In this document: piece by piece, positions 1 through 64,000 of the stretch
How positions within the stretch are numbered: position 1 is the first letter of the stretch
How the letters are laid out: each line of letters opens with the position of its first letter
Assembly: GCF_023953935.1 (NCBI RefSeq)
Contig: NZ_JAMLIW010000003.1
Location: 182,001 to 246,000 of the forward strand
Length of the DNA stretch: 64,000 nucleotides
Reading direction: 5' to 3'
Source of the DNA: Thermomonas sp.
Lineage (GTDB): Bacteria; Pseudomonadota; Gammaproteobacteria; Xanthomonadales; Xanthomonadaceae
Notes under the pieces: model-generated
The model's input: only the letters and a program-made list of their open reading frames with translations
Database searches by the model: none
Told to the model about the DNA's origin: nothing
Made by a program: the position numbers and the translations under genes

Positions 1-711
1 ATCGTTGACGATCTTGTTCATCTTGCCGCTGATGATCTTCTCGAGGATCTCGGCCGGCTTGGCGCGGTCCTTCTCGCTCATTTTCGCCAACTCGATTTCC
101 TTTTCCTTGGCGATGAAATCGGCCGGAACGTCGGCCGCCTTGTTGTAGGGAGGGTTCATCGCGGCCACGTGCATGGCCAGCCCGCGCGCCAGTTCGTCAT
201 TGCCGCCGGCCAGCTCGACCAGCACGCCGATCTTGCCGTTGGTGTGAACGTAGGCGCCGATGTGGCTGGAAGTTTCGATGCGCACGAGGCGACGCACCTG
301 GATGTTTTCACCCAAGGTCTGCACGATGGCGGCGCGGGCCTCTTCGACGCTGTTGCCCGCAGGGGTCCTGGCCGACTTGAGCGCCTCGATGTCGGCGGCG
401 CCGGAGGCCAGCGCAGCGGCGGCGACGGAATCGACGAACGTCTTGAAGTTGGCGTCGTTGGCAACGAAGTCGGTCTCGGAATTGATCTCGACCAGCGCGG
501 CCTTGCCGTCGTTCTGGGCGATGGCGACGCGGCCTTCGGCGGCGACGCGGCCGGCCTTCTTGTCGGCCTTGGCCAGGCCGGATTTGCGCAGCGCCTCGGC
601 GGCGGCGTCGATGTCGCCGCCGGCCTCCGTGAGCGCCTTCTTGCACTCCATCATGCCGGCGCCGGTGCGCTCGCGCAGTTCCTTGACCAGGGATGCGGTG
701 ATTTCTGCCAT
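1..711 (-). CDS. tsf: Elongation factor Ts (3' end outside window)
   Basis: Nucleotide exchange factor that regenerates EF-Tu-GTP during translation elongation in the cytoplasm. Reverse-strand translation from the ATG at 709-711 begins [20 protein letters not shown], the typical EF-Ts UBA-like N-terminus, followed by MECKKAL and the core motif [10 protein letters not shown]. 237 codons are visible; the family is about 290 residues, so roughly the last fifth lies before position 1. It is downstream of rpsB on the same strand, the conserved rpsB-tsf order, but the 178-bp spacer holds a repeat element. Identification is firm; the C-terminus is unseen. Confidence 0.97.
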
Positions 712-742
712 GGGGATTACCTCTGGATTGAATGCTGTGAAG

Positions 743-854
743 CCCCTCTCCCGTCGGGAGAGGGGTTGGGGTGAGGGTTCGAGGGATGTGGAACTCCACA
801 TCGGGTGAACCCTCATCCGGCCCTGCGGGCCACCCTCTCCCGGAGGGAGAAGGG
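743..854. repeat. Paired inverted REP/BIME-like elements between rpsB and tsf
   Basis: Two related elements face each other. The left one (743-780) has a hairpin CCCTCTCCCG/CGGGAGAGGG followed by GGGTGAGGGTTC. The right one (807-854) has GAACCCTCATCC, a GGCC-rich hairpin and CCCTCTCCCGGAGGGAGAAGGG-type sequence. Between them GATGTGGA/TCCACATC (785-802) forms another hairpin. This is the arrangement of a bacterial interspersed mosaic element. It sits inside the rpsB-tsf transcription unit, where it could stabilise or partly terminate the mRNA; that role is inferred. Confidence 0.75.
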
Positions 855-889
855 AAAGCGCACGCGGGCGCAGCCGCGTGACGGGGTGA

Positions 890-1675
890 TTACTCGGCCT
901 TCGGCTTGCTGCTGCGACGCGCCGGCTTGGCGGCCTCTTCGCCTTCGACCGCGGCGGTGAAATCTTCCTCGCGCACCGACGCGGCATTCGGGGAAGCGGC
1001 CTTGCCTTCCAGCACCGCGTCGGCGGCGGCGCGGGCGTACAGCTGCACGGCGCGGATGGCGTCGTCATTGCCCGGGATCGCGTAGTCCACCAGGTTCGGA
1101 TCGTAGTTGGAATCGACCACCGCGATCACCGGGATGCCGAGCTTCTTGGCTTCCTTGATGGCGATGTCTTCGTGGCCGATGTCGATCACGAACAGGGCGT
1201 CGGGCAGGTGGGTCATGTCCTTGATGCCGCCCAGCGAAGCCTCCAGCTTGTCGCGCTCGTGGCGCAGGCGCATCACCTCGTGCTTGACCAGCTTCTGGAA
1301 GGTGCCGTCGGTTTCCGCGGCTTCCAGTTCCTTCAGGCGGCCGACCGACTTCTTCACGGTGGCGAAATTGGTCAGTGAGCCGCCCAGCCAGCGCTGGGTC
1401 ATGAACGGCATGCCGCAGCGCTCGGCTTCTTCCTTGATCGCCTCGCGCGCGCTGCGCTTGGTGCCGACGAACAGGATGGTGCCGCGCTTCTGGGCCACGC
1501 CGCTGATGAAGTTCATCGCGTCGTTGAACAGCGGGACGGTCTTTTCGAGGTTGATGATGTGGATCTTGCCGCGGGCACCGAAGATGTACGGTGCCATCTT
1601 GGGATTCCAGTAGCGGGTCTGGTGGCCGAAATGGACGCCGGCTTCCAGCATCTGGCGCATGGTGATCTGGGGCAT
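890..1675 (-). CDS. rpsB: 30S ribosomal protein S2
   Basis: Structural protein of the small ribosomal subunit. The product starts [19 protein letters not shown], contains [15 protein letters not shown], the [13 protein letters not shown] segment, [11 protein letters not shown] and the C-terminal [18 protein letters not shown] motif, all diagnostic of S2. It has 261 residues, close to the usual 240-270, with a short charged tail. The open frame extends far upstream, but the ATG at 1673-1675 matches the conserved S2 N-terminus. It is divergent from map and preceded by a long leader; the stop is TAA. Confidence 0.98.
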
Positions 1676-1933
1676 TGCAGGAACTCCTGTGGGTGGAACC
1701 CGCGCCGGGGAATGGAGGCGCTGCGCCGCATCCGTCAGGACTGGCGCTGGATTCCGGGGTTGGGCCTCCCTGTCGTCACTGCGTCCGAACCCGCTTGCGC
1801 GGGCACCCCGGAACAGGGATTGCCGACAGGTGTGGATTCGACGGGCCGAGGCTTGGGCCCCGGCTTGGTTGCGTCGCCCGTCGTGACGGCGCTGGAACCC
1901 TGCAATTATGGAAGATTGGCGGGGTTCATGCAA
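1676..1933 (-). promoter_or_regulatory. rpsB promoter and long 5' leader
   Basis: On the minus strand a -35 TTGCAT (1928-1933) and -10 CATAAT (1905-1910) are 17 bp apart, a good sigma-70 fit. Transcription would start near 1898 and leave a leader of about 220 nt before the rpsB ATG. Long leaders here are known in gammaproteobacteria for S2 autoregulation; whether this one folds that way was not tested. The rest of the 354-bp gap between rpsB and map holds a direct repeat GGTTCCAAAGC (1939-1949 and 1953-1963) and a candidate map promoter; no gene is seen. Confidence 0.55.
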
Positions 1934-1992
1934 ATCATGGTTCCAAAGCGGTGGTTCCAAAGCTGCCGGGGGAGCCGCGCCCGAACCCCGCG

Positions 1993-2023
1993 TTGCCGCA
2001 GCTTCACCGCAATGCGCGATAAT
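1993..2023 (+). promoter_or_regulatory. Candidate map promoter
   Basis: TTGCCG (1993-1998) and GATAAT (2018-2023) are separated by 19 bp. A start seven bases after the -10 would fall on the A of the map ATG at 2030, implying a leaderless transcript. There is no Shine-Dalgarno sequence before that ATG, which agrees with this reading. Eye-based call with a long spacer. Confidence 0.4.
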
Positions 2024-2029
2024 CCGCGA

Positions 2030-2806
2030 ATGGCTATCAATATCAAGACAGCGGCGGACATCGAGAAAATGCGCGTGGCCGGGCGGCTGGCGGCGGAAGT
2101 GCTGCAGGTGGTCGCGCCGCACGTGAAGGCGGGCGTGAGCACCGAGGAGCTGGACCGCATCTGCCACGATCACATCGTCAACGTGCAAAAAGCCATCCCG
2201 GCCAACGTCGGTTACCGCGGGTTCCCCAAGACCGTGTGCACCTCGGTCAACAACGTGATCTGTCACGGCATCCCCAGCGAGGCCAAGGTGCTGCGCGATG
2301 GCGATATCGTCAACATCGACGTGACGGTCATCAAGGACGGCTGGCATGGCGATACCAGCCGCATGTACGTGGTCGGCACGCCCTCGGTGATGGCACAGCG
2401 GTTGGTGGATGTGACGCGCGAGGCGATGTTCCGCGGCATCCGCGTGGTGCGGCCGGGCGCGACCCTGGGCGACATCGGCCATGCGATCCAGGAATATGCC
2501 GAAAGCCAGCGTTTTTCGGTGGTGCGCGAATACTGCGGGCACGGGATCGGCAAGGTCTACCACGACGAGCCACAGGTGCTGCACTACGGCCGCGCCGGCG
2601 ACGGCCTGGTGCTGCGCGAAGGCATGACCTTCACCATCGAACCGATGATCAACGAAGGCAGCCGCCACACCCGCGTCCTGCCCGACGGCTGGACCGTGGT
2701 CACCAAGGACCGCAAGCTGTCCGCGCAGTGGGAGCACACCGTGCTGGTGACCCGTGACGGCGTGGAAATCCTGACCCGGCTGCCGGGCGACGACAACGAT
2801 TTGTGA
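2030..2806 (+). CDS. map: Type I methionine aminopeptidase
   Basis: Removes the initiator methionine from nascent proteins; a metal-dependent cytoplasmic hydrolase. The 258-residue product, beginning [19 protein letters not shown], is typical of type I enzymes. Metal-ligand motifs are visible: [18 protein letters not shown] (two Asp), CGHGIG (His), FTIEPMI (Glu) and QWEHTVLV (Glu). An in-frame ATG lies 18 bp upstream (2012), but the conserved N-terminus and a possible promoter ending at 2023 favour 2030. Its stop overlaps the glnD GTG start by 4 bp, so map-glnD are probably translationally coupled. Confidence 0.96.
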
Positions 2807-5430
2807 ACATCGACCTGCCGGCCGATCCGCGTGCGGTTCTGGCCGGGTTGCCCGCCGGCAGTGAAGGCGATGCGGCATGGAGTGCGTTGGTCCGCGCATT
2901 GCTGGTACGCAACGACGCGCGGCTGGCGCAGCGGTTTGATGCCGGCGCGCCCGCCGAGCACCTGATCCGCCTGCGCGCGCGCGCCATCGATTTTCTGGTG
3001 AACAAGACCTGGCAGCGCTGCATCCCGGCGGCGGCGCCGCTGGCGCTGTTTGCGGTCGGCGGCTACGGCCGCGGCGAATTGTTCCCGCATTCCGACGTGG
3101 ATCTGCTGGCCTTGGCCGAACCCGACCAACAGCAGCATTTCCACGCCGCGCTGTCGCGCTTCGTGGCGCTGCTGTGGGACGCGGGCGCGCCGGTCAGTCA
3201 GGCGGTGCGCTCGCTGGACGAATGCACGCGGGCGGCGAGCGAGGATCCCACCGTATTGACGGCGATCGTCGAGGCGCGGCCGCTGGTCGCGGATGCAGCG
3301 GCCGGCGCGCGCCTGCGCGCGGCGATTGCGCCCGAGCGTGCGTGGCCGCCGCGGGCCTATTTCGAAGTCAAGCGCGAAGAACAGCAGCGCCGGCACGCGC
3401 GCTTTGGCGATACCGCCGACAACCTCGAGCCGAACCTCAAGGAAGGGCCGGGCGGGCTGCGCGACCTGCAGCAACTGGGCTGGCTGGCGCAGCGCTGCTT
3501 CGGGGTGGCCAGCCTGTCCGGACTGGTGCCGCTGGGCCATCTGGGCGTCGACGAGGCGGCGGCGCTGGAGCGCGAGCGCCGCGCGCTGTCGCGGCTGCGC
3601 TTCGGCCTGCATCTGGTGGCCGGTCGACGCGAAGAGCGGCTGCGCTTCGATTACCAGAAGGCGCTGGCGGCGCGTTTGCACGAGAGCGATGACGCCGACA
3701 CGCTGGGCGTCGAAAAGCTCATGCAGGGTTTCTACCGCAGCGCCGCCATCGTGCAGCGGCTCAACGAGCGGGTGCTGCAGCGCTTCGAGGAGTATTTCGA
3801 AGGCCACGTCGCGCCGCTGCCCATCGACGCCGACTGGGAGCGTCGTGGCGGCTATCTGGCGGCGCGCCGCGACGGCTGGATGCGCATGGAGCCGGCGCGG
3901 GTGTTCGCGCTGTTTGCCGCGTGGGCGGGCAATCCGGCCCTGCGTGGACTGCATTCGCAAAGCGCGCGCGAACTGGCCGAGATGCTGGGCGAGATTCCCG
4001 ACTTTGCCCATGCGCCGGAACCGATGCGGCAAGCCTTCCTGGCGCTGCTGCGCGGGCCGCAGCCAGTGGCCACGCTGGAGCGGATGGCACGGCTGGGCGT
4101 GCTGGCGCGCTGGATTCCGGCTTTCGCGCGGGTATCCGGGCGGATGCAGTTCGATCTGTTCCACGTGTTCACGGTCGACCAGCACACGCTGGCGGTGCTG
4201 CGCAACCTCGCGGGCTTTGCCGCCGGCGCGCCGGACGAGCGGTTTTCGATCGCCCATCAAGTCTGGCCTTCGTTGCGCAAGCCCGAACTGCTGCTGTTGG
4301 CCGGGCTGTTCCACGACATCGGCAAGGGCCGCGGTGGCGATCATTCCAGACTGGGTGCGGCCGACGCGCGTGAATTCTGCGTCGCGCACGGGCTGTCGGA
4401 GGCCGACACCGCGCTGGTCGAATGGCTGGTGCAACAGCACCTGCTGATGTCCACCACCGCGCAGAAGCAGGACATCACCGATCCCGAAGTCATCCAGCGC
4501 TTTGCCGAAACCGTGGCCGACCGCCAGCGCCTGGATTATCTGTACCTGCTGACCTGCGCCGATATCGCCGGCACTTCGCCCAAGCTGTGGAACAGCTGGA
4601 AGGATCGCCTGCTGGCCGACCTGCACACGGCCACCCGACTGGCGCTGCGGCGCGGGCTCGGCCATCCGGTCGCGGCCGCGGAGCGGGTGGCCGAAAACCG
4701 GGCGGCGGCACGCGCGCTGTTGCGCGAGGAAGGGCGGGCGGATGCGGCCATTGACGCGCTGTTTGCGCGGATGCCGGATGAGAGTTTCCTGCGTGGCCGT
4801 CCCGACCAGATTGCCTGGCAGGCCGCGGCGTTGGCAGACGCTGGCGGACGCATGCCGGTGGTGGCGGCACGCCACCCGGCCGGGCGCGATCGGCTGGAAG
4901 TGTTCGTTCACACCCGGGATCGCGATGGCGTATTCGCCGCCATCGTCATCGCGTTCGATCGAATGGGGCTTGGCATCTTGCATGCGCGCGTGCTCGATGG
5001 GCCGGCTGACACCGTGTTCGACACCTTCCAGGTGCAGCCTGGCGATGCGCGCAGCCCGCTTGACCCTGCCGCCGTGGAAGCGCGGCTGGTGCAGGCACTG
5101 TCGGGCGACTTGGGCGCGGTGCGACCCGCCCGCCGCAGTCGTCCGCGCCACCTGCGGCATTTCCGGATCGTTCCGCAGCTCGATTTCACCGACATCGACG
5201 GCGGCACCCGGATCGGCCTGATCTGCAATGATCGGCCCGGCCTGCTGGCGGATATCGCCGGTGTCCTGCGCACCCAGCGCCTGCGCGTGCAGGATGCCCG
5301 CATCGCCACCTTCGGCGAGCGCGCCGAAGATCTGCTGCTGGTCAGTGACGAACGCGACGCGCCGCTTGCTCCCGAACGCCGCGCCGCGCTGCGCGATGCA
5401 TTGCTTGCCATCCTCGACGGAGATTCCTGA
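2803..5430 (+). CDS. glnD: Bifunctional PII uridylyltransferase/uridylyl-removing enzyme
   Basis: Nitrogen sensor that uridylylates and deuridylylates PII proteins in response to glutamine. At 875 residues it is full length (E. coli about 890). Visible domains: nucleotidyltransferase with [18 protein letters not shown] near residue 85; HD phosphohydrolase with [14 protein letters not shown] near 503; two C-terminal ACT domains starting near 700 and 803, the second with [12 protein letters not shown], which sense glutamine. The start is GTG at 2803, inside the map stop (GTGA overlap). The stop overlaps the dapD ATG by one base. Very secure. Confidence 0.97.
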
Positions 5431-6314
5431 TGCCCGCCAAGCCCCCTGCGAAGAAGACCCTCACGCCCAATCGCGCCGCGCAGGCCGAGGAATTGCGCTT
5501 TCTGATCGACAGCGCCTGGGAGCGCCGCGCCGCGCTCACGCCGGAGGAGATCGACGGTTCGACCCGGCCTGCGGTCGACCGCGCGATTGCCGGTCTCGAA
5601 CAGGGCTGGCTGCGGGTGGCCGAGCCTGACGGCAGCGGTGGCTGGCAGGTCAACGAATGGCTGAAAAAGGCGGTGCTGCTGTATTTCCGTACGCAGGAAA
5701 TGGAGTTCATCGAGGCCTATCCGGCGCCGTTCTGGGACAAGGTGCCGGCGCGCTTTGCGGACTTCGACGAAAACGCCTTCCGCAAGCTGGGTGCGCGGGT
5801 GGTGCCCGGCGCGGTGGTGCGCGCGGGCAGCCACATCGGCAAGGACGTGGTGCTGATGCCGAGCTTCGTCAACATCGGCGCCCATGTCGGCGCCGGCACC
5901 ATGGTCGATACCTGGGCCACGGTGGGTTCTTGCGCGCAGATCGGCAAGGGCTGCCATCTGTCCGGCGGGGTCGGGATCGGCGGCGTGCTGGAGCCGCTGC
6001 AGGCGACGCCGACGATCATCGAGGATCACTGTTTCATCGGTGCGCGCTCGGAAGTGGTGGAAGGCTTCGTGGTCGGCCATCACAGCGTGGTCGGCATGGG
6101 CGTGTTCCTCGGCCAGAGCACGCGTGTCTACAACCGCATGACCGGCGAGGTCAGCTACGGCCGCGTGCCGCCCGGCAGCGTGGTGGTCTCCGGCGCGCTG
6201 CCGGCGGCGGATGGCAGTCATTCCTTGTATTGCGCGGTGATCGTCAAGCAGGTGGACGAGAAGACCCGCAGCAAGACTTCGGTGAATGAATTGTTGCGCG
6301 GGTTGGCGGATTGA
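5430..6314 (+). CDS. dapD: Tetrahydrodipicolinate N-succinyltransferase
   Basis: Transfers succinyl from succinyl-CoA to tetrahydrodipicolinate, a step of the succinylase branch of lysine and diaminopimelate synthesis. The 294-residue product has the helical N-terminal part followed by a left-handed beta-helix of hexapeptide repeats (for example [20 protein letters not shown] and [20 protein letters not shown]). It starts at an ATG overlapping the glnD stop (TGATG), so map, glnD and dapD form one coupled operon. dapE, acting two steps later, lies about 0.8 kb downstream. Confidence 0.97.
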
Positions 6315-6331
6315 GTTGGGATTTCGACGTG

Positions 6332-6440
6332 GGGATGGCCTGCGAACGGTGTTCGCGACACGCCGTGAATACATCCCTGTAGGCTCATCGGCGACGTCCC
6401 TGTCGCCGATGGTCGCGAACACCATCCGCAGGCCATCCCT
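6332..6440. repeat. Long imperfect inverted-repeat element
   Basis: Arms at 6332-6359 and about 6412-6440 (GGGATGGCCTGCG...GTTCGCGAC and its complement) match at 26 of 28 positions. Inside is a perfect 10-bp stem CATCGGCGAC/GTCGCCGATG (6386-6411) and the segment GTGAATACATCCCTGTAGGC. I recognise this as a dispersed intergenic repeat type of Xanthomonadaceae. It fills nearly all of the dapD-arsC gap and would fold into a stable cruciform or mRNA hairpin. Confidence 0.75.
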
Positions 6441-6455
6441 TTGGAGTAGTTGCGC

Positions 6456-6812
6456 ATGACCACCCTCTATGGACTCGACAACTGCGACACCTGCAAGAAA
6501 GCGCGCAACTGGCTGGCGCGCTTCGGCATCGAACATGTCTTTGTCGATTATCGTGATCAGCGCCAACCGCCCGAAACGCTGCTGGCGTGGAAGGCCGCGG
6601 CCGGAGGCTGGGAGGCGTTGATCAACAAATCCTCGACCACCTGGCGGCAACTGCCGCCCACCCGCAAGGCGCCCGGTAGCGATGCCGAATGGAAGCTGTT
6701 GTTGAAGGAATATCCACAATTGATTCGCCGCCCGGTGGTTGTGCTGGATGATGGCAGCATGTCGCAAGGCTTTTCCGACAACGGCTTCAAGAAGCTGTTC
6801 GGGGTGCCGTAA
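6456..6812 (+). CDS. ArsC/Spx-family thioredoxin-fold reductase (YffB type)
   Basis: Small cytoplasmic protein of the ArsC/Spx/YffB superfamily, 118 residues, of unproven substrate. The N-terminus [15 protein letters not shown] carries a CxxC pair (Cys10, Cys13) on a thioredoxin-like fold; [10 protein letters not shown] near the C-terminus is the conserved cis-Pro region. The ATG at 6456 has TTGGAG 9 bp upstream; an in-frame TTG at 6450 is less likely. The order dapD-arsC-like-dapE is conserved in Xanthomonadaceae, but the gene is not an arsenic resistance locus by context. Arsenate reductase activity is not implied. Confidence 0.85.
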
Positions 6813-6875
6813 GTCGTCGCTGCGATTTGCGATGCAAGCTGGGCAGCTATCGGTCATCCACTGCGAGCCAATTTC

Positions 6876-7037
6876 CCCCGTTCGTGGTGAGCCTATCGAA
6901 CTCCCCGTTCGTGGTGAGCTTGTCGAACTCCCCGTTCGTGGTGAGCCTATCGAACTCCCCGTTCGTGGTGAGCTTGTCGAACTCCCCGTTCGTGGTGAGC
7001 TTGTCGAACTCCCCGTTCGTGGTGAGCTTGTCGAACC
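6876..7037. repeat. Six tandem 27-bp repeats (GTTCGTGGTGAGC family)
   Basis: Exactly six head-to-tail 27-bp units starting at 6876, 6903, 6930, 6957, 6984 and 7011. Each contains CCCCGTTCGTGGTGAGC then CTATCGAACT (units 1 and 3) or TTGTCGAACT (others). The outer parts GTTCG and CGAAC make each unit an imperfect palindrome. Related single copies occur at 38014-38046 and 45231-45387. There are no spacers, so it is not CRISPR. This explains most of the 308-bp gap between the arsC-like gene and dapE; the remainder holds a possible dapE promoter. Confidence 0.9.
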
Positions 7038-7059
7038 ATGAACGGCCACGGCCCAAGTC

Positions 7060-7091
7060 TTGGCGTTATTCCCCTCCCGCGTCCCTACAAT
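7060..7091 (+). promoter_or_regulatory. Candidate dapE promoter
   Basis: A good -10 TACAAT (7086-7091) has TTGGCG at 7060-7065, but the 20-bp spacer is long. It lies immediately after the tandem repeat array and 29 bp before the dapE ATG. Weak evidence beyond the -10 match. Confidence 0.3.
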
Positions 7092-7120
7092 GCCCCGATC
7101 CACTGCAACAAAGCGTGCCG

Positions 7121-8254
7121 ATGACCAGTGATATCCTGCAACTGACCTGCGACCTGATCGCCCGCTCATCGCTGACGCCGGACGATGCCGGCTGCCAGCC
7201 GCTGATCGCGCAGCGCTTGCAGGCGGCGGGCTTTGCCATCGAACACCTGCGCTTCGGTGAGGTCGACAACCTGTGGGCCAGCCACGGCAGCGGCGATGGT
7301 CCGGTGCTGGTCCTGCTTGGCCATACCGACGTGGTGCCGCCGGGTCCGCGCGAGGCGTGGCGCAGCGATCCGTTCCTGCCTGAAATCCGCGATGGTCTGC
7401 TGTACGGCCGCGGCGCCGCCGACATGAAAGGCAGCGTTGCGGCATTCGTCATCGCACTGGAACGATTCGTCGCCGCGCATCCGCATCACCGCGGCAGCGT
7501 GGCGCTGCTGCTGACCTCGGACGAAGAAGGCGATGCCATCGACGGCGTGCGCAAGGTGGCTGATGTGCTTCGTCAGCGCGGTCAGCGCATCGACTGGTGC
7601 GTCACTGGTGAACCGTCATCGAAACAGGCGCTGGGCGACCTGCTGCGGGTGGGCCGTCGTGGCAGCCTGTCGGCCACACTCAGCGTGCGCGGCGTGCAAG
7701 GCCACGTTGCCTATCCGGAAAAGGCGCGCAACCCCATCCACGCCGCCGCGCCGGCGCTGGCGGAACTGACGGCGCGGCGCTGGGATCAAGGCTTCGAAAG
7801 CTTCCCGCCCACCTCGCTGCAAATCAGCAATATCCACGCCGGCACCGGCGCCAACAACGTGATCCCCGGCGAACTGCAGGTGCTGTTCAACCTGCGCTAC
7901 AACCCGCATTGGACGGCGGAAACACTGGAATCCGAATGCGAGGCGATGCTGCGCCGGCACGCGCTCGACTACGCCCTCCACTGGCACCGCAGCGGCGAAC
8001 CGTTCCATACCCCGGAAGGCCCGTTGCGTGCGGCAGCGCGCGCCGTGCTGACGCAGTTTGCAGGCAAAGCGCCGGAAGAAAGCACCGGCGGCGGCACCTC
8101 GGATGCCCGCTTCATCGCCCCGCTGGGCGCGCACTGCATCGAGATCGGACCGATCAACGCCAGCATCCACAAAGTGGACGAACACATCCGCGTGGCGGAT
8201 CTGGAGGCGCTGCCGGGGCTGTATCTGGCGCTGCTGGAAACGCTGCTGGCCTGA
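7121..8254 (+). CDS. dapE: Succinyl-diaminopimelate desuccinylase
   Basis: M20 metallopeptidase-family enzyme that hydrolyses N-succinyl-LL-diaminopimelate, feeding lysine and peptidoglycan synthesis. The 377-residue product (E. coli 375) shows the di-zinc ligands and catalytic residues: [11 protein letters not shown] (His), GAADMKGS (Asp), [11 protein letters not shown] (catalytic Glu and ligand Glu), and the C-terminal [11 protein letters not shown]. The frame is open upstream through the tandem repeats, but [17 protein letters not shown] is the expected N-terminus. A GTG two codons upstream is an alternative start. Confidence 0.97.
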
Positions 8255-8327
8255 GTGTCCTCACGCCGTTCGGCTTGTTCGAACCATGGGCCTCGGTCCG
8301 TGCCGAATTGCGATCGCCCGAGTGCAG

Positions 8328-10688
8328 TCAGCGCGCCGGTTCCAACCGCAGTGTGTAGCGCGTCTTGCCCGGCAGGAACGGCGTGGGCGTGCCGTTCACC
8401 CAGGCTTCGTGGCCCGCGCCCCAGAACGGTGACAGCGGGTGGTCGCTTTGTCCGCCCGGCATGTGGAAATAGCCGTCGGCCTCGTGTCCGGGTGCCACCA
8501 CCATGCGCTCGGAGGCGCCGAAATTCGGGCCCACCACGCGCGGCATGTCGTCGTCGCCGGCCAGCGGCTGCGACGGCATGCACAGCCAGCGCTTGCCGAG
8601 GACTGGAACGGCCTTGGCCAGCGGATGGCAGATCGCGGCGGTGTTGCGCTCGCCCCAGGTCCGCAGCGGCAGCGGGCCGATCGGGCGCAGCGCGTCGCGC
8701 ACGGCGACCGCCGCATCCTCGAACAGCGTGTCCCAGCTGGCGAAACGGCGTGGCAGCAGGTGGGGCGGCCGCTGCGTCACCAGCGGCCAGACCACGCCTT
8801 CGAGCTGCGGCAGGTCGGGCATCACGAAATCGTTGCCGAGCGCCGCGCGCGCCGGTGCGGTGAGGCCGTCGGCGATGCGCTTGTGCACCTCCAGCCGCCA
8901 GGCGCGGACGATCCGATAGCTGACCGATTCGGGCTCGGCGCGGCCTTCCCAGCGGTGTGCGGCAACTTCCAGGTCGCGCAGCGCGGGGGTGCCGGCGGCG
9001 CGGGCGCGCTCGCGCAGCAACGCGCTCCATTGGGTCAGCAGCACCGCGCGGTCGTCGAGCTGGATGCCCAGCAGATCGCGTTCATCAAACCGCTGCTTGC
9101 GCTGCAGGTCAGCGCGAATCTGGGCGGCGCGGGCACCCAGCACGTAGCCGCCGTCGCCCACGTGGCGCAGCGCGGGCCCGTCCAGCACGCGGGTGTTGGC
9201 CGTCCACATGCGGTCGCGCTGTGGCGAGCGCAGCAGCGGATTGTCGCGGGTGGACAGCAGCCACGGCGGGCAGTCTTCAATCTGCGGATCCTCGACGCTG
9301 GCCGTCAGCGTGCAGCTGGGCGCGCGCTGCGGAATCGGGCCGAACAGGCGCCACGCAATCTGGCCGTCGCGGTCAGCCAGCATCAGATTCTGGGTCGGGA
9401 TGGCGGCGTCCTGCGCGATGGCGAGCGCAGCATCCAGGCTGTCGGCCTGCGCGAACCGGCTCAGGCCGAGGTTGACCGCACCTGGAAGCTGCGCGGCCCA
9501 GCGCAGTGTCAGCACCCGGCCATCGGCTTCGCGATGGACGATCGGTCCCCACGGGGTTTCATCGACTGCCAGCCACACCGTGTCAGCGCCGGCCACGTCG
9601 ATGCGCTCATGATGGCCGACCAGCTTGCTGCAGCCGGCCGGGAATCCATGCTGGCACGGCGTTTCCAACTTCCAGTCCATCGTGTCGATGTAGCTGTTGG
9701 TGAAGCCCCAGGCGATGTGGCCGTTGCTGCCCACCACCACCATCGGCAGGCCGGGCAGGGTGACGCCCTGGACATCGACCTTGCCGCCGGGCGCGGCCGG
9801 GTCGGGCCAGCGCAGGCGGGCGCGAAACCAGATGTTGGGCGCGCGCAGGGTCAGGTGCATGTCGTTGGCGACGATGGCGCGACCATCTGCGGTCAGCGCG
9901 CCGGACACGGCGAAGTTGTTGCTGCCGGGCGCGCCGCGCGGTTCCGACGCGGCGGCGGATGGCGGCCCCGCCGGCAACGTGCGCAGGTTCACCTGCTGCG
10001 GCGTTGGCAGCATGGCATCGCCGCGGGAACCACCTTCCAGCGGCGCGTCCCAACGGCTGCCGGCGTGGGTCAACAGCGCGAACAGCGCCGGCGGCAGATG
10101 CGGGCGCAACCGCCACAGCGCCAGTTCGCTGGCGTTCTTGCCGCCCTGCAGGTCGAAATACATCGCCATGCCGACCAACGGACTGTCCTCGGCGCGCCAG
10201 GGTTGCGGTGATTGCCGCAGCAGCAGGTAGGCCCAGGGCCGGACGCGCAGCGCGGCCAGCCCGGCGTTGACGCCTTCGACGTAGGCATCGAGCTGGGTGC
10301 GCTTGTCGCCGACGATCGCGGGTAGATCGTGTTCGACGCGGGCGCGCAGCCGGTGCAGCCGATGCTGCTTGTCGTTGTCCAGTGCCAGCGGCCCGACCAG
10401 CGCCGCCAGTTCGCCGGCGGCGCTGCGCCGCATCAGATCCATTTCGAAAAATCTTTCCTGCGCGTGCACATAGCCCAGCGCGCGCATGGCGTCAGCCTCG
10501 CTGCCGGCGTCGATGGTGACGGTGCCGTCGGCATCGCGCTGGATCGTCGCCGGTGCCGACAGTCCAGCCAGTGCCTGCTGCCCGTCCAGCTGCGCCAGGC
10601 TGCCGCGCAGCAGCCACCACAGTGCCAGCGCGCACAGCGCCAGCAGGGCCAGCAGGATGAGGATCCAGCGTTTCCGACTTGTGCGCAT
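8328..10688 (-). CDS. Penicillin acylase family (Ntn-hydrolase) protein
   Basis: Membrane-anchored or periplasmic amidohydrolase of the penicillin G acylase/AHL acylase superfamily, 786 residues. It has an N-terminal transmembrane anchor (RKRWILILLALLALCALALW), the alpha-chain region with LGYVHAQERFFEMDLMRR, a spacer, then GAPGSNNFAVSG, where the Ser after Gly is the expected N-terminal nucleophile of the beta chain after autocleavage. The start at 10688 (MRTSRKRW) is chosen because the anchor follows at once; the frame opens further upstream. The substrate is unknown: beta-lactam, acyl-homoserine lactone or another amide are all possible. It converges on dapE and diverges from asnB. Confidence 0.88.
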   Translation of the reverse strand: MRTSRKRWILILLALLALCALALWWLLRGSLAQLDGQQALAGLSAPATIQRDADGTVTIDAGSEADAMRALGYVHAQERFFEMDLMRRSAAGELAALVGPLALDNDKQHRLHRLRARVEHDLPAIVGDKRTQLDAYVEGVNAGLAALRVRPWAYLLLRQSPQPWRAEDSPLVGMAMYFDLQGGKNASELALWRLRPHLPPALFALLTHAGSRWDAPLEGGSRGDAMLPTPQQVNLRTLPAGPPSAAASEPRGAPGSNNFAVSGALTADGRAIVANDMHLTLRAPNIWFRARLRWPDPAAPGGKVDVQGVTLPGLPMVVVGSNGHIAWGFTNSYIDTMDWKLETPCQHGFPAGCSKLVGHHERIDVAGADTVWLAVDETPWGPIVHREADGRVLTLRWAAQLPGAVNLGLSRFAQADSLDAALAIAQDAAIPTQNLMLADRDGQIAWRLFGPIPQRAPSCTLTASVEDPQIEDCPPWLLSTRDNPLLRSPQRDRMWTANTRVLDGPALRHVGDGGYVLGARAAQIRADLQRKQRFDERDLLGIQLDDRAVLLTQWSALLRERARAAGTPALRDLEVAAHRWEGRAEPESVSYRIVRAWRLEVHKRIADGLTAPARAALGNDFVMPDLPQLEGVVWPLVTQRPPHLLPRRFASWDTLFEDAAVAVRDALRPIGPLPLRTWGERNTAAICHPLAKAVPVLGKRWLCMPSQPLAGDDDMPRVVGPNFGASERMVVAPGHEADGYFHMPGGQSDHPLSPFWGAGHEAWVNGTPTPFLPGKTRYTLRLEPAR

Positions 10689-10757
10689 CGTCGCCGCTTG
10701 GGTGTCAGGATGTGACCTTCTTACCACGCGAGCCTGCGCCTGTCTTTCCCGGCCCGC

Positions 10758-10787
10758 TTGCGCGCCCCCGAACGCCCGTGCCATAGT
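10758..10787 (+). promoter_or_regulatory. Candidate promoter of the asnB leader
   Basis: TTGCGC (10758-10763) and CATAGT (10782-10787) are 18 bp apart. Transcription seven bases later would begin at 10794, exactly the ATG of the Asn-rich leader ORF, so the leader would be translated from a leaderless 5' end. No Shine-Dalgarno sequence precedes that ATG. Eye-based, unverified. Confidence 0.4.
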
Positions 10788-10793
10788 CGGCCC

Positions 10794-10880
10794 ATGCGCT
10801 CCATCGCCGCCACCGCCAACAATCGCAACCGCAATAATCGCGGCACACCATGGTGTGCGCGGCCGCGGGTCCGCGCCTAG
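10794..10880 (+). CDS. Putative Asn-rich leader peptide of asnB (attenuator)
   Basis: A 28-codon ORF, ATG 10794 to TAG 10880, starts MRSIAATANNRNRNNRG. Five of codons 9-15 are Asn (AAC AAT . AAC . AAT AAT). It lies 24 bp before an intrinsic terminator and 85 bp before asnB, whose product makes asparagine. This is the layout of ribosome-mediated attenuators such as those of his, leu and trp. By inference, low charged tRNA-Asn would stall the ribosome at 10818-10838 and allow an antiterminator. It might instead be a chance ORF, but Asn codons are rare in this GC-rich genome. Confidence 0.6.
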   Translation: MRSIAATANNRNRNNRGTPWCARPRVRA

Positions 10881-10904
10881 GCAGGCAATACAGCCCCATC
10901 AGAC

Positions 10905-10931
10905 AACCCGCCCGCAAGGCGGGTTTTTTTT
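10905..10931 (+). terminator. Intrinsic terminator in asnB leader (attenuator)
   Basis: A perfect 8-bp stem AACCCGCC/GGCGGGTT (10905-10912 and 10918-10925) with a 5-nt loop is followed by eight T in total (10924-10931). It ends 34 bp before the asnB ATG, so it would block asnB unless prevented from forming. A competing pairing exists: GCGGGT at 10865-10870, within the leader ORF's last codons, is complementary to ACCCGC at 10906-10911 in the left arm. A perfect 16-nt palindrome (10843-10858) lies just after the Asn codons and could act as the 1:2-type pausing or shielding hairpin. Confidence 0.8.
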
Positions 10932-10965
10932 CGCCCGATTTCGCCAAAGCCAAGGGAACCCCGCA

Positions 10966-12639
10966 ATGTGCTCGATCTTCGGAATCTTCGATCTGCAAGC
11001 CAGCGATGACGCCCATGCCTTGCGCCGCGAGGCGTTGGAACGTTCGCAACGCCAGCGCCACCGCGGCCCCGACTGGAGCGGGGTGTATCTGGACGCCGGC
11101 GCGATCCTCGTGCACGAGCGCCTGGCCATCGTCGATCCCGCCGGCGGCTCGCAGCCGCTGCGCTCGCAGGACGGCGGTCTCGCACTGGCGGTGAACGGCG
11201 AGATCTACAACCACCGCGAACTCAAGCGCGAACTCGCGCAGCCCTACGCCTTCCAGACCGAATCCGATTGCGAAATCATCAACGCGCTGTACCGCGAGGA
11301 TGCGCCGGCATCGTTCCTCAATCGCCTCAACGGCATCTTCGCCTTTGCGTTGTGGGACAAGGCGGCCGGGCGCGCGCTCATCGCCCGCGATCCGATCGGC
11401 GTGGTGCCGCTGTACTGGGGCCACGACGCGCAAGGCCGCCTGCGGGTGGCCTCGGAAATGAAGGCGCTGGAAGGCGACTGCAAGGATGTGGCGCAGTTCC
11501 CGCCGGGGCACTGGTATGACAGCGCCACCGGCGAACTGACGCGCTACTACCAACGGCCGTGGCGTGAGTACGCGGCGGTGGAGGGCGTGGAAGTGGCGCT
11601 GACGGAATTGCGCGAGGCCTTCGAAGCCGCCGTGCATCGCCAGCTGATGACCGACGTGCCCTACGGCGTGCTGCTCTCCGGTGGCCTCGACTCGTCACTG
11701 GTCGCGGCGGTCGCGGCACGTTACGCGCGCCATCGCATCGAAGATGGCGACCAGACCGAAGCCTGGTGGCCGCGCCTGCACAGCTTCGCGATTGGTTTGC
11801 ACGGCTCGCCGGATCTGGCGGCCGCACGAATTGCGGCTGACAAGCTCGGCACCGTCCACCACGGCTTCGAATACAGCTTCGAGGAAGGGCTCGACGCGCT
11901 GCCGGAAGTGATCCGGCACATCGAAACCTATGACGTGACGACCATCCGCGCCTCCACCCCGATGTACCTGCTGGCACGCCGGATCAAGGCGATGGGCGTG
12001 AAGATGGTGCTCTCCGGCGAAGGCAGCGACGAAATCTTCGGCGGCTACCTGTATTTCCACAAAGCCCCGAACGCCCGCGAATTCCACGTCGAGCTCATTC
12101 GCAAGCTCGATGCCCTGAACAACTACGACTGCCTGCGCGCCAACAAGTCGATGATGGCCTGGGGCGTGGAACCGCGGGTGCCCTTCCTCGACCGCGCATT
12201 CCTCGACGTGGCGATGCGTATGGACGCCCGCTGCAAGATGGTGGACAAGGCCAGCGGACGGATCGAAAAGGCGGTGCTGCGCGAAGCCTTCGCCGGCTAC
12301 CTGCCCGACGAAATCCTGTGGCGGCAGAAAGAACAATTCAGCGACGGCGTCGGCTACGGCTGGATCGACGGCCTGAAAGCCCACGCCGAAGCCCACGTCA
12401 GCGACCGCGAACTTTCCGCCGCCGACAAACGCTTCCCGATCAACCCGCCGCAGACCAAGGAAGCCTACTTCTACCGCACGCTTTTCGAGCGCTACTACCC
12501 CAGCTCCGCGGCCGCTGAAACCGTGCCCGGCGGCAAGTCGATCGCCTGTTCGTCACCGGCGGCGATTGCATGGGATGCGAGTTTCGCCAATGCCGCCGAT
12601 CCGTCGGGGCGGGCGGTGGCGGGGGTGCATGGGGGATGA
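10966..12639 (+). CDS. asnB: Asparagine synthase (glutamine-hydrolysing)
   Basis: Makes asparagine from aspartate, ATP and glutamine. The 557-residue product (E. coli AsnB 554) begins MCSIFGIFDL with the nucleophilic Cys2 of the class II glutaminase domain, followed by RHRGPDWSG, ERLAIVDP and VNGEIYNH. The synthetase domain has the PP-loop LLSGGLDSSLVA and SGEGSDEIFGGY. The ATG at 10966 is required to place Cys at position 2. The gene is directly downstream of the leader ORF and attenuator described here, suggesting control by asparagine supply. Identification is firm. Confidence 0.97.
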   Translation: MCSIFGIFDLQASDDAHALRREALERSQRQRHRGPDWSGVYLDAGAILVHERLAIVDPAGGSQPLRSQDGGLALAVNGEIYNHRELKRELAQPYAFQTESDCEIINALYREDAPASFLNRLNGIFAFALWDKAAGRALIARDPIGVVPLYWGHDAQGRLRVASEMKALEGDCKDVAQFPPGHWYDSATGELTRYYQRPWREYAAVEGVEVALTELREAFEAAVHRQLMTDVPYGVLLSGGLDSSLVAAVAARYARHRIEDGDQTEAWWPRLHSFAIGLHGSPDLAAARIAADKLGTVHHGFEYSFEEGLDALPEVIRHIETYDVTTIRASTPMYLLARRIKAMGVKMVLSGEGSDEIFGGYLYFHKAPNAREFHVELIRKLDALNNYDCLRANKSMMAWGVEPRVPFLDRAFLDVAMRMDARCKMVDKASGRIEKAVLREAFAGYLPDEILWRQKEQFSDGVGYGWIDGLKAHAEAHVSDRELSAADKRFPINPPQTKEAYFYRTLFERYYPSSAAAETVPGGKSIACSSPAAIAWDASFANAADPSGRAVAGVHGG

Positions 12640-12857
12640 GGTGAATCCTGGCACGTGCGGCCGCAGGGTTTGAGGCAGACCTCCCGCGCCTGATCAACCG
12701 CGCCCCATTGAAGCCCGATCCATAACGGGTCCCGAAGACCGGATCGGAAAATTGGCGCCGTCCCATTTCTTCCGGATCATGGGTTGCCGGCTTCAGTCAA
12801 TTTGCCCGGATGAAACAGTTTTCGAGCTGCATTGCAGCATTCCGATCACGTTGCGCT

Positions 12858-12866
12858 TGCTAGACT
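12858..12866 (+). promoter_or_regulatory. Candidate extended -10 promoter for aceE
   Basis: TGCTAGACT (12858-12866) fits an extended -10 (TGN-TAnnnT) 31 bp before the aceE ATG. No good -35 is seen at 17 bp. The rest of the 257-bp gap between asnB and aceE shows no gene, terminator or repeat that I could recognise. Confidence 0.3.
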
Positions 12867-12896
12867 GGCGTGGTTATCGGTCAGTCGAGGTGCGCA

Positions 12897-15587
12897 ATGA
12901 ACTGGTTCAACGAGATGCTGCGGAATGATCCGGACCCGCAGGAATCGCGGGAATGGATCGAATCGCTGAAGGCGGTCATCGACCACGATGGTCCGCAGCG
13001 TGCGCACCAGCTGCTGGAAGGCATGGTCGAGCTGACCCGGCGCGCCGGCGCGCACATGCCGTTCACGCCCACCACGGCGTACGTCAACACCATCCCGGCC
13101 CACATCGAGCCGCAGATGCCCGGCGATGCCCACATCGAATGGCGGATCCGCTCGATCATCCGCTGGAACGCCATGGCCATGGTGGTGCGCGCCAACCGCA
13201 AGCCGGGCGCGCTGGGCGGCCACATCGCCAGCTTCGCCAGCTGCGCCACCCTCTACGACGTCGGCTTCAACCATTTCTGGCACGCGCCGACCGCCGAGCA
13301 TCCGGGTGACCTGCTCTACATCCAGGGCCACAGCTCGCCGGGCATCTATTCGCGCGCCTTCCTCGAAGGTCGGATCAGCGAAGCCCAGCTGGAAGCGTTC
13401 CGGATGGAGGTCGATGGCCACGGCATTTCCAGCTATCCGCACCCGTGGCTGATGCCGGGTTTCTGGCAGGTGCCGACGGTGAGCATGGGCCTGGGCCCGC
13501 TGACCGCGATCTACCAGGCGCGCGCCTGGAAGTATCTGGAAGCGCGCGGGCTGATGCCCAAGACCAACCGCAAGGTCTGGTGCTTCCTCGGCGACGGCGA
13601 AACCGACGAGCCCGAATCGCTGGGCGCGATCGGCGTGGCCGGCCGCGAAGGTCTGGACAACCTGATCTTCGTGGTCAACTGCAACCTGCAGCGGCTCGAC
13701 GGCCCGGTGCGCGGCAACGGCAAGATCATCCAGGAGCTGGAAGGCCAGTTCCGCGGCGCCGGCTGGAATGTCATCAAGTGCATCTGGGGCAGCTATTGGG
13801 ACCCGCTGCTGGCCAACGACACCCAGGGCCTGCTGCGCAAGGTGATGATGGATACCGTCGATGGCGAGTACCAGAACTGCAAGGCCTTCGGCGGCGCCTA
13901 CACGCGCCAGCATTTCTTCGGCAAGACCCCGGAGACGCTGGCGATGGTGGCCAACCTGTCCGACGACGACATCTGGCGCCTGAACCGCGGCGGCCATGAT
14001 CCGCACAAGGTGTACGCGGCCTACGACGCGGCGGTGAAGACGGTGGGCCAGCCGACCGTGATCCTCGCCAAGACGGTCAAGGGCTACGGCATGGGCAGCG
14101 CTGGCGAGGCGCTCAACCCCACCCACCAGACCAAGAAGCTCGACGATGAATCGGTGCGCGCGTTCCGCGACCGTTTCCAGCTGCCGATCAGCGACGAGCA
14201 GCTCAAGGACGGCGCGATTCCGTTCTATCTGCCGGGCGAGAAATCGCCGGAAATGGAATACATGCACGAACGCCGCAACGCGCTGGGCGGCTACCTGCCC
14301 AAGCGCCGCCAGCGTTCAACGCAAACCCTGAAAGCGCCGCCGCTGGACACCTTCGCCCGTCTGCTCAAGTCCACCGGCGAACGCGAGATCAGCACCACCA
14401 TGGCCTTCGTGCAGATGCTCAACATCCTGCTACGCGACAAGGAAGTGGGGCCGCGCTGCGTGCCGATCGTGGCCGACGAGGCGCGCACCTTCGGCATGGA
14501 AGGGCTGTTCCGCCAGCTCGGCATCTATGCGCCGCAGGGCCAGAAGTACAAGCCGGTCGACGCCGACCAGCTGATGTTCTATCGCGAGGACGCCGCCGGG
14601 CAGGTGTTGCAGGAAGGCATCACCGAAGCCGGTGCGTTCGCCAGCTGGATGGCGCAGGCCACCAGCTACAGCGTCAGTGACCTGCCGATGGTGCCGTTCT
14701 ACATCTACTACTCGATGTTCGGCTTCCAGCGCTTCGGCGATTTTGCCTGGCAGGCCGGCGACATGCGCGCGCGCGGCTTCCTGCTGGGCGGCACCGCCGG
14801 GCGCACCACCCTCAACGGCGAAGGCCTGCAGCACGGCGACGGCCAGTCGCACGTGCAGGCGGCGCTGATTCCGAGCGTGCGCAGCTACGACCCGGCGTTC
14901 GCCTACGAGGTGGTGACGATCATCCAGCACGGCATGCAGGAAATGCTGTCCGAACAACACGACGGCTACTACTACCTCACCGTCCACAACGAAAACTACA
15001 CCCACCCCGAGATGCCCGAAGGCAGCGCCGAGGGCATCATCAAGGGCATGTACCTGTTCCACGACGCCGGCAAGGCGAAGAAGGGCGAGTTGCGGGTGCA
15101 ATTGATGGGCAGTGGCACGATCTTCCGCGAGGTGATCGCCGCCGCCGACCTGCTCGATGCCGATTTCGGCATCAAGTCCGATATCTGGTCCTGCCCGAGC
15201 TTCACCGAACTGGCCCGCGACGGCGTGGACGCCACCCGCTGGAACCGCTTCCACCCGGAGGCCAAGACCCCGCGCAAGCCCTGGGTCACCCAGCATCTGG
15301 AAGGCCGCAACGGCCCGGCGATTGCCGCGACCGACTTCGTGCGCGCCTTCCCCGACCAGATCCGCGAGTTCGTGCCGATGCGCTTCACCGCGCTGGGCAC
15401 CGACGGCTACGGCCGCAGCGACACCCGCGAGAACCTGCGCCGCCATTTCGAAATCGACCGCTACCACGTCGCCCACGCCGCGGTGGCCGCGCTGGCCGAC
15501 GAGGGCAAACTCACCGGCAAGGACGTGGCGCGCGCGCTCAAGCTCTACAAGATCGACCCGGAGCTGCCGAATCCGCTGCTGGCGTGA
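12897..15587 (+). CDS. aceE: Pyruvate dehydrogenase E1 component (homodimeric)
   Basis: Thiamine-diphosphate enzyme that decarboxylates pyruvate and acetylates the E2 lipoyl domain of the pyruvate dehydrogenase complex. At 896 residues it matches the homodimeric AceE type (E. coli 887). Seen: AGAHMPFTPTTAYVNTI and HIASFASCATLYDVGFNHFW in the N-terminal part, the TPP motif GDGETDEPESLGAI followed by NLIFVVNCN, and GYYYLTVHNENYTHPEMP. The start ATG has GAGG 6 bp upstream. No aceF or lpd is adjacent; a terminator follows directly, so aceE is transcribed alone here. Confidence 0.97.
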   Translation: MNWFNEMLRNDPDPQESREWIESLKAVIDHDGPQRAHQLLEGMVELTRRAGAHMPFTPTTAYVNTIPAHIEPQMPGDAHIEWRIRSIIRWNAMAMVVRANRKPGALGGHIASFASCATLYDVGFNHFWHAPTAEHPGDLLYIQGHSSPGIYSRAFLEGRISEAQLEAFRMEVDGHGISSYPHPWLMPGFWQVPTVSMGLGPLTAIYQARAWKYLEARGLMPKTNRKVWCFLGDGETDEPESLGAIGVAGREGLDNLIFVVNCNLQRLDGPVRGNGKIIQELEGQFRGAGWNVIKCIWGSYWDPLLANDTQGLLRKVMMDTVDGEYQNCKAFGGAYTRQHFFGKTPETLAMVANLSDDDIWRLNRGGHDPHKVYAAYDAAVKTVGQPTVILAKTVKGYGMGSAGEALNPTHQTKKLDDESVRAFRDRFQLPISDEQLKDGAIPFYLPGEKSPEMEYMHERRNALGGYLPKRRQRSTQTLKAPPLDTFARLLKSTGEREISTTMAFVQMLNILLRDKEVGPRCVPIVADEARTFGMEGLFRQLGIYAPQGQKYKPVDADQLMFYREDAAGQVLQEGITEAGAFASWMAQATSYSVSDLPMVPFYIYYSMFGFQRFGDFAWQAGDMRARGFLLGGTAGRTTLNGEGLQHGDGQSHVQAALIPSVRSYDPAFAYEVVTIIQHGMQEMLSEQHDGYYYLTVHNENYTHPEMPEGSAEGIIKGMYLFHDAGKAKKGELRVQLMGSGTIFREVIAAADLLDADFGIKSDIWSCPSFTELARDGVDATRWNRFHPEAKTPRKPWVTQHLEGRNGPAIAATDFVRAFPDQIREFVPMRFTALGTDGYGRSDTRENLRRHFEIDRYHVAHAAVAALADEGKLTGKDVARALKLYKIDPELPNPLLA

Positions 15588-15604
15588 GGGCGGCGCGTGA
15601 GAAT

Positions 15605-15630
15605 AAGGCGGCCGTCCGGCCGCCTTTTTT
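15605..15630 (+). terminator. Intrinsic terminator after aceE
   Basis: Stem AAGGCGGCC/GGCCGCCTT (15605-15613 and 15618-15626), loop GTCC, then a T-run to 15630. It begins 17 bp after the aceE stop. No other feature was found in the gap up to 15792. Confidence 0.9.
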
Positions 15631-15792
15631 CTTGGGCTTTGCAAGCCCCGGACGGTCTGGCTGCTGCGGATGACGCGATTGCCTGGAGAACAGGCGGCCA
15701 GCACCGTTTCTGCAATTCCTGCATGCGCGCCCTGCGCACTCGTTGCCGCACGGGTTCGGCCGATCCCGGCGCAACCCTGCTGCGCCAGTGTC

Positions 15793-18700
15793 TCAGCCGG
15801 GGGGCGAACTTCCGCTGATTGCGGCGTGATGGACGAACGCATCCCGAATCTGGGCACGCAGTTCGTCGTCGTTCCATGGCTTGGTGAGGAAGCGGAACAC
15901 CGCGCCGCGATTGACGGAGTCGGTGATGACGTTCAAGTCGGTGTAGCCGGAAAGAATGACGCGGATGGTGTCTGGGTACAGTGTCTTGACCGTGTCCAGC
16001 AGTTCGGTTCCGGACATGCCCGGCATGCGCTGATCGGAGACGATGACCTGCACCGGGTATTGCGCAAGCAGTTCAAGTGCCTGGCTGCCGCTGTTGGCCG
16101 TCAGGATCCGATAACCGTCCCGCCGGAGCAGGCGTGTCAGCGCTTTGCAGATGCTTTGTTCGTCATCCACGAGAAGCAGGGTGTGGCCATTCTCCGTTTC
16201 CGGTTGTTGTGACTCGAGCCTGCGGTGATCCCGCAGGAACCCGGCGAAAATTGCGGGTTCGACCGGCGGACTGAACAGATAGCCCTGGATTTCGTCACAG
16301 TGGTGTTTGGCCAGGAAACCCAGTTGGGCTTTGGTTTCAACGCCTTCGGCGACCGATGTCAACTTGAGGCTGCGTGCCAGCGCGATGACCGCCAGGGCAA
16401 TTGCGGCATCCTCGACGCTGTGGGTGATGTCGGTAATGAAGCTGCGGTCGATCTTGACGCGGTCCACCGGCAAACGCTTGAGATAGGACAGCGATGAGTA
16501 GCCGGTTCCGAAATCGTCAAGCGAGAGTTTTACGCCAAGGCCACGCAGTGAATTCAGGATCCGGGTGGCCCGAGCCACGTCCTGCATCACCGCACTCTCG
16601 GTCAATTCAAGTTCCAGCCATTCCGGTTCAAGCGCGTTGTCGGCGAGCGCTTCCCGGACGATGGCAGGCAAGTCGCCGCGATTGATCTGGACGCCTGACA
16701 CGTTCGCGGCAACCGGAACGATGGGAATGCCGCTGGCACGCCAGTCGCGCTGCTGGCGACAGACCATCTGGATGACCTTGGCCCCGAGCGTCAGGATCAG
16801 GCCGGAACGTTCGGCCAGATCGATGAATTCGGCTGGCGGCAGCAGGCCCTTGCGTGGATGTTGCCAGCGGACCAACGCTTCCGCACCGATGATCTCGCCG
16901 CTGATGATGTCCACGCGGGGCTGGTAGTGCAGGATGAATTCGTCATTGTCGATGGCATCCTGCAGCTGCGACTCGAGCGACGGGCTGCGTTCTTCTGAAC
17001 TGTCCTCCGCGTTCGAGTAGTAGTAAACCTGCTTGTTATGCGCCTTGGCCTTGTTCAGCGCGCGCAACGCGTGATCGAGGTCGATCGGGGTGGCCCCGGG
17101 CACGGAGATGCCCGGGTAGCTGACGGCGCCAACGCGGAATGCGATCTGGGCGGGGTGGCCGTGGAGATCGAAGGGTGCGGAAAACGCGGCCTGCAAGAAA
17201 CGTTCGACGCAATTGTCCGGGCCGTCTTCTGGCGCAAGTCCGGCCATGGCAAACGAGTCGCCGCCGATTCTTGCAACCGTGGCTGTCTCCCCGGCAAGCT
17301 GCTGCAGGCGCTCGCTGATCTTGCGCAGCAAATGATCACCGCCCTCGCGACCGAAGCGGTGGTTGAACTGGGAGAAGTTTTCCAGATCGATGGCGCAAAT
17401 ATGCAGCTTCCGGTGCTGTGCGGACGCGACGGTGCCCAACTCATGGAGTTTGTCGCGGAGGCCATTGGCATTGAGCAGTCCGGTCAGCGGGTCGTAATAA
17501 GTCAAGCGCTTCAGTCGTTCGGTCGTTTCCAGGTGATCGATGGCAAAAGACAAGTCACTGGCCATCCAGTCGAGCAGGTCGAGTTCTTCTGCATCGAAGG
17601 TGTTTGCCCGGTTGGACAACATGAGCAGCGCGTAATTCGAGCGTCCCTGCACCCACAACGGGATGGCTGCGGCCGATTGAGCCGTTGTCTTCGGCGCCAT
17701 GTCCGGGGTCGGCGTGGAAAGCTCCGGGCGGGCCTCCGCTGAGCGGGTTTCAGAGATCGACTTGCCTGCGCGCATGGCATACAGGACGAGATGATTGCTG
17801 TCGGTGACGGTCGCCGCGACCGCATCAGCGGGAACCGCCTCGAGTGCCTGTGATTGCTGCATGCATACGATTCTTGCTCGATGGGTGACGGGGTCCCGGT
17901 CGAGAATGACGGCAACGAGGAAATCCGGTTGAGAAACAATGGCGCGGCAGGTGTCAAGCAGCAGGTCATCGGACTTGCTGCCGCGCAGCATCGAGGAGTG
18001 GAAATTCCCGATCATGCGCCGCGTCCGATCGAGGCGCGCCAGCTTGCGTTCCTGTACCAATCGTTCGGTGATGTCGGAATTGATGACCAGGTGATTGCCA
18101 TCGTCCATGCGGGTGATGACAGCGCTGACATGGACGGTGTGGCCGTCCTGATGCAGCAGGCGCCAAACACCACGGTGGATCTTGCCTGTTTGCAGTTCAG
18201 CGAGCGCGGGTTTGATTCGGGGCAGGTCAACCTGGGAAATGATGTCGGTGTTGCGTTTGCCGACAAGTTCACCTGCTTCGTAGCCCAGCATCTGGCAGGT
18301 GGCTGGATTCGTGTCGAGGAGTTTGCCTTCGGTGTCGGCGATCAGGATGCCCACCGGTGCGGCGTCAAACAACTGGCGATAACGGCCTTCGCTGAGATGA
18401 CGCGCTTGTTCCGCGGCTACCCGGTCCGAAATGTCGATGCCCAGGCCCAGCAGACACTCGGCTTCGTTGAACCTGATCCGTCGCCCGATCAGCAGGTAGG
18501 GGCGAGTGCTCCCGTCCTTGACGAGCAGGCTGGTTTCGGTGGAACCGAACCCGGTGCTGAAAACGGATTCGATGGCGGTACGCAGCTTGGGGTGTTCGGA
18601 TGAGGGAAAGAAATCCAGGAACCGCATCTGGTCGAGTTCGGCGGGGCTGTAGCCGGAGACCTCCGGAAGATTCCCGCTCCAGCGCAGGCCGTGCAGCTGT

Positions 18701-19701
18701 TTGTCGCACAGGCACAGGATGCCGGGCGTGCTCTCGGTCAGCACCCTTGAAAATTCCTGCTCGTCCTTCAGGCCCTGCTGGGCTCTGCGTGCGTGCTCGG
18801 CATTGTCGCTGCTGGAAACCACCAGCCCGATGCTGCGCGCCACGTCTTCCAGCAGACTGATTTCCGCCGGCTTGAAAAAATTGATCTGATGGGCGTAAAC
18901 GGACAGAACGCCGATTGCCTCGTCGCCGGCAATGATAGGCACGGCCGCACTGGAACGGAATCGCGCCGCCTCCATGCGTGCGCGCCAGGGGCGCGATGCC
19001 GGGTCCTCGAGCAGATCGTTGCTGACCTGGGTTTCTTGGTTGGCGAATGCACGCCCGGTCGGGCCACGGCCTTGATCGCTGTCATCGCCGAATATCTGGA
19101 GGCCCTGCACATAGTCGCCGGGAGAGCCTTCGGAGGCCAGCGGCAGGATTCTCCTGGTGGCAGGGTCAAACTTGCCGATCCAGGCCAAGGCAAACCCGGC
19201 GTCATGAACCAGGATTCGGCAAGCTTCTTGCGGCAGCGCTTCGCGTGGCCTGCCCTCCGCAATGGCCCGGTTGAACTTGCTCAAGGCGGCATGCAGGCGT
19301 ATTTGGCGTCTGGCCTCGCGCTCACGCGCAATCAACGGCGAGACGTCCTGGATGCATTTGGTGATGCCGATCACTTCGCCGTCGGTGTTCCTGACCGGCG
19401 CCGCGCTGATCAGGACATGTATGGAGCGGTTGTCGTGGGACAGGCGAACGGACTGATAGGGTTCCACGATCTGACCACGCTGGATGGTCGAGTGGATCCA
19501 GTCTTCCTCGCCCAGGCGATCGTGGGGGATGATGCGGCGAATGGATGAGCCCAGCGCGTCCGCGCTCTGGAGCCCGAAGAGCCGTTCGGCCCCGTGGTTC
19601 CAGCCCGTGATGGTGCCATCCAGCTGCACGTTGACAATGGCCGCCAGCGAGACCTCGAGAGCCGCGGACAGGTCTTGCACAGTCGGGGTTTCGCGTGTCA
19701 T
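15793..19701 (-). CDS. Multidomain c-di-GMP phosphodiesterase with C-terminal receiver
   Basis: Cytoplasmic signalling protein of 1302 residues without membrane segments. Order by residue: PAS about 10-125, GAF 135-305, PAS 320-430, PAS 440-555, GAF-like 560-720, GGDEF about 735-890, EAL about 910-1160, receiver about 1177-1295. The GGDEF signature reads GGDSF, so cyclase activity is doubtful. The EAL domain keeps GAEALVRW, LELTES, DDFGTGYSS, VKIDRSF and EGVET, consistent with an active phosphodiesterase. The receiver has LLLVDDE, phospho-acceptor VSDQRMPGMSG near 1221 and LTKPWNDDEL. The ATG has GGAGG 7 bp upstream. It diverges from a histidine kinase gene; its receiver resembles the small receiver of that operon. 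A C-terminal receiver after EAL is unusual. Confidence 0.9.
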   Translation of the reverse strand: MTRETPTVQDLSAALEVSLAAIVNVQLDGTITGWNHGAERLFGLQSADALGSSIRRIIPHDRLGEEDWIHSTIQRGQIVEPYQSVRLSHDNRSIHVLISAAPVRNTDGEVIGITKCIQDVSPLIAREREARRQIRLHAALSKFNRAIAEGRPREALPQEACRILVHDAGFALAWIGKFDPATRRILPLASEGSPGDYVQGLQIFGDDSDQGRGPTGRAFANQETQVSNDLLEDPASRPWRARMEAARFRSSAAVPIIAGDEAIGVLSVYAHQINFFKPAEISLLEDVARSIGLVVSSSDNAEHARRAQQGLKDEQEFSRVLTESTPGILCLCDKQLHGLRWSGNLPEVSGYSPAELDQMRFLDFFPSSEHPKLRTAIESVFSTGFGSTETSLLVKDGSTRPYLLIGRRIRFNEAECLLGLGIDISDRVAAEQARHLSEGRYRQLFDAAPVGILIADTEGKLLDTNPATCQMLGYEAGELVGKRNTDIISQVDLPRIKPALAELQTGKIHRGVWRLLHQDGHTVHVSAVITRMDDGNHLVINSDITERLVQERKLARLDRTRRMIGNFHSSMLRGSKSDDLLLDTCRAIVSQPDFLVAVILDRDPVTHRARIVCMQQSQALEAVPADAVAATVTDSNHLVLYAMRAGKSISETRSAEARPELSTPTPDMAPKTTAQSAAAIPLWVQGRSNYALLMLSNRANTFDAEELDLLDWMASDLSFAIDHLETTERLKRLTYYDPLTGLLNANGLRDKLHELGTVASAQHRKLHICAIDLENFSQFNHRFGREGGDHLLRKISERLQQLAGETATVARIGGDSFAMAGLAPEDGPDNCVERFLQAAFSAPFDLHGHPAQIAFRVGAVSYPGISVPGATPIDLDHALRALNKAKAHNKQVYYYSNAEDSSEERSPSLESQLQDAIDNDEFILHYQPRVDIISGEIIGAEALVRWQHPRKGLLPPAEFIDLAERSGLILTLGAKVIQMVCRQQRDWRASGIPIVPVAANVSGVQINRGDLPAIVREALADNALEPEWLELELTESAVMQDVARATRILNSLRGLGVKLSLDDFGTGYSSLSYLKRLPVDRVKIDRSFITDITHSVEDAAIALAVIALARSLKLTSVAEGVETKAQLGFLAKHHCDEIQGYLFSPPVEPAIFAGFLRDHRRLESQQPETENGHTLLLVDDEQSICKALTRLLRRDGYRILTANSGSQALELLAQYPVQVIVSDQRMPGMSGTELLDTVKTLYPDTIRVILSGYTDLNVITDSVNRGAVFRFLTKPWNDDELRAQIRDAFVHHAAISGSSPPG

Positions 19702-19915
19702 CGACAGCCCTCCGTGAAACCAGCGACGATCCGGGCAGGATCCAAACCAGAATGATCAGCCCACGGCCGGATGGCAACAAGCGTATCCTGACGGGACACG
19801 GCCCGTACACACCCTGTGACCGAAGCTGCGGCGGATGTGCGGGAGTGTGACCGATGCCGCGGGCCGGCACGACAAGGAAGGCTACGCTAACCCACGTTGT
19901 GTCAGGGCGAACGTC

Positions 19916-21202
19916 ATGGAATCGGATGAGAGCAGCACACCTGCCCCTCCCTTGGGGGCGTTTTCCGCAACGGCCGATTTCGGTGTGGATGCCATTGCCG
20001 GCTACGTGGTCCAGTTCATGGAAGAGGCCAAGGTTGCGCTGGCCATGTTCGACGCAACCGGCCATGTGCTGTACAGCAACCTGCCGGCCCGGCTGTTCGC
20101 GACCTCTCTGAATCCGGACAGGAGCAGCGAGGAACTTGCCGTGGTTTTCAACTGGCACGAAGGCCTGGTCACGGCTGAAACCATGGAGAGCGCCAGAACG
20201 TTCGGCAGATGGGCGGGGAAGCTGCGTCTTGGCGATGCGGACATGCAAGGGCGAGTCCTGCAGCTTCGCCTGCATCCGCTCGGGCCGCAGCGCAGCTTTC
20301 CGTTCATGCTGGTGATTCTAGATATCACCCAGGAGACCGCCCGCGAGATGGAGTTGCACGAGCGCAATGCCGAGCTCGAAGTGGCCTACGCCAAGCTGAA
20401 GAGTGCGCAGGAGCAGGCCTTGCATGCGGAAAAAATGGCTTCAATCGGCCAGTTGGCAGCGGGCGTGGCGCATGAAATCAACAATCCAATCGCCTATGTG
20501 AAATCCAATCTCGGCGCGCTGCGCCTGACCGCGGCGCAATTGCTCAACCTGGCCCGCATTCCGGAGTGCGAGAACGACCTGCGCCAGATCGTGGCGCAGG
20601 AACGGGCGGAGGATGACGAGGATCCTGGCTACGACAACATCGCCATCGATACCCACGATCTGATCATGGAGTCCCTCGAGGGCGTGGACCGGGTTTGCAA
20701 GATCGTCAGCGACCTGAAGGACTTTTCCCGACAGGGGCAGATCGACAGCTGGGCCGTGGTTGACGTGCAGGTTGGCCTTGAATCCACGCTCAACATCGTC
20801 TGGAATGAAATCAAGTACAAGGCACACGTCGTGAAGTCCTACGGCGAACTGCCGTTGATCGAGTGCATTCCTTCACAGCTCAACCAGGTGTTCATGAACC
20901 TTCTGGTCAATGCGGCACAGTCGATCGAGGGGAAGGATGGCATCATCACGATCTCCACGGAGTGCGTGGATGATCAGGTCATCATCTCGATCGGCGACAA
21001 TGGCGCCGGGATCCCAGAGGCCGTGCTGCCGAAAATCTTCGATCCGTTTTTCACGACCAAGGAAGTGGGGCGCGGTACCGGCCTGGGTCTTGCCATTTCC
21101 TACGGGATCATGCAAAAACACCATGGATCCATTGAAGTGACCAGTGTCGCCGGCGAGGGGACGTTGTTCCTGCTCAAGCTGCCGGTCAAACAACCGCATT
21201 GA
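19916..21202 (+). CDS. Soluble PAS sensor histidine kinase
   Basis: Two-component kinase of 428 residues, with no transmembrane segment. A PAS-like sensory region (about 20-145, [19 protein letters not shown]) leads through a coiled helix into the dimerisation domain with [16 protein letters not shown] near residue 185, where His is the phosphorylation site. The ATPase domain has [22 protein letters not shown] and [11 protein letters not shown]. The 'AHEINNP' H-box is the HWE/NtrB-like class often paired with NtrC-like receivers. It overlaps the downstream receiver region and diverges from the EAL protein, which carries a matching receiver; both receivers are likely targets, by inference. Confidence 0.9.
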
Positions 21203-21225
21203 CCATAGCCAAGGCAGAGGGTGCG

Positions 21226-21777
21226 ATGTACCGGATACTACTGTTGGACGATGAGACCAATGTCCTGAACGCCTTGCGGCGTGCACTGGCGTCGATCCCC
21301 GCATCCCGCCTTGGGGGCGAGGAGTTGCTCATTGAAATGTTCACCGACCCCCGGACTGCCCTTGAACGCTGCGAAGCTGTGCCTTTCAGCCTGTTGATGT
21401 CCGATTTCCGGATGCCGGAGATGAGCGGCGTCGAATTTCTGGCGCGCTCGATCGCGAGTCAGCCGCACGTGCCGCGCGTCATCGTGTCCGGCTTCGCGGA
21501 TCGCGATGCCATCATCGCGGCCATCAACGAGGCCCAGCTGACGCGTTTCATCGAGAAACCCTGGAATGATGCCGAACTGAAAAGCGCGGTGGTGACCATC
21601 CTCACGGCGACTGACGGCCGTTCGGCCAGTTCGTTTGCGAGCGAGGCCAGCGCCAGACATGAAATGGACCGGTTGGAGCTGGAAGATCCCGGAATCACGG
21701 AGGTGAAGCGGAATCCGGATGGTTCCATCAACCTCGATCTCGACCTCGACCTCGACCTCGACCAGGACCTGGATTGA
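21226..21777 (+). CDS. Stand-alone receiver-domain response regulator
   Basis: 183 residues: a receiver domain (YRILLLDDETNVL, phospho-acceptor LLMSDFRMPEMSG near residue 58, IEKPWNDAEL near 110) and no DNA-binding or enzymatic output domain. The C-terminal 50 residues are low complexity, ending NLDLDLDLDLDQDLD, encoded by tandem CTCGAC hexamers. The ATG at 21226 has GAGG upstream; an in-frame TTG at 21199 would overlap the kinase stop by 4 bp. Its receiver closely resembles that at the end of the divergent EAL protein (RMPxMSG, KPWND), suggesting one phosphorelay with the preceding kinase. Confidence 0.85.
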   Translation: MYRILLLDDETNVLNALRRALASIPASRLGGEELLIEMFTDPRTALERCEAVPFSLLMSDFRMPEMSGVEFLARSIASQPHVPRVIVSGFADRDAIIAAINEAQLTRFIEKPWNDAELKSAVVTILTATDGRSASSFASEASARHEMDRLELEDPGITEVKRNPDGSINLDLDLDLDLDQDLD

Positions 21778-21788
21778 AGCCAGACGCC

Positions 21789-21844
21789 GATTCAGGACAC
21801 CTGATTCAGGACACCTGATTCAAGATGTCTGCTTCAAGACGCTG
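21789..21844. repeat. Four 14-bp tandem repeats
   Basis: GATTCAGGACACCT occurs twice exactly (21789-21802, 21803-21816), followed by diverged copies GATTCAAGATGTCT and GCTTCAAGACGCTG. It lies between the receiver gene and the convergent M28 peptidase gene. No function is visible. Confidence 0.75.
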
Positions 21845-21972
21845 ATTTTCGGGCAAGCGTGCCGGGAACGCGCCGGAACCTTCGATCCCGGATCGACACG
21901 GCTGGCGCAGGTGCTGCCCTTGGCCGGTGTGGAGCGGGCCGTCTTGTTGGCGACAGCCCATGCCCCTCGCGC

Positions 21973-23376
21973 TCATTCACCGCGCTCGCCTTTCGCTCTC
22001 GCGTCACTCCCGAACCCGCCCTCCGCCTGCGCGGCGAGCCAGGTGAACGCGGCGTAGGCGGCCACGTTCTGCGCCAGTTCCTGCGGGATCACCTTGTCCA
22101 GAGTGTCATCGGCGGTGTGGTGGAGGTCGAAGTAGCGGGTGCCGTCGTGGCCCAGCCAGGCCCAGGCGGTGCCCAGATCGACCATGCCGCCGATGTCCGA
22201 TTCCGGGTCGCCTTGCTTGGGCAGCCATTCGATGCCCAGCGGCGCCAGCACCTGCTGGATTTGCGCCAGCGCCTGCGGTTGCAGGTCGCGGGCGCTGGAG
22301 TCGAAGCCGAAAATCGGCGCGGCGCCGAAATCGCTTTCGATCGCGATCACGTGGCGGGCGACTTCGTCGGCGTGCTGCTGCGCGTAGGCGCGACCGCCCC
22401 ACAGGCCTTGCTCTTCGTTGGCGAAGGCGACCACGCGGATGCTGCGGGCCGGATGCAGCGGCTTGAGCAGGGCGCCGGTGGCCATGGTGATGGCGACGCC
22501 GGCGGCATCGTCGATCGCGCCGGTGCCGTAGTCCCAGGAATCGAGGTGGCCGCCGAGCAGGATGATTTCGTCAGGGCGGGTGCTGCCGGTGATTTCGCCG
22601 ATCACGTTGTACGAGGTCGCTTCGCCGTCGTAGCCGCAGTCCAGCGCCAGGCGCACGCGGGTCGGGCCGAGCGCGACCAGCCGCGCCAGCTGGGCGGCGT
22701 CGATGGTGGCCAGCGCGGCGGCGGGGATCGGCGTCAGGCCCGGTTCGAAACCGGTGTTGCCGGTGTGCGGTTCGCGTGAAAGCGAAGTGCCGGCCGAGCG
22801 CATCAGAAATCCGATCGCGCCCTTCTTGATGGCCACCGACGGGCCGGCCCAGCGAATCCCGCCGGCGTTGCGGTAGTCGCCGCCGTCGCGACGGGCCTGC
22901 ATGGTGTAGTCCACGAACACGATCTTGCCGGCCAGTGAACCCTCCGGCGCCGCCTGCAGCGCGGCCAGGTCGGCAAAGCGCACCACTTCGCCTTCGACCG
23001 TCCCGCCCGGGCTGCCGCCCAGCGCGCCGACCCGCAGCGGCTGCGCGTGCGCGCCCAGCACGTCGAGGGTTTCCGAGCGCCGCACCCACCGCGGGAAGGT
23101 GACGGGCTCGGTCCAGACCCGGTCATAACCGAGTTCGCGGAACTTGGCCTGCGCCCAGGCCACCGCGCGGGCGTCGGCCGGGCTGCCGGCCAGACGCGGG
23201 CCGACTTCGGTGGTCAGTGATTCCAGCACCTTCCACGCGGTGGCGTCGCGCAAGGCGACGTCGCGGACGGTGCCGGCCTGGGCAATCGCGGTGGCGTCGA
23301 TGCGGGTGGGCTGCGCGGATTGCGCGGGCGCGGCCACCAGCAGGCTGAGGGCAAAAAAGAGTGAGGCGACACGCAT
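21973..23376 (-). CDS. Secreted M28-family zinc aminopeptidase/carboxypeptidase
   Basis: Exported metallopeptidase, 467 residues. The N-terminus MRVASLFFALSLLVAAPAQSA is a signal peptide. A PA-like insert region (about 110-260) precedes the catalytic core with GGHLDSWDYGTGAIDDAAG (His and bridging Asp), FANEEQGLWGG (catalytic and ligand Glu), IESDFG (Asp) and a final HHTADDT (His), the five-residue di-zinc set of M28. The start at 23376 has CGGAG upstream; the frame opens nine codons earlier. Likely periplasmic peptide degradation; the exact specificity cannot be read. Confidence 0.92.
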   Translation of the reverse strand: MRVASLFFALSLLVAAPAQSAQPTRIDATAIAQAGTVRDVALRDATAWKVLESLTTEVGPRLAGSPADARAVAWAQAKFRELGYDRVWTEPVTFPRWVRRSETLDVLGAHAQPLRVGALGGSPGGTVEGEVVRFADLAALQAAPEGSLAGKIVFVDYTMQARRDGGDYRNAGGIRWAGPSVAIKKGAIGFLMRSAGTSLSREPHTGNTGFEPGLTPIPAAALATIDAAQLARLVALGPTRVRLALDCGYDGEATSYNVIGEITGSTRPDEIILLGGHLDSWDYGTGAIDDAAGVAITMATGALLKPLHPARSIRVVAFANEEQGLWGGRAYAQQHADEVARHVIAIESDFGAAPIFGFDSSARDLQPQALAQIQQVLAPLGIEWLPKQGDPESDIGGMVDLGTAWAWLGHDGTRYFDLHHTADDTLDKVIPQELAQNVAAYAAFTWLAAQAEGGFGSDARAKGERGE

Positions 23377-23464
23377 GGGCGCGGCTCCGGAAGACGAGGG
23401 CAACAGTAGTCTGGAAGGCGCGCTGGCCGGCGCGCCTGTGCCACAAGTCGCGGGCGCGGCGCGG

Positions 23465-23878
23465 CTACTTCTTCAGCAGGTCGCGAATTTCGCGCAGCAG
23501 CAGCACGTCTTCGGGATCGGCCGCCGGCGGTGCCGGCGCGGGCTCGGGCTTCTTGTGCATGGCATTGATCGCCTTGACCGCGATGAAAATCGCGAAGGCG
23601 ACGATGATGAACTGGAGGACGGCATTGATGAACTCGCCATACGCCAGCACCACGGCGGGCACCTGCTGGCCCGCCGCATCGACCGTGGCCTGCTTGAGGG
23701 TGATGGACAGCGAAGCGAAATCGACGCCACCAATCAAAACACCGATCGGCGGCATGATCACCTTGTCGACCAGTGCCGTCACGATTTTCCCGAATGCCGC
23801 GCCGATCACCACGCCGACCGCGAGGTCGACCACGCTGCCGCGCATCGCGAATTCCTTGAACTCGGCCATCATGCCCAT
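23465..23878 (-). CDS. mscL: Large-conductance mechanosensitive channel
   Basis: Homopentameric inner-membrane channel that opens under membrane tension and releases solutes during osmotic downshock. At 137 residues it is typical. It starts [20 protein letters not shown], has TM1 ([20 protein letters not shown]), a periplasmic loop, TM2 ([20 protein letters not shown]) and a cytoplasmic helix ending [13 protein letters not shown] Pro/Ala-rich stretch sits before the C-terminal helix. It stands alone between the peptidase and the FAH-family gene. Confidence 0.97.
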
Positions 23879-23945
23879 CGGGGTCTCCGTTGATGAAGAA
23901 TGGAAACCGCCATCCTAAGGCAATGCCGACCAAGTCAGCATTGCC

Positions 23946-24671
23946 CTAGCGTGCGGAAGGCGCGATGCGACCGTGCAGTTCCGGCAGTCCGTCGATGCGC
24001 GCGCTGAAGCGGTCCTCCGGCCACAATTCCCCGACGCCGGCCGGCGTGCCCATGAAAATGAGATCGCCGGCGCGCAGGGCGTAGAGCTTCGACAGCTCGT
24101 GCAGGATCTCCGGCACGCTCCAGAGCATCTGGTCGAGGGTGGCGTGCTGACGCGTGGCGTCGTTGACCGTCAAGGTGATCCCGGCGGTGTTCGACAAACC
24201 GGCTGCGGCCGCTTGCAGCAGTGCCCCGAGCGGCGCGGAGCAATCGAAGCCTTTGGCGGTATCCCAGGGCAGGCCCTTTGCCTTGGCCGCGTTCTGCAAG
24301 TCGCGACGGGTCAGGTCGAGGCCGACGGCATAACCGAAGACGAGGGCATGGGCGTCCTCCGTCGCGACGATGCCCGCCGGCGCATCCCGCCCCAGCGCCA
24401 CCACCAGTTCAACCTCGTGGTGCAATTGTTGGGTGGCGGGCGGATACGGAATATTGCCGTCGATGACGATGGCATCGGCGGGCTTCATGAAGAAGGTGGG
24501 CGCGCCGCGCTCGGCTTTGGACGCGGGTGCCGCCGCGCCCATTTCACGCGCATGGTCGGCGAAGTTGCGGCCGACGCAGTAGATTCGGTGTACGGGGAAT
24601 GTCCCCGCCGCATGGCCGGCACGGTCGACCACCGGGACACGCGGCCCCTGCGCGGCAGGGATCAGGTCCAC
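23946..24671 (-). CDS. Fumarylacetoacetate hydrolase family protein
   Basis: Metal-dependent C-C bond hydrolase or decarboxylase of the FAH superfamily, 241 residues, the size of the single-domain fumarylpyruvate-hydrolase/YcgM group. Seen: RIYCVGRNFADHAREMG, FFMKPADAI, the metal ligands in HHEVELVVALG (two Glu), VGLDLTRRDLQ (Asp) and IFMGTPAGVG. The start appears to be GTG at 24671, one base from the stop of the upstream small membrane protein, so the two are co-transcribed. The substrate is unknown; an oxaloacetate or acylpyruvate hydrolase role is typical of close relatives. Confidence 0.9.
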   Translation of the reverse strand: MDLIPAAQGPRVPVVDRAGHAAGTFPVHRIYCVGRNFADHAREMGAAAPASKAERGAPTFFMKPADAIVIDGNIPYPPATQQLHHEVELVVALGRDAPAGIVATEDAHALVFGYAVGLDLTRRDLQNAAKAKGLPWDTAKGFDCSAPLGALLQAAAAGLSNTAGITLTVNDATRQHATLDQMLWSVPEILHELSKLYALRAGDLIFMGTPAGVGELWPEDRFSARIDGLPELHGRIAPSAR

Positions 24672-24672
24672 C

Positions 24673-24963
24673 TCAGCGCGGCAGCGGCAGGCGGGGTGTA
24701 TCCACGACCCGGAAACTGCCGTCGATGACGCCTGTGTCGCTGGCGGGCGGTGGCGCGGCGTGGCGCTGGGTCAACGCGCGCCACAGCACCCCGCCGAGCA
24801 GCATGGCGGCGCCGACGAACACGCCAAGCACCAGCAGCAACAGCAACAACACGATGCCGGCGAAACCGGCGAGCGCACGCAGCAGCCGGTGGCGTGGACG
24901 ACGCGGCGCGGTGAAGCCATCGAAGCTGAACCAGCGGAAGGCGGAGCCAGGGAAGATCGTCAT
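24673..24963 (-). CDS. Small single-pass membrane protein, unknown function
   Basis: 96 residues beginning MTIFPGSAFRWFSFDG, then a basic stretch (PRRPRHRLLR) and one long hydrophobic segment (GFAGIVLLLLLLVLGVFVGA and on), with a hydrophilic C-terminus. The positive-inside rule suggests the N-terminus is cytoplasmic. The ATG lies just upstream of the FAH-family gene, which it precedes by one base. I do not recognise the family. Confidence 0.65.
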   Translation of the reverse strand: MTIFPGSAFRWFSFDGFTAPRRPRHRLLRALAGFAGIVLLLLLLVLGVFVGAAMLLGGVLWRALTQRHAAPPPASDTGVIDGSFRVVDTPRLPLPR

Positions 24964-25027
24964 GGGGGGAGGTCACGGACTGCGTGCGATACTGGCGCCC
25001 AGTATCGGGAGAACCAGCAGGTCAGTT

Positions 25028-25411
25028 GTGAGTAGTTCGTTAAATGAAGGGGGGAAAAACGCCGCAACCTTGCTGCCCTTGGCCGACCTGCCCCCCGACA
25101 GCCTTGGTGAAACCGAAGCCGTGATCGACGGCGACCTCGAATCACTGATCCTTTACCGCGATGGCGAAGGGGGCGTGCGCGCCTGGATCAACACCTGTCC
25201 GCACGCCGGCCGCCGGCTTGACTACGCCCCCGGCAAGTTCCTGCGCACCAAAAAAGGCGAACTGGTGTGCGCGGTCCACGGCGCCACCTTTGCCCTGCCC
25301 GAAGGCAACTGCGTGGCCGGCCCCTGCCGCGGCGAGTGCCTGTGCGTGGTGGCGGTCCATGTGGAGGACGGGCTGGTGAGGTTGGGAGACAACGCGACCG
25401 CGGCTGAGTGA
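25028..25411 (+). CDS. Rieske [2Fe-2S] ferredoxin-like protein
   Basis: Soluble Rieske-type electron carrier, 127 residues. The cluster motif C-x-H (NTCPHAGRRLD) and C-x2-H (LVCAVHGATF) are 19 residues apart, as in ferredoxins of dioxygenase systems. The frame is open far upstream without a good start; GTG at 25028 (VSSSLNEGG) is chosen because it gives the usual length. No oxygenase gene is near, so its partner is unknown. It diverges from the small membrane protein gene. Confidence 0.85.
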   Translation: MSSSLNEGGKNAATLLPLADLPPDSLGETEAVIDGDLESLILYRDGEGGVRAWINTCPHAGRRLDYAPGKFLRTKKGELVCAVHGATFALPEGNCVAGPCRGECLCVVAVHVEDGLVRLGDNATAAE

Positions 25412-25439
25412 GTCAAATGGCGACGTCGCTTGGCCGGGG

Positions 25440-27278
25440 TCAGAACATGATGTTGATCATCACCACGATGATCGCGGTGTAGATCAAAGTCAGCGGGCCG
25501 CCGGAGCGCCACATGTCGGCCGACGTGCAGCCGGTGGGGCCGGTCACCATCGCCACCGACGGGTTGGAAGCGGTCATGAAGTTGTTGGACGCCGACAGCG
25601 CCACGATCAACGCGAACGCGGTGGGATCGCCGCCGACGGCCAGCGCGAGGTTGATCGCCAGCGGCACCAGGACAATCGTGGCCCCGACGTGGCTGATGAC
25701 CAGGCCGAACAGGGTGGTGAACAGCGCCAGCGCCAGCTCGATCAGCCACAGCGGCACGCCTTCGGGCATCCGGTCGATGGTGTGGCCGGCGACCCAGGCC
25801 GCCGCGCCGGAAGAGTCCATCGCCCAGCCCAGCGGGATCAGGCAGGCCATCAGGAACACGGTCTTCCAGCTGATCGCCGCGTAGGCTTCGTCCATCTTCA
25901 GCACGCCGGTCACCAGCATCCCGGCCACGCCGGTCATCAGCGCGATCGAGGTCGGGATGGTCGACACCAGCGCCATCAGCATGCTGACTGCGAAGATGGC
26001 CATGGCGATCTTGAACTTGTGCGGCCGCTGCTCGCCCTTGGGGTAGTCGGTGACGACCACGAAATCGCGGCTCTTGGCGGCCTCGGCCAGATCGATCCAG
26101 ATGCTGTGCAGCACCAGCATGTCGCCGGCGCGGATCGGGATGTTGCGCACGTCCTCGCGCAGGACGTGCTTGTCGCGGTTGATCGCCAGCAGGCTCAGGC
26201 CGAACTGCTTGCGCAGCCGCAATTGCGCCTGCGGCTTGCCGATGAACTTCGAGTTGGGCGGCACCACGGCTTCGGAAATGCCGGCGCGGCTGGGGTTGAA
26301 CAGGTCGCCGAACACCCGCAGCCGCGACGACAGGCGCAGGAAGTTTTTCTGCGCGAAGTCGGCGATGGCGCCGCGTTCGCCCATCACGCCGAGCACGCTG
26401 CCGACCCAGATGCGAGCGTCGGCCGGCGGCGCCAGCCGCGATTCGGTGCCGGTTTGCAAGGCCAGCAGCAGCGGCGCGCCGACCTGCGATTCGGCGTCGC
26501 CGACGCTCATGCCCACCAGCGGGCTGTCGGCCGTCACCGTCAGCTCATGGATGTCGCCTTCCAGCCCGTAGGCGCGGGCGAAATAGCTCTGGGTCCGGGC
26601 GGGCGTGACGGCGTCGTCGCGCGCATCGGGCAGCACCCGATGGCCGAAGAAGTGGAAGTAGGCCAGCGATGCGGCCAGCAGCGCCAGCCCGATGGGCAGC
26701 GGCGCGAACATCTTCAGCGGTTCCAGCGTCGCGGCGCCGGAAGGCATGTTGGCGTTGGCCGACACCAGCAGGTCGTTGAGCAGGATCAGCGGCGAGTTGC
26801 CGACCATGGTCAGGCTGCCGCCGACGATGATGGCGGCCGACATCGGAACCAGCACCCGCGACAGGCTGATGCCGGTGCGCGCGGTCAGCCGCGAGGCGAC
26901 CGGCAGGTACAGTGCGGTGGTCGCGGTGTTCTGGATGATCGAGGAGTTCAGCCCCGCCACCGCCGAAGCCAGCAGCACGAGCCGGCTTTCCACGCCTTTG
27001 GCGTGTTGCAGCAGCCAGCCGGCCAGGCGGTTCAGCGCGCCGGTGCGGTCCAGCCCGGCGCCGAGGATCATCGAGGCGATGACGTTCATCACCGCGCCCG
27101 AGGAGAAGCCGCCGAACAGGTCTTCCGGCGCCACCAGTCCGGTCAATCCCAGTGCGACCAGCACCACCAGCGAGACCACGTCCCCGCGGATCCGCTCGAA
27201 CAGGAACATGACCATGGTGAACGCCACCAAGCCAAGCACCAGCAGCATGTCGTTGGTGAGGGCGAGGGAGGAGTCCAT
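25440..27278 (-). CDS. SLC13-type anion transporter with TrkA-C domains
   Basis: Inner-membrane permease of the DASS/SLC13 (ArsB/NhaD superfamily) type, 612 residues. Transmembrane helices at both ends flank a cytoplasmic middle (about 215-400) with two TrkA-C/RCK-C modules (ADSPLVGMSVGDAESQVGAP and VPPNSKFIGKPQAQLRLRKQ). Signature stretches NTATTALYLPVASRL and the C-terminal SASNNFMTASNP are the paired substrate and sodium sites, one in each half. Substrates in the family are sulfate, dicarboxylates or others; none can be chosen here. No Shine-Dalgarno is evident before the ATG, and a heptamer repeat lies upstream. Confidence 0.9.
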   Translation of the reverse strand: MDSSLALTNDMLLVLGLVAFTMVMFLFERIRGDVVSLVVLVALGLTGLVAPEDLFGGFSSGAVMNVIASMILGAGLDRTGALNRLAGWLLQHAKGVESRLVLLASAVAGLNSSIIQNTATTALYLPVASRLTARTGISLSRVLVPMSAAIIVGGSLTMVGNSPLILLNDLLVSANANMPSGAATLEPLKMFAPLPIGLALLAASLAYFHFFGHRVLPDARDDAVTPARTQSYFARAYGLEGDIHELTVTADSPLVGMSVGDAESQVGAPLLLALQTGTESRLAPPADARIWVGSVLGVMGERGAIADFAQKNFLRLSSRLRVFGDLFNPSRAGISEAVVPPNSKFIGKPQAQLRLRKQFGLSLLAINRDKHVLREDVRNIPIRAGDMLVLHSIWIDLAEAAKSRDFVVVTDYPKGEQRPHKFKIAMAIFAVSMLMALVSTIPTSIALMTGVAGMLVTGVLKMDEAYAAISWKTVFLMACLIPLGWAMDSSGAAAWVAGHTIDRMPEGVPLWLIELALALFTTLFGLVISHVGATIVLVPLAINLALAVGGDPTAFALIVALSASNNFMTASNPSVAMVTGPTGCTSADMWRSGGPLTLIYTAIIVVMINIMF

Positions 27279-27290
27279 TCAATCGAGATT

Positions 27291-27456
27291 CGTGATTGGT
27301 GATTGGTGATTCGAAAGAGCGATCAAGAGCGGGTTGAAGCGGGTTGAAGCGGGTTGCCGAGGTTCAGGGTAGCGCGTTTTAACGCAAACCTAACCCTGTC
27401 GCCTGCTTCTTGCTCTTGCTTTTGCCAATCACCAATCACCAATCACCAATCACGGC
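27291..27456. repeat. Heptamer (GATTGGT) repeats in inverted arrangement
   Basis: GTGATTGGTGATTGGTGATT at 27291-27311 is mirrored by AATCACCAATCACCAATCAC within 27424-27453, so the 130-bp gap between the transporter and trmB is bracketed by inverted heptamer arrays. Between them GGGTTGAAGC is tandemly repeated (27331-27350, partial third copy). The right array runs into the 3' end of trmB. Such heptamer arrays occur in intergenic regions of Xanthomonadaceae. Confidence 0.75.
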
Positions 27457-28184
27457 CTCAAGTACAACAAATCCCACACGCCGTGCCCCAGCTTCTGGCC
27501 GCGGGTTTCGAAGTGGGTTTGCGGGCGCCAGTCGGGGCGGGGGATGTGGCCGCGCGGGCCGGCGCTGTTGCGCAGGCCGGCGGTGGCATCGAGCACGTCC
27601 CACATCTGCTCGGCGTAGTCCTGCCAGTCGGTGGCCAGGTGCAGGCGGCCGCCCGGGGCGAGCTTGCGCACCAGCAGCGCGGCGAAGTCTGGATTCACCA
27701 AGCGACGCTTGTGGTGGCGCTTCTTGTGCCAGGGGTCGGGAAAGTAGATCCGGATCTCGTCCAGCGCAGCGTCGGCGATCTCGTGCTCCAGCACTTCCAC
27801 GGCATCGTGGCGGTACACGCGCACGTTGTCCGCGCCGGCACCCGCCAGCGCGTTGAGCAGGCGGCCGACGCCGGGGGCGTGGACCTCGATGCCGATGTGA
27901 TCACGCGCGGGATCGCGCTGGACAGAGTGCAGCAGGGCTTCGCCGTTGCCGAAGCCGATTTCCAGAATGCGCGGCGCGCAGCGTCCAAACGCGGCATCGA
28001 AATCGCGCGGCGTGCCGGCGTAGTCGAGGCCGAACCGCGGCCAGAGTTGATCGAACGCGCGCTGCTGGGCCGGGCTGAAGCGGCCCTGGCGCAGCACGAA
28101 ACTGCGGATCTTGCGTGCCGGCGAGGCCTCTGCCGGCGCCGCGATCACCGCGCGTTGTGCGGGGTTTTCCGGGTTCTGGGTCAA
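27450..28184 (-). CDS. trmB: tRNA (guanine-N7-)-methyltransferase
   Basis: SAM-dependent enzyme forming m7G46 in tRNA variable loops. The product has [12 protein letters not shown] at the N-terminus, the SAM site [12 protein letters not shown], the signature [19 protein letters not shown] and [12 protein letters not shown]. The frame is open upstream to 28343, but a TTG at 28184 has AGGAG 7 bp upstream and gives 244 residues, the family length, so a TTG start is well supported. It diverges from the GDSL esterase gene. Confidence 0.93.
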
Positions 28185-28430
28185 CCTGCAGCTCCTGCAA
28201 ACGGCCGGAGGCGACCCTCTGCCCGCGGCTTTCCAGCCACCGTCCAGGCGGGCGGGCGGTTCGGGAGGGGCGGGTTGGATACCGGGGGCTTGATCGGGGA
28301 CAAGAGGAAAATGTTGTGATTTCGTGAAATCATCGCGTACCATGCGCTTGCGTATGCCCTTTCCGTCGGCGTGGGCCGGCCGTCGGGGCGTACATAACGG
28401 AGCATTCCACCCGCCATGTCGAGGATACCC

Positions 28431-30365
28431 ATGAAAACCGCTTTCCGCAGGACCCTGCTGTGCGCCGCGCTGGCGCTTGCCGCGTCACCCGTGTTCGCGC
28501 AGAGTCAGGAAGCCACGCCAGAATCGCCGTTCAGCCAGACCGTGTTCTTCGGTGACAGCCTGACCGATGCGGGCTACTTCCGACCCCTGCTGGTCCAGAT
28601 GCTGGGCCCGAACGGTGCCGTCATCGGCCAGTTCACCAACAACCCGGGCTATGTCTGGTCGCAGTACATGGCGGACTATTTCCACAGCAATGCCAGCATC
28701 GCCTGGCACGGCACCGGGGTGCCGCCGACCTTCACCGCCCTGGACAACGGCAACAACTGGTCGGCGGGCGGTGCGCGGGTGGCCACCGATTCGGTGAGCG
28801 CGCTCGGCTACATCCCCTCGCTGCAGAGCCAGTACGCGGCCTATCTCGCCTCCGGAAACACGGTCGACCCGAACGCCCTGTACACCGTGTGGGGCGGCGC
28901 CAATGACATCTTCGCCGCCAATGACGCCTACATTGCGGTGCTGGTGGGCGGCGGCACCCCGGCGCAGGCGCTGGCCGCGGCGCAGGCCATCATCGGCGCG
29001 GCCGCCACCGCTCAGGTCGGCCTGATCGGTGCCCTCAAGACCGCCGGCGCCCAGTACGTCATGGTGCCCACCGTCCCGGATATCGGCCTGACGCCGTCGG
29101 CGATTGCCTCCGGCCCGGCGGGCCAGGCGCAGGCCACGGCGATGGCCAACGGCTACAACACCGCCGTGTTCGGCGGGCTGGCCACGGCCGGGCTGAACGT
29201 CATCCCGGTCGATACCTATCACTTCCTGCAGGAGGTGGTGGCGCATCCGAACGAATTCGGTTTGACCAATGTGACGGGCGTGGCGTGCTTGACCCAGCCG
29301 CCGCCGGCCGGAAGTTCCTCGCTGTTCTGCAGCCCGGCGTCGATGGTGCCGGGTGGGCAGGATTACCTGTTCGCCGATGGCGTCCACCCGACCCAGATTG
29401 CGCACAAGGCGCTGGCCGACCTGGCGATTTCGATGGTCGACGGCCCCCGCCAGATCGCGGTGCTGCCGCACTCGGCGGCGACGGTTGGCTATGCGCGCGC
29501 GCGTGAGGTCGGCAGCGTGATCAACGGCTTCTCGACCAAGAATGAAGACGGCATGAGCTGGTGGCTGAACCTGCGCGGCGACCAGCAGCGCTTCGAGAAC
29601 ACGATCGGTTTTGACGGCAACGGCGCGACCGGCTCGATCGGGATCGGCTGGCGCAGCGACAACTTCTCCTACGGCCTGTTCGGCGGCTATGGCCAGCAGA
29701 ACATCGATTTCGGCTTCCGCCGCGGCGACTTCCGCCAGAAGGACGCCACCCTCGGCGGCTTCATCGGCTGGGGCGGTGACGCCGGCCTGTGGGCCAACGC
29801 GCAGGTCAGCTACACCTGGCTGGACTACCGCGTGCGCCGCGACGTCAAGCTCGGCAACGCGGTGCGCAGCTATGACGGCTCGCCCAACGGCGAGAACCTG
29901 AGCTTCGGCGGCGGCATCGGCTGGAACTTCCGCCACGGTCCTTGGCAGCACGGCCCGGTCGTGAACGTGCTGTGGCAGAACATCAAGGTCGATGGTTACG
30001 CCGAAAACAGCGTTCAATCGACCGCGCTGACCTTCCCGAACCAGCGCTTCCATTCGACGATCGCCAGCGCCGGCTGGCAGGGCAGCTATGCCATCAACGA
30101 TCATCTGGTGCCCTACGCCAGTGTCACCTGGAACCGCGAGTTCGAGGACCAGCCGGCGCAGGTCTGGGCGCAGTCGAACTCGATGCCCAACGCGCTGCCG
30201 TATGCGGTGCCGGGGCTCCAGTTCGACCAGAGCTACGGCATGCTGATGTTCGGCGTGCGCGCCAAGGTGCTGGGCCTCGACGTCACCACCGGCAGCAGCC
30301 TGACCTTCAACCAGAACGGCGGCGGCGACGCCAGCACCTTCATCAACTTCAGCGGCTCGTTCTGA
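28431..30365 (+). CDS. GDSL-family autotransporter esterase (EstA-like)
   Basis: Outer-membrane esterase/lipase secreted by the type Va pathway, 644 residues. It has a signal peptide cleaved after SPVFA, a GDSL passenger (block [11 protein letters not shown] with Ser43; NDIF with the block III Asn; catalytic D and H in LFADGVHPT) and a C-terminal beta-barrel of about 280 residues with alternating strands ending FINFSGSF, with terminal Phe. The ATG at 28431 has GAGG 6 bp upstream; an ATG at 28416 is in frame but lacks a ribosome site. The 246-bp divergent gap to trmB shows no clear promoter. Confidence 0.93.
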
Positions 30366-30389
30366 TCCGCCAGCCGCGGCCCCGGCGCT

Positions 30390-30419
30390 TTGCATCGCGC
30401 CGGGACCTCGGCATACACT
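30390..30419 (+). promoter_or_regulatory. tRNA-Gly promoter
   Basis: TTGCAT (30390-30395) and TACACT (30414-30419), 18-bp spacer. Predicted transcription start near 30426, a few bases before the mature tRNA end at 30430. Confidence 0.6.
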
Positions 30420-30429
30420 GGCGGCGTCC

Positions 30430-30503
30430 GCGGGTGTAGTTCAATGGTAGAACTGCAGCTTCCCAAGCTGCTAGCGTGGGTTCGATTCCCATCACCCGCT
30501 CCA
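30430..30503 (+). tRNA. tRNA-Gly (anticodon CCC)
   Basis: Reads GGG glycine codons. The acceptor stem GCGGGTG (30430-30436) pairs with CACCCGC (30493-30499), followed by T and an encoded CCA (30501-30503). The D-arm stem is GTTC/GAAC. The anticodon stem GCAGC/GCTGC encloses loop TTCCCAA, giving anticodon CCC at 30462-30464. The T-arm has GGTTCGATTCC. Length 74 nt. A promoter precedes it and an intrinsic terminator follows, so it is a monocistronic tRNA gene. Confidence 0.97.
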
Positions 30504-30533
30504 GTTCCGGCAGGCCGGCGACTTGAAAGCACG

Positions 30534-30562
30534 GGCGGCATCCGCAGGGATGCCGCCTTTTT
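30534..30562 (+). terminator. Intrinsic terminator after tRNA-Gly
   Basis: Perfect 10-bp stem GGCGGCATCC/GGATGCCGCC (30534-30543 and 30548-30557), loop GCAG, then TTTTT. It lies 31 bp after the tRNA CCA. Confidence 0.92.
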
Positions 30563-30669
30563 CATGGCCGCGATCAGGTCCCGCCCGCCGACGCTTGCCC
30601 GGTTCCCCTTCCGAAATCCGTTGGTGAGATGATCACGACGACGCGGATCGGCCGCGCGTGGAGTCCCCG

Positions 30670-31584
30670 GTGAAGCTCGCCATTCTTTCCCGCAACAGCA
30701 AGCTCTACTCCACCCGACGGCTGGTCGAGGCGGCGCGCGAGCGCGGCCACAGTGTCCGCGTGCTCGATCCGCTGCGCTGCTACATGCGGATCGACAGCGA
30801 AGGCTTCGCCATGCGCTACAAGGGCAAATCGGTGGCGGGTTATGCCGCGGTCGTGCCGCGGATCGGCGCTTCGGTCACCCGCTACGGCTGCGCGGTGGTG
30901 CGCCAGTTCGAGCTGATGGGCAGCTACAGCCCCAGCGGCGCCACCGCGATTGCCAGAGCGCGCGACAAGCTGCGCTGCCACCAGGTGCTGGCGGCCGATG
31001 GCATCGGCTTGCCCAACACGGTGTTCGGCGACAATCCGGACGATACCAATGACCTGCTGGCCATGCTCGGCCCGCCGCCGCATGTCATCAAGCTCAACGA
31101 GGGCACCCAGGGCGCGGGGGTGATGGCAACCGAGAAACCTTCGGCCTCGCGTGCGGCCATCGAAACCCTGCGCGGTCTGTACGCGAATTTCCTCGTGCAG
31201 GAATTCATCGCCGAAGCCCGCGGCGCCGACCTGCGCTGTTTCGTGGTCGGCGGGCAAGTGGTGGCGGCGATGCGCCGACAGGCGCCGAGCGGCGATTTTC
31301 GCTCCAACCTGCACCGTGGCGGCAGTGCCAAGGCGGTGCGGCCGTCGAAAGCCGAGATCGCCACCGCGGTGCGGGCCGCGCAGATCCTCGAGCTGGGCGT
31401 GGCGGGTGTGGACATGATCCGCAGCGCGCGCGGGCCGCTGGTGCTCGAGGTCAACGCCTCGCCGGGGCTGGAAGGCATCGAAACATCCACCGGGATCGAT
31501 GTTGCCGGCGCGGTGGTCGAGTTCGTCGTGCATGAAACCCTGGCCCGTGCGGCCAGGCCGAATCGCAATCCCGCGGTGATCTGA
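30670..31584 (+). CDS. rimK: RimK-family ATP-grasp ligase
   Basis: ATP-grasp enzyme; E. coli RimK adds glutamate residues to the C-terminus of ribosomal protein S6. The 304-residue product starts [18 protein letters not shown], has [20 protein letters not shown], the ATP-binding segment [14 protein letters not shown] and the metal site [15 protein letters not shown], all typical. The start is GTG at 30670 with GGAG 6 bp upstream; a GTG at 30658 is an alternative. An OmpR-type two-component pair follows on the same strand after 137 bp. Confidence 0.93.
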
Positions 31585-31721
31585 CTCCGGCTTCAGGGCC
31601 ACCGACAAGCACGGCGTTCACCTCGGCTTCCGCCGGCGCGGGCGCGGCTGTGCCAGAATCAGGCCAAGCGCAGCAGGCCGCACCTGCGGTTTCGCGTACC
31701 AAATGCTTGTGGAAGGACGAC

Positions 31722-32402
31722 ATGCGCATCCTGGTCATCGAAGACAATACCGACATCGCCGCGAACCTCGGCGATTACCTTGAAGAATGCGGCCACGTCG
31801 TCGATTTCGCAGCCGACGGCGTGACGGGGTTGCACTTGGCCGTGGTCCACGATTTCGATGCCATCGTGCTGGACCTGAACCTGCCCGGCATGGACGGTCT
31901 GGAGGTCTGCCGCAAGCTGCGCAGCGATGCGCGCAAGCAGACTCCGGTGCTGATGCTGACCGCGCGCGACAGCCTCGACAACAAGCTGGCCGGGTTCGAA
32001 TCCGGGGCCGACGACTACCTGATCAAGCCGTTCGCGCTGCAAGAGGTCAACGTGCGCCTGAACGCGCTGGCGCGGCGCGGCCGCGGGCTGCCGGCGCGGG
32101 TGCTGACGGTCGGCGATCTGGAGTTCAACCTCGACACGCTGGAGGTGCGGCGCGAGGGCAAGCTGATCCAGCTCAACCCGACCGCGCTCAAGATCCTGCA
32201 GGCGCTGATGGAAGCCTCGCCGGCGGTCGTCACCCGGCAGGATCTGGAAAGCCGGGTCTGGGGTGAAGAGCTGCCGGACTCGGATTCGCTGCGGGTCCAC
32301 ATCCACGGCCTGCGTGCCGTGGTGGACAAGCCGTTTGCCCTTCCGATGATCCAGACCCGCCACGGCATCGGCTATCGGATCACCCCGACGGGGGGCGATT
32401 GA
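31722..32402 (+). CDS. OmpR/PhoB-type response regulator
   Basis: DNA-binding response regulator, 226 residues: a receiver domain starting MRILVIEDNTDIAANLGDYL with phospho-acceptor Asp in VLDLNLPGMDG and Lys in LIKPFAL, then a winged-helix output domain with RQDLESRVWG and LRVHIHGLRAVVDKP. The ATG has GGAAGGA upstream. It is separated from the following sensor kinase by 6 bp, a typical operon pair. The signal is unknown. Confidence 0.93.
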   Translation: MRILVIEDNTDIAANLGDYLEECGHVVDFAADGVTGLHLAVVHDFDAIVLDLNLPGMDGLEVCRKLRSDARKQTPVLMLTARDSLDNKLAGFESGADDYLIKPFALQEVNVRLNALARRGRGLPARVLTVGDLEFNLDTLEVRREGKLIQLNPTALKILQALMEASPAVVTRQDLESRVWGEELPDSDSLRVHIHGLRAVVDKPFALPMIQTRHGIGYRITPTGGD

Positions 32403-32408
32403 CCCGGA

Positions 32409-33737
32409 ATGTCCGAGCCTGATTCGACCACGGCACCGCGCCGCAAGCAGGCGCGCTACCGGCGCCGGCTGCGCAGCCGCATCATCCTGTCCTACCTGCT
32501 GCTCGGCTTCGGGCTGACGCTGGCGCTGGCCTTCACCACCAACTGGGCGCGCGGCCGGGTGGAGAACCAGCTGGTCGAAGACCTGATGAACCGCAACCTC
32601 GACGAGTCCTGGACGCGCTTCGTCCAAAGCGGCGGGCGCGAGCCGGAAGTGCCGGTCCAGCAGCTCAAGGCGTTCTACTACACCCCCGACAAGTTCGAGG
32701 AACTGCGCACCCATCGGCCCGAGTGGTATGCGCTTGGCGACGGCATCCACAGCATCACCGCGGTCGAGGAGGACGGCAGCAAGTCCTACTACAAGCTGGG
32801 CGTGCGCAAGACGCCGCAGGCGTGGTTCTTCCTCGCCTACGACATGTCGCAGTCGGCGCGCGGCGAGAAACAATTCAACAACGCGCTGATCGGCGTGGTG
32901 GTGGTGTTCACCGGGCTGTCGTTGTTGGTGGGCTGGTGGGCCGCCTCCAGGGTGATGAGCCCGGTGTCGGATCTGGCGCAACGCATCCGGCGTTCCGGCA
33001 CCAGCTCCGATCCGGAGGCATTGGCCCCGCATTTCCCGCAGGACGAGGTGGGCGAGCTGGCCAAGGCCCTGGACGACTATGCGGAGCGCCTGACCGAAGT
33101 GGTGCAGCGCGACCGCGAGTTCAACGCCGACGTCAGCCACGAGCTGCGCACGCCGCTGGCGGTGATCCGCGGCGCGGTCGAGCTGATGCTGACGCGGGCC
33201 GATCTCGATGTTCGCACCCACACCCGGCTGCTGCGGATCCAGCGCGCCGAACAGCAGTGCACCGACCTGATCGGCGCCTTGCTGCTGCTGTCGCGCAACG
33301 AGCGCGCGCAGGGCGCCTGCGATGTGGTGAAGGTGGCCCAGCAGCAGTTGGAGAGCCATCGCGCCCAGCTCGGCGGCAAGCCGGTCGAACTGCGGCTGGA
33401 AGGCGAGGGCCATGTGCTGCTCGACGTGCCCGATTCGGCGCTGGCCGTCGCGCTTGGCAACCTGATCGGCAACGCGGTGAAGTACACGCCCAGCGGCGAG
33501 GTGGTGGTACGCGTCCACCGCGATGCGGTGGAGGTGATCGACTCCGGACCAGGGCTCAGCGCCGAGGACGCGTCCAGCCTGTTCACCCGTGGCTATCGAG
33601 GCAGCCACGCCGGTGCTTCGCAGGGTGGCGGCATCGGCCTGTCGATCGTGCGCCGGCTGTGCGTGCTGTATGGCTGGGATGTTTCCGTGCGGCCGGGCGC
33701 CGAGCAAGGCGTGGTGGCAGTGCTGCGATTTGGCTGA
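32409..33737 (+). CDS. Membrane sensor histidine kinase
   Basis: Partner of the upstream regulator, 442 residues. A transmembrane helix near 25-47 (IILSYLLLGFGLTLALAF), a periplasmic sensor of about 110 residues, a second helix (LIGVVVVFTGLSLLVGWWAA), HAMP linker, HisKA with DVSHELRTPLAVIRGAVE (phospho-accepting His), and an ATPase domain with NLIGNAVKYTP, IDSGPGL and GGIGLSIVRRL. Proline follows His as in the classical HPK1 group. The periplasmic region resembles nothing I recognise, so its ligand is unknown. It converges on ilvE. Confidence 0.92.
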   Translation: MSEPDSTTAPRRKQARYRRRLRSRIILSYLLLGFGLTLALAFTTNWARGRVENQLVEDLMNRNLDESWTRFVQSGGREPEVPVQQLKAFYYTPDKFEELRTHRPEWYALGDGIHSITAVEEDGSKSYYKLGVRKTPQAWFFLAYDMSQSARGEKQFNNALIGVVVVFTGLSLLVGWWAASRVMSPVSDLAQRIRRSGTSSDPEALAPHFPQDEVGELAKALDDYAERLTEVVQRDREFNADVSHELRTPLAVIRGAVELMLTRADLDVRTHTRLLRIQRAEQQCTDLIGALLLLSRNERAQGACDVVKVAQQQLESHRAQLGGKPVELRLEGEGHVLLDVPDSALAVALGNLIGNAVKYTPSGEVVVRVHRDAVEVIDSGPGLSAEDASSLFTRGYRGSHAGASQGGGIGLSIVRRLCVLYGWDVSVRPGAEQGVVAVLRFG

Positions 33738-33771
33738 GCCGCCGCCGCGCTGCCGCCGTGCCCCGCGTCCG

Positions 33772-34689
33772 TCAGACCGGTTCCAGCCAACCGTGCTGGT
33801 CGGGCGTGCTGCCGTCGAACAGGCCGAAGAACAATTCCTGCATCCGCCGTGTCACCGGGCCGGCCTTGCCGCTGCCGACCTGGCGCGCGTCGACCGAACG
33901 GATCGGGGTGATCTCCGCCGCCGTGCCGCACATGAAGATTTCGTCGGCCAGATACAGGTATTCGCGCGGCATGTCGCGCTCGACAACCGTGAGTCCGGCC
34001 TCACGCGCCAGCGTCATCAGCGAATGGCGGGTGATGCCATTGAGCAGCGCGGCGCTGACCGGGGTGGTGTGCAGGGCGCCATCGATGACCAGGAACAGGT
34101 TCTCGCCGGCGCCTTCGCTGAGCAGGCCGGTCGAGGCCAGCGCGATGCCTTCGCCAAAGCCCAGCCGCCGCGCCTCGCGGGCGATCAGGGTGCCGGAGAG
34201 GTAATTGCCGCCGGCCTTGGCGCCGGCCGGGATGGTATTGGGCGCGAACCGCTGCCAGCTCGACACGCAGGCGTCGATCCCGTTTTCCAGCACGCCTTCG
34301 CCGAGGTACTTGCCCATCTTCCAGGTCGCCACCGCGACGTCGGTGGGTGTCGCGGCCGACAGCCCGAACCCGCCCAGGCCACGGAAGGCGACCGGGCGCA
34401 GGTAGTCGGTGCTGTTGCCATTGGCGGTGATGACCTCGCGGCAGGCCGCGTTGATCGCATCGAGATCGAATGGCATGTCGATCTCGTGGATCTTGGCCGA
34501 GGTGAACAGGCGCTTGTTGTGGTCGGTCAGGCGGAAGATTGCCGGGCCGCTGGCGGTCTGGTAGCAGCGGATGCCCTCGAACACCGACGAGCCGTAATGC
34601 AGCGCGTGCGCCATGACGTGGACAGTCGCTTCGGCCCACGGCTTGATCTTGCCGTTGTGCCAGATCTTCTGCGGGTATTCCGTCGCCAT
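33772..34689 (-). CDS. ilvE: Branched-chain-amino-acid aminotransferase
   Basis: PLP fold-type IV transaminase for the last step of valine, leucine and isoleucine synthesis and the first step of their breakdown. The 305-residue product contains VMAHALHYGSSVFEGIRCY, GAKAGGNYLSG (region of the PLP lysine), LSEGAGENLFLV and MCGTAAEITPIRSVD, the class IV signature. The start at 34689 (MATEYPQKIWHNGKI) has GAGGA upstream; the frame is open further up but not conserved. It is a single gene here. Confidence 0.95.
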   Translation of the reverse strand: MATEYPQKIWHNGKIKPWAEATVHVMAHALHYGSSVFEGIRCYQTASGPAIFRLTDHNKRLFTSAKIHEIDMPFDLDAINAACREVITANGNSTDYLRPVAFRGLGGFGLSAATPTDVAVATWKMGKYLGEGVLENGIDACVSSWQRFAPNTIPAGAKAGGNYLSGTLIAREARRLGFGEGIALASTGLLSEGAGENLFLVIDGALHTTPVSAALLNGITRHSLMTLAREAGLTVVERDMPREYLYLADEIFMCGTAAEITPIRSVDARQVGSGKAGPVTRRMQELFFGLFDGSTPDQHGWLEPV

Positions 34690-34780
34690 CGTCGTGTCCT
34701 CGCTGCAATTCCAGTGCGTCATTGTGCCGCAATGCGGCAGCGGCCGTGACTGACCGGGGTCACGCGGGTGCTGAGTCGGC

Positions 34781-35389
34781 TCAATTGCGAATCCACCAGC
34801 AACCCATGCGTTTGACCAGGCCGAAGCTGACCTGCGAAGGCGTGTGGCCGTCGGAGAGTACCTGCTCGATCCGCAGGCCGACCACGCGGCGCGCGGGTGG
34901 GCTGGGCGGCATCGGCAGGTTGCCGGGGTCCGCACCGCTTGCGGAAGGCGATCCTGCGTCCGTGACGGGCGCCTGCGTGACGACGGCGGCATCGCCTGCG
35001 GAAAAAACCGGCACGAGGTCCACGAAGGTGCGGTTGGCGATGCGGTCGAATGCATCCATCAGGCGTTCTGCCGCCGCCGTGCCCATCCCGGTCCAGTCAT
35101 ACAGGCTGGCGATCCGGTTGGCGTCACCGGACTGGATCGCACTTTCCAGCCCGTAGGCAAGATCGCGGACGTTGCGTGCGCACATGCTGCGCAGCGTGCT
35201 GCCGCCGGACCCGCTGCCGGCGGGTGCCGCGGGTGCCAACGCGGAGGTGGCTCCGATGTCCGCGCACATCCGGTCGGTGTAGACGATGTTGCCGTTGGCG
35301 GCCACGCAGCGGCGTACCTGCGCCTGCGCCGGGGGCACCGGCGCAAGCCCGGAAAACAGGAGCAGCAGCAGAAGTACGGCGCGATGCAT
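34781..35389 (-). CDS. Secreted DUF4124-like protein, unknown function
   Basis: 202 residues beginning with a signal peptide (MHRAVLLLLLLFSGLAPV, cleavage likely after AQA). Right after it, RRCVAANGNIVYTDRMCAD resembles the DUF4124 motif (hydrophobic-x-ANG-x-x-x-YTDR-x-C) with two Cys that may form a disulfide. The remainder has a Gly/Ser linker, a helical stretch and a Pro/Ala-rich segment, and ends GCWWIRN. Probably periplasmic. An in-frame start at 35473 is less likely because it would bury the signal peptide. Function unknown. Confidence 0.7.
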   Translation of the reverse strand: MHRAVLLLLLLFSGLAPVPPAQAQVRRCVAANGNIVYTDRMCADIGATSALAPAAPAGSGSGGSTLRSMCARNVRDLAYGLESAIQSGDANRIASLYDWTGMGTAAAERLMDAFDRIANRTFVDLVPVFSAGDAAVVTQAPVTDAGSPSASGADPGNLPMPPSPPARRVVGLRIEQVLSDGHTPSQVSFGLVKRMGCWWIRN

Positions 35390-35494
35390 CGGCGCAGGGT
35401 ACCCGCGCCGGCGGAAACGCGGAAGCCTTGGCCTTGAGGCGATGCCAAGCGGCGCTGCCCGGGACAGCGTCATGGCGTCCGGCCTGCCGCCGCG

Positions 35495-36319
35495 TCAGGT
35501 CAACCGCTGCAAGACGGCCTGGATCGGCCGCGCCAGATTCAAGGTGTAGAAATGCAGCCCCGGCGCGCCGCCGTCGATCAGACGCTGGCACAGCTGGGCA
35601 ACCACGTCGGCGGCCAGTTCGCGCACGCTGTCCACGTCATCTCCGAAGGCGCGCATGCGTTGCGCCATCCAGCGCGGAATCTCGGCGCCGCAGGCTTCGG
35701 AGAAACGCCGCAACTGGCTGAAATTGGCGATCGGCATGATGCCGGGCACGATTGGAATCTCGACCCCGAGCCGGCGCACGTCGGCGACGAAGCGGAAATA
35801 GGCATCCGGGTTGTAGAAATACTGGGTGATGGCCCCGTCCGCACCGGCCTCGACCTTGGCCTTGAAGTGGCGCAGGTCGACGTGGGCATCGTCGGCCTGC
35901 GGGTGGGTTTCCGGATAGGCTGCCACCTCGATCTTGAACTGATCGCCGTGTTCGTCGCGGATCAATTGGACCAGTTCGCTGGCGTGACGCAGATCGCCGG
36001 TGCGCGCCATGCCCGAAGGAAGATCGCCGCGCAGCGCGACGATGCGGTCGCAGCCGAGTGCGCGGTAGAGCTTGAGCAGGCTGCGGATCTCCTCGCGGCT
36101 GCCGCCCACGCAGGTCAAATGCGGCACGCCGACCACGCCGTGGTCGCTGCGCAGGCGTTGCACGGTCTCGGGGGTATGGCTCAAGGTGGAACCACCGGCA
36201 CCGAACGTCACCGACATGAACTGCGGCGCATGCGCCTTGAGCTTGCGCACGGTGCGATCGAACTGCATGCGCTGGTCGTCGGTCTTGGGCGGGTAGAACT
36301 CGAAACTGATCGGGATCAT
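35495..36319 (-). CDS. metF: Methylenetetrahydrofolate reductase
   Basis: FAD enzyme reducing 5,10-methylene-THF to 5-methyl-THF, the methyl donor for methionine synthesis. The 274-residue product begins MIPISFEFYPPKTDDQRMQF and has FMSVTFGAGGST, HLTCVGGSREEI, VALRGDLPSG and DGAITQYFYNPDAY, all family signatures. Start ATG at 36319. It follows ahcY on the same strand after 124 bp containing a 16-bp palindrome and a GC hairpin, so partly independent control is possible. Confidence 0.96.
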   Translation of the reverse strand: MIPISFEFYPPKTDDQRMQFDRTVRKLKAHAPQFMSVTFGAGGSTLSHTPETVQRLRSDHGVVGVPHLTCVGGSREEIRSLLKLYRALGCDRIVALRGDLPSGMARTGDLRHASELVQLIRDEHGDQFKIEVAAYPETHPQADDAHVDLRHFKAKVEAGADGAITQYFYNPDAYFRFVADVRRLGVEIPIVPGIMPIANFSQLRRFSEACGAEIPRWMAQRMRAFGDDVDSVRELAADVVAQLCQRLIDGGAPGLHFYTLNLARPIQAVLQRLT

Positions 36320-36351
36320 GCGGGGTTCCGGTGCGCTGCATCTATGCATCG

Positions 36352-36367
36352 CTTCATCGCGATGAAG
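36352..36367. promoter_or_regulatory. 16-bp perfect palindrome upstream of metF
   Basis: CTTCATCGCGATGAAG lies 33 bp before the metF ATG. A separate GC-rich hairpin GCGGGCG/CGCCCGC (36400-36419) without a T-run is closer to ahcY. The palindrome has the form of a dimeric repressor operator; in proteobacteria an ArsR-type regulator (SahR) controls such genes, but I cannot confirm its motif from memory. Confidence 0.4.
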
Positions 36368-36443
36368 AGAATATCAATGATCGCGTGGGCATGACAACCG
36401 CGGGCGCAATGACGCCCGCAGCGGATTGCCACGTCGGAGTCGC

Positions 36444-37889
36444 TCAGTAGCGGTAGTGTTCCGGCTTGTACGGCCCGGCCACCGGCACGCCGAGATAGTC
36501 GGCCTGGGCCTGGGTGAGCCGGGTCAGCTTCACCCCGATCTTTTCCAGATGCAGGCGCGCCACTTCCTCGTCGAGGTGCTTGGGCAGGCGATAGACGGTT
36601 TTCTCGTACACGTCCTTGTTCGCCCACAGGTCGATCTGGGCCAGGGTCTGGTTCGAGAACGAATTGCTCATCACGAAGCTCGGGTGGCCGGTGGCGCAGC
36701 CCAGGTTCACCAGGCGGCCTTCGGCGAGCAGGAAGATGCTGTTGCCGTTGGCGAGGGTGTACTTGTCCACCTGCGGCTTGATGTTTGTGTGGACGATGCC
36801 CGGCAGCGCCTTGAGCGCGTCGACCTGGATTTCGTTGTCGAAGTGGCCGATGTTGCAGACGATGGCCTGATCTTTCATCGCCTGCATGTGTTCGACGCGG
36901 ATGATGTCGCGGTTGCCGGTGGTGGTGACGTAGATGTCGGCCTGGCCGAGCGTGTCCTCGACGGTATTGACCTCGAAGCCTTCCATCGCCGCCTGCAGCG
37001 CGCAGATCGGGTCGATCTCGGTGACAATCACGCGGGCACCATAGGCGCGCAGCGAATGCGCGCTGCCCTTGCCGACGTCGCCGTAGCCGCAGACCACCGC
37101 CACCTTGCCGGCCAGCATCACGTCCATCGCGCGCTTGAGGCCATCGGCCAGCGATTCGCGGCAGCCGTAGAGGTTGTCGAACTTGGATTTGGTGACCGAA
37201 TCATTGACGTTGATCGCCGGCACCAGCAGCTTGCCCTGTTCGGCGATCTGATAGAGGCGGTGCACGCCGGTGGTGGTTTCTTCCGAAACACCCTTCCAGT
37301 CGGCAACGACGCGGGTCCAGTAGCCGGGACGCTCGCTGGCGACGCGCTTGAGCAGGTTCTTGATGACCTGTTCTTCGTGGCTGTCGGATGCGGAATCGAC
37401 CCAATCGCTGCCGTGCTCCAGCTCGTAGCCCTTGTGGATCAGCAGGGTGACATCGCCGCCGTCATCGACCACCAGCTGCGGGCCAAGGAAGCCGCCCTTG
37501 CCGTCCGGGAAGGACAGCGCGGCCAGCGTGCAGTCCCAGTATTCCTCCAGCGTCTCGCCCTTCCAGGCGAACACCGGCGTGCCGGTGGCGGCAATTGCAG
37601 CAGCGGCGTGGTCCTGGGTGCTGAAGATGTTGCACGAGGCCCAGCGCACGTCGGCGCCGATGTCTTTGAGGGTTTCGATCAGCACCGCGGTCTGGATCGT
37701 CATGTGCAGCGAGCCCGTCACACGCACGCCCTTGAGCGGTGTGGAGGCAGCGTGCTTCTTGCGGATCGACATCAGCCCAGGCATCTCGTGCTCGGCGATG
37801 TCGATTTCCTTGCGGCCCCAACTGGCGAGGGAAATGTCGGCGACCTTGTAATCACCTTCCTGCGAGAAGGTCTTGATCTGTGCGTTCAT
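36444..37889 (-). CDS. ahcY: Adenosylhomocysteinase (SAH hydrolase)
   Basis: NAD-dependent enzyme cleaving S-adenosylhomocysteine to adenosine and homocysteine, relieving product inhibition of methyltransferases. The 481-residue product contains [30 protein letters not shown], the NAD site [29 protein letters not shown] and ends EHYRY. It matches the long bacterial form. The ATG has CGGAG 5 bp upstream. An SAH riboswitch lies in its 5' leader; metF follows, making an ahcY-metF unit of the methyl cycle. Confidence 0.98.
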
Positions 37890-37920
37890 GCTGGCTCCGT
37901 GAGGCAGTGGATGCGGTCAC

Positions 37921-37987
37921 GGGCGCCGTTGTTGCGATGAACCCGCCGAGCCTGGCCGTGGTATCCACGGTCGCAGCGCCCCTCGGC
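37921..37987 (-). ncRNA. SAH riboswitch controlling ahcY
   Basis: On the minus strand the leader matches the SAH riboswitch consensus. P1 is GCCGAG (37982-37987) paired with CTCGGC. The conserved GCGCTGCGACC follows, then hairpin CCGTGG/CCACGG, the AGGCTCGGC segment and the 3' part ending AACAACGGCGCCC, whose GCGCCC forms the pseudoknot with GGGCGC after P1. It ends 31 nt before the ahcY ATG. This class activates ahcY when SAH accumulates. No terminator lies between it and the gene, so control of ribosome access is the likely mode. Confidence 0.95.
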
Positions 37988-37997
37988 AGGGGTGGCC

Positions 37998-38003
37998 ATT
38001 ATA
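37998..38003 (-). promoter_or_regulatory. -10 element of the ahcY promoter
   Basis: Minus-strand TATAAT, a perfect -10, 11 bp before the riboswitch P1 stem. Transcription would start near 37991, just ahead of the aptamer. No convincing -35 is visible; the expected -35 region overlaps a dispersed repeat element at 38014-38046. Confidence 0.65.
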
Positions 38004-38013
38004 AATGGCAAAT

Positions 38014-38046
38014 CCGTTCATGGTTCGACGGACTCACCACGAACGG
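38014..38046. repeat. Single copy of the GTTCG-GAGC repeat family at the ahcY promoter
   Basis: CCGTTCATGGTTCGACGGAC followed by TCACCACGAACGG, an imperfect inverted repeat of the family found in tandem at 6876-7037 and again at 45231-45387. It lies in the 175-bp gap between ahcY and the ABC-F gene and covers the expected -35 region of ahcY. Confidence 0.8.
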
Positions 38047-38064
38047 ATTCGGTTCCGCATTCAA

Positions 38065-39993
38065 TCACCCATCCAGAGCTTCCCAACGGGCATAGGCCGC
38101 ATCCAGTTCGGCTTGCAATGCCGCCAGCGTGTCGTTGGCAGACACGATCGCCGCGCTGTCCTGCTGGAAAAACGCGGGTGCGTTCATCGCTTCGGTGCGG
38201 GCGGCGATATCGGACTCCAGTTGCTCGATCCGATCGGGTAGCTGTTCCAGCTCGCGCTGCTCCTTGAAGCTGAGTTTTTTCTTCGCGGCGGGAGCAGGTG
38301 GACTTGGCTTTTGCTCGTCATGCCCGCGCAAGCGAGCATCCATGGTGGCCGAATTTTTTGGCTCGTCATGCCCGCGAAGGCGGGCATCCATGGACGTTGC
38401 CTTGGCGCCCTGCCTTGGCATAGCCCGCCGCCGCAGCCAGTCGCTGTAGCCGCCGACGTATTCGGCCAATCTCCCTTCGCCTTCCAGCGCCAGCGTGCTG
38501 GTCACCACGTTGTCGAGGAAGTCGCGGTCGTGGCTGACCAGCAGCAGGGTGCCCTTGTAGTCCAGCAACAATTCCTCCAGCAGCTCGAGTGTCTCCACGT
38601 CGAGGTCGTTGGTGGGTTCGTCCATCACCAATACATTGGACGGCTGCGCGAACAAGCGCGCCAGCAGCAGGCGATTGCGTTCGCCACCGGACAGGCGGGT
38701 GATCGGCGCGCGCGCGCGTTCCGGCGAGAACAGGAAATCCTGCAGATAGCCGATGATGTGCTTGCGGCTGCCGTTGATCTCGACGAAATCGGCGCCGCCG
38801 GCAACGTTCTCGACCGCGTTGCGGCTCTCGTCGAGTTGGCTGCGGTGCTGGTCGAAATAGGCGATCTGCAGCTGGGTGCCTTGCTCCACGCTGCCGGCAT
38901 CCGGCGTCAGCTCGCCCAGCAGGATCTTCAGCAGGGTGGATTTGCCGCTGCCATTCGGGCCGATGATGCCGATGCGGTCACCGCGCAGGATGGTGGTGGA
39001 CGCATCGCGCAAAATGACCTTGTCGCCGAACGCCTGCGCCACCCCGGTCATCTCGACCACCTTCTTGCCCGAAGCCTGTGCGCCGGCGGCTTCCATCTTG
39101 ACCTTGCCGGTCAACTCGCGCCGCGCCGCCCGTTCCACCCGCATCGCCTTGAGCGCGCGCACGCGGCCTTCGTTGCGGGTGCGGCGGGCCTTGATGCCCT
39201 GCCGGATCCACACCTCTTCCTGCGCCAGCAGCTTGTCGAAGCGGGCGTTTTCCTGCGCCTGTGCATGCAGGCGCTCCTCGCGCCGACGCAGGTAGTTGTC
39301 GTAATCGCCGGGCCAACTGGTGAGCTGGCCACGGTCGATCTCGACGATGCGGGTGGCGAGCGCACGCAGGAAGCTGCGGTCGTGGGTGACGAAGACCAGA
39401 CTGCCGTTGAACGATTTCAGGAAGCCTTCCAGCCAGTCGATCGCCTCGATGTCGAGGTGGTTGGTGGGCTCGTCCAGCAGCAGGATGTCGGGGGCGCGCA
39501 CCAAGGCCTGGCCCAACAGCACGCGGCGCTTCATGCCGCCGGACAGGGCGGCGAATTCGGCCTCGTCCGGCAGGTCGAGCTTCTCCAGTACCTGCGTCAC
39601 CCGGCGGTCCAGATCCCAACCGTGCCGGGCTTCGATCTGCGTCTGCGCCGCCGCCATCGCGTCCATGTCACCGTCATGCACGGCATGATGATACGGCGCC
39701 AGCAGCGCGCCCAATTCGCCCAGCCCCTGCGCCACCACGTCGAATACGCTGCCTTGGGTGTCCTGCGGCACTTCCTGCGCCATCCGCGCGACCACCACGC
39801 CGCCCTGCACGCGGATCTCGCCATCATCCGGTTGGATCTCGCCCGCGATCAGCCGCATCAAGGTGGACTTGCCGGCGCCGTTGCGGCCGACGATGCAGAC
39901 CCGCTCGCCGGGGTCGATCGTGAAGTTGATCTGCGCGAGCAGCAGCGGGCCGCCGACGCTGTAGTCGACGTTCTGGAAATGAAGAAGAGGCAT
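38065..39993 (-). CDS. ABC-F family ATPase (Uup-like)
   Basis: Soluble tandem-ATPase protein of 642 residues acting on ribosomes or branched DNA, without membrane domains. First cassette: Walker A GRNGAGKSTLMR, signature LSGGMKRR, Walker B DILLLDEPTNHLD. The linker (about 250-300) is basic. Second cassette: GPNGSGKSTLLK, LSGGERNRL, VLVMDEPTNDLD. A C-terminal coiled coil (FKEQRELEQLPDRIEQLESD) is typical of Uup. Between the second cassette and the coiled coil lie two copies of MDARLRGHDE, encoded by repeat elements. The family assignment is firm; Uup versus another ABC-F subgroup is likely but not proven. Confidence 0.93.
   Translation of the reverse strand: MPLLHFQNVDYSVGGPLLLAQINFTIDPGERVCIVGRNGAGKSTLMRLIAGEIQPDDGEIRVQGGVVVARMAQEVPQDTQGSVFDVVAQGLGELGALLAPYHHAVHDGDMDAMAAAQTQIEARHGWDLDRRVTQVLEKLDLPDEAEFAALSGGMKRRVLLGQALVRAPDILLLDEPTNHLDIEAIDWLEGFLKSFNGSLVFVTHDRSFLRALATRIVEIDRGQLTSWPGDYDNYLRRREERLHAQAQENARFDKLLAQEEVWIRQGIKARRTRNEGRVRALKAMRVERAARRELTGKVKMEAAGAQASGKKVVEMTGVAQAFGDKVILRDASTTILRGDRIGIIGPNGSGKSTLLKILLGELTPDAGSVEQGTQLQIAYFDQHRSQLDESRNAVENVAGGADFVEINGSRKHIIGYLQDFLFSPERARAPITRLSGGERNRLLLARLFAQPSNVLVMDEPTNDLDVETLELLEELLLDYKGTLLLVSHDRDFLDNVVTSTLALEGEGRLAEYVGGYSDWLRRRAMPRQGAKATSMDARLRGHDEPKNSATMDARLRGHDEQKPSPPAPAAKKKLSFKEQRELEQLPDRIEQLESDIAARTEAMNAPAFFQQDSAAIVSANDTLAALQAELDAAYARWEALDG
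38313..38393. repeat. Two REP-type repeats inserted in frame in the ABC-F gene
   Basis: Two 33-bp direct copies, 38313-38345 and 38361-38393, each GCTCGTCATGCCCGCG, a short loop, then CGAGC or CGGGC and ATCCATGG. The second forms a GCCCGCG/CGCGGGC-type hairpin. On the gene strand each is read as MDARLRGHDE, separated by PKNSAT. The reading frame is kept, adding about 27 residues to the linker before the coiled coil. Confidence 0.88.
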
Positions 39994-40050
39994 CCGCGAA
40001 TTTTACGGGCAGAGGGCACAATGCCGGCAGGTTTTCACGCAGGCGATGCC

Positions 40051-40587
40051 ATGAACGCACCGAAACCAGCACCGGAACTGCAATGCACGCAGTGGTTCAA
40101 CAGTCCCGAGCCGGTGACGCTGGCGTCCCTGCGCGGCAAGGTGGTGGTGATCGAGGCCTTCCAGATGCTGTGTCCGGGCTGCGTGGCGCACGGCCTGCCG
40201 CAGGTGCAGAAACTGCGGCGGGTGTTCCCGGAGGAACACGTCGCAGTGCTCGGCCTGCATACCGTGTTCGAACACCACGCCGCGATGACACCGGTGTCAC
40301 TGCAAGCCTTCCTGCACGAGTACAAGATCGGCTTCCCGGTCGGCGTCGATACGCCGGCGGACGACGGCCCGATCCCGCGCACGATGGCCGCCTACGGCAT
40401 GCGCGGTACCCCGAGCCTGCTCCTGATCGACCGCGCCGGCCAGCTGCGGCAACACCACTTCGGCCAGATCGAAGACCTCGCGCTGGGCGCGCAGGTGGCG
40501 CTGTTGATGGGGGAGGCGGGGCCGGAAGCCCCTGCTGCATCTGCTGGCGGCCAGAACTGCGTCGTCGATGGGGGCTGCGCGCCCTGA
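40051..40587 (+). CDS. Redoxin (TlpA/peroxiredoxin-like thioredoxin-fold protein)
   Basis: 178-residue thioredoxin-fold protein. LRGKVVVIEAFQMLCPGCVAHGLPQ places a CxxC motif at the start of helix 1, as in TlpA/AhpC-TSA proteins; GMRGTPSLLLIDRAGQLRQHH holds the cis-Pro. No signal peptide, so cytoplasmic. An in-frame ATG at 40021 has a better ribosome site (GAGGG) and would add ten residues; 40051 fits the conserved start MNAPKPAPEL. The C-terminal tail has two more Cys (NCVVDGGC). Substrate unknown. It diverges from the ABC-F gene. Confidence 0.82.
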   Translation: MNAPKPAPELQCTQWFNSPEPVTLASLRGKVVVIEAFQMLCPGCVAHGLPQVQKLRRVFPEEHVAVLGLHTVFEHHAAMTPVSLQAFLHEYKIGFPVGVDTPADDGPIPRTMAAYGMRGTPSLLLIDRAGQLRQHHFGQIEDLALGAQVALLMGEAGPEAPAASAGGQNCVVDGGCAP

Positions 40588-40611
40588 AACGACCGGCCTA
40601 CCGAGGCACCG

Positions 40612-43600
40612 TCAAGCGACGGCAGCGGCGAAATCAGTATAGAGATCGCCCGGTAAAGGCACCTGCAGTCGCCAGGTAATGGCCAGCGGCCGTTCGCCTT
40701 GGTGGGAAACGTAGCCAGCCGGTCCGAGCAGCCAGAACGCACGCTGTTCCGAGTCAATACGGGCCAGCAATACGGCGCATGCGGCGGCGCCATCGAGGGC
40801 ACGGTAGCGGCGCCCGGTGGGGCTGTCCTCACGGGTAGTGGATTGGCTTTCCCAGTGGATAAGCTCGCGGCTGATCGCGTAATCGCGATAACGCGTGGTG
40901 GGCGAGAAGTGTCCACTGGACTTGTCGAGCGTGACCGCGAGCAGGTCGATGCCGGCCTCCGGCAACCAGCGCACGCCTTCTCGCCATACGGGTAGCGCGA
41001 AGCTATTGCCACTGGCGAATGCGGCTAGGATTTCACGGCGGCTGTAACGGGCATGGACATGAAGCGGCGTCTCGCAGGGAATCGCCAGCGGTGGCTGTCG
41101 GTGGTCGATCTGCGCCTCGAGCACGCCGAGCAGCTCGTCCAGCTCGGCGCGAACTTGCGGGTGCTGGTGCAGCACGTGCGCGGCTTCGGTTAGCGTGTCG
41201 ATGCCGCTGGCGCGTTCCAGCAGGGTGGCCGCCAGCATGTGGAACAGACGCTGGGCGCGTGGCGTGGCCGTGCTTGCGTCGAATGCATCACTGGCGCGCG
41301 CAAGATCGCGCCATGCGAGGATGCGGGTGGCGTCGTTGACGTGCAGCAATCGGCCGAGTGCGCGGCGCAGGATGGCTTCCTGCGGGCCGTGCCGCGGAGT
41401 CTGCAGGCCTGCAGCTTCGCGCAGCTCTGCCCACGAGTGGTTGTTGGCGTAGACATCCTCCAGCGCAAGCCCGGTTTCATCGAGGAAGCGGGTCAGCGTC
41501 AACTCGGGAAAGGTGGTGGCAAGGCTGCGCAATGCGCTGACTTTTGCCGTCCAGGTGCCGGGCAGGCTTTGACGTAGATTGTCGAGAATAGTCTTGGAGG
41601 CCACGGGATCGAGCTGCATCTGGCAGCCACTGGGCAGGAAGGGGAATCCGGCCTCGACCGCTTCGATGAGCTGCTTGCGACTGCCACCAAGCAGCGCACC
41701 CAGCCGGCGCTGGAACTGGAACTCGCGCCGGTGCTGGGCGACGAAATCAAGAACGGTGCAGGCTGTCTTGCCGGCGTGGCGACGCAGGCCGCGGCCGAGC
41801 TGCTGCAGGAAAATCGTGGCGCTGTCGGTCGGACGCAATAGCAGCAGGGTATCCACCGCCGGAAGATCAACGCCTTCGTTGAATAGGTCCACTGCAAACA
41901 CGATGCGCACGGTGCCTGTTTGCAGGTCGCGCAAGGCGTTGGCGCGTTCAGCCTCGCTGCTGGTTGCTGATACAGCGACGGCGGCAAGGCCGGCGGCATT
42001 GAAGGCGCGCGCCATGAATTCGGCATGGCGTACCGATACGCAAAATCCCAGTGCGCGCATCGTTTCCGCATCGGAAACATGGGCGAGCGTTTGCTTGATG
42101 ACGAGCCGTGCCAGCACGTCGTTGCCGGTGACCAGCGTCTCCAGTTCGGCCGGGTCATAGCCCCGGCCGCGGCGCCAGCCGACATGGCGCAAGTCTGTGC
42201 CATCGCTGATGCCGTAGTAGTGGAATGGGCACAGACGCTGCTGTTCGATCGCGTCCCACAGGCGCAATTCAGCGGCGATCCGGTCGTCGAACCAGTGCAG
42301 GATGTCCAGCGCGTCGCCGCGCTCTGGCGTCGCGGTCAGGCCGAGCAGTTCGCGCGGCTGCAAGTGGCCGAGCAGGGCGGCATACGTGGGCGCAGCGGCG
42401 TGGTGGAACTCATCGATGATGACCACGTCGAAATGATCTGGAGCCAGTGCGGTAAGGCCATTGGCGGTCAATGACTGAATCGATGCGAACACGTGCTCGA
42501 AGAGCGCGGGCCGCGCCTCGCCAACCCACAGCTCGCCAAAGGCGGCATCGCGCAGTGCGTGGCGGAATGTCGCGAGGCTTTGTTCGAGAATCTCCCGGCG
42601 GTGGGCCACGAACAGCAATCGCGCGCGGGGCAGGGTCGTGCGCAGTTCCTGGTAATCGATGGCAGCCATCACCGTCTTGCCGGTGCCGGTAGCGGCAACC
42701 AGCAGGTTGCGATGATGACCGTGCGTACGTGCCACCGTGATCTGTTCAAGCAGGCGTGCTTGGAATGGCTCCGGCCTGAGCTCGATCGGGCTAAGGTAAA
42801 TGCGCGGACCGGAGGATGCTGCCTGCGTCAGCTGGCGGAATTCGTCGGCATCGAAGGGGCGGAAGTCATCGCTTGCCCAGTAGCTTTCGAAAACCGCATT
42901 GAATTTTTCGATCACATCCGGATTGCGTGCGCCAGCGATGCGTATATTCCATTCCAGTCCGCTCACTTGGGCCGCATGGGTCAGGTTCGATGAGCCGATG
43001 TAGGCCGTCGAATAACCGGACTGGCGATGGAACAGCCATGCCTTGGCATGTAGCCGCGTGCCAGAGGTGTCATAGGAAACGCGGATCTCAACGCCGATAT
43101 CACGCAGGGCTTGCAGCGCTGAAAGCTCGGTGGATTGGGTATAGGTGGTGGTCAGTAAGCGTAGCGGCCGGCCGCTGGCGCAATGTCGACGCAAGTTGTC
43201 CAGCAGGGGGCGGATTCCGGTCTGGCGAACGAAGGCCATGAGGACATCGATGCGATCAGCCGAGGCGATTTCGGATTTTATCTGGAAGCCGATGCGTGGT
43301 TCGCCGGGGGCATTGGTGAGGAGGGTGGTATCCAGCAGTGGCGTTGCCGGTGGCGTGATCGACTCGGGCGTGCCGTCCGGGTGTCGAGCGCATACGGCGC
43401 TCAAAACGCCGCCACGCGCATCCAGTTGGTCGCCGGGATCTGCTTTGGCATCCTCCTGCAGCAGAGCGATGATGCGCTGCGCCAGCGCGATGCCTTGCGG
43501 CACGCGCTGTGCATCGTCCAGATCGTCCAGAAGGCGGCGCAGCATGCGGCCAAGATGCAGTGCTAGGCGATCGGCTGCATCGGCTGGGTGTAGCGTTGTT

Positions 43601-43695
43601 TGTGCTGCAACCAGTGCCGTGTCGATCCGATCGATCCGGCCCTGCAGTGTGGCGTCGATCAGTTGTTCGTAGAGGCCGCGGCGGAGATTGGGCAT
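40612..43695 (-). CDS. PLD-like nuclease / SF2 helicase / DUF3427 protein
   Basis: A 1027-residue protein with three parts. About residues 120-280: phospholipase-D-like domain with LHAKAWLFHRQSGYSTAYIG then SSN; the HxK is present, but the Asp expected five residues on is His. About 320-680: superfamily 2 helicase with Walker A AATGTGKTV, DEAH-like box VVIIDEFHH, LLGLTATPERG and motif VI QQLGRGLRR. About 700-1027: DUF3427-type C-terminal region ending in a domain that begins about 870 (LHVHARYSRREILAAF). The start at 43695 (MPNLRRGLYEQLI) matches the family; a GTG at 43713 is possible. GC content looks lower than in the neighbours. Likely a mobile or defence-related nucleic-acid enzyme, by inference only. 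Confidence 0.85.
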   Translation of the reverse strand: MPNLRRGLYEQLIDATLQGRIDRIDTALVAAQTTLHPADAADRLALHLGRMLRRLLDDLDDAQRVPQGIALAQRIIALLQEDAKADPGDQLDARGGVLSAVCARHPDGTPESITPPATPLLDTTLLTNAPGEPRIGFQIKSEIASADRIDVLMAFVRQTGIRPLLDNLRRHCASGRPLRLLTTTYTQSTELSALQALRDIGVEIRVSYDTSGTRLHAKAWLFHRQSGYSTAYIGSSNLTHAAQVSGLEWNIRIAGARNPDVIEKFNAVFESYWASDDFRPFDADEFRQLTQAASSGPRIYLSPIELRPEPFQARLLEQITVARTHGHHRNLLVAATGTGKTVMAAIDYQELRTTLPRARLLFVAHRREILEQSLATFRHALRDAAFGELWVGEARPALFEHVFASIQSLTANGLTALAPDHFDVVIIDEFHHAAAPTYAALLGHLQPRELLGLTATPERGDALDILHWFDDRIAAELRLWDAIEQQRLCPFHYYGISDGTDLRHVGWRRGRGYDPAELETLVTGNDVLARLVIKQTLAHVSDAETMRALGFCVSVRHAEFMARAFNAAGLAAVAVSATSSEAERANALRDLQTGTVRIVFAVDLFNEGVDLPAVDTLLLLRPTDSATIFLQQLGRGLRRHAGKTACTVLDFVAQHRREFQFQRRLGALLGGSRKQLIEAVEAGFPFLPSGCQMQLDPVASKTILDNLRQSLPGTWTAKVSALRSLATTFPELTLTRFLDETGLALEDVYANNHSWAELREAAGLQTPRHGPQEAILRRALGRLLHVNDATRILAWRDLARASDAFDASTATPRAQRLFHMLAATLLERASGIDTLTEAAHVLHQHPQVRAELDELLGVLEAQIDHRQPPLAIPCETPLHVHARYSRREILAAFASGNSFALPVWREGVRWLPEAGIDLLAVTLDKSSGHFSPTTRYRDYAISRELIHWESQSTTREDSPTGRRYRALDGAAACAVLLARIDSEQRAFWLLGPAGYVSHQGERPLAITWRLQVPLPGDLYTDFAAAVA

Positions 43696-43794
43696 TGCCC
43701 AGGTTAGAGGCACCCGGGGAGGATCGTCCAGTGGCTCTGCCGCGAGGAGCCTAATGCCAACCGGTTTGCTGCGGCGGGGGCAATTGATGCGGAT

Positions 43795-43823
43795 AAAACA
43801 AAACAGCCCGCATCGCTGCGGGC
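43795..43823 (-). terminator. Intrinsic terminator after metK
   Basis: On the minus strand, stem GCCCGCA/TGCGGGC (43806-43812 and 43817-43823) with loop of four, followed by TGTTTTGTTTTAT. It ends transcription from metK 44-72 bp after its stop. Confidence 0.85.
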
Positions 43824-43843
43824 CGTTTGGTGTCGCCGGGAGA

Positions 43844-43870
43844 GGTCGCGCCCCTGCGGTGCGCTCTTAC
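43844..43870. repeat. GTAGGAGCGCACCGCAGG-family repeat at metK stop codon
   Basis: On the minus strand GTAAGAGCGCACCGCAGG followed by GGCGCGACC. A near-identical copy is at 47501-47526. The metK TAA stop lies inside the conserved 5' end of the element. This sequence type is a common dispersed repeat of Xanthomonadaceae and pseudomonads. Confidence 0.8.
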
Positions 43871-45084
43871 AGTTTGGCGGCCTTGCGCAGGGCGTCGGCC
43901 TTGTCGGTCTTCTCCCACGAGAACGCGGTGGCCTTGTGTTTCTTGCCGGCGCCGTCGGTGTAGCTGACTTCCTTGGGCTTGCGGCCGAAGTGGCCGTAGC
44001 TGGCGGTGGCCTGGTAGATCGGGTGGATCAGGTCGAGCATCTGGATGATGCCGTACGGGCGCAGGTCGAAATGGGCGCGGATCAGCTTTTCGATCTGCGC
44101 ATCGGCGATCCTGCCGGTGCCGAAGGTGGTCACCGAGATGCTGGTGGGCTGGGCCACGCCAATCGCGTAGCTGACCTGCACTTCGCACTTGTCGGCCAGG
44201 CCCGCGGCAACGATGTTCTTGGCCACGTAGCGCGCCGCATAGGCCGCGCTGCGGTCGACCTTGGAGGGATCCTTGCCGGAGAACGCGCCGCCGCCGTGGC
44301 GGGCCATGCCGCCGTAGGTGTCGACGATGATCTTGCGCCCGGTCAGGCCGCAGTCGCCGACCGGGCCGCCGATCACGAACTTGCCGGTCGGGTTGATGTG
44401 CACCTTGCTCTTCGGCAGTGCGTCCAGCCACTTTTTCGGCAGCACCGGGGCGAGGATGTGCGCGCGCACGGCCTCGATGAGGTCCTTCTGCTTGATGTCC
44501 GGGTCGTGCTGGGTGGACAACACCACCGCGTCCAGGCCTTCGATCTGGTGACCGGATTCGCTGTAGCGCAGGGTGACCTGGCTCTTGGCGTCCGGGCGCA
44601 GCCATTTCAGCTTGCCGGCGCGGCGCACCTTGGATTGCTGCTCGACCAGCCGATGGCTGTAATAGATCGGCGCCGGCATGAACTCGGGCGCTTCGTTGCA
44701 GGCGTAACCGAACATCAGGCCCTGGTCGCCCGCGCCCTGGTCTTCCGGCTTCTTGCGGTCCACACCCTGGTTGATGTCCGGCGACTGCTTGCCGAGCATG
44801 TTGATGATGGCGCAGGTGTGGCCATCGAAGCCGACGGTGGAATTGTTGTAGCCGATGTCGTTGATGACCTTGCGCGCCAGCGTCTCGATGTCCACCCACG
44901 CGCTGGTCGTCACTTCGCCGGCAACGATCGCCGCGCCGGTCTTCACCAGGGTTTCGCAGGCCACGCGGGCGGACTTGTCCTGAGTCAGGATCGCGTCCAG
45001 CACCGCGTCGGAAATCTGGTCGGCGAGCTTGTCCGGATGGCCTTCGGACACCGATTCGGAGGTGAACAGATAGTTCGACGTCAC
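43867..45084 (-). CDS. metK: S-adenosylmethionine synthetase
   Basis: Makes SAM from methionine and ATP. The 405-residue product contains [32 protein letters not shown], the ATP-binding [20 protein letters not shown] and [20 protein letters not shown], all signature stretches. The start is GTG at 45084 with AAGGA 7 bp upstream on the minus strand; the frame is open another 31 codons upstream but is not conserved. No SAM riboswitch was recognised in its leader. It stands alone, with its own terminator. Confidence 0.97.
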
Positions 45085-45230
45085 TTCATTATCCTTGTAT
45101 TCGGATGAAACGATGGGCGCGAATGATACCGCGTCGTGCCCGTGTCTGCATGGTCGCGCCAACCCGGGATCCAGCATGCCGGATCGGGTCCGGCAACACG
45201 GACTTCAGGATACGTGCATGGACTTGTCAC

Positions 45231-45387
45231 CGTTCACCCTTCGACAGGCTCAGGGCGAACGGTTGGGTTCGTGGTGGGCCCTTCGACAGGCTCAGGGCGA
45301 ACGGTTGAGGTTCGTGGTGGGCCCTTCGACAGGCTCAGGACAGGCCTGTCGAGTCCCCGTTCGTGGTGAGCCTGTCGAACCATGAAC
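45231..45387. repeat. Cluster of TTCGACAGGCTCAGG/GTTCGTGGTG repeats
   Basis: At least three related units lie head to tail: TTCGACAGGCTCAGGGCGAA at 45240-45260 and again near 45282-45301, a diverged third TTCGACAGGCTCAGGACAGG near 45324-45343, and GTTCGTGGTGAGCCTGTCGA at the right end (45359-45378), identical in type to the array at 6876-7037. They occupy the centre of the 349-bp gap between metK and the YdjM-like gene; the rest holds the metK leader and no gene. Confidence 0.88.
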
Positions 45388-45433
45388 GGCAGCGGATTTG
45401 CTGATTGGATCGATTTCTTCCTAGCATCCACAC

Positions 45434-46495
45434 ATGGATTCGATCACCCACCTGTTCTACGGCGGCGTCATCTGTGCTGCCATCGCGCCCAAAGCCCATC
45501 GCCGCGCCGCGCTGTTGGCCGGTGCGGCGCTGAACACGCTGCCCGATCTGGACGTGCTGCCGCTGCTGCTGAGCCACGATCCGATCGTGCGGATGACCTG
45601 GCACCGCGCGGCCACCCATTCCTGGCTGGTGCTGCCGCTCATCGCGTGGGCGATCTGGTGGTTTTTCAAGCGTCGTGGGGGGCGGGTGGCGGCCGCGCCG
45701 ACGCGCTGGTGGTGGGCGATCTTCGTTTGCCTGATGGCGCATCCGTTGCTGGACAGCTTCACCGTCTACGGCACGCAGTTGCTGTGGCCGCTGCCGGTGC
45801 GGCCGCTGATGTGGAGCTCATTGTTCATCGTCGATCCGTTGTTCACCTTGCCGTGGTTGTTGGCATTTCTGCTGGCGATGGTGGCGGGCACCCGGCGCTG
45901 GGGCGGCCGTGCGCTCGCGGCGGGGCTGGCACTGGGTGTGGGCTATCTGGGCTGGTCGCTGCTGGCCAAGGCGCAGGTGGCGCGCGCCGCCGACAGCGAA
46001 TTGGCCGCGCTGGGCCATGCCGATGCGCCGCGCTTCTCGGTGCCGATGCCGCTGACGACCTTGCTGTGGCGCGAGGTGGCGATGGTGCCGGGTGGATACC
46101 TCGAAGGCTTCCGGTCGCTGTCTGTTGACCGCGGGCCGATGCATTTTCGCTTCCATCCCACCGACGCCGCCGCGCTGCAGGCTGCCGGAGCCGTGCCGGC
46201 GGTGCAGCGGATGGCGTGGTTTACCCGTGGATTCATCGCGGCGCGGGTGGTCGATGACGATCTGCTGATCGATGATCTGCGCATGGGCAATGCGCCCGAG
46301 TATTTCTTCAGTTTTCGGGTTGCCCGGCACGCCGAGGCTGGCTGGCGTGCCATTCCGGTAGCGGCGGTGCGTTCGCCGCCGCGCGACGTCGGTGCGCAGT
46401 GGGATGCGGTCTGGCAGCGGATCTGGACGGAACCGGCAGGTCAGGCGGCAACGGGCAATTCCGGCGCCACCCCGGCGGCCAATGCGTCGAAGTAG
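45434..46495 (+). CDS. YdjM-like (DUF457) membrane-bound hydrolase family protein
   Basis: 353-residue inner-membrane protein beginning MDSITHLFYGGVICAAIAPK. Conserved polar residues of the DUF457/YdjM family sit between helices: DSITH, NTLPDLDVL, HRAATHSWL and HPLLDSFTVYGTQLLWP (His and Asp resembling a metal site). Several hydrophobic helices up to residue about 190 precede a soluble C-terminal half. The 3' end overlaps the convergent dusB gene by 55 bp. Its role is unknown; such proteins are often called putative metal-dependent hydrolases. Confidence 0.85.
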   Translation: MDSITHLFYGGVICAAIAPKAHRRAALLAGAALNTLPDLDVLPLLLSHDPIVRMTWHRAATHSWLVLPLIAWAIWWFFKRRGGRVAAAPTRWWWAIFVCLMAHPLLDSFTVYGTQLLWPLPVRPLMWSSLFIVDPLFTLPWLLAFLLAMVAGTRRWGGRALAAGLALGVGYLGWSLLAKAQVARAADSELAALGHADAPRFSVPMPLTTLLWREVAMVPGGYLEGFRSLSVDRGPMHFRFHPTDAAALQAAGAVPAVQRMAWFTRGFIAARVVDDDLLIDDLRMGNAPEYFFSFRVARHAEAGWRAIPVAAVRSPPRDVGAQWDAVWQRIWTEPAGQAATGNSGATPAANASK

Positions 46496-47439
46496 CTGCG
46501 GGTCAGGCGGAGCTGCTCGTCCGCCGTCTGCGCGCGGTTGACCACGGCGCGAAACGCCGCATTTTCGGGGCGATCCTTGGCGTACCAGCCCAAATGCTTG
46601 CGGGCGATGCGCACGCCCGACTCCTCGCCATAGTGCGCATGCAGCGCGTGCAGGTGGTCGATCAGGATGGCGCGTACCTGCGCCGGCTCCGGCTCGGGCA
46701 GCAGCTCGCCGCTGGCAAGGTAGTGGGCGATCCGGCCCGGCAGCCACGGCCGGCCCTGTGCGGCGCGGCCGACCATGACCGCATCGCAGCCGGTGGCGTG
46801 CAACACGAATGCTGCTTTCTGCGGTGAGTCGATATCGCCATTGGCGATTACCGGGATCGTCGCCACCGCTTTGATTTCAGTGATGGTGGCGTATTCGGCG
46901 ACCCCGGTGTAATGCTGGTCGCGGGTGCGGCCGTGCACGGCCAGCGCTTTGATCCCGGCGTCTTCGGCAATGCGCGCGATCTCCGGCGCGTTCTTGTGCC
47001 GGGCATCCCAGCCGGTGCGGATTTTCAGCGTCACCGGCACGTTGACCGCCCGCAGGACCGCTTCGAGAATCCGCGCCACCAATAGCGGGTCGCGCATCAG
47101 CGCTGAACCGGCCAGCACGTTGCAGACCTTCTTGGCCGGACAGCCCATGTTGATGTCGATGATCTGGGCGCCGTGGTCGACGTTGTAGCGCGCCGCGTCG
47201 GCCAGTGCGGCCGGATCGGTGCCGGCGATCTGCACGCTGATCGGGTCCGGCTCGCCGGAATGGTCCATCCGTGTGCGCGATTTGGCGGTACTCCAGAAGC
47301 GCGGATCGGAAATGGTCATTTCCGATACCGCCAGCCCGGCACCCAGCCGCTTGACCAGCTGCCGGAACGGCTTGTCGGTCACGCCGGCCATCGGGGCCAG
47401 CGCGACCGCCGGCTGGATGCTGTAGGGGCCGATCTGCAT
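46441..47439 (-). CDS. dusB: tRNA-dihydrouridine synthase (DusB type)
   Basis: FMN enzyme reducing uridine to dihydrouridine in tRNA. The 332-residue product begins MQIGPYSIQPAVALAPMAGV, then TDKPFRQLVKRLGAG, and has NVDHGAQIIDINMGCPAKKV with catalytic Cys, GSALMRDP, VTLKIRTGWD and LAVHGRTRDQHYTG. The length and GCPAKKV favour DusB. In enterics dusB is followed by fis; here the gene downstream is on the other strand and overlaps its 3' end. Confidence 0.94.
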   Translation of the reverse strand: MQIGPYSIQPAVALAPMAGVTDKPFRQLVKRLGAGLAVSEMTISDPRFWSTAKSRTRMDHSGEPDPISVQIAGTDPAALADAARYNVDHGAQIIDINMGCPAKKVCNVLAGSALMRDPLLVARILEAVLRAVNVPVTLKIRTGWDARHKNAPEIARIAEDAGIKALAVHGRTRDQHYTGVAEYATITEIKAVATIPVIANGDIDSPQKAAFVLHATGCDAVMVGRAAQGRPWLPGRIAHYLASGELLPEPEPAQVRAILIDHLHALHAHYGEESGVRIARKHLGWYAKDRPENAAFRAVVNRAQTADEQLRLTRSYFDALAAGVAPELPVAA

Positions 47440-47500
47440 CGGCGCATTGTACCGGCAGGGTGGGCCTGTCCTTGCGCCGATCAGGTGTGTCGGGGAACGA

Positions 47501-47526
47501 CATCGCGCGCCTGCGGTGCGCTCCTA
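47501..47526. repeat. GTAGGAGCGCACCGCAGG-family repeat at dps stop codon
   Basis: On the minus strand GTAGGAGCGCACCGCAGG followed by CGCGCGATG. Matches the copy at 43844-43870. The dps stop TAG is part of the element (G-TAG-GAGCGC). No gene is seen in the 84-bp gap between dusB and dps. Confidence 0.8.
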
Positions 47527-48138
47527 CTGCAGCAGCGAGCGCAGCATCCAGGCGTACTTTTCGTGGGTCTGCAGGCGCTGGGTCAGCAGGTCCTCGGTGG
47601 GGGCATCGTCGGCGTCATCGGCCACGTCCAGTGCCACTCGCGCGGTGCGGCAGAACGCTTCGTTGCCGTCCACCAGTTGCTGCACCATCTCGTGCCAGGC
47701 CGGGGCGGTGGTCATGCCGGGCTCTTCCTTGATGGAAGTGAGCCTGGCGAACTCGGCGTAGCTGCCGGGAGCGTTGAAGCCCAGCGCACGGATGCGCTCG
47801 GCGATTTCGTCCAGCGCCGCCCACTGCTCGGTGTACTGCGCTTCGAACAGGGTGTGCAGCGAATTGAACATCGGGCCTGTCACATTCCAGTGGAAGTTGT
47901 GGGTCTTCAGATACAAGGTGTAGGCATCGGCCAGCACATGCGCCAGCCCGGCGGCGATATCGGCGCGGTCCTTGGCGTTGATGCCGATGTCGATCTCGGG
48001 GGCACTGGCTGCGGGAACCTTGGCCGGTTTCTGCGCGGATTGCTTGACGGACTGCTTCGCGGACTGCTTGGCGGTCTTCTGGACAGGCTGCTTGGCGGTC
48101 TGCTCGGCGGGCTTGCCGGGGGATTTGCTCGTGGCCAC
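47524..48138 (-). CDS. dps: Dps-family DNA-binding ferritin-like protein
   Basis: Iron-sequestering dodecamer that protects and compacts DNA in stress. The 204-residue protein has a ferritin-like four-helix core from residue about 50, with YLKTHNFHWNVTGPMFNSLH and LFEAQYTEQWAALDEIAERI carrying the ferroxidase His, Asp and Glu. An unusual 45-residue N-terminal extension is rich in Lys, Gln, Ala and Ser with repeated KQSxK units (AKQSAKQSVKQSAQK) and resembles histone H1-like tails, likely for DNA binding. The GTG start has AGGAG upstream. It diverges from hrpA. Confidence 0.94.
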   Translation of the reverse strand: MATSKSPGKPAEQTAKQPVQKTAKQSAKQSVKQSAQKPAKVPAASAPEIDIGINAKDRADIAAGLAHVLADAYTLYLKTHNFHWNVTGPMFNSLHTLFEAQYTEQWAALDEIAERIRALGFNAPGSYAEFARLTSIKEEPGMTTAPAWHEMVQQLVDGNEAFCRTARVALDVADDADDAPTEDLLTQRLQTHEKYAWMLRSLLQ

Positions 48139-48229
48139 GACGGACTCCTTTGTGCGGCGGGTAGGGGGAGTTGCGACAATAAGCGTAGTGCGTTTGACCG
48201 GGGAGCGGAAACCCCGCGGGTATCAATGG

Positions 48230-51200
48230 ATGGGGGCCGAGAAACCCAAACCCAAGCGACACCCTGAGCCGACGTTCAGACAAGCCCGGCGCGCCATCGA
48301 GGCCGCGCTGACGGGCGACCGTGGTCGCCTGCTGGGGCTGCTGAAACAATGGCAGGGCAAGCCGGCCGATGCGGCACTGCAGGCGGCGTTCGCGCACAAG
48401 CTGCAGGCTTCGATCGACGAGCGCGAACGGCGTGCGGCGCGGTTGCCGAAGGCGACGGTGAACGCGGATTTGCCGATCGCCGCGCACGCCGAGGACATCA
48501 TCACGCTGATTCGCTGGCACCAGGTGGTGGTGATCGCCGGCGAGACCGGCAGCGGCAAGACCACCCAGTTGCCCAAGTTGTGCCTTGCGGCCGGGCGCGG
48601 CGCAGCCGGGGTGATCGGTTGCACCCAGCCGCGGCGGCTGGCGGCGCGTTCGGTGGCGCGGCGGGTGGCGGAGGAGTTGCAGGTGCCGCTGGGCGGCGCG
48701 GTGGGCTTCCAGGTGCGCTTCAACGACGCGGTCAGCGAGCAGACCGCGATCAAGTTCATGACCGACGGCATCCTGCTGGCGGAAATCCAGCACGACCGCT
48801 GGCTGTCGAAGTACGACACCCTGATCATCGACGAGGCGCACGAGCGCAGCCTCAATATCGATTTCCTGCTCGGCTTTCTCAAGCAATTGCTGCCGCGCCG
48901 GCCTGATCTGAAATTGGTCGTCACTTCGGCCACCATCGATACCGAGCGCTTCGCTGCGCATTTCGGTGGTGCGCCGGTGGTGCAGGTGGAGGGGCGTGGC
49001 TATCCGGTGGAGCTGCGTTATCGGCCGCTGGATGAAATGGTGTCGGATGAAATGGTGTCGGATGAAATGGTGTCAGGGACAATTTCCGGCGATGCGAAGG
49101 CAATCGGTCGTACAGGTCGCGAAATTGTCCCTGACACCATTTCCGGCATCGTTGCCGCCTGCGACGAAATCCAGCGCGAAAAAGGCATCGGCGATGTGCT
49201 GGTGTTCCTGCCCGGCGAGCGCGAGATCCGCGATGCCCATCAGGCGCTGGAGAAGCGCAAATATCGCCACACCGAAGTGCTGCCGCTGTATGCGCGGCTA
49301 TCGGCCAAGGATCAGGACCGGGTGTTCCATCCCGGCCCTGTGCGGCGGATCGTGCTGGCCACCAATGTCGCGGAAACCTCGTTGACGGTGCCGCGCATCC
49401 ATTACGTGATCGACCCCGGCGTGGCGCGGGTCAAGCGCTACAGCCCGCGGCAGAAGCTCGATCGGTTGCATATCGAAGACGTGGCGCAGGCCAGCGCCAA
49501 CCAGCGCGCCGGCCGCTGTGGGCGGATCGCGCCGGGGGTGTGCATCCGCTTGTATTCCGAAGCCGACTTCCAGTCGCGCGCGGAGTTCACCGATCCGGAA
49601 ATCCGCCGCGCCGCACTGGCCGGAGTGATCCTGCGGATGCTGGCGCTGGGCTTGGGCGAGATCGAGAAATTCCCCTTTCTCGAAGCGCCGGACCCGCGTG
49701 CCATCGCCGACGGCTGGCAGCAGCTGGCCGAACTCGGCGCGGTCGACGGCGAGCGCAAGCTCACCCCCATCGGCCGCACGATGGCCAAGCTGCCGGTGGA
49801 TGTGAAACTTTCGCGCATGCTGGTCGCCGCGCAGGCGCACGGCGTGTTGCCGGATGTGCTGGTGATCGCCAGTTTCCTCGGCGTGCAGGACCCGCGCGAG
49901 CGCCCGGCCGATGCCCGCGCCGCCGCCGATGCCGCGCATGCGCAGTTCGCCGATGCCAAGTCGGAATTCGTCGGCATCCTCAATCTGTGGGAGGCCTACC
50001 GTGCCGCGTACGAGGCGTCGAGCCAGTCGCAGCTGCGCAAATGGGCGGACCGACATTTCCTCGGCTTCCTGCGCCTGCGCGAGTGGCGGGAGCTGCATCG
50101 CCAGCTCAAGCTGCAATGCGAGGAACTCTTCCCGTCATCCCCGCAAAAGCGGGTCGCTTCTGACCGACGCGTGTCTGCCCAATCCATGGAAGTTTCAGCG
50201 AATCCGGAAACGTCCATGGACTCCCGTTTCCGCGGGAGTGACGGGCAACGCCATGAATACACCGCACTGCACCGCGCCCTGATCGCGGGCCTGCCCACCC
50301 AGATCGGTCACCGCGGCGAGAAGAACCAGTACGACGGCCCGCGCGGGCGCAAATTCGCGCTGTTCCCGGGATCGAAGCTGGCCAGCAAGCCGCCGCCGTG
50401 GGTGCTGTCGGCCACCCTGCTCGATACCGAAAAAGTGTGGGCACTGACCAATGCCGCGATCGAGCCGGAGTGGGCGATCGCCGAGCTGGCGCACCTGCTG
50501 GCGCGGCGCCCGCACGACCCGCACTGGTCGCGCGCGCAGGGCCGGGTGCTGGGCAGCGAGCAGATCAGCTTGTTCGGCTTGGTGCTGGCGCCGAAAAAAC
50601 CGATCCATTACGGTGCGCTGTTTCCCGAGGAAAGCCGGCAGATCTTCGTGCGCGAGGCGCTGCTGACCGGCGAGATCAATACCCGCTGCGCCTTCCTTGC
50701 GCGCAACCTGCGCACACTGGAGCAGGCCGGGCAGGAAGAAGCCAAGCAGCGTCGGGTGGGACTGGTGGTGGACGAGGACTGGCAGGCGCGCTGGTATCTG
50801 GACCGACTGCCGCCACACGTCCACAACGCGCAGGCGCTGGATGCCTGGTACGGCAAGTTGTCGAAGGACGCCAAGGCCGCACTGGAGTGGGCGCGCGACG
50901 ACCTGCTGGTGGCCGACCTGACCGACGCTGCGCGCTTCCCCGCCTATCTTGCGCTGGGTGATGCGCGGCTGGCGGTGCAGTACCGCTTCGAGCCGGGCGC
51001 GCTGGACGACGGCATGACCGTGGCGGTGCCGCTGCACCTGCTTGGCGCGCTGGATGCCGAACGGCTGTCGTGGCTGGCGCCGGGCTTCGTCGAGGACAAG
51101 GCGGCAGCGCTGATCAAATCGCTGCCAAAATCGCTGCGGCGCAACTTCGTGCCCGCGCCGGAGTTTGCCCGTGCGTTTGCGGAGGCGCATCCGCAGCCGG

Positions 51201-52345
51201 AGGCCGATGCCATCACGGGCGTGCTTGCCCGTTTCCTGAAAAAACTGTCGGGCGTCGAGTTGCTGCCCTCCGATTTCGACGAAGCGGCGCTGGAGCCGCA
51301 TCTGCGCGCCAACCTGCGCCTGCAGGACGGCAAGACGGTGCTGGCCGAATCGCGCGATCTTGCCGAGTTGCGCGCGCGCTTTGGCGCACGCGCCGCGCAG
51401 GCCTTCGCCAAACATGCGGCGCAGGACCTGGCACAGTCGGGGCTGCGGGAGTTCCCGGCGCGGCCGCTCCCGGACAGCGTGCCCGGCGCGGGTGGGGTGC
51501 CGGCGTATCCGGCGTTGCGTGATGACGGTGAATCGGTGTTGGTGGTGGTGCTGGCCCGGCGCGGCGACGCCGAGCGCCTGCACCCACAGGGCGTGCGGCG
51601 GCTGCTGGCCATCGCGCTGGCGGAGGCGTGCAAGCAGGCGCGCAAACAGTTGCCGATCCAGCCCAAGCTCTCGCTGCTGTATGCCGCGATCGCGGCAAGG
51701 GGGACGGACTCGCTTTTTCTTCGGCATGGGCACGAGGCGGCGCGGCACGGCTGGACAAGCGACCCTGACCCCCGTGCCCGCGATCGGTTGCGTGCGGATC
51801 TGGTCGAGGGTGCTTTCAATGCGCTGGCGGCTGATGGCCTGCTTGCCGTACGCGATGCCGCGGCCTTCGCCTGCCGCCGGGAGGCCATCGGCCGGGAGCT
51901 GTTCGGCGAGGCCATGCGGCGGTTGGGACAAGCCGAAAACATCCTCGATCTGGTGGCCGAGGTACGCGCGAAGCTGGAATCACGGCTGATGGGCTGGGCG
52001 CGCGCCAATCTCGATGACATGCGGGCGCAGCTCGATGCGCTGGCCGGCCCCGACTTTCTGCTCACGACCCCGGCCGCCGCACTGGCCGAGTATCCGCGCT
52101 GGCTGAAGGCGCTGGCGCTGCGCGCCGAACGCGCCCAGCGCGATCCGGTCAAGGACCAGGCGCGGATGCTGGAGTTCAAGCCATTCCAGGATGCGCTGGC
52201 CGCTGCCGACGCCGATGCCCCGGAGGCGCAGGCCCTGCGCTGGGAGCTGGAAGAATTGCGGGTGTCGCTGTTTGCGCAGGAATTGGGGGTGAAGGGCCGG
52301 GTATCGGCCAAACGACTGGCGCAGCGGTTGCAGCGCCTGGCTTGA
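48230..52345 (+). CDS. hrpA: ATP-dependent RNA helicase HrpA
   Basis: DEAH/RHA-family helicase of 1371 residues (E. coli about 1300). Walker A GETGSGKTTQLPK, GCTQPRRLAARSVARR, DEAH box LIIDEAHERSLN, VTSATIDTERFA, NVAETSLTVP and QRAGRCGR are intact; HA2, OB-fold and the long HrpA-specific C-terminal region follow. Two insertions keep the frame: residues about 268-305 (repeat at 49031-49142) between the helicase lobes, and about 634-675 (repeat at 50131-50246). The start at 48230 gives MGAEKPKPKRHPEP; the frame is open upstream. relA follows 44 bp after the stop. Confidence 0.95.
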   Translation: MGAEKPKPKRHPEPTFRQARRAIEAALTGDRGRLLGLLKQWQGKPADAALQAAFAHKLQASIDERERRAARLPKATVNADLPIAAHAEDIITLIRWHQVVVIAGETGSGKTTQLPKLCLAAGRGAAGVIGCTQPRRLAARSVARRVAEELQVPLGGAVGFQVRFNDAVSEQTAIKFMTDGILLAEIQHDRWLSKYDTLIIDEAHERSLNIDFLLGFLKQLLPRRPDLKLVVTSATIDTERFAAHFGGAPVVQVEGRGYPVELRYRPLDEMVSDEMVSDEMVSGTISGDAKAIGRTGREIVPDTISGIVAACDEIQREKGIGDVLVFLPGEREIRDAHQALEKRKYRHTEVLPLYARLSAKDQDRVFHPGPVRRIVLATNVAETSLTVPRIHYVIDPGVARVKRYSPRQKLDRLHIEDVAQASANQRAGRCGRIAPGVCIRLYSEADFQSRAEFTDPEIRRAALAGVILRMLALGLGEIEKFPFLEAPDPRAIADGWQQLAELGAVDGERKLTPIGRTMAKLPVDVKLSRMLVAAQAHGVLPDVLVIASFLGVQDPRERPADARAAADAAHAQFADAKSEFVGILNLWEAYRAAYEASSQSQLRKWADRHFLGFLRLREWRELHRQLKLQCEELFPSSPQKRVASDRRVSAQSMEVSANPETSMDSRFRGSDGQRHEYTALHRALIAGLPTQIGHRGEKNQYDGPRGRKFALFPGSKLASKPPPWVLSATLLDTEKVWALTNAAIEPEWAIAELAHLLARRPHDPHWSRAQGRVLGSEQISLFGLVLAPKKPIHYGALFPEESRQIFVREALLTGEINTRCAFLARNLRTLEQAGQEEAKQRRVGLVVDEDWQARWYLDRLPPHVHNAQALDAWYGKLSKDAKAALEWARDDLLVADLTDAARFPAYLALGDARLAVQYRFEPGALDDGMTVAVPLHLLGALDAERLSWLAPGFVEDKAAALIKSLPKSLRRNFVPAPEFARAFAEAHPQPEADAITGVLARFLKKLSGVELLPSDFDEAALEPHLRANLRLQDGKTVLAESRDLAELRARFGARAAQAFAKHAAQDLAQSGLREFPARPLPDSVPGAGGVPAYPALRDDGESVLVVVLARRGDAERLHPQGVRRLLAIALAEACKQARKQLPIQPKLSLLYAAIAARGTDSLFLRHGHEAARHGWTSDPDPRARDRLRADLVEGAFNALAADGLLAVRDAAAFACRREAIGRELFGEAMRRLGQAENILDLVAEVRAKLESRLMGWARANLDDMRAQLDALAGPDFLLTTPAAALAEYPRWLKALALRAERAQRDPVKDQARMLEFKPFQDALAAADADAPEAQALRWELEELRVSLFAQELGVKGRVSAKRLAQRLQRLA
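49031..49142. repeat. Tandem and inverted repeat element inside hrpA
   Basis: Three 15-bp tandem units GATGAAATGGTGTCG (49031-49075) run into a perfect 22-bp inverted repeat. Left arm 49065-49086 contains GGTGTCAGGGACAATTTC; right arm 49121-49142 is its exact complement; 34 bp lie between. Both arms are followed by CCGGC. It is translated as MVSDEMVSDEMVSG and, after the loop, IVPDTISG, in frame with hrpA. GTGTCAGGGACAATTT is a motif I associate with dispersed or transposon-linked repeats of gamma- and betaproteobacteria. Confidence 0.85.
50131..50246. repeat. Inverted pair of REP elements inside hrpA
   Basis: Left element 50131-50152: CCCGTCATCCCCGC followed by AAAAGCGGG. Right element 50213-50246: inverted, ATGGACTCCCGTTTCCGCGG then GAGTGACGGG. 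Each forms a hairpin; facing each other they make a BIME. They are read in hrpA's frame, the right one as MDSRFRGSDG, the peptide typical of such repeats. About 40 residues are added before the segment HTALH-like YTALHRALIAGL. Confidence 0.88.
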
Positions 52346-52389
52346 TCCGGAGGCTGGCCGAGCCGCATCGGCGCCGCTACTGTAGAGCC

Positions 52390-54552
52390 ATGCACGCCGC
52401 TGCCGTCCCCACCGTTTCCGGCTATGCCGACGCTCTGGCGCGCGTCCCGGAAGGCGCGCTGCCCGAGGCATTGGCGGCTTTCTGGCTGGAGCGGGCCAAC
52501 GCCGGCGCGGCGATGCGTGATCGCGGCGAAGTGCTGATCGATACCCTGACGATCCTGGATTCACTGCATGCCGATGCCGAGGTGATCGCGGCGGCACTGC
52601 TGGATGCCGCGATGGATCTGGCCGAGGCCACCCGGCAGGCCGGGCTCGACATCCCGGAGCGCCTGCGAATCCTGCTCGAAGGCCAACGCGCCGCCAGTCG
52701 GGTCTGGGCGCTGCACCGCAGCCACGGCGGCGGCCGCAATCCCGAGGGCATGCGTCGACTGCTGCTGGCGCTGGTGCGCGACTTGCGGGTGGTGACGATC
52801 GTGCTGGCGCGCCAGCTGGCGCGCATGCGCGCGGCCTGGAGGCTGCCGGAACCCGAGCAGCAGGCGCTGGCGAAGCTGACCCGTGACATCCACGCGCCGC
52901 TGGCCAACCGGCTCGGTATCGGCCAACTGAAGTGGGAGCTGGAGGACCTCGCTTTCCGCATCCTGCAACCGGCGGACTACCTCCAGATCGCGCGGCTGCT
53001 GGACGACAGCCGCGGTGGTCGCGAGCGCTTCGTACTCAAGGTGGTCAAGCAACTTCGCGCCGCGCTGCTGGCGCAGGGCATGGACGCGGACGTGGCCGGT
53101 CGTCCGAAGCACATCTACAGCATCTGGCGGAAGATGCGGCGCAAAGGCGTGGGCATCGACGAACTCTATGACCTGCGCGCGGTGCGGGTGCTGGTGGACG
53201 ACGTCCCGTCCTGCTACGCCGCGCTGGGGCAGGTGCACGCGATGTGGGTACCGATCCCCAGCGAGTTCGACGACTACATTGCCAGACCGAAGCCGAACGG
53301 GTACCGTTCCTTGCATACCGCGGTGATCGGTCCGGAGGGCAAGACCCTCGAAGTCCAGATCCGCACCCGCGAGATGCATGCCCAGGCCGATCTGGGCGTG
53401 GCCGCCCACTGGCGCTACAAGGAAGGCAGCAGCGCCGGCGGGGCGGCGATGGACAAGCGCATCGCCTGGATGCGCAAGCTGCTGGAACAGGCCGCCGAGG
53501 CCGCCCGCGAAGGCGAGCCGGCGCCGCTGCAGGGCGTGGACAGTGACCTGATCGAAGACCGGGTGTATGCGCTCACGCCCAAGGGCGAAGTGATCGACCT
53601 GCCGCAGGGCGGCACCGTGCTCGATTTCGCATACGCGGTTCACACGATGGTCGGGCACCGCTGCCGGGGCGCCAAGGTCGACGGCCGGATCGTGCCGCTG
53701 TCGCATGCGCTGCACACCGGGCAACGGGTCGAGATCCTCACCGGCAAGATCCCCGACCCGAGCCGTGACTGGCTGCTGGCCAGTAGTGGCTTCCTCGCCA
53801 GCTCGCGCTCGCGAGAGAAAGTGCGCTCCTGGTTCAACAAGCTCGATCGCGAGCGCAATCTGCAGGCGGGGCGCGATTTGCTGGATCACGACCTGCGCCG
53901 GATGGGCCTGCTGCACGCCGACCTGGCGCCGGTGCTGGCACGCTTCAACGCCCAGACCGAGGACGACCTGCTGGTGGCGGTGGCGCTGGGGGACGTCGGG
54001 CCTGGCCAGGTCGGCCGGTCGCTGCTGGAACTGGAGAAACCCGCGCCACCGCCGGAGCCGCCGTCTGCGCCCCTCACGCCGGCCGAAGGCGTGACGGCGC
54101 GCAGCGCCGGCACCGTCACCGTGCAGGGCGTGGACAACCTGCTGGCGCAGGTAGCGCGCTGCTGCCAGCCGCTGCCGGGCGAGGCCATCGTCGGCTACCT
54201 GACCCGCGCGCGCGGGGTCAGCGTCCACCGCCCGGACTGCGCCGCTTTCCTGCGGCTGGTGGCGAAAGAGCCGGCGCGTGCGCTGCCGGTGGAGTGGGGC
54301 GCGCGCCAGAGCGGGCAGAGCGTGGCGATCCGGATCGAGGCGCTCGACCGCAAGGCTTTGCTCAAGGACATCACCACCCTGATGGCCCAGCTGGGGGTCC
54401 ACGTCCTCGGGCTGAACGCGGAGCAGAGGCGCGGCGGCCATGGCCAGGTGCGGATCGCTCTGCATGCGCGGGTGGCCGATTTCGGCCAGCTCGGGCTGCT
54501 GCTGGCCCGGCTGGAATCGTTGCCCGGCGTGCGCTCGGCGCGCCGGGATTGA
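52390..54552 (+). CDS. relA: (p)ppGpp synthetase RelA
   Basis: Ribosome-associated stringent-response alarmone synthetase, 720 residues (E. coli RelA 744). The N-terminal pseudo-hydrolase domain has LDSLHADAEVIAAALL where HD residues are absent, as in monofunctional RelA. The synthetase has GRPKHIYSIWRKMRRKG, YDLRAVRVLVDD, PSEFDDYIARPKPNGYRSLH and LEVQIRTREMH. TGS (VYALTPKGEVIDLPQGGTVL), zinc-finger-like CCQPLPGE and a C-terminal ACT follow. Start ATG at 52390; the frame also opens upstream at 52342 inside the hrpA end. It uncouples growth from amino-acid supply. Confidence 0.96.
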   Translation: MHAAAVPTVSGYADALARVPEGALPEALAAFWLERANAGAAMRDRGEVLIDTLTILDSLHADAEVIAAALLDAAMDLAEATRQAGLDIPERLRILLEGQRAASRVWALHRSHGGGRNPEGMRRLLLALVRDLRVVTIVLARQLARMRAAWRLPEPEQQALAKLTRDIHAPLANRLGIGQLKWELEDLAFRILQPADYLQIARLLDDSRGGRERFVLKVVKQLRAALLAQGMDADVAGRPKHIYSIWRKMRRKGVGIDELYDLRAVRVLVDDVPSCYAALGQVHAMWVPIPSEFDDYIARPKPNGYRSLHTAVIGPEGKTLEVQIRTREMHAQADLGVAAHWRYKEGSSAGGAAMDKRIAWMRKLLEQAAEAAREGEPAPLQGVDSDLIEDRVYALTPKGEVIDLPQGGTVLDFAYAVHTMVGHRCRGAKVDGRIVPLSHALHTGQRVEILTGKIPDPSRDWLLASSGFLASSRSREKVRSWFNKLDRERNLQAGRDLLDHDLRRMGLLHADLAPVLARFNAQTEDDLLVAVALGDVGPGQVGRSLLELEKPAPPPEPPSAPLTPAEGVTARSAGTVTVQGVDNLLAQVARCCQPLPGEAIVGYLTRARGVSVHRPDCAAFLRLVAKEPARALPVEWGARQSGQSVAIRIEALDRKALLKDITTLMAQLGVHVLGLNAEQRRGGHGQVRIALHARVADFGQLGLLLARLESLPGVRSARRD

Positions 54553-54646
54553 GGGCGCTGCCTGCGCGGGTTCAAGGCAGCGTCATCCGACTGCGCTAGA
54601 CTGCTCGCGGCTGTGCCAGTGACGCTCAGGAGTTCCCAGTTCGCCC

Positions 54647-57136
54647 ATGCCCCGGATCGAAGACGATGACCTGCGCGACGGGGACGACGACGAGGTCGGC
54701 GCGGACGATGAAGGCAGCGGTTGGCACGGCGGTCTGCTGCGCTTGGGACTGCTGGGCCTGGCCCTGCTGCTGGGTTTCCTGATTCCGTATCTGCTCTATC
54801 TCAACCACGAGGTGGGCGAACGCTTCGGCAAATTGCGCTGGCAGGTGCCGACCCGGGTCTACGCCCGCCCGCTGGTGCTGCGGGACGGGCTGGCGATGGA
54901 CGCCCAGACCCTGCAAATCGAACTGCATGCGGCCGGCTACCGGGCCGGCAACGGCAAGGCGCCGGGCAGCTACGCCCGCGATGGCGCGCGCTGGCGGATT
55001 TCCAGCCGTGGCTATGACGATATCGACGGCCGGGTGGCGCCGGCGGTGGTCGAGGTGACGCTGGCTGGCAGCACGGTGGCGACGATCCGCGATGTTTCCG
55101 GCAGGCGCATGCTGCGCAGCGCGCGCATGGATCCGGCCCGGATCGCGACCTTGTACGGCCAGCTGCAGGAGGAGCGCCGGCTGGTGCGGATCGACGAAGT
55201 CCCGGAGCTGCTGGTCACGGGGCTGCAGGCGGTGGAGGACCGCGATTTCAATCACCACATCGGCGTCGATTTCAGCGGCATGCTGCGCGCGGTCTTCGTC
55301 AACATCAAATCCGGCGGCGAGACCCGCCAGGGGGCCAGCACCCTGACCCAGCAGCTGGCGCGCAGCGGCCTGCTCGGGATCGGCAAGGAGCAGACTTACC
55401 GGCGCAAGTTCAAGGAAATCCTGTTCGCGCTGCTGCTCGAGGCGCGCTACGACAAGCGCACGATCATGGAGGCCTACCTCAACCAGGTCGACCTTGGCCA
55501 GAACGGCGCCCAGTCCATCCGTGGCGTCGCCGCCGCATCCGAATTCTGGTTCGGCAAGGACCTGAAGAGCCTGTCGTCAGAACAAATCGCGCTGCTGATC
55601 GGCATGGTCAAGGGACCGTCCTGGTACAACCCTCGGCGCAATCCGGAACGTGCGCTGGAACGCCGCAACTTCGTCCTCAAGCAGATGTTGGACACCCACC
55701 TAATCGATGCGGCGAGCTACCACCGCGCGGTCGCGGCCCCGCTCGGCGTGACGGCCACGCCCGGCACGCCCAATGCCAATCGTTTCCCGGCCTACGTCGA
55801 TCTCGTGCGCAAGCAGCTGGCGCGCGATTACCCGGCGGACCAGCTTTCCGGCGCCGGCCTGATCGTGATGAGCGGCATGTCTCCTTCTGCCCAAGGCTAT
55901 GCCGAGGGGGCGGTGCAGCGCACCTTGACCGCGCTGGATCGCCGCGGCCGGCCGCCGCTGCAGACCGGGTTGGTGATGACCGATGTCCACAACGGCGACG
56001 TGCTGGCGGTGGTCGGTTCCCGGGAGTTCACCCAGCCCGGCTTCAATCGCGCGGTGGATGCGCGACGCCCGGTCGGCTCGCTGTTGAAACCGTTCGTCTA
56101 CCTGCTGGCGTTTTCGCAACCGGACAAGTGGTCATTGGCGACGACCATCAGCGATGCCCCGGTCGAGGTCGGGCTCGGTCGTGGGCGGAAGTGGAAGCCG
56201 GGCAATGCCGACGGGCGCAGCCATGGCGACGTGGCCCTGGTCGATGCGCTGGCGCACAGCTACAACCAGGCAACCGTGCGGCTCGGGATGGCAGTGGGCA
56301 CGCAGCGGCTGGCGGATCTGATCCACGTCCTGACCGGGGTCACGACCAATCCGCAGCCCGCGCTGATCCTCGGGGCCACCGATCAGAGCCCGTTCATGAT
56401 GGCGCAGCTCTACGAGTTCCTCGCCTCGGAAGGCGAGATCCATCCACTGCACGCGGTGCGCGGTGTGCTCGATGCGCGGGGTCGCGCGATCAAGCGCTAC
56501 GACAGCTCGGTGCCGCCGGCGCAGCCGGGCGACTCGCTGGCCGCGCGCCTGGTCGGCAATGCGCTGCAATTCGTCGTCACCTCGGGAACCGCGACCGGAT
56601 TGCTGCGTGATGGCCTCGGGCGGCTGGCGCCGGCCGGCAAGACCGGCACCAGCAACGATGGCCGCGACAGCTGGTTCGCCGGCTATACCGGTGACCACCT
56701 CGCGGTGGTCTGGGTAGGCAATGACGAAAACAAGCCGACCGGGTTGTTCGGCGCGTCCGGCGGGATGCGGGTCTGGGCCGACATCTTCCGGCGCATGCCG
56801 AGCGCGCCGCTGCGGTTGTCCAACGCCGGCATCGACTGGCGCTGGGTGCTGGACGGCCAGAGCACCGATCCGGATTGTCCCGGCGCCCGGCACCTCCCGT
56901 TCGTGGCCGGGCACGCGCCCGCCTATCAGCCTTGCCAGTACCCACCGCCGCAGGAGTTCGATGAATTCGGCAACCCGCTGCCGTCGCCGGATGATGCCAG
57001 CGGCGATCCGCTGGAGCGTGCCGGTCAGTTCTTCCGGGGCCTGTTCGGCGGTGATGATCCGGCCAAACGGGAACCGCCGCCGCCGCAGCCGCCGGCACCG
57101 CCCCCGCAGACGCCCGTGGCGCCACCAGTCCAGTGA
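54647..57136 (+). CDS. mrcB: Bifunctional penicillin-binding protein 1B
   Basis: Class A PBP that polymerises and cross-links peptidoglycan, 829 residues. An acidic cytoplasmic N-terminus precedes one transmembrane helix (LGLLGLALLLGFLIPYLLYL), the UB2H-like region, the GT51 glycosyltransferase (VEDRDFNHHIGVDFSG with catalytic Glu, GASTLTQQLARS) and the transpeptidase with SxxK in VGSLLKPF, SYN and KTGTS. The C-terminal tail is Pro-rich. It lies 94 bp after relA; a GTG start of the next gene overlaps its stop by 4 bp. Confidence 0.96.
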   Translation: MPRIEDDDLRDGDDDEVGADDEGSGWHGGLLRLGLLGLALLLGFLIPYLLYLNHEVGERFGKLRWQVPTRVYARPLVLRDGLAMDAQTLQIELHAAGYRAGNGKAPGSYARDGARWRISSRGYDDIDGRVAPAVVEVTLAGSTVATIRDVSGRRMLRSARMDPARIATLYGQLQEERRLVRIDEVPELLVTGLQAVEDRDFNHHIGVDFSGMLRAVFVNIKSGGETRQGASTLTQQLARSGLLGIGKEQTYRRKFKEILFALLLEARYDKRTIMEAYLNQVDLGQNGAQSIRGVAAASEFWFGKDLKSLSSEQIALLIGMVKGPSWYNPRRNPERALERRNFVLKQMLDTHLIDAASYHRAVAAPLGVTATPGTPNANRFPAYVDLVRKQLARDYPADQLSGAGLIVMSGMSPSAQGYAEGAVQRTLTALDRRGRPPLQTGLVMTDVHNGDVLAVVGSREFTQPGFNRAVDARRPVGSLLKPFVYLLAFSQPDKWSLATTISDAPVEVGLGRGRKWKPGNADGRSHGDVALVDALAHSYNQATVRLGMAVGTQRLADLIHVLTGVTTNPQPALILGATDQSPFMMAQLYEFLASEGEIHPLHAVRGVLDARGRAIKRYDSSVPPAQPGDSLAARLVGNALQFVVTSGTATGLLRDGLGRLAPAGKTGTSNDGRDSWFAGYTGDHLAVVWVGNDENKPTGLFGASGGMRVWADIFRRMPSAPLRLSNAGIDWRWVLDGQSTDPDCPGARHLPFVAGHAPAYQPCQYPPPQEFDEFGNPLPSPDDASGDPLERAGQFFRGLFGGDDPAKREPPPPQPPAPPPQTPVAPPVQ

Positions 57137-59148
57137 GTTCTCCAGCGCCCGGCCAGGAGCGGCTTGCGGTTGAGGTCAGTGCCGCGCTCGCGGCCGGCTC
57201 GGCGCTGGCCGGCTGTTTCCCCGGGTTCACGGAACGCCCGGCCCAGCAGCGGCTGGCCGCGGAAATCGCGGACACCGTCGAGGCACGCGCCATCCTGCTT
57301 GCCGAGGCCGGTACCGGCACCGGCAAGACCTTCGCCTATCTCGTCCCGATCCTGCTGTCGGGCGCCCGCACGATCGTTTCGACCGGAACCCGCGCGCTGC
57401 AGGACCAGTTGTTCCTGCGCGACCTGCCGCGGGTGCGCGAAGCGCTGGGCGTCGAGTGCAAGGTGGCGCTGCTCAAGGGGCGCGCCAATTACCTGTGCCA
57501 CTACCGCCTGGAACAGACCCGGGAGGATCCGCGTTTCCAGCGCGGCCCGCTGGCGGCACAATTGCAACAGATCGTCGACTGGAGCCGGCAGACCCGCAGC
57601 GGTGACCTGGCCGAGCTCGACGGTCTGCCGGAGGATTCACCGCTGCTGCCGCAGGTGACATCGACCGCCGAAAACTGCCTTGGCACCGCCTGCGCGTTCT
57701 GGAACGAGTGCTTCGTGGTGCGTGCCCGCCAGCGGGCGCAGGCCGCCGACCTGGTCGTGGTCAATCATCATCTCCTGCTGGCCGACCTGGCGCTGAAGGA
57801 GGAAGGCTTCGGTGAAATCCTGCCCGGCGCGCAGGCCTACGTGGTCGATGAAGCCCACCAGCTTCCCGAACTTGCCGCCCAGTTCTTCGGGGAAGCCACC
57901 AGCCTGCGTGCGCTGACCGAGCTGGCCACCGATGTGATTGGCGAGTGCCGCCATCTGGCGGGCGCGTTGGCCAGCGTGCAGGGGCCGGCACGGGCGCTGG
58001 AGCTGGCGGCGCGTGCCGCCCGTGCGGCGATGGAAGTCCTGCCTGCGCGCGGCACCGCGTCGCGGGCGCTGGCGGCGGTGGACGTGGAGTCGGCCTTTGC
58101 GGCGCTGGTTGCGGCGCTGCGGAAGCTGTCGGACACACTGGAGCCGCTGCGCGAGGCGACGGCCGGATTCGATGCCTGCCGGCTGCGCGCGACGCTGTTG
58201 CTGGCCCGGCTCGAACGCTGGCTGGCAACACCGGAGGCAGCGCTGGCTCTTGATGAGGCCCGTGCCGATGCAGGCAACGCTGCGGCAGACGTGGACGCGG
58301 ATCCCGACTTGCGTGTTTCCGTGCACTGGTACGAGCTGACCCCGCGCGGTTTCCGCTTGCAGCGCACGCCGCTGGACGTGTCCGAGCCGCTGCGGGCGCA
58401 CCGCGAACGCTCGCACGCGGCCTGGGTGTTCACATCGGCGACGCTCGCGGTGGCCGGCAGCTTTCGCCACGCCGCCCGTCGTCTTGGCATCAGCCAAGCG
58501 CGTGAGTTGATCGAACCCAGCCCCTTCGACTGGCCGCGGCAGGCGCTGTGCTACCTGCCGCCGAACCTGCCGGAGCCGTCCGCGCGCGACTACACGCGCA
58601 GCGTGGTCGCCGCAATACTGCCGGTGCTGGAGGCCTCCGGCGGTCGCGCATTTCTGCTGTTTGCCTCGCATCGTGCCCTGCGCGAGGCCGAGGACTGCCT
58701 GCGCGACGCCCCTTGGCCGCTGTTCGTGCAGGGCAGTGAACCGCGCCACGCGCTGCTGCAGCGCTTTCGTGCTTCCGGCAATGGCGTTCTGCTGGGCACT
58801 GCCAGCTTCCGCGAGGGCGTGGACGTGGCCGGCGCGGCGCTCAGCGTGGTGGTGATCGACAAGCTGCCGTTCGCGGCGCCCGACGACCCGGTCTTCGAGG
58901 CCCGACTCGACGCGATCCGCCGGGCTGGCGGCAACCCGTTCCGCGACGAGCAGCTGCCGCAGGCGGTGATTGCGCTCAAGCAGGGCGCGGGGCGGCTGAT
59001 CCGCACCGAGACCGACCGCGGCGTGCTGGTGTTGTGCGACCCGCGGCTGCGCGGCCGATCCTACGGGCGCACTTTCCTCGATTCCCTGCCGCCGATGCCT
59101 TTGACCCAGTCCATTGGCGACGTGGCGGCATTTTTCGCTGGTTCATAA
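57133..59148 (+). CDS. yoaA: YoaA-like ATP-dependent DNA helicase (DinG/XPD family)
   Basis: Iron-sulfur superfamily 2 5'-3' DNA helicase related to DinG and XPD, 671 residues. Walker A is LAEAGTGTGKTFAYL. Four cysteines of the Fe-S domain are in ANYLCHYRL, TENCLGTACAFWNECF. The DEAH box is VVDEAHQLPEL; HTSATL-like VFTSATLAVAG and motif VI QGAGRLIRTETDRG follow. The GTG start overlaps the mrcB stop. tsaB starts at its stop codon. In E. coli the same pair is yoaA-tsaB, supporting the name over dinG. Confidence 0.92.
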   Translation: MSSPAPGQERLAVEVSAALAAGSALAGCFPGFTERPAQQRLAAEIADTVEARAILLAEAGTGTGKTFAYLVPILLSGARTIVSTGTRALQDQLFLRDLPRVREALGVECKVALLKGRANYLCHYRLEQTREDPRFQRGPLAAQLQQIVDWSRQTRSGDLAELDGLPEDSPLLPQVTSTAENCLGTACAFWNECFVVRARQRAQAADLVVVNHHLLLADLALKEEGFGEILPGAQAYVVDEAHQLPELAAQFFGEATSLRALTELATDVIGECRHLAGALASVQGPARALELAARAARAAMEVLPARGTASRALAAVDVESAFAALVAALRKLSDTLEPLREATAGFDACRLRATLLLARLERWLATPEAALALDEARADAGNAAADVDADPDLRVSVHWYELTPRGFRLQRTPLDVSEPLRAHRERSHAAWVFTSATLAVAGSFRHAARRLGISQARELIEPSPFDWPRQALCYLPPNLPEPSARDYTRSVVAAILPVLEASGGRAFLLFASHRALREAEDCLRDAPWPLFVQGSEPRHALLQRFRASGNGVLLGTASFREGVDVAGAALSVVVIDKLPFAAPDDPVFEARLDAIRRAGGNPFRDEQLPQAVIALKQGAGRLIRTETDRGVLVLCDPRLRGRSYGRTFLDSLPPMPLTQSIGDVAAFFAGS

Positions 59149-59870
59149 TGTCAGCGATGAGACTGCTTGCCTTTGAAACCGCGACCGAAGCCTGTTCGGT
59201 CGCCGTCTGGGCCGATGGCCAGGTGCTGGAACGTTTCGAGATCGCCCCGCGCCGGCACGCGGAGCTGGCCTTGCCCTGGGCCGAGGCGCTGCTTGCCGAA
59301 GCCGGACTGGTGCGCGCGCAGCTGGATGCGATCGCGGTCAGCCGGGGCCCGGGCGCATTTACCGGGGTGCGGCTCGGGATCGGGGTGGCCCAGGGGATCG
59401 CGCTGGCGCTGGATCGTCCGGTGGTCGCGGTTTCGACGCTGGCGGCGCTGGCGGCGAGCGCGTCCGGACCTGCGCAGGCGGCGGCCGGCCACGATATCCG
59501 CGTCCTCGCCGCCATCGACGCGCGCATGGGCGAGGTCTATTTGGGACGCTTTGCGCTGCGGGCAGGCGAGGTGGCCGGGCTGGGGCCGGAGTCGGTGCTG
59601 CGCCCGGACGCCGTCGAGCCCTTGGAAGGTGTCGGCTGGCTGGCTGTGGGCACCGGGTTTGCCGCGGCTGGGGGCGTGTTGCAGGCCCGGTTCGCGGGTG
59701 CGCTGGCGGGCGTGGACGCACAGGCCATGCCGCACGCAGGCGCAGTGGCAAGGCTGGCTGCGGCCGCGTTCGCGCGCGGCGAAGCCGTGGCGCCGGAGCG
59801 GATCGAACCTGCCTACCTGCGCGACAACGTGGCGCTCACCCTGGCTGAACAGCGGCGGCGTGCGCCCTGA
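59148..59870 (+). CDS. tsaB: tRNA t6A biosynthesis protein TsaB
   Basis: Scaffold partner of TsaD in making threonylcarbamoyladenosine at position 37 of ANN-decoding tRNAs. The 240-residue ASKHA-fold protein has RLLAFETATEACSVAVW, the conserved VSRGPGAFTGVRLGIGVAQG and the C-terminal IEPAYLRDNVA. The ATG at 59148 overlaps the yoaA stop (TAATG), implying coupling; an ATG three codons later (59157) is the alternative and more conserved start. Confidence 0.94.
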   Translation: MSAMRLLAFETATEACSVAVWADGQVLERFEIAPRRHAELALPWAEALLAEAGLVRAQLDAIAVSRGPGAFTGVRLGIGVAQGIALALDRPVVAVSTLAALAASASGPAQAAAGHDIRVLAAIDARMGEVYLGRFALRAGEVAGLGPESVLRPDAVEPLEGVGWLAVGTGFAAAGGVLQARFAGALAGVDAQAMPHAGAVARLAAAAFARGEAVAPERIEPAYLRDNVALTLAEQRRRAP

Positions 59871-59932
59871 GCCTCACGGGCCGTCACTTTGCGTTATCCT
59901 TCGGGAACGAGCCCCTTGATGCAAGCGAATTG

Positions 59933-60436
59933 ATGCAAGCAAAACCCGTGACGTCGAGACATCTGATTTTCCTCGCCGCATTGGCCCTGGCTCCGGCATT
60001 CGCCGCTGACGTGCCCTACAACGGACACACGCTGGAAATTGCCGATGGTCAGGACAATGGCCCGATCCAGCGCATGCTCAGCGCGCAGTACACCATCCCG
60101 GGAACCGGCGCCGACATCATCAATAAAGCGCAGACCTGTGCGGGCGGGGTTGCCGGCCTGACCGTGGAATCGTCCGCGCCCGAGGCTGGCACGCTGGTGC
60201 TGCGGGCCACGACCGATTACCGCTCGGGGTTTTCGAGCTGGACGATTCGCAGCCGGCTCGATTTTGGCGCGGCCGATGCCGCTTTCCGCATCGCCGCCAC
60301 GGAGATCGCGGTTCGGCAGGGCTCGGGAGACGAGGCGGCCTTCGCGCCGCTGGCCAAGGGCGCCTCCGGCTGGGAGAAAGGCCTGGACGCCCTGCTCGGG
60401 GTGGAAAACAAGCTGGTCGACTGCCTGTACCGCTGA
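59933..60436 (+). CDS. Periplasmic protein of unknown function
   Basis: 167 residues with a signal peptide (HLIFLAALALAPAFA, cleavage before ADVPYNG). The mature part of about 140 residues contains two Cys (TCAGG and DCLYR), which may form a disulfide, and ends EKGLDALLGVENKLVDCLYR. I do not recognise a family. The ATG at 59933 is preceded by a TTG used only if the start is shifted by one codon. A direct repeat TTGATGCAAGC flanks the start. It converges on the TonB-like gene. Confidence 0.65.
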   Translation: MQAKPVTSRHLIFLAALALAPAFAADVPYNGHTLEIADGQDNGPIQRMLSAQYTIPGTGADIINKAQTCAGGVAGLTVESSAPEAGTLVLRATTDYRSGFSSWTIRSRLDFGAADAAFRIAATEIAVRQGSGDEAAFAPLAKGASGWEKGLDALLGVENKLVDCLYR

Positions 60437-60480
60437 AGTTCGGGCGCCTGAGCGCGCCGGGAAGCTCGGCCCTGCGCAGG

Positions 60481-61368
60481 TCAGCGATCGATCAGCTCGC
60501 CGCCCGGCAGGAATTGCCAGGTGCGGGTGACGTGGAGGATGTCGGGGTCCTCGCGGGTCTTGGGCAGCGGCGCGAACGGCTCGGACAGGCGGACGATCCG
60601 TTGCGCGGCCTCGTCCAGCATGGGGATGTGGCTGGAGCGGATGATCTTGATGCTTTCGACGCTGCCGTCGCGGCGCACTCCGACGCTGATCACCACAACC
60701 CCGCCGATGTGGCGACGGCGCGCCTCGTCCGGGTAATTCAGGTTGCCCACCCGCTCCACCCGGTTCACCCAGCCGCGCAGGTATTGCGCCCATTCGTATT
60801 CCTTGGTGCTGGCCGACACGAACTTGCGTTTGGGACGGCGCGCATACTGCTCGGAACGCAGCTCAATTTCCGCGGCCAGCCGCGCCATTTCGATGTCGTG
60901 ATCGATCTTCTCGCGCCCGCGCGGCGCGGTGGTGGCATCGGCGTCGGGGCGGCTCAGTGGCTCGGGCAATGCGGTCTCGCCGCGCGTCGAGGCGACGATG
61001 CGGTCGCGCGGTGGCGGGCTCGGGGCCGGCGACTGCACGTGCAGCGGGCGCGGCGCCAGTCCGTCCTCCGGCTGCGGCAATGGCCCGGCCTGCGGGGCGC
61101 TGGGGCGACTGCTCTTGTCGTGCTCGCCGCCGCCCTGGTTGCTGGCCTGGGCGAGGAAGTCCGCCTGCTTTGGCGTCAGCGGGGTCTGGACCCGGGTCTG
61201 GATCACGTCCAGGGTGGGCACCAGCGGCGCCGCGTCCTCGAGGGTGAAGCCGATGCCGAAGATCACCATCGCATGCACCAGCACCGACAGCACCACGGTC
61301 GCGCGCATCCGCTCGACCTCGCCGATGCGCGGCGGTGGCGGAACGACCGGGGCGGGCGTGCTGGCCAT
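60481..61368 (-). CDS. TonB-like energy-transducing protein
   Basis: Inner-membrane protein of 295 residues that would couple proton motive force to outer-membrane receptors. One N-terminal transmembrane helix (ATVVLSVLVHAMVIFGIGF), a Pro/Arg-rich periplasmic spacer and a C-terminal TonB domain (LNYPDEARRRHIGGVVVISV, RSSHIPMLDEAAQRIVRL, WQFLPGGELID). No exbB/exbD is near. The start overlaps the gshB stop (ATGA). The gene order gshB-tonB beside pilG is common in Xanthomonadaceae. Whether it is the main siderophore TonB cannot be said. Confidence 0.88.
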   Translation of the reverse strand: MASTPAPVVPPPPRIGEVERMRATVVLSVLVHAMVIFGIGFTLEDAAPLVPTLDVIQTRVQTPLTPKQADFLAQASNQGGGEHDKSSRPSAPQAGPLPQPEDGLAPRPLHVQSPAPSPPPRDRIVASTRGETALPEPLSRPDADATTAPRGREKIDHDIEMARLAAEIELRSEQYARRPKRKFVSASTKEYEWAQYLRGWVNRVERVGNLNYPDEARRRHIGGVVVISVGVRRDGSVESIKIIRSSHIPMLDEAAQRIVRLSEPFAPLPKTREDPDILHVTRTWQFLPGGELIDR

Positions 61369-62330
61369 CAGCCGCCGACCAGCGCTTCGATGCGGTCGAA
61401 CAGGGTGCCGGCGATGTTCAGGCCGAACTGTTTGTCCAGTTCACGGATGCAGGTCGGGCTGGTGACGTTGACTTCGGTGAGATGGTCGCCGATCACGTCC
61501 AGGCCGACGAACAGCATCCCGCGTTCACGCATCAGCGGTCCGACCTGGGCGGCGATCCAGCGGTCGCGGTCGCTCAGCGGGCGACCCTCGCCGCGGCCAC
61601 CGGCAGCGAGGTTGCCGCGGAACTCATCTCCCTGCGGGATCCGCGCCAGGCAGTAGTCCACCGGTTCGCCGTCAACCAGCAGGATGCGTTTGTCGCCGGC
61701 GGCGATCTCGGGCAGGTAGCGCTGCGCAAGCGCGAGCTGGCGCCCGCCTTCAGTCAGGGTTTCCAGGATCACGTTGAGGTTGGGGTCGCCGGCATGGGTG
61801 CGGAAGATCGAACGCCCGCCCATGCCGTCCAGCGGCTTCAGGATTGCCTCGCCCAGTTCGTGCACGAAGGCCTTGAGCGCCTTGCCATCGCGGCTGACCA
61901 GGGTGGGCGGGATGCACTGCGGGAACAGCAGCGCCGCCAGCTTTTCATTGAAATCGCGCAGCCCCTGCGGATCGTTCACCACCCGCGCGCCCTGGCGCTG
62001 GGCCAGGCCGAGGATCTGGGTGTCGTGCAGATAGGCGGCATCGACCGGCGGGTCGGTGCGCATCAGCACCACCTGGCCGGGACCGAGGTCCAGCGTGGTC
62101 CAATCGCCCCGGCTGAAATGGTCGCCGTGGATGTCGCGGACGGTCAGCGCGGCGGCGCTGGCAACGGCGCGCCCGGCCCGCACCGCCAGCCCGCCGGGGC
62201 GGACGTAGTGCAGGCGGTGGCCGCGCAGTTGCGCCTCCAGCAACATCGCGAAAGTGGAGTCCTTGGCGGTCTTGATGGATTCGATCGGGTCCATCACCAC
62301 CACGACGTCAAGCGCGCTGGATTGCGGCAT
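61368..62330 (-). CDS. gshB: Glutathione synthetase
   Basis: ATP-grasp ligase joining gamma-glutamylcysteine and glycine, 320 residues (E. coli 316). It shows VVVVMDPIESIKTAKDSTFA at the N-terminus, LMRTDPPVDAAYLHDTQ, AILKPLDGMGGRSIF and VTSPTCIRELDKQFG near the end. ATG at 62330. It overlaps tonB by 3 bp and diverges from pilG, with the TTGACA-type promoter in between. Confidence 0.96.
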   Translation of the reverse strand: MPQSSALDVVVVMDPIESIKTAKDSTFAMLLEAQLRGHRLHYVRPGGLAVRAGRAVASAAALTVRDIHGDHFSRGDWTTLDLGPGQVVLMRTDPPVDAAYLHDTQILGLAQRQGARVVNDPQGLRDFNEKLAALLFPQCIPPTLVSRDGKALKAFVHELGEAILKPLDGMGGRSIFRTHAGDPNLNVILETLTEGGRQLALAQRYLPEIAAGDKRILLVDGEPVDYCLARIPQGDEFRGNLAAGGRGEGRPLSDRDRWIAAQVGPLMRERGMLFVGLDVIGDHLTEVNVTSPTCIRELDKQFGLNIAGTLFDRIEALVGG

Positions 62331-62401
62331 ACGGGCCTTCCGGGATGGGGATGGGGATGGTAGCAGGCTGCGACCGGCTGCCGGTTTCGGCCATGCGGCG
62401 C

Positions 62402-62432
62402 TTGACAGTCCGTGCGCGTGCTGGAATATAGG
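62402..62432 (+). promoter_or_regulatory. pilG promoter
   Basis: A consensus -35 TTGACA (62402-62407) is followed, after 17 bp, by AATATA (62425-62430), or TATAGG two bases later. This gives a leader of about 48 nt to the pilG ATG and probably drives pilG-pilH-pilI. Confidence 0.65.
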
Positions 62433-62484
62433 TATTCCGCAATGCGTCGGTGCGTTGCGGCAGGCAATCGCCAAAGGGGACTAC

Positions 62485-62886
62485 ATGGCGCAGCAAGGCG
62501 ACTCCGATTCGGGCCTCAAGGGTCTGAGGGTGATGATCATCGATGACTCGAGGACGATCCGGCGCACGGCGGAGACCCTGTTGTCGCGCGAAGGTTGCGA
62601 TGTTGTCACCGCGACCGATGGGTTCGAGGCCTTGTCCAAGATCGCGGACCACACCCCGCAGATCATTTTCGTGGACATCATGATGCCCAGGCTCGACGGC
62701 TATCAGACCTGTGCGCTGATCAAGAACAACCAGACCTTCAAAAACGTGCCGGTGATCATGCTTTCGTCGAAAGATGGTTTGTTCGACAAGGCGCGAGGCC
62801 GTATTGTCGGGTCGGAGCAGTATCTCACCAAGCCGTTCACTCGGGAGGAGCTGCTCGGAGCGATTCGAACTTACGTGAACGCCTGA
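62485..62886 (+). CDS. pilG: Twitching-motility response regulator PilG
   Basis: CheY-like single receiver domain, 133 residues, of the Pil-Chp chemotaxis-like pathway controlling type IV pili. LRVMIIDDSRTIRRTAETLL gives the acidic pair, FVDIMMPRLDGYQTC the phosphorylated Asp, LSSKDGLFDKARGRIVGS and YLTKPFT the Thr/Lys switch. A short N-terminal extension (MAQQGDSDSGLKG) is typical of PilG. The ATG has AGGGGA upstream. pilH follows after 16 bp. Confidence 0.95.
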   Translation: MAQQGDSDSGLKGLRVMIIDDSRTIRRTAETLLSREGCDVVTATDGFEALSKIADHTPQIIFVDIMMPRLDGYQTCALIKNNQTFKNVPVIMLSSKDGLFDKARGRIVGSEQYLTKPFTREELLGAIRTYVNA

Positions 62887-62902
62887 CCAGGGGAAGGCAA
62901 TC

Positions 62903-63268
62903 GTGGCCCGCATTTTGTTGATCGAAGATTCACCGACCGAGACCGCCGTGATGGTCCAGTTGCTCGAACGCAACGGCCATCAGGTGACGACCTCGGGCAG
63001 CGCCGAGGACGGCATCGAAGCCTGTCGGCGCGGCAAGCCGGATCTGGTCCTGATGGACGTGATCCTGCCGGGCATGAACGGTTTCCAGGCCACCCGCCTG
63101 CTGTCCCGCGATGCCGAGACCAAGCACATTCCCGTTCTCATCGTGAGCACCAAGGGCCTGGACACCGACCGGGTCTGGGGGATGCGCCAGGGGGCGAAGG
63201 ATTACATCGTCAAACCACCGCGCGAGAGTGACCTGATCGCGCGCATCAATGCACTGATCGGACACTGA
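62903..63268 (+). CDS. pilH: Twitching-motility response regulator PilH
   Basis: Second CheY-like regulator of the same pathway, 121 residues: ARILLIEDSPTETAVMVQLL, phospho-acceptor VLMDVILPGMNG, VSTKGLDTDRVWGMRQGA and YIVKPPRESDL. PilH typically restrains the PilG output. Start GTG at 62903 with GGAAGG upstream. The next gene begins 4 bp after its stop, so these are one operon. Confidence 0.95.
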   Translation: MARILLIEDSPTETAVMVQLLERNGHQVTTSGSAEDGIEACRRGKPDLVLMDVILPGMNGFQATRLLSRDAETKHIPVLIVSTKGLDTDRVWGMRQGAKDYIVKPPRESDLIARINALIGH

Positions 63269-63271
63269 CGC

Positions 63272-64000
63272 ATGGCCAAGCGCGGCAAGCAGAAGCAGAA
63301 GCAGAAAGGCAAGCCGGCGGCAGCCCCCGCGGACAAGGCTGGGCAGGTTGCCGCTTCCGCTGCCGATGCGCCCGTGGACACCGAAGCAGACTCGGGTGCG
63401 GTGGCGGAAGCGGAAGTCAGCGCCGAAGCCGACGCCGTTGCCGAGGGAAGCGATGCGTCCGAGGCCGTCGTCGCGGCCGCCGAGGAAGTCGCGGCGGCCG
63501 CTGCCGACAGCGACTCGCAATCGGAGCCGGCCGCCGACGAAGCAGAAACCGTGGCCGAGCTTGACGCCGGCGCGGCTGATGCCGGTCTGGCGGAGCCAGT
63601 CGAAGTGCCGGCACCGCGGCCGCGCCGGGCCCGCCCGCGCGACCAGCGCTCACCGTTCCTGGTATTGGCCGACTACGAGCAGCGCAGCCTGGCGCACGTG
63701 GCCGGCCTGCCCGAACAGCTCGATGCGCCCGGGCTCTGGCGCGGCGTGGCCTACCGCATCGGGTCCCGCCGGCTGGCGTCCGGGTTCGATGAGGTGCTGG
63801 AAATCCTGCCGATGCCGGTCGTCACCCATATCCCCGGATCCATGCCGTGGATGCTGGGCGTGGCCAACATCCGCGGCACCCTGCTGCCGGTGGTCGACCT
63901 CAAGCAGTTCCTCGAGGGCGAGCGCACCGTGCTGCAGGAAAAGCAGCGGGTGCTGGTGGTCCACCAGCCTGGCGGCGACGTTGCCGTCACCATCGACGAA
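63272..64000 (+). CDS. pilI: Twitching-motility CheW-like adaptor PilI (3' end outside window)
   Basis: CheW-type coupling protein between the PilJ receptor and ChpA kinase. Frame from ATG 63272 is open to the window edge, 243 codons. A basic start (MAKRGKQKQKQKGK) and an Ala/Glu/Asp-rich low-complexity region of about 100 residues precede the CheW-like domain from about residue 125 (RSPFLVLADYEQRS; MLGVANIRGTLLPVVDLKQF). Most PilI proteins lack such a long extension. Some 20-40 residues are probably missing at the end. Confidence 0.9.
   Translation, partial: MAKRGKQKQKQKGKPAAAPADKAGQVAASAADAPVDTEADSGAVAEAEVSAEADAVAEGSDASEAVVAAAEEVAAAAADSDSQSEPAADEAETVAELDAGAADAGLAEPVEVPAPRPRRARPRDQRSPFLVLADYEQRSLAHVAGLPEQLDAPGLWRGVAYRIGSRRLASGFDEVLEILPMPVVTHIPGSMPWMLGVANIRGTLLPVVDLKQFLEGERTVLQEKQRVLVVHQPGGDVAVTIDE

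Follow-up and report, generated by a model that had tools for sequence, protein, structure and literature searches.

Attenuation in proteobacteria has reportedly been surveyed by Vitreschak and others, and to our knowledge control of asparagine genes by RNA in response to Asn-tRNA is known only from the T-boxes of Firmicutes. Like the asnB element proposed here, the T-boxes of asparagine genes in Firmicutes exert control through the charging of tRNA-Asn, but they do so by direct binding of the tRNA and without a leader ORF, which the asnB element has. PMC2494555 reports that T-boxes of asnS are few and that 125 Proteobacteria yielded just 2 T-boxes. Among the systems in which a ribosome reads the leader, his, trp, leu, thr, ilv and phe are the known cases in the main text of PMC1183508. 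The asnB leader resembles these attenuators in that its ORF is rich in codons for the amino acid that the regulated gene produces, and in that a 2:3 antiterminator is opposed to a 3:4 terminator, with a stop codon placed such that a finished ribosome would mask segment 2. In the cysS uORFC-8-2 and ilvB motifs, which came from comparative searches and are described in the main texts of PMC8632094 and PMC11109978, amino acid codons likewise lie in a conserved upstream ORF before a matching gene, but the amino acids are others and so are the phyla or classes. An asparagine attenuator was found neither by term searches of the main texts of PMC2965389, PMC8632094, PMC11109978, PMC6429828, PMC1183508, PMC1262725 and PMC13236596 nor among the papers listed by the literature search, which was confined to open-licence ones; an earlier mention is possible.

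The window, which is the whole stretch of 64,000 nucleotides that was analysed, is a section of a 2.59-Mb genome, and it contains a leader upstream of asnB (Table 1). We consider it very likely that this leader is a ribosome-mediated transcription attenuator that senses the supply of Asn-tRNA and controls asnB. The anatomy given in the original prediction, namely a 28-codon ORF with five Asn codons in a stretch of seven, a 24-nt gap, the terminator and a further gap of 34 nt from the end of the T run to the asnB ATG at 10966, was recovered in full, as was the perfect 16-nt palindrome behind the Asn codons, GCACACCATGGTGTGC at 10843 to 10858. The identity of asnB itself was borne out by a match to NF006949 (866 bits, cut-off 499). 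The prediction had also proposed a competing pairing. Here GCGGGT (10865 to 10870) is indeed complementary to ACCCGC (10906 to 10911), but the extent of 6 bp has to be revised, as the predicted antiterminator has 10 bp with a 2-nt bulge.

Table 1. Elements of the asnB leader region in the window
Feature	Position	Strand	Details
Probable -35 element	10758..10763	+	TTGCGC; 18-nt spacer to the -10 element; by sequence
Probable -10 element	10782..10787	+	CATAGT; 6 nt 5' of the leader ATG; predicted transcription start: A of the ATG or an adjacent nucleotide
Leader ORF	10794..10880	+	28 codons, reads MRSIAATANNRNRNNRGTPWCARPRVRA; no Shine-Dalgarno-like 4-mer ahead
Putative regulatory Asn codons	10818..10838	+	Leader codons 9-15, AAC AAT CGC AAC CGC AAT AAT; 5/7 Asn
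Palindrome (hairpin) 3' of the Asn codons and 5' of segment 2	10843..10858	+	Perfect 16-nt palindrome GCACACCATGGTGTGC
Segment 2, antiterminator 5' arm	10859..10870	+	GCGG, 2-nt bulge, GCGGGT; within the last codons of the ORF; from predicted stalled-state fold, core pairing and compensatory changes
Leader stop codon	10878..10880	+	TAG; 24 nt to the terminator stem
Segment 3, terminator 5' arm and start of loop	10905..10915	+	Common to antiterminator and terminator
Intrinsic terminator, segments 3:4 and T run	10905..10931	+	Stem AACCCGCC 10905-10912, loop 10913-10917, GGCGGGTT 10918-10925
Shine-Dalgarno-like sequence of asnB	10952..10957	+	AAGGGA; by sequence
asnB, asparagine synthase B, proposed regulated gene	10966..12639	+	NF006949, 866 bits against a cut-off of 499

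From the window sequence by itself, it is not proven that the pattern goes beyond chance. The Asn pattern AAYAAYNNNAAYNNNAAYAAY occurs once in the whole genome, in the window, and the reversed control likewise occurs once. A scan of the leader peptide against NCBIfam matched no family, a sigma-70 scan under a strict rule gave no match, and the folding of the 172-nt region was no better than that of its shuffles (z -0.20). Membership of the T-box class or of another Rfam family was rejected for the locus. No Rfam T-box was found at the gathering threshold in the window, and none is among the 11 matches (E up to 10) for positions 10600 to 11100; the best leader-type match, Trp_leader (RF00513, 10849 to 10932, + strand), scored 17.6 bits against a gathering threshold of 41 bits (E 0.66). 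Elsewhere in the window, an SAH riboswitch at 37914 to 37990 (- strand) scores 63.5 bits against a gathering score of 37, and a tandem array of six 27-nt units CCCCGTTCGTGGTGAGCTTGTCGAACT with 95% matches (6876 to 7036) overlaps a long ORF on either strand.

For the comparison, relatives of AsnB were taken from two sources. The first was the best 80 of 591, with loci L002 to L043 (42) considered and 39 of them pooled, and the second consisted of 30 loci from the family of the window together with 60 further upstream stretches, which were picked for genus spread before inspection. The resulting 129 asnB upstream regions (39 + 90) were reduced to 122 by dropping identical ones (39 from the first source and 83 from the second), and this pool includes Thermomonas, Xanthomonas, Stenotrophomonas, Lysobacter, Rhodanobacter, Dyella and kin. 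The upstream region of L130 (genome G051, from the genus of the window) is identical to that of L013 (Thermomonas haemolytica DSM 13605), which places the window in the genus of this species. Five loci without an Asn leader were set aside: L015, L027 and L042, with AsnB 75 to 82% identical and labelled Holophagales, Rhodococcus and Deltaproteobacteria, and L066 (Coralloluteibacterium) and L075 (a Lysobacteraceae MAG), with AsnB 65% identical. When these five are counted, the leader is present in 122/127 such regions. For the first three, which are labelled as other phyla, transfer or misbinned contigs are possible. In L251 (G212) and L252 (G101), the asnB gene behind the leader is broken by a frame change, which may be an assembly error or real.

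A lack of conservation of the ORF or its Asn codons in relatives would have spoken against the original prediction, but both were found conserved: all 122 pooled regions contain a short ORF with 3 to 8 Asn codons in 12, then a terminator and then asnB. The best ORF has 3 Asn codons in 12 in 4 regions, 4 in 11 regions, 5 in 17, 6 in 56, 7 in 27 and 8 in 7, which amounts to at least 4 in 118/122 regions. Dinucleotide shuffles (20 per region, n = 2440) gave at least 3 Asn codons in 143 cases and 4 in 12, and never more, and the reverse strands of the pooled regions gave 3 in 2/122 and 4 in 0/122. Judged from this comparison, conservation excludes a chance origin of the pattern. A low-complexity stretch that happens to resemble an attenuator would agree with an Asn pattern that on its own is expected about once per genome, and with the ordinary folding energy of the region, but it is refuted by the conservation in 122/122 pooled and 8/8 further regions from three families, and we give it a negligible probability.

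Asn accounts for 780 of the 3959 leader codons (423 AAC and 357 AAT). Between nearest-neighbour pairs, 121 changes at Asn codons were counted, comprising 43 swaps between AAC and AAT and 78 losses of Asn. Outside its Asn residues the leader peptide is variable. The codon-position test showed no third-position excess, with 215, 249 and 205 substitutions by position, and synonymous changes were not commoner in the leader frame (86/431) than in frame +1 (98/460). Because the substitutions are without codon-position bias, only the Asn codons look kept; it is the run of Asn codons and not the peptide that appears to be maintained, as expected of a sensor.

A promoter-like pair, consisting of TTG(C) at -37 to -35 and an xAxxxT hexamer that ends 5 to 8 nt upstream of the leader ATG, was found in 102/121 regions, compared to 0.7% of shuffles. 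Over all 122 regions it lies at the chosen ATG in 103 and at another in-frame start in 8 (111/122 together), and the 11/122 that fail the rule include several Rhodanobacter and Dyella types. Shine-Dalgarno-like 4-mers precede 21/121 leader ORFs versus 117/121 asnB genes. Because the start codon lies at the predicted transcription start in 111/122 regions and a Shine-Dalgarno sequence is mostly absent, translation of the leader is probably leaderless, a feature that the original prediction had not noted. We see an even chance that this represents a gammaproteobacterial leaderless-ORF type of attenuator, in which transcription and translation begin at one nucleotide, the ribosome is on the RNA from its first bases and a 1:2 protector is needless; readthrough would be the default, and termination would be imposed only once the Asn run has been translated to completion. 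The same design may underlie the BCAA leaders of the family, and if it does, the attenuator type would be order-wide.

Downstream of the ORF, a terminator was detected in 119/122 regions under a loose rule, which in four loci (L012, L108, L116 and L148) clearly picked a hairpin other than the best one. A stricter rule detected it in 110/122, and shuffles passed that rule in 13/1220. When the search is anchored on the conserved CCYG arm, and the motif thereby taken for granted, it is found in 122/122. Segment 2 starts 7 to 25 nt upstream of the stop codon (median 13, and exactly 13 nt in 81/122 regions), and segment 3 starts 23 to 40 nt downstream of it (median 29). At least 6 of the 7 core pairs between segment 2 and segment 3 can form in 91/122 regions versus 18% of shuffles, and a minority (31/122) shows a weak core with 4 or 5 of 7 pairs. 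The terminator 3' arm GATGCGGG recurs as segment 2 in Xanthomonas and Stenotrophomonas types.

Covariation was scored in alignment A2, which holds 63 of 67 representatives, since four were removed for their unusual spacing. In the 2:3 helix, 83.7% of cells are paired and 6/9 pairs show changes on both sides. These counts lean towards structure because pairing with segment 3 was itself the means of locating segment 2 and because 4/67 rows were left out; slid versions of this helix reach 26 to 46% paired cells. Its covariation score of 0.141 (0.088 when shuffled) was reached by 0/500 column shuffles, and one of the five measures, further pair types, was not above shuffles (208/500). For the 3:4 helix, the paired cells amount to 98.3% and the score to 0.348 (0.190 when shuffled), again reached by 0/500 column shuffles, with two of the five measures not above shuffles (96 and 500 of 500). 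In L029, L118, L120 and L121, segment 2 has changed from G to A together with a change from C to T in segment 3, and segment 4 keeps its G, hence a G-U pair in 3:4. These changes support the 2:3 pairing and are its clearest independent sign. Less favourable is that duplexes of segment 2 and segment 3 from different species are predicted to be nearly as strong as those from the same species (-18.6 versus -21.5 kcal/mol) because the core is constant. Across the 67 representatives, the spacer on the whole makes the 2:3 domain more stable (mean z -1.33, with 23/67 in the best 5%), and no such strengthening was seen for the window spacer (z +0.13). The covarying stems that the original prediction proposed to look for are seen as compensatory changes in both the 2:3 and the 3:4 helix across the order.

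A terminator is normally the end of a transcript, and it is conceivable that the ORF encodes a small protein with a role of its own, or that the region produces a small RNA ended by the terminator, with asnB transcribed from its own promoter. Such a promoter would fit into the gap between terminator and asnB in Rhodanobacter loci such as L019, where it measures up to 222 nt. However, the window leaves just 34 nt, and the promoter-like pair directly precedes asnB itself in 1/121 regions versus 102/121 for the leader. Moreover, the peptide is not conserved except for its Asn residues, and the 2:3 pairing shows compensatory changes. We regard this possibility as very unlikely. A separate observation in the Rhodanobacter loci L019, L020 and L026 is that palindromic units of the GGCCATCCATGGCC type are repeated between the terminator and asnB.

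The attenuator reading was also compared with predicted RNA states. If the ribosome is placed on the last Asn codon at which segment 2 stays free, the predicted probability of 2:3 is over 0.5 in 108/122 leaders, and with a ribosome at the stop codon that of 3:4 is over 0.5 in 122/122. When no ribosome is present, 2:3 is predicted at over 0.5 in 93/122, the window included, and in the complete free RNA at equilibrium 3:4 wins in 97/122. The predicted values for the window are 0.87 for 2:3 in the stalled state and 0.97 without a ribosome, so that 2:3 is no less likely in ribosome-free RNA than with a stall, and 0.996 for 3:4 with the ribosome at the stop and 0.99 in the free complete RNA. Because 2:3 is still predicted without a ribosome and 3:4 wins at equilibrium, the modelled switch must be kinetic, with its outcome set by the sequence in which the steps occur. 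Across the 122 leaders, the predictions do not generally include a 1:2 protector of the trp type, nor do they generally give that role to the palindrome of the window. A 1:2 anti-antiterminator is not obligatory in every ribosome-mediated attenuator. Stems of at least 7 bp in the last 75 to 8 nt of the ORF, which are counterparts of the window palindrome, occur in 52/122 relatives versus 46/610 shuffles, and we suggest that the palindrome at 10843 to 10858 is possibly a pause hairpin for RNA polymerase. The ribosome footprint is given as about 26 nt in the main text of PMC13236596. In these models, the geometry suits a switch operated by a ribosome: a stall on the Asn codons would free segment 2 and a ribosome at the stop codon would cover it.

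The elements that sequence comparison has shown, namely the ORF, its Asn codons, the terminator, the 2:3 and 3:4 pairing, the spacing and the promoter position, can be assembled into the following mechanism. The transcript would begin with the leader ATG or within a nucleotide of it, and the Asn-rich ORF would be entered by a ribosome, probably without a Shine-Dalgarno sequence. When charged tRNA-Asn is plentiful, the ribosome would reach the stop codon and cover segment 2, whereupon 3:4 would pair and transcription would end before asnB. When charged tRNA-Asn is scarce, the ribosome would stall on the Asn codons and leave segment 2 free to pair with segment 3 while segment 4 is yet to be transcribed, which would block the terminator and allow transcription of asnB. 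We infer that the ORF is translated, that ribosomes stall in it, that readthrough occurs and that a shortage of Asn induces asnB. The genome encodes an AsnRS (631 bits, over the cut-off), and therefore free Asn is needed to charge tRNA-Asn and asnB is a sensible target; its product makes the very amino acid that the leader codons name. Other asparagine-synthase-like genes are also present in the genome.

A search of 61 genomes in the order yielded 24 further asnB upstream regions, in which the leader is present in 1/1 from the family of the window, 4/4 from family f2 and 3/3 from family f183, and in 0/16 from five other families. Among 41 set-aside asnB upstream regions, two from AT-rich Colwellia (L059 and L068) reach 4 Asn in 12 codons, and neither then shows the architecture. 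An RNA covariance model matched 256/296 genomes of the family at E 1e-3. Since further attenuators of the family are matched as well, this number has to be read as a ceiling for the Asn leader; judged by eye and uncounted, the misses tend to be genomes with divergent or no AsnB. Class-wide, the RNA model R1 matched 23/369 genomes at E 1e-3. Four of these matches are strong (E 7e-16 or better) and all come from the family of the window, and the remaining ones are at 3.8e-5 or weaker. A wider spread in Gammaproteobacteria was rejected, as none of the 8 loci with weaker matches that were viewed showed a short Asn-rich ORF with a terminator behind it; R1 is insensitive to unrelated Asn leaders, and independent cases elsewhere are possible. 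Second copies of the leader were seen in G282 (contig C83, L185/L191), with two matches before asnB and a stretch with N runs between them, and in G030 (contig C147, L190), on another contig; both may be assembly artefacts.

In 12 genomes chosen for several model matches, the best match lies directly before asnB in 11 (the twelfth, G130, falls outside the comparison), and the weaker matches are BCAA leaders of the LVLVLI type and a Thr-rich leader. The genes behind the BCAA leaders encode ketol-acid reductoisomerase (L193 and L194) and dihydroxy-acid dehydratase (L202), and in the Thr-rich L192 the start of an aspartate kinase lies about 1.1 kb downstream. These leaders act as positive controls for the layout. 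L193, L194, L196, L201, L207 and L202 (BCAA-rich) and L192 (Thr-rich) all have leader ORFs with terminators, and TTGACA is found 36 to 39 nt before each ATG; they may be leaderless too, with 0/7 passing the -10 rule used here.

The anatomy described so far shows only that any stall in the ORF should turn asnB on, and many leaders have Arg codons between their Asn codons. The leader could then be a sensor of translation rate that is not specific for Asn and responds to general slowing, to a ribosome-targeting drug or to undermodified tRNA-Asn, with Asn codons that are merely slow. Against this, Asn is kept in 122/122 leaders with use of both AAC (423) and AAT (357), asnB is the sole gene seen behind an Asn leader, and leaders of the family with other residues precede genes of matching pathways. 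A non-specific sensor is therefore an explanation that we think unlikely, and we return to an attenuator that senses the supply of Asn-tRNA. If this is true, asparagine would be a further amino acid detected through ribosome-mediated attenuation, and there would be a mechanism for the control of asnB in a large order whose members are plant, soil and opportunistic bacteria. The leader would then also be a ready-made reporter of Asn-tRNA. The probable leaderless start makes it testable whether an attenuator works without Shine-Dalgarno initiation in Gammaproteobacteria, and it also bears on how the ribosome and RNA polymerase stay in step.

Within the same family, the BCAA leaders of ilvC and ilvD share the 3' layout of the asnB leader, with GCGGG near the stop codon followed by a terminator arm of the CCCCGC type, but they differ from it in having Leu, Val and Ile codons in place of Asn and in lacking a -10 element that passes the rule. 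Unlike attenuators of the trp and his type, the asnB leader would sense Asn and is probably leaderless, and a 1:2 protector is not generally predicted for it. What is probably new within ribosome-mediated attenuation is thus the amino acid that is sensed, together with the probable leaderless leader and the lack of a generally predicted 1:2 protector.
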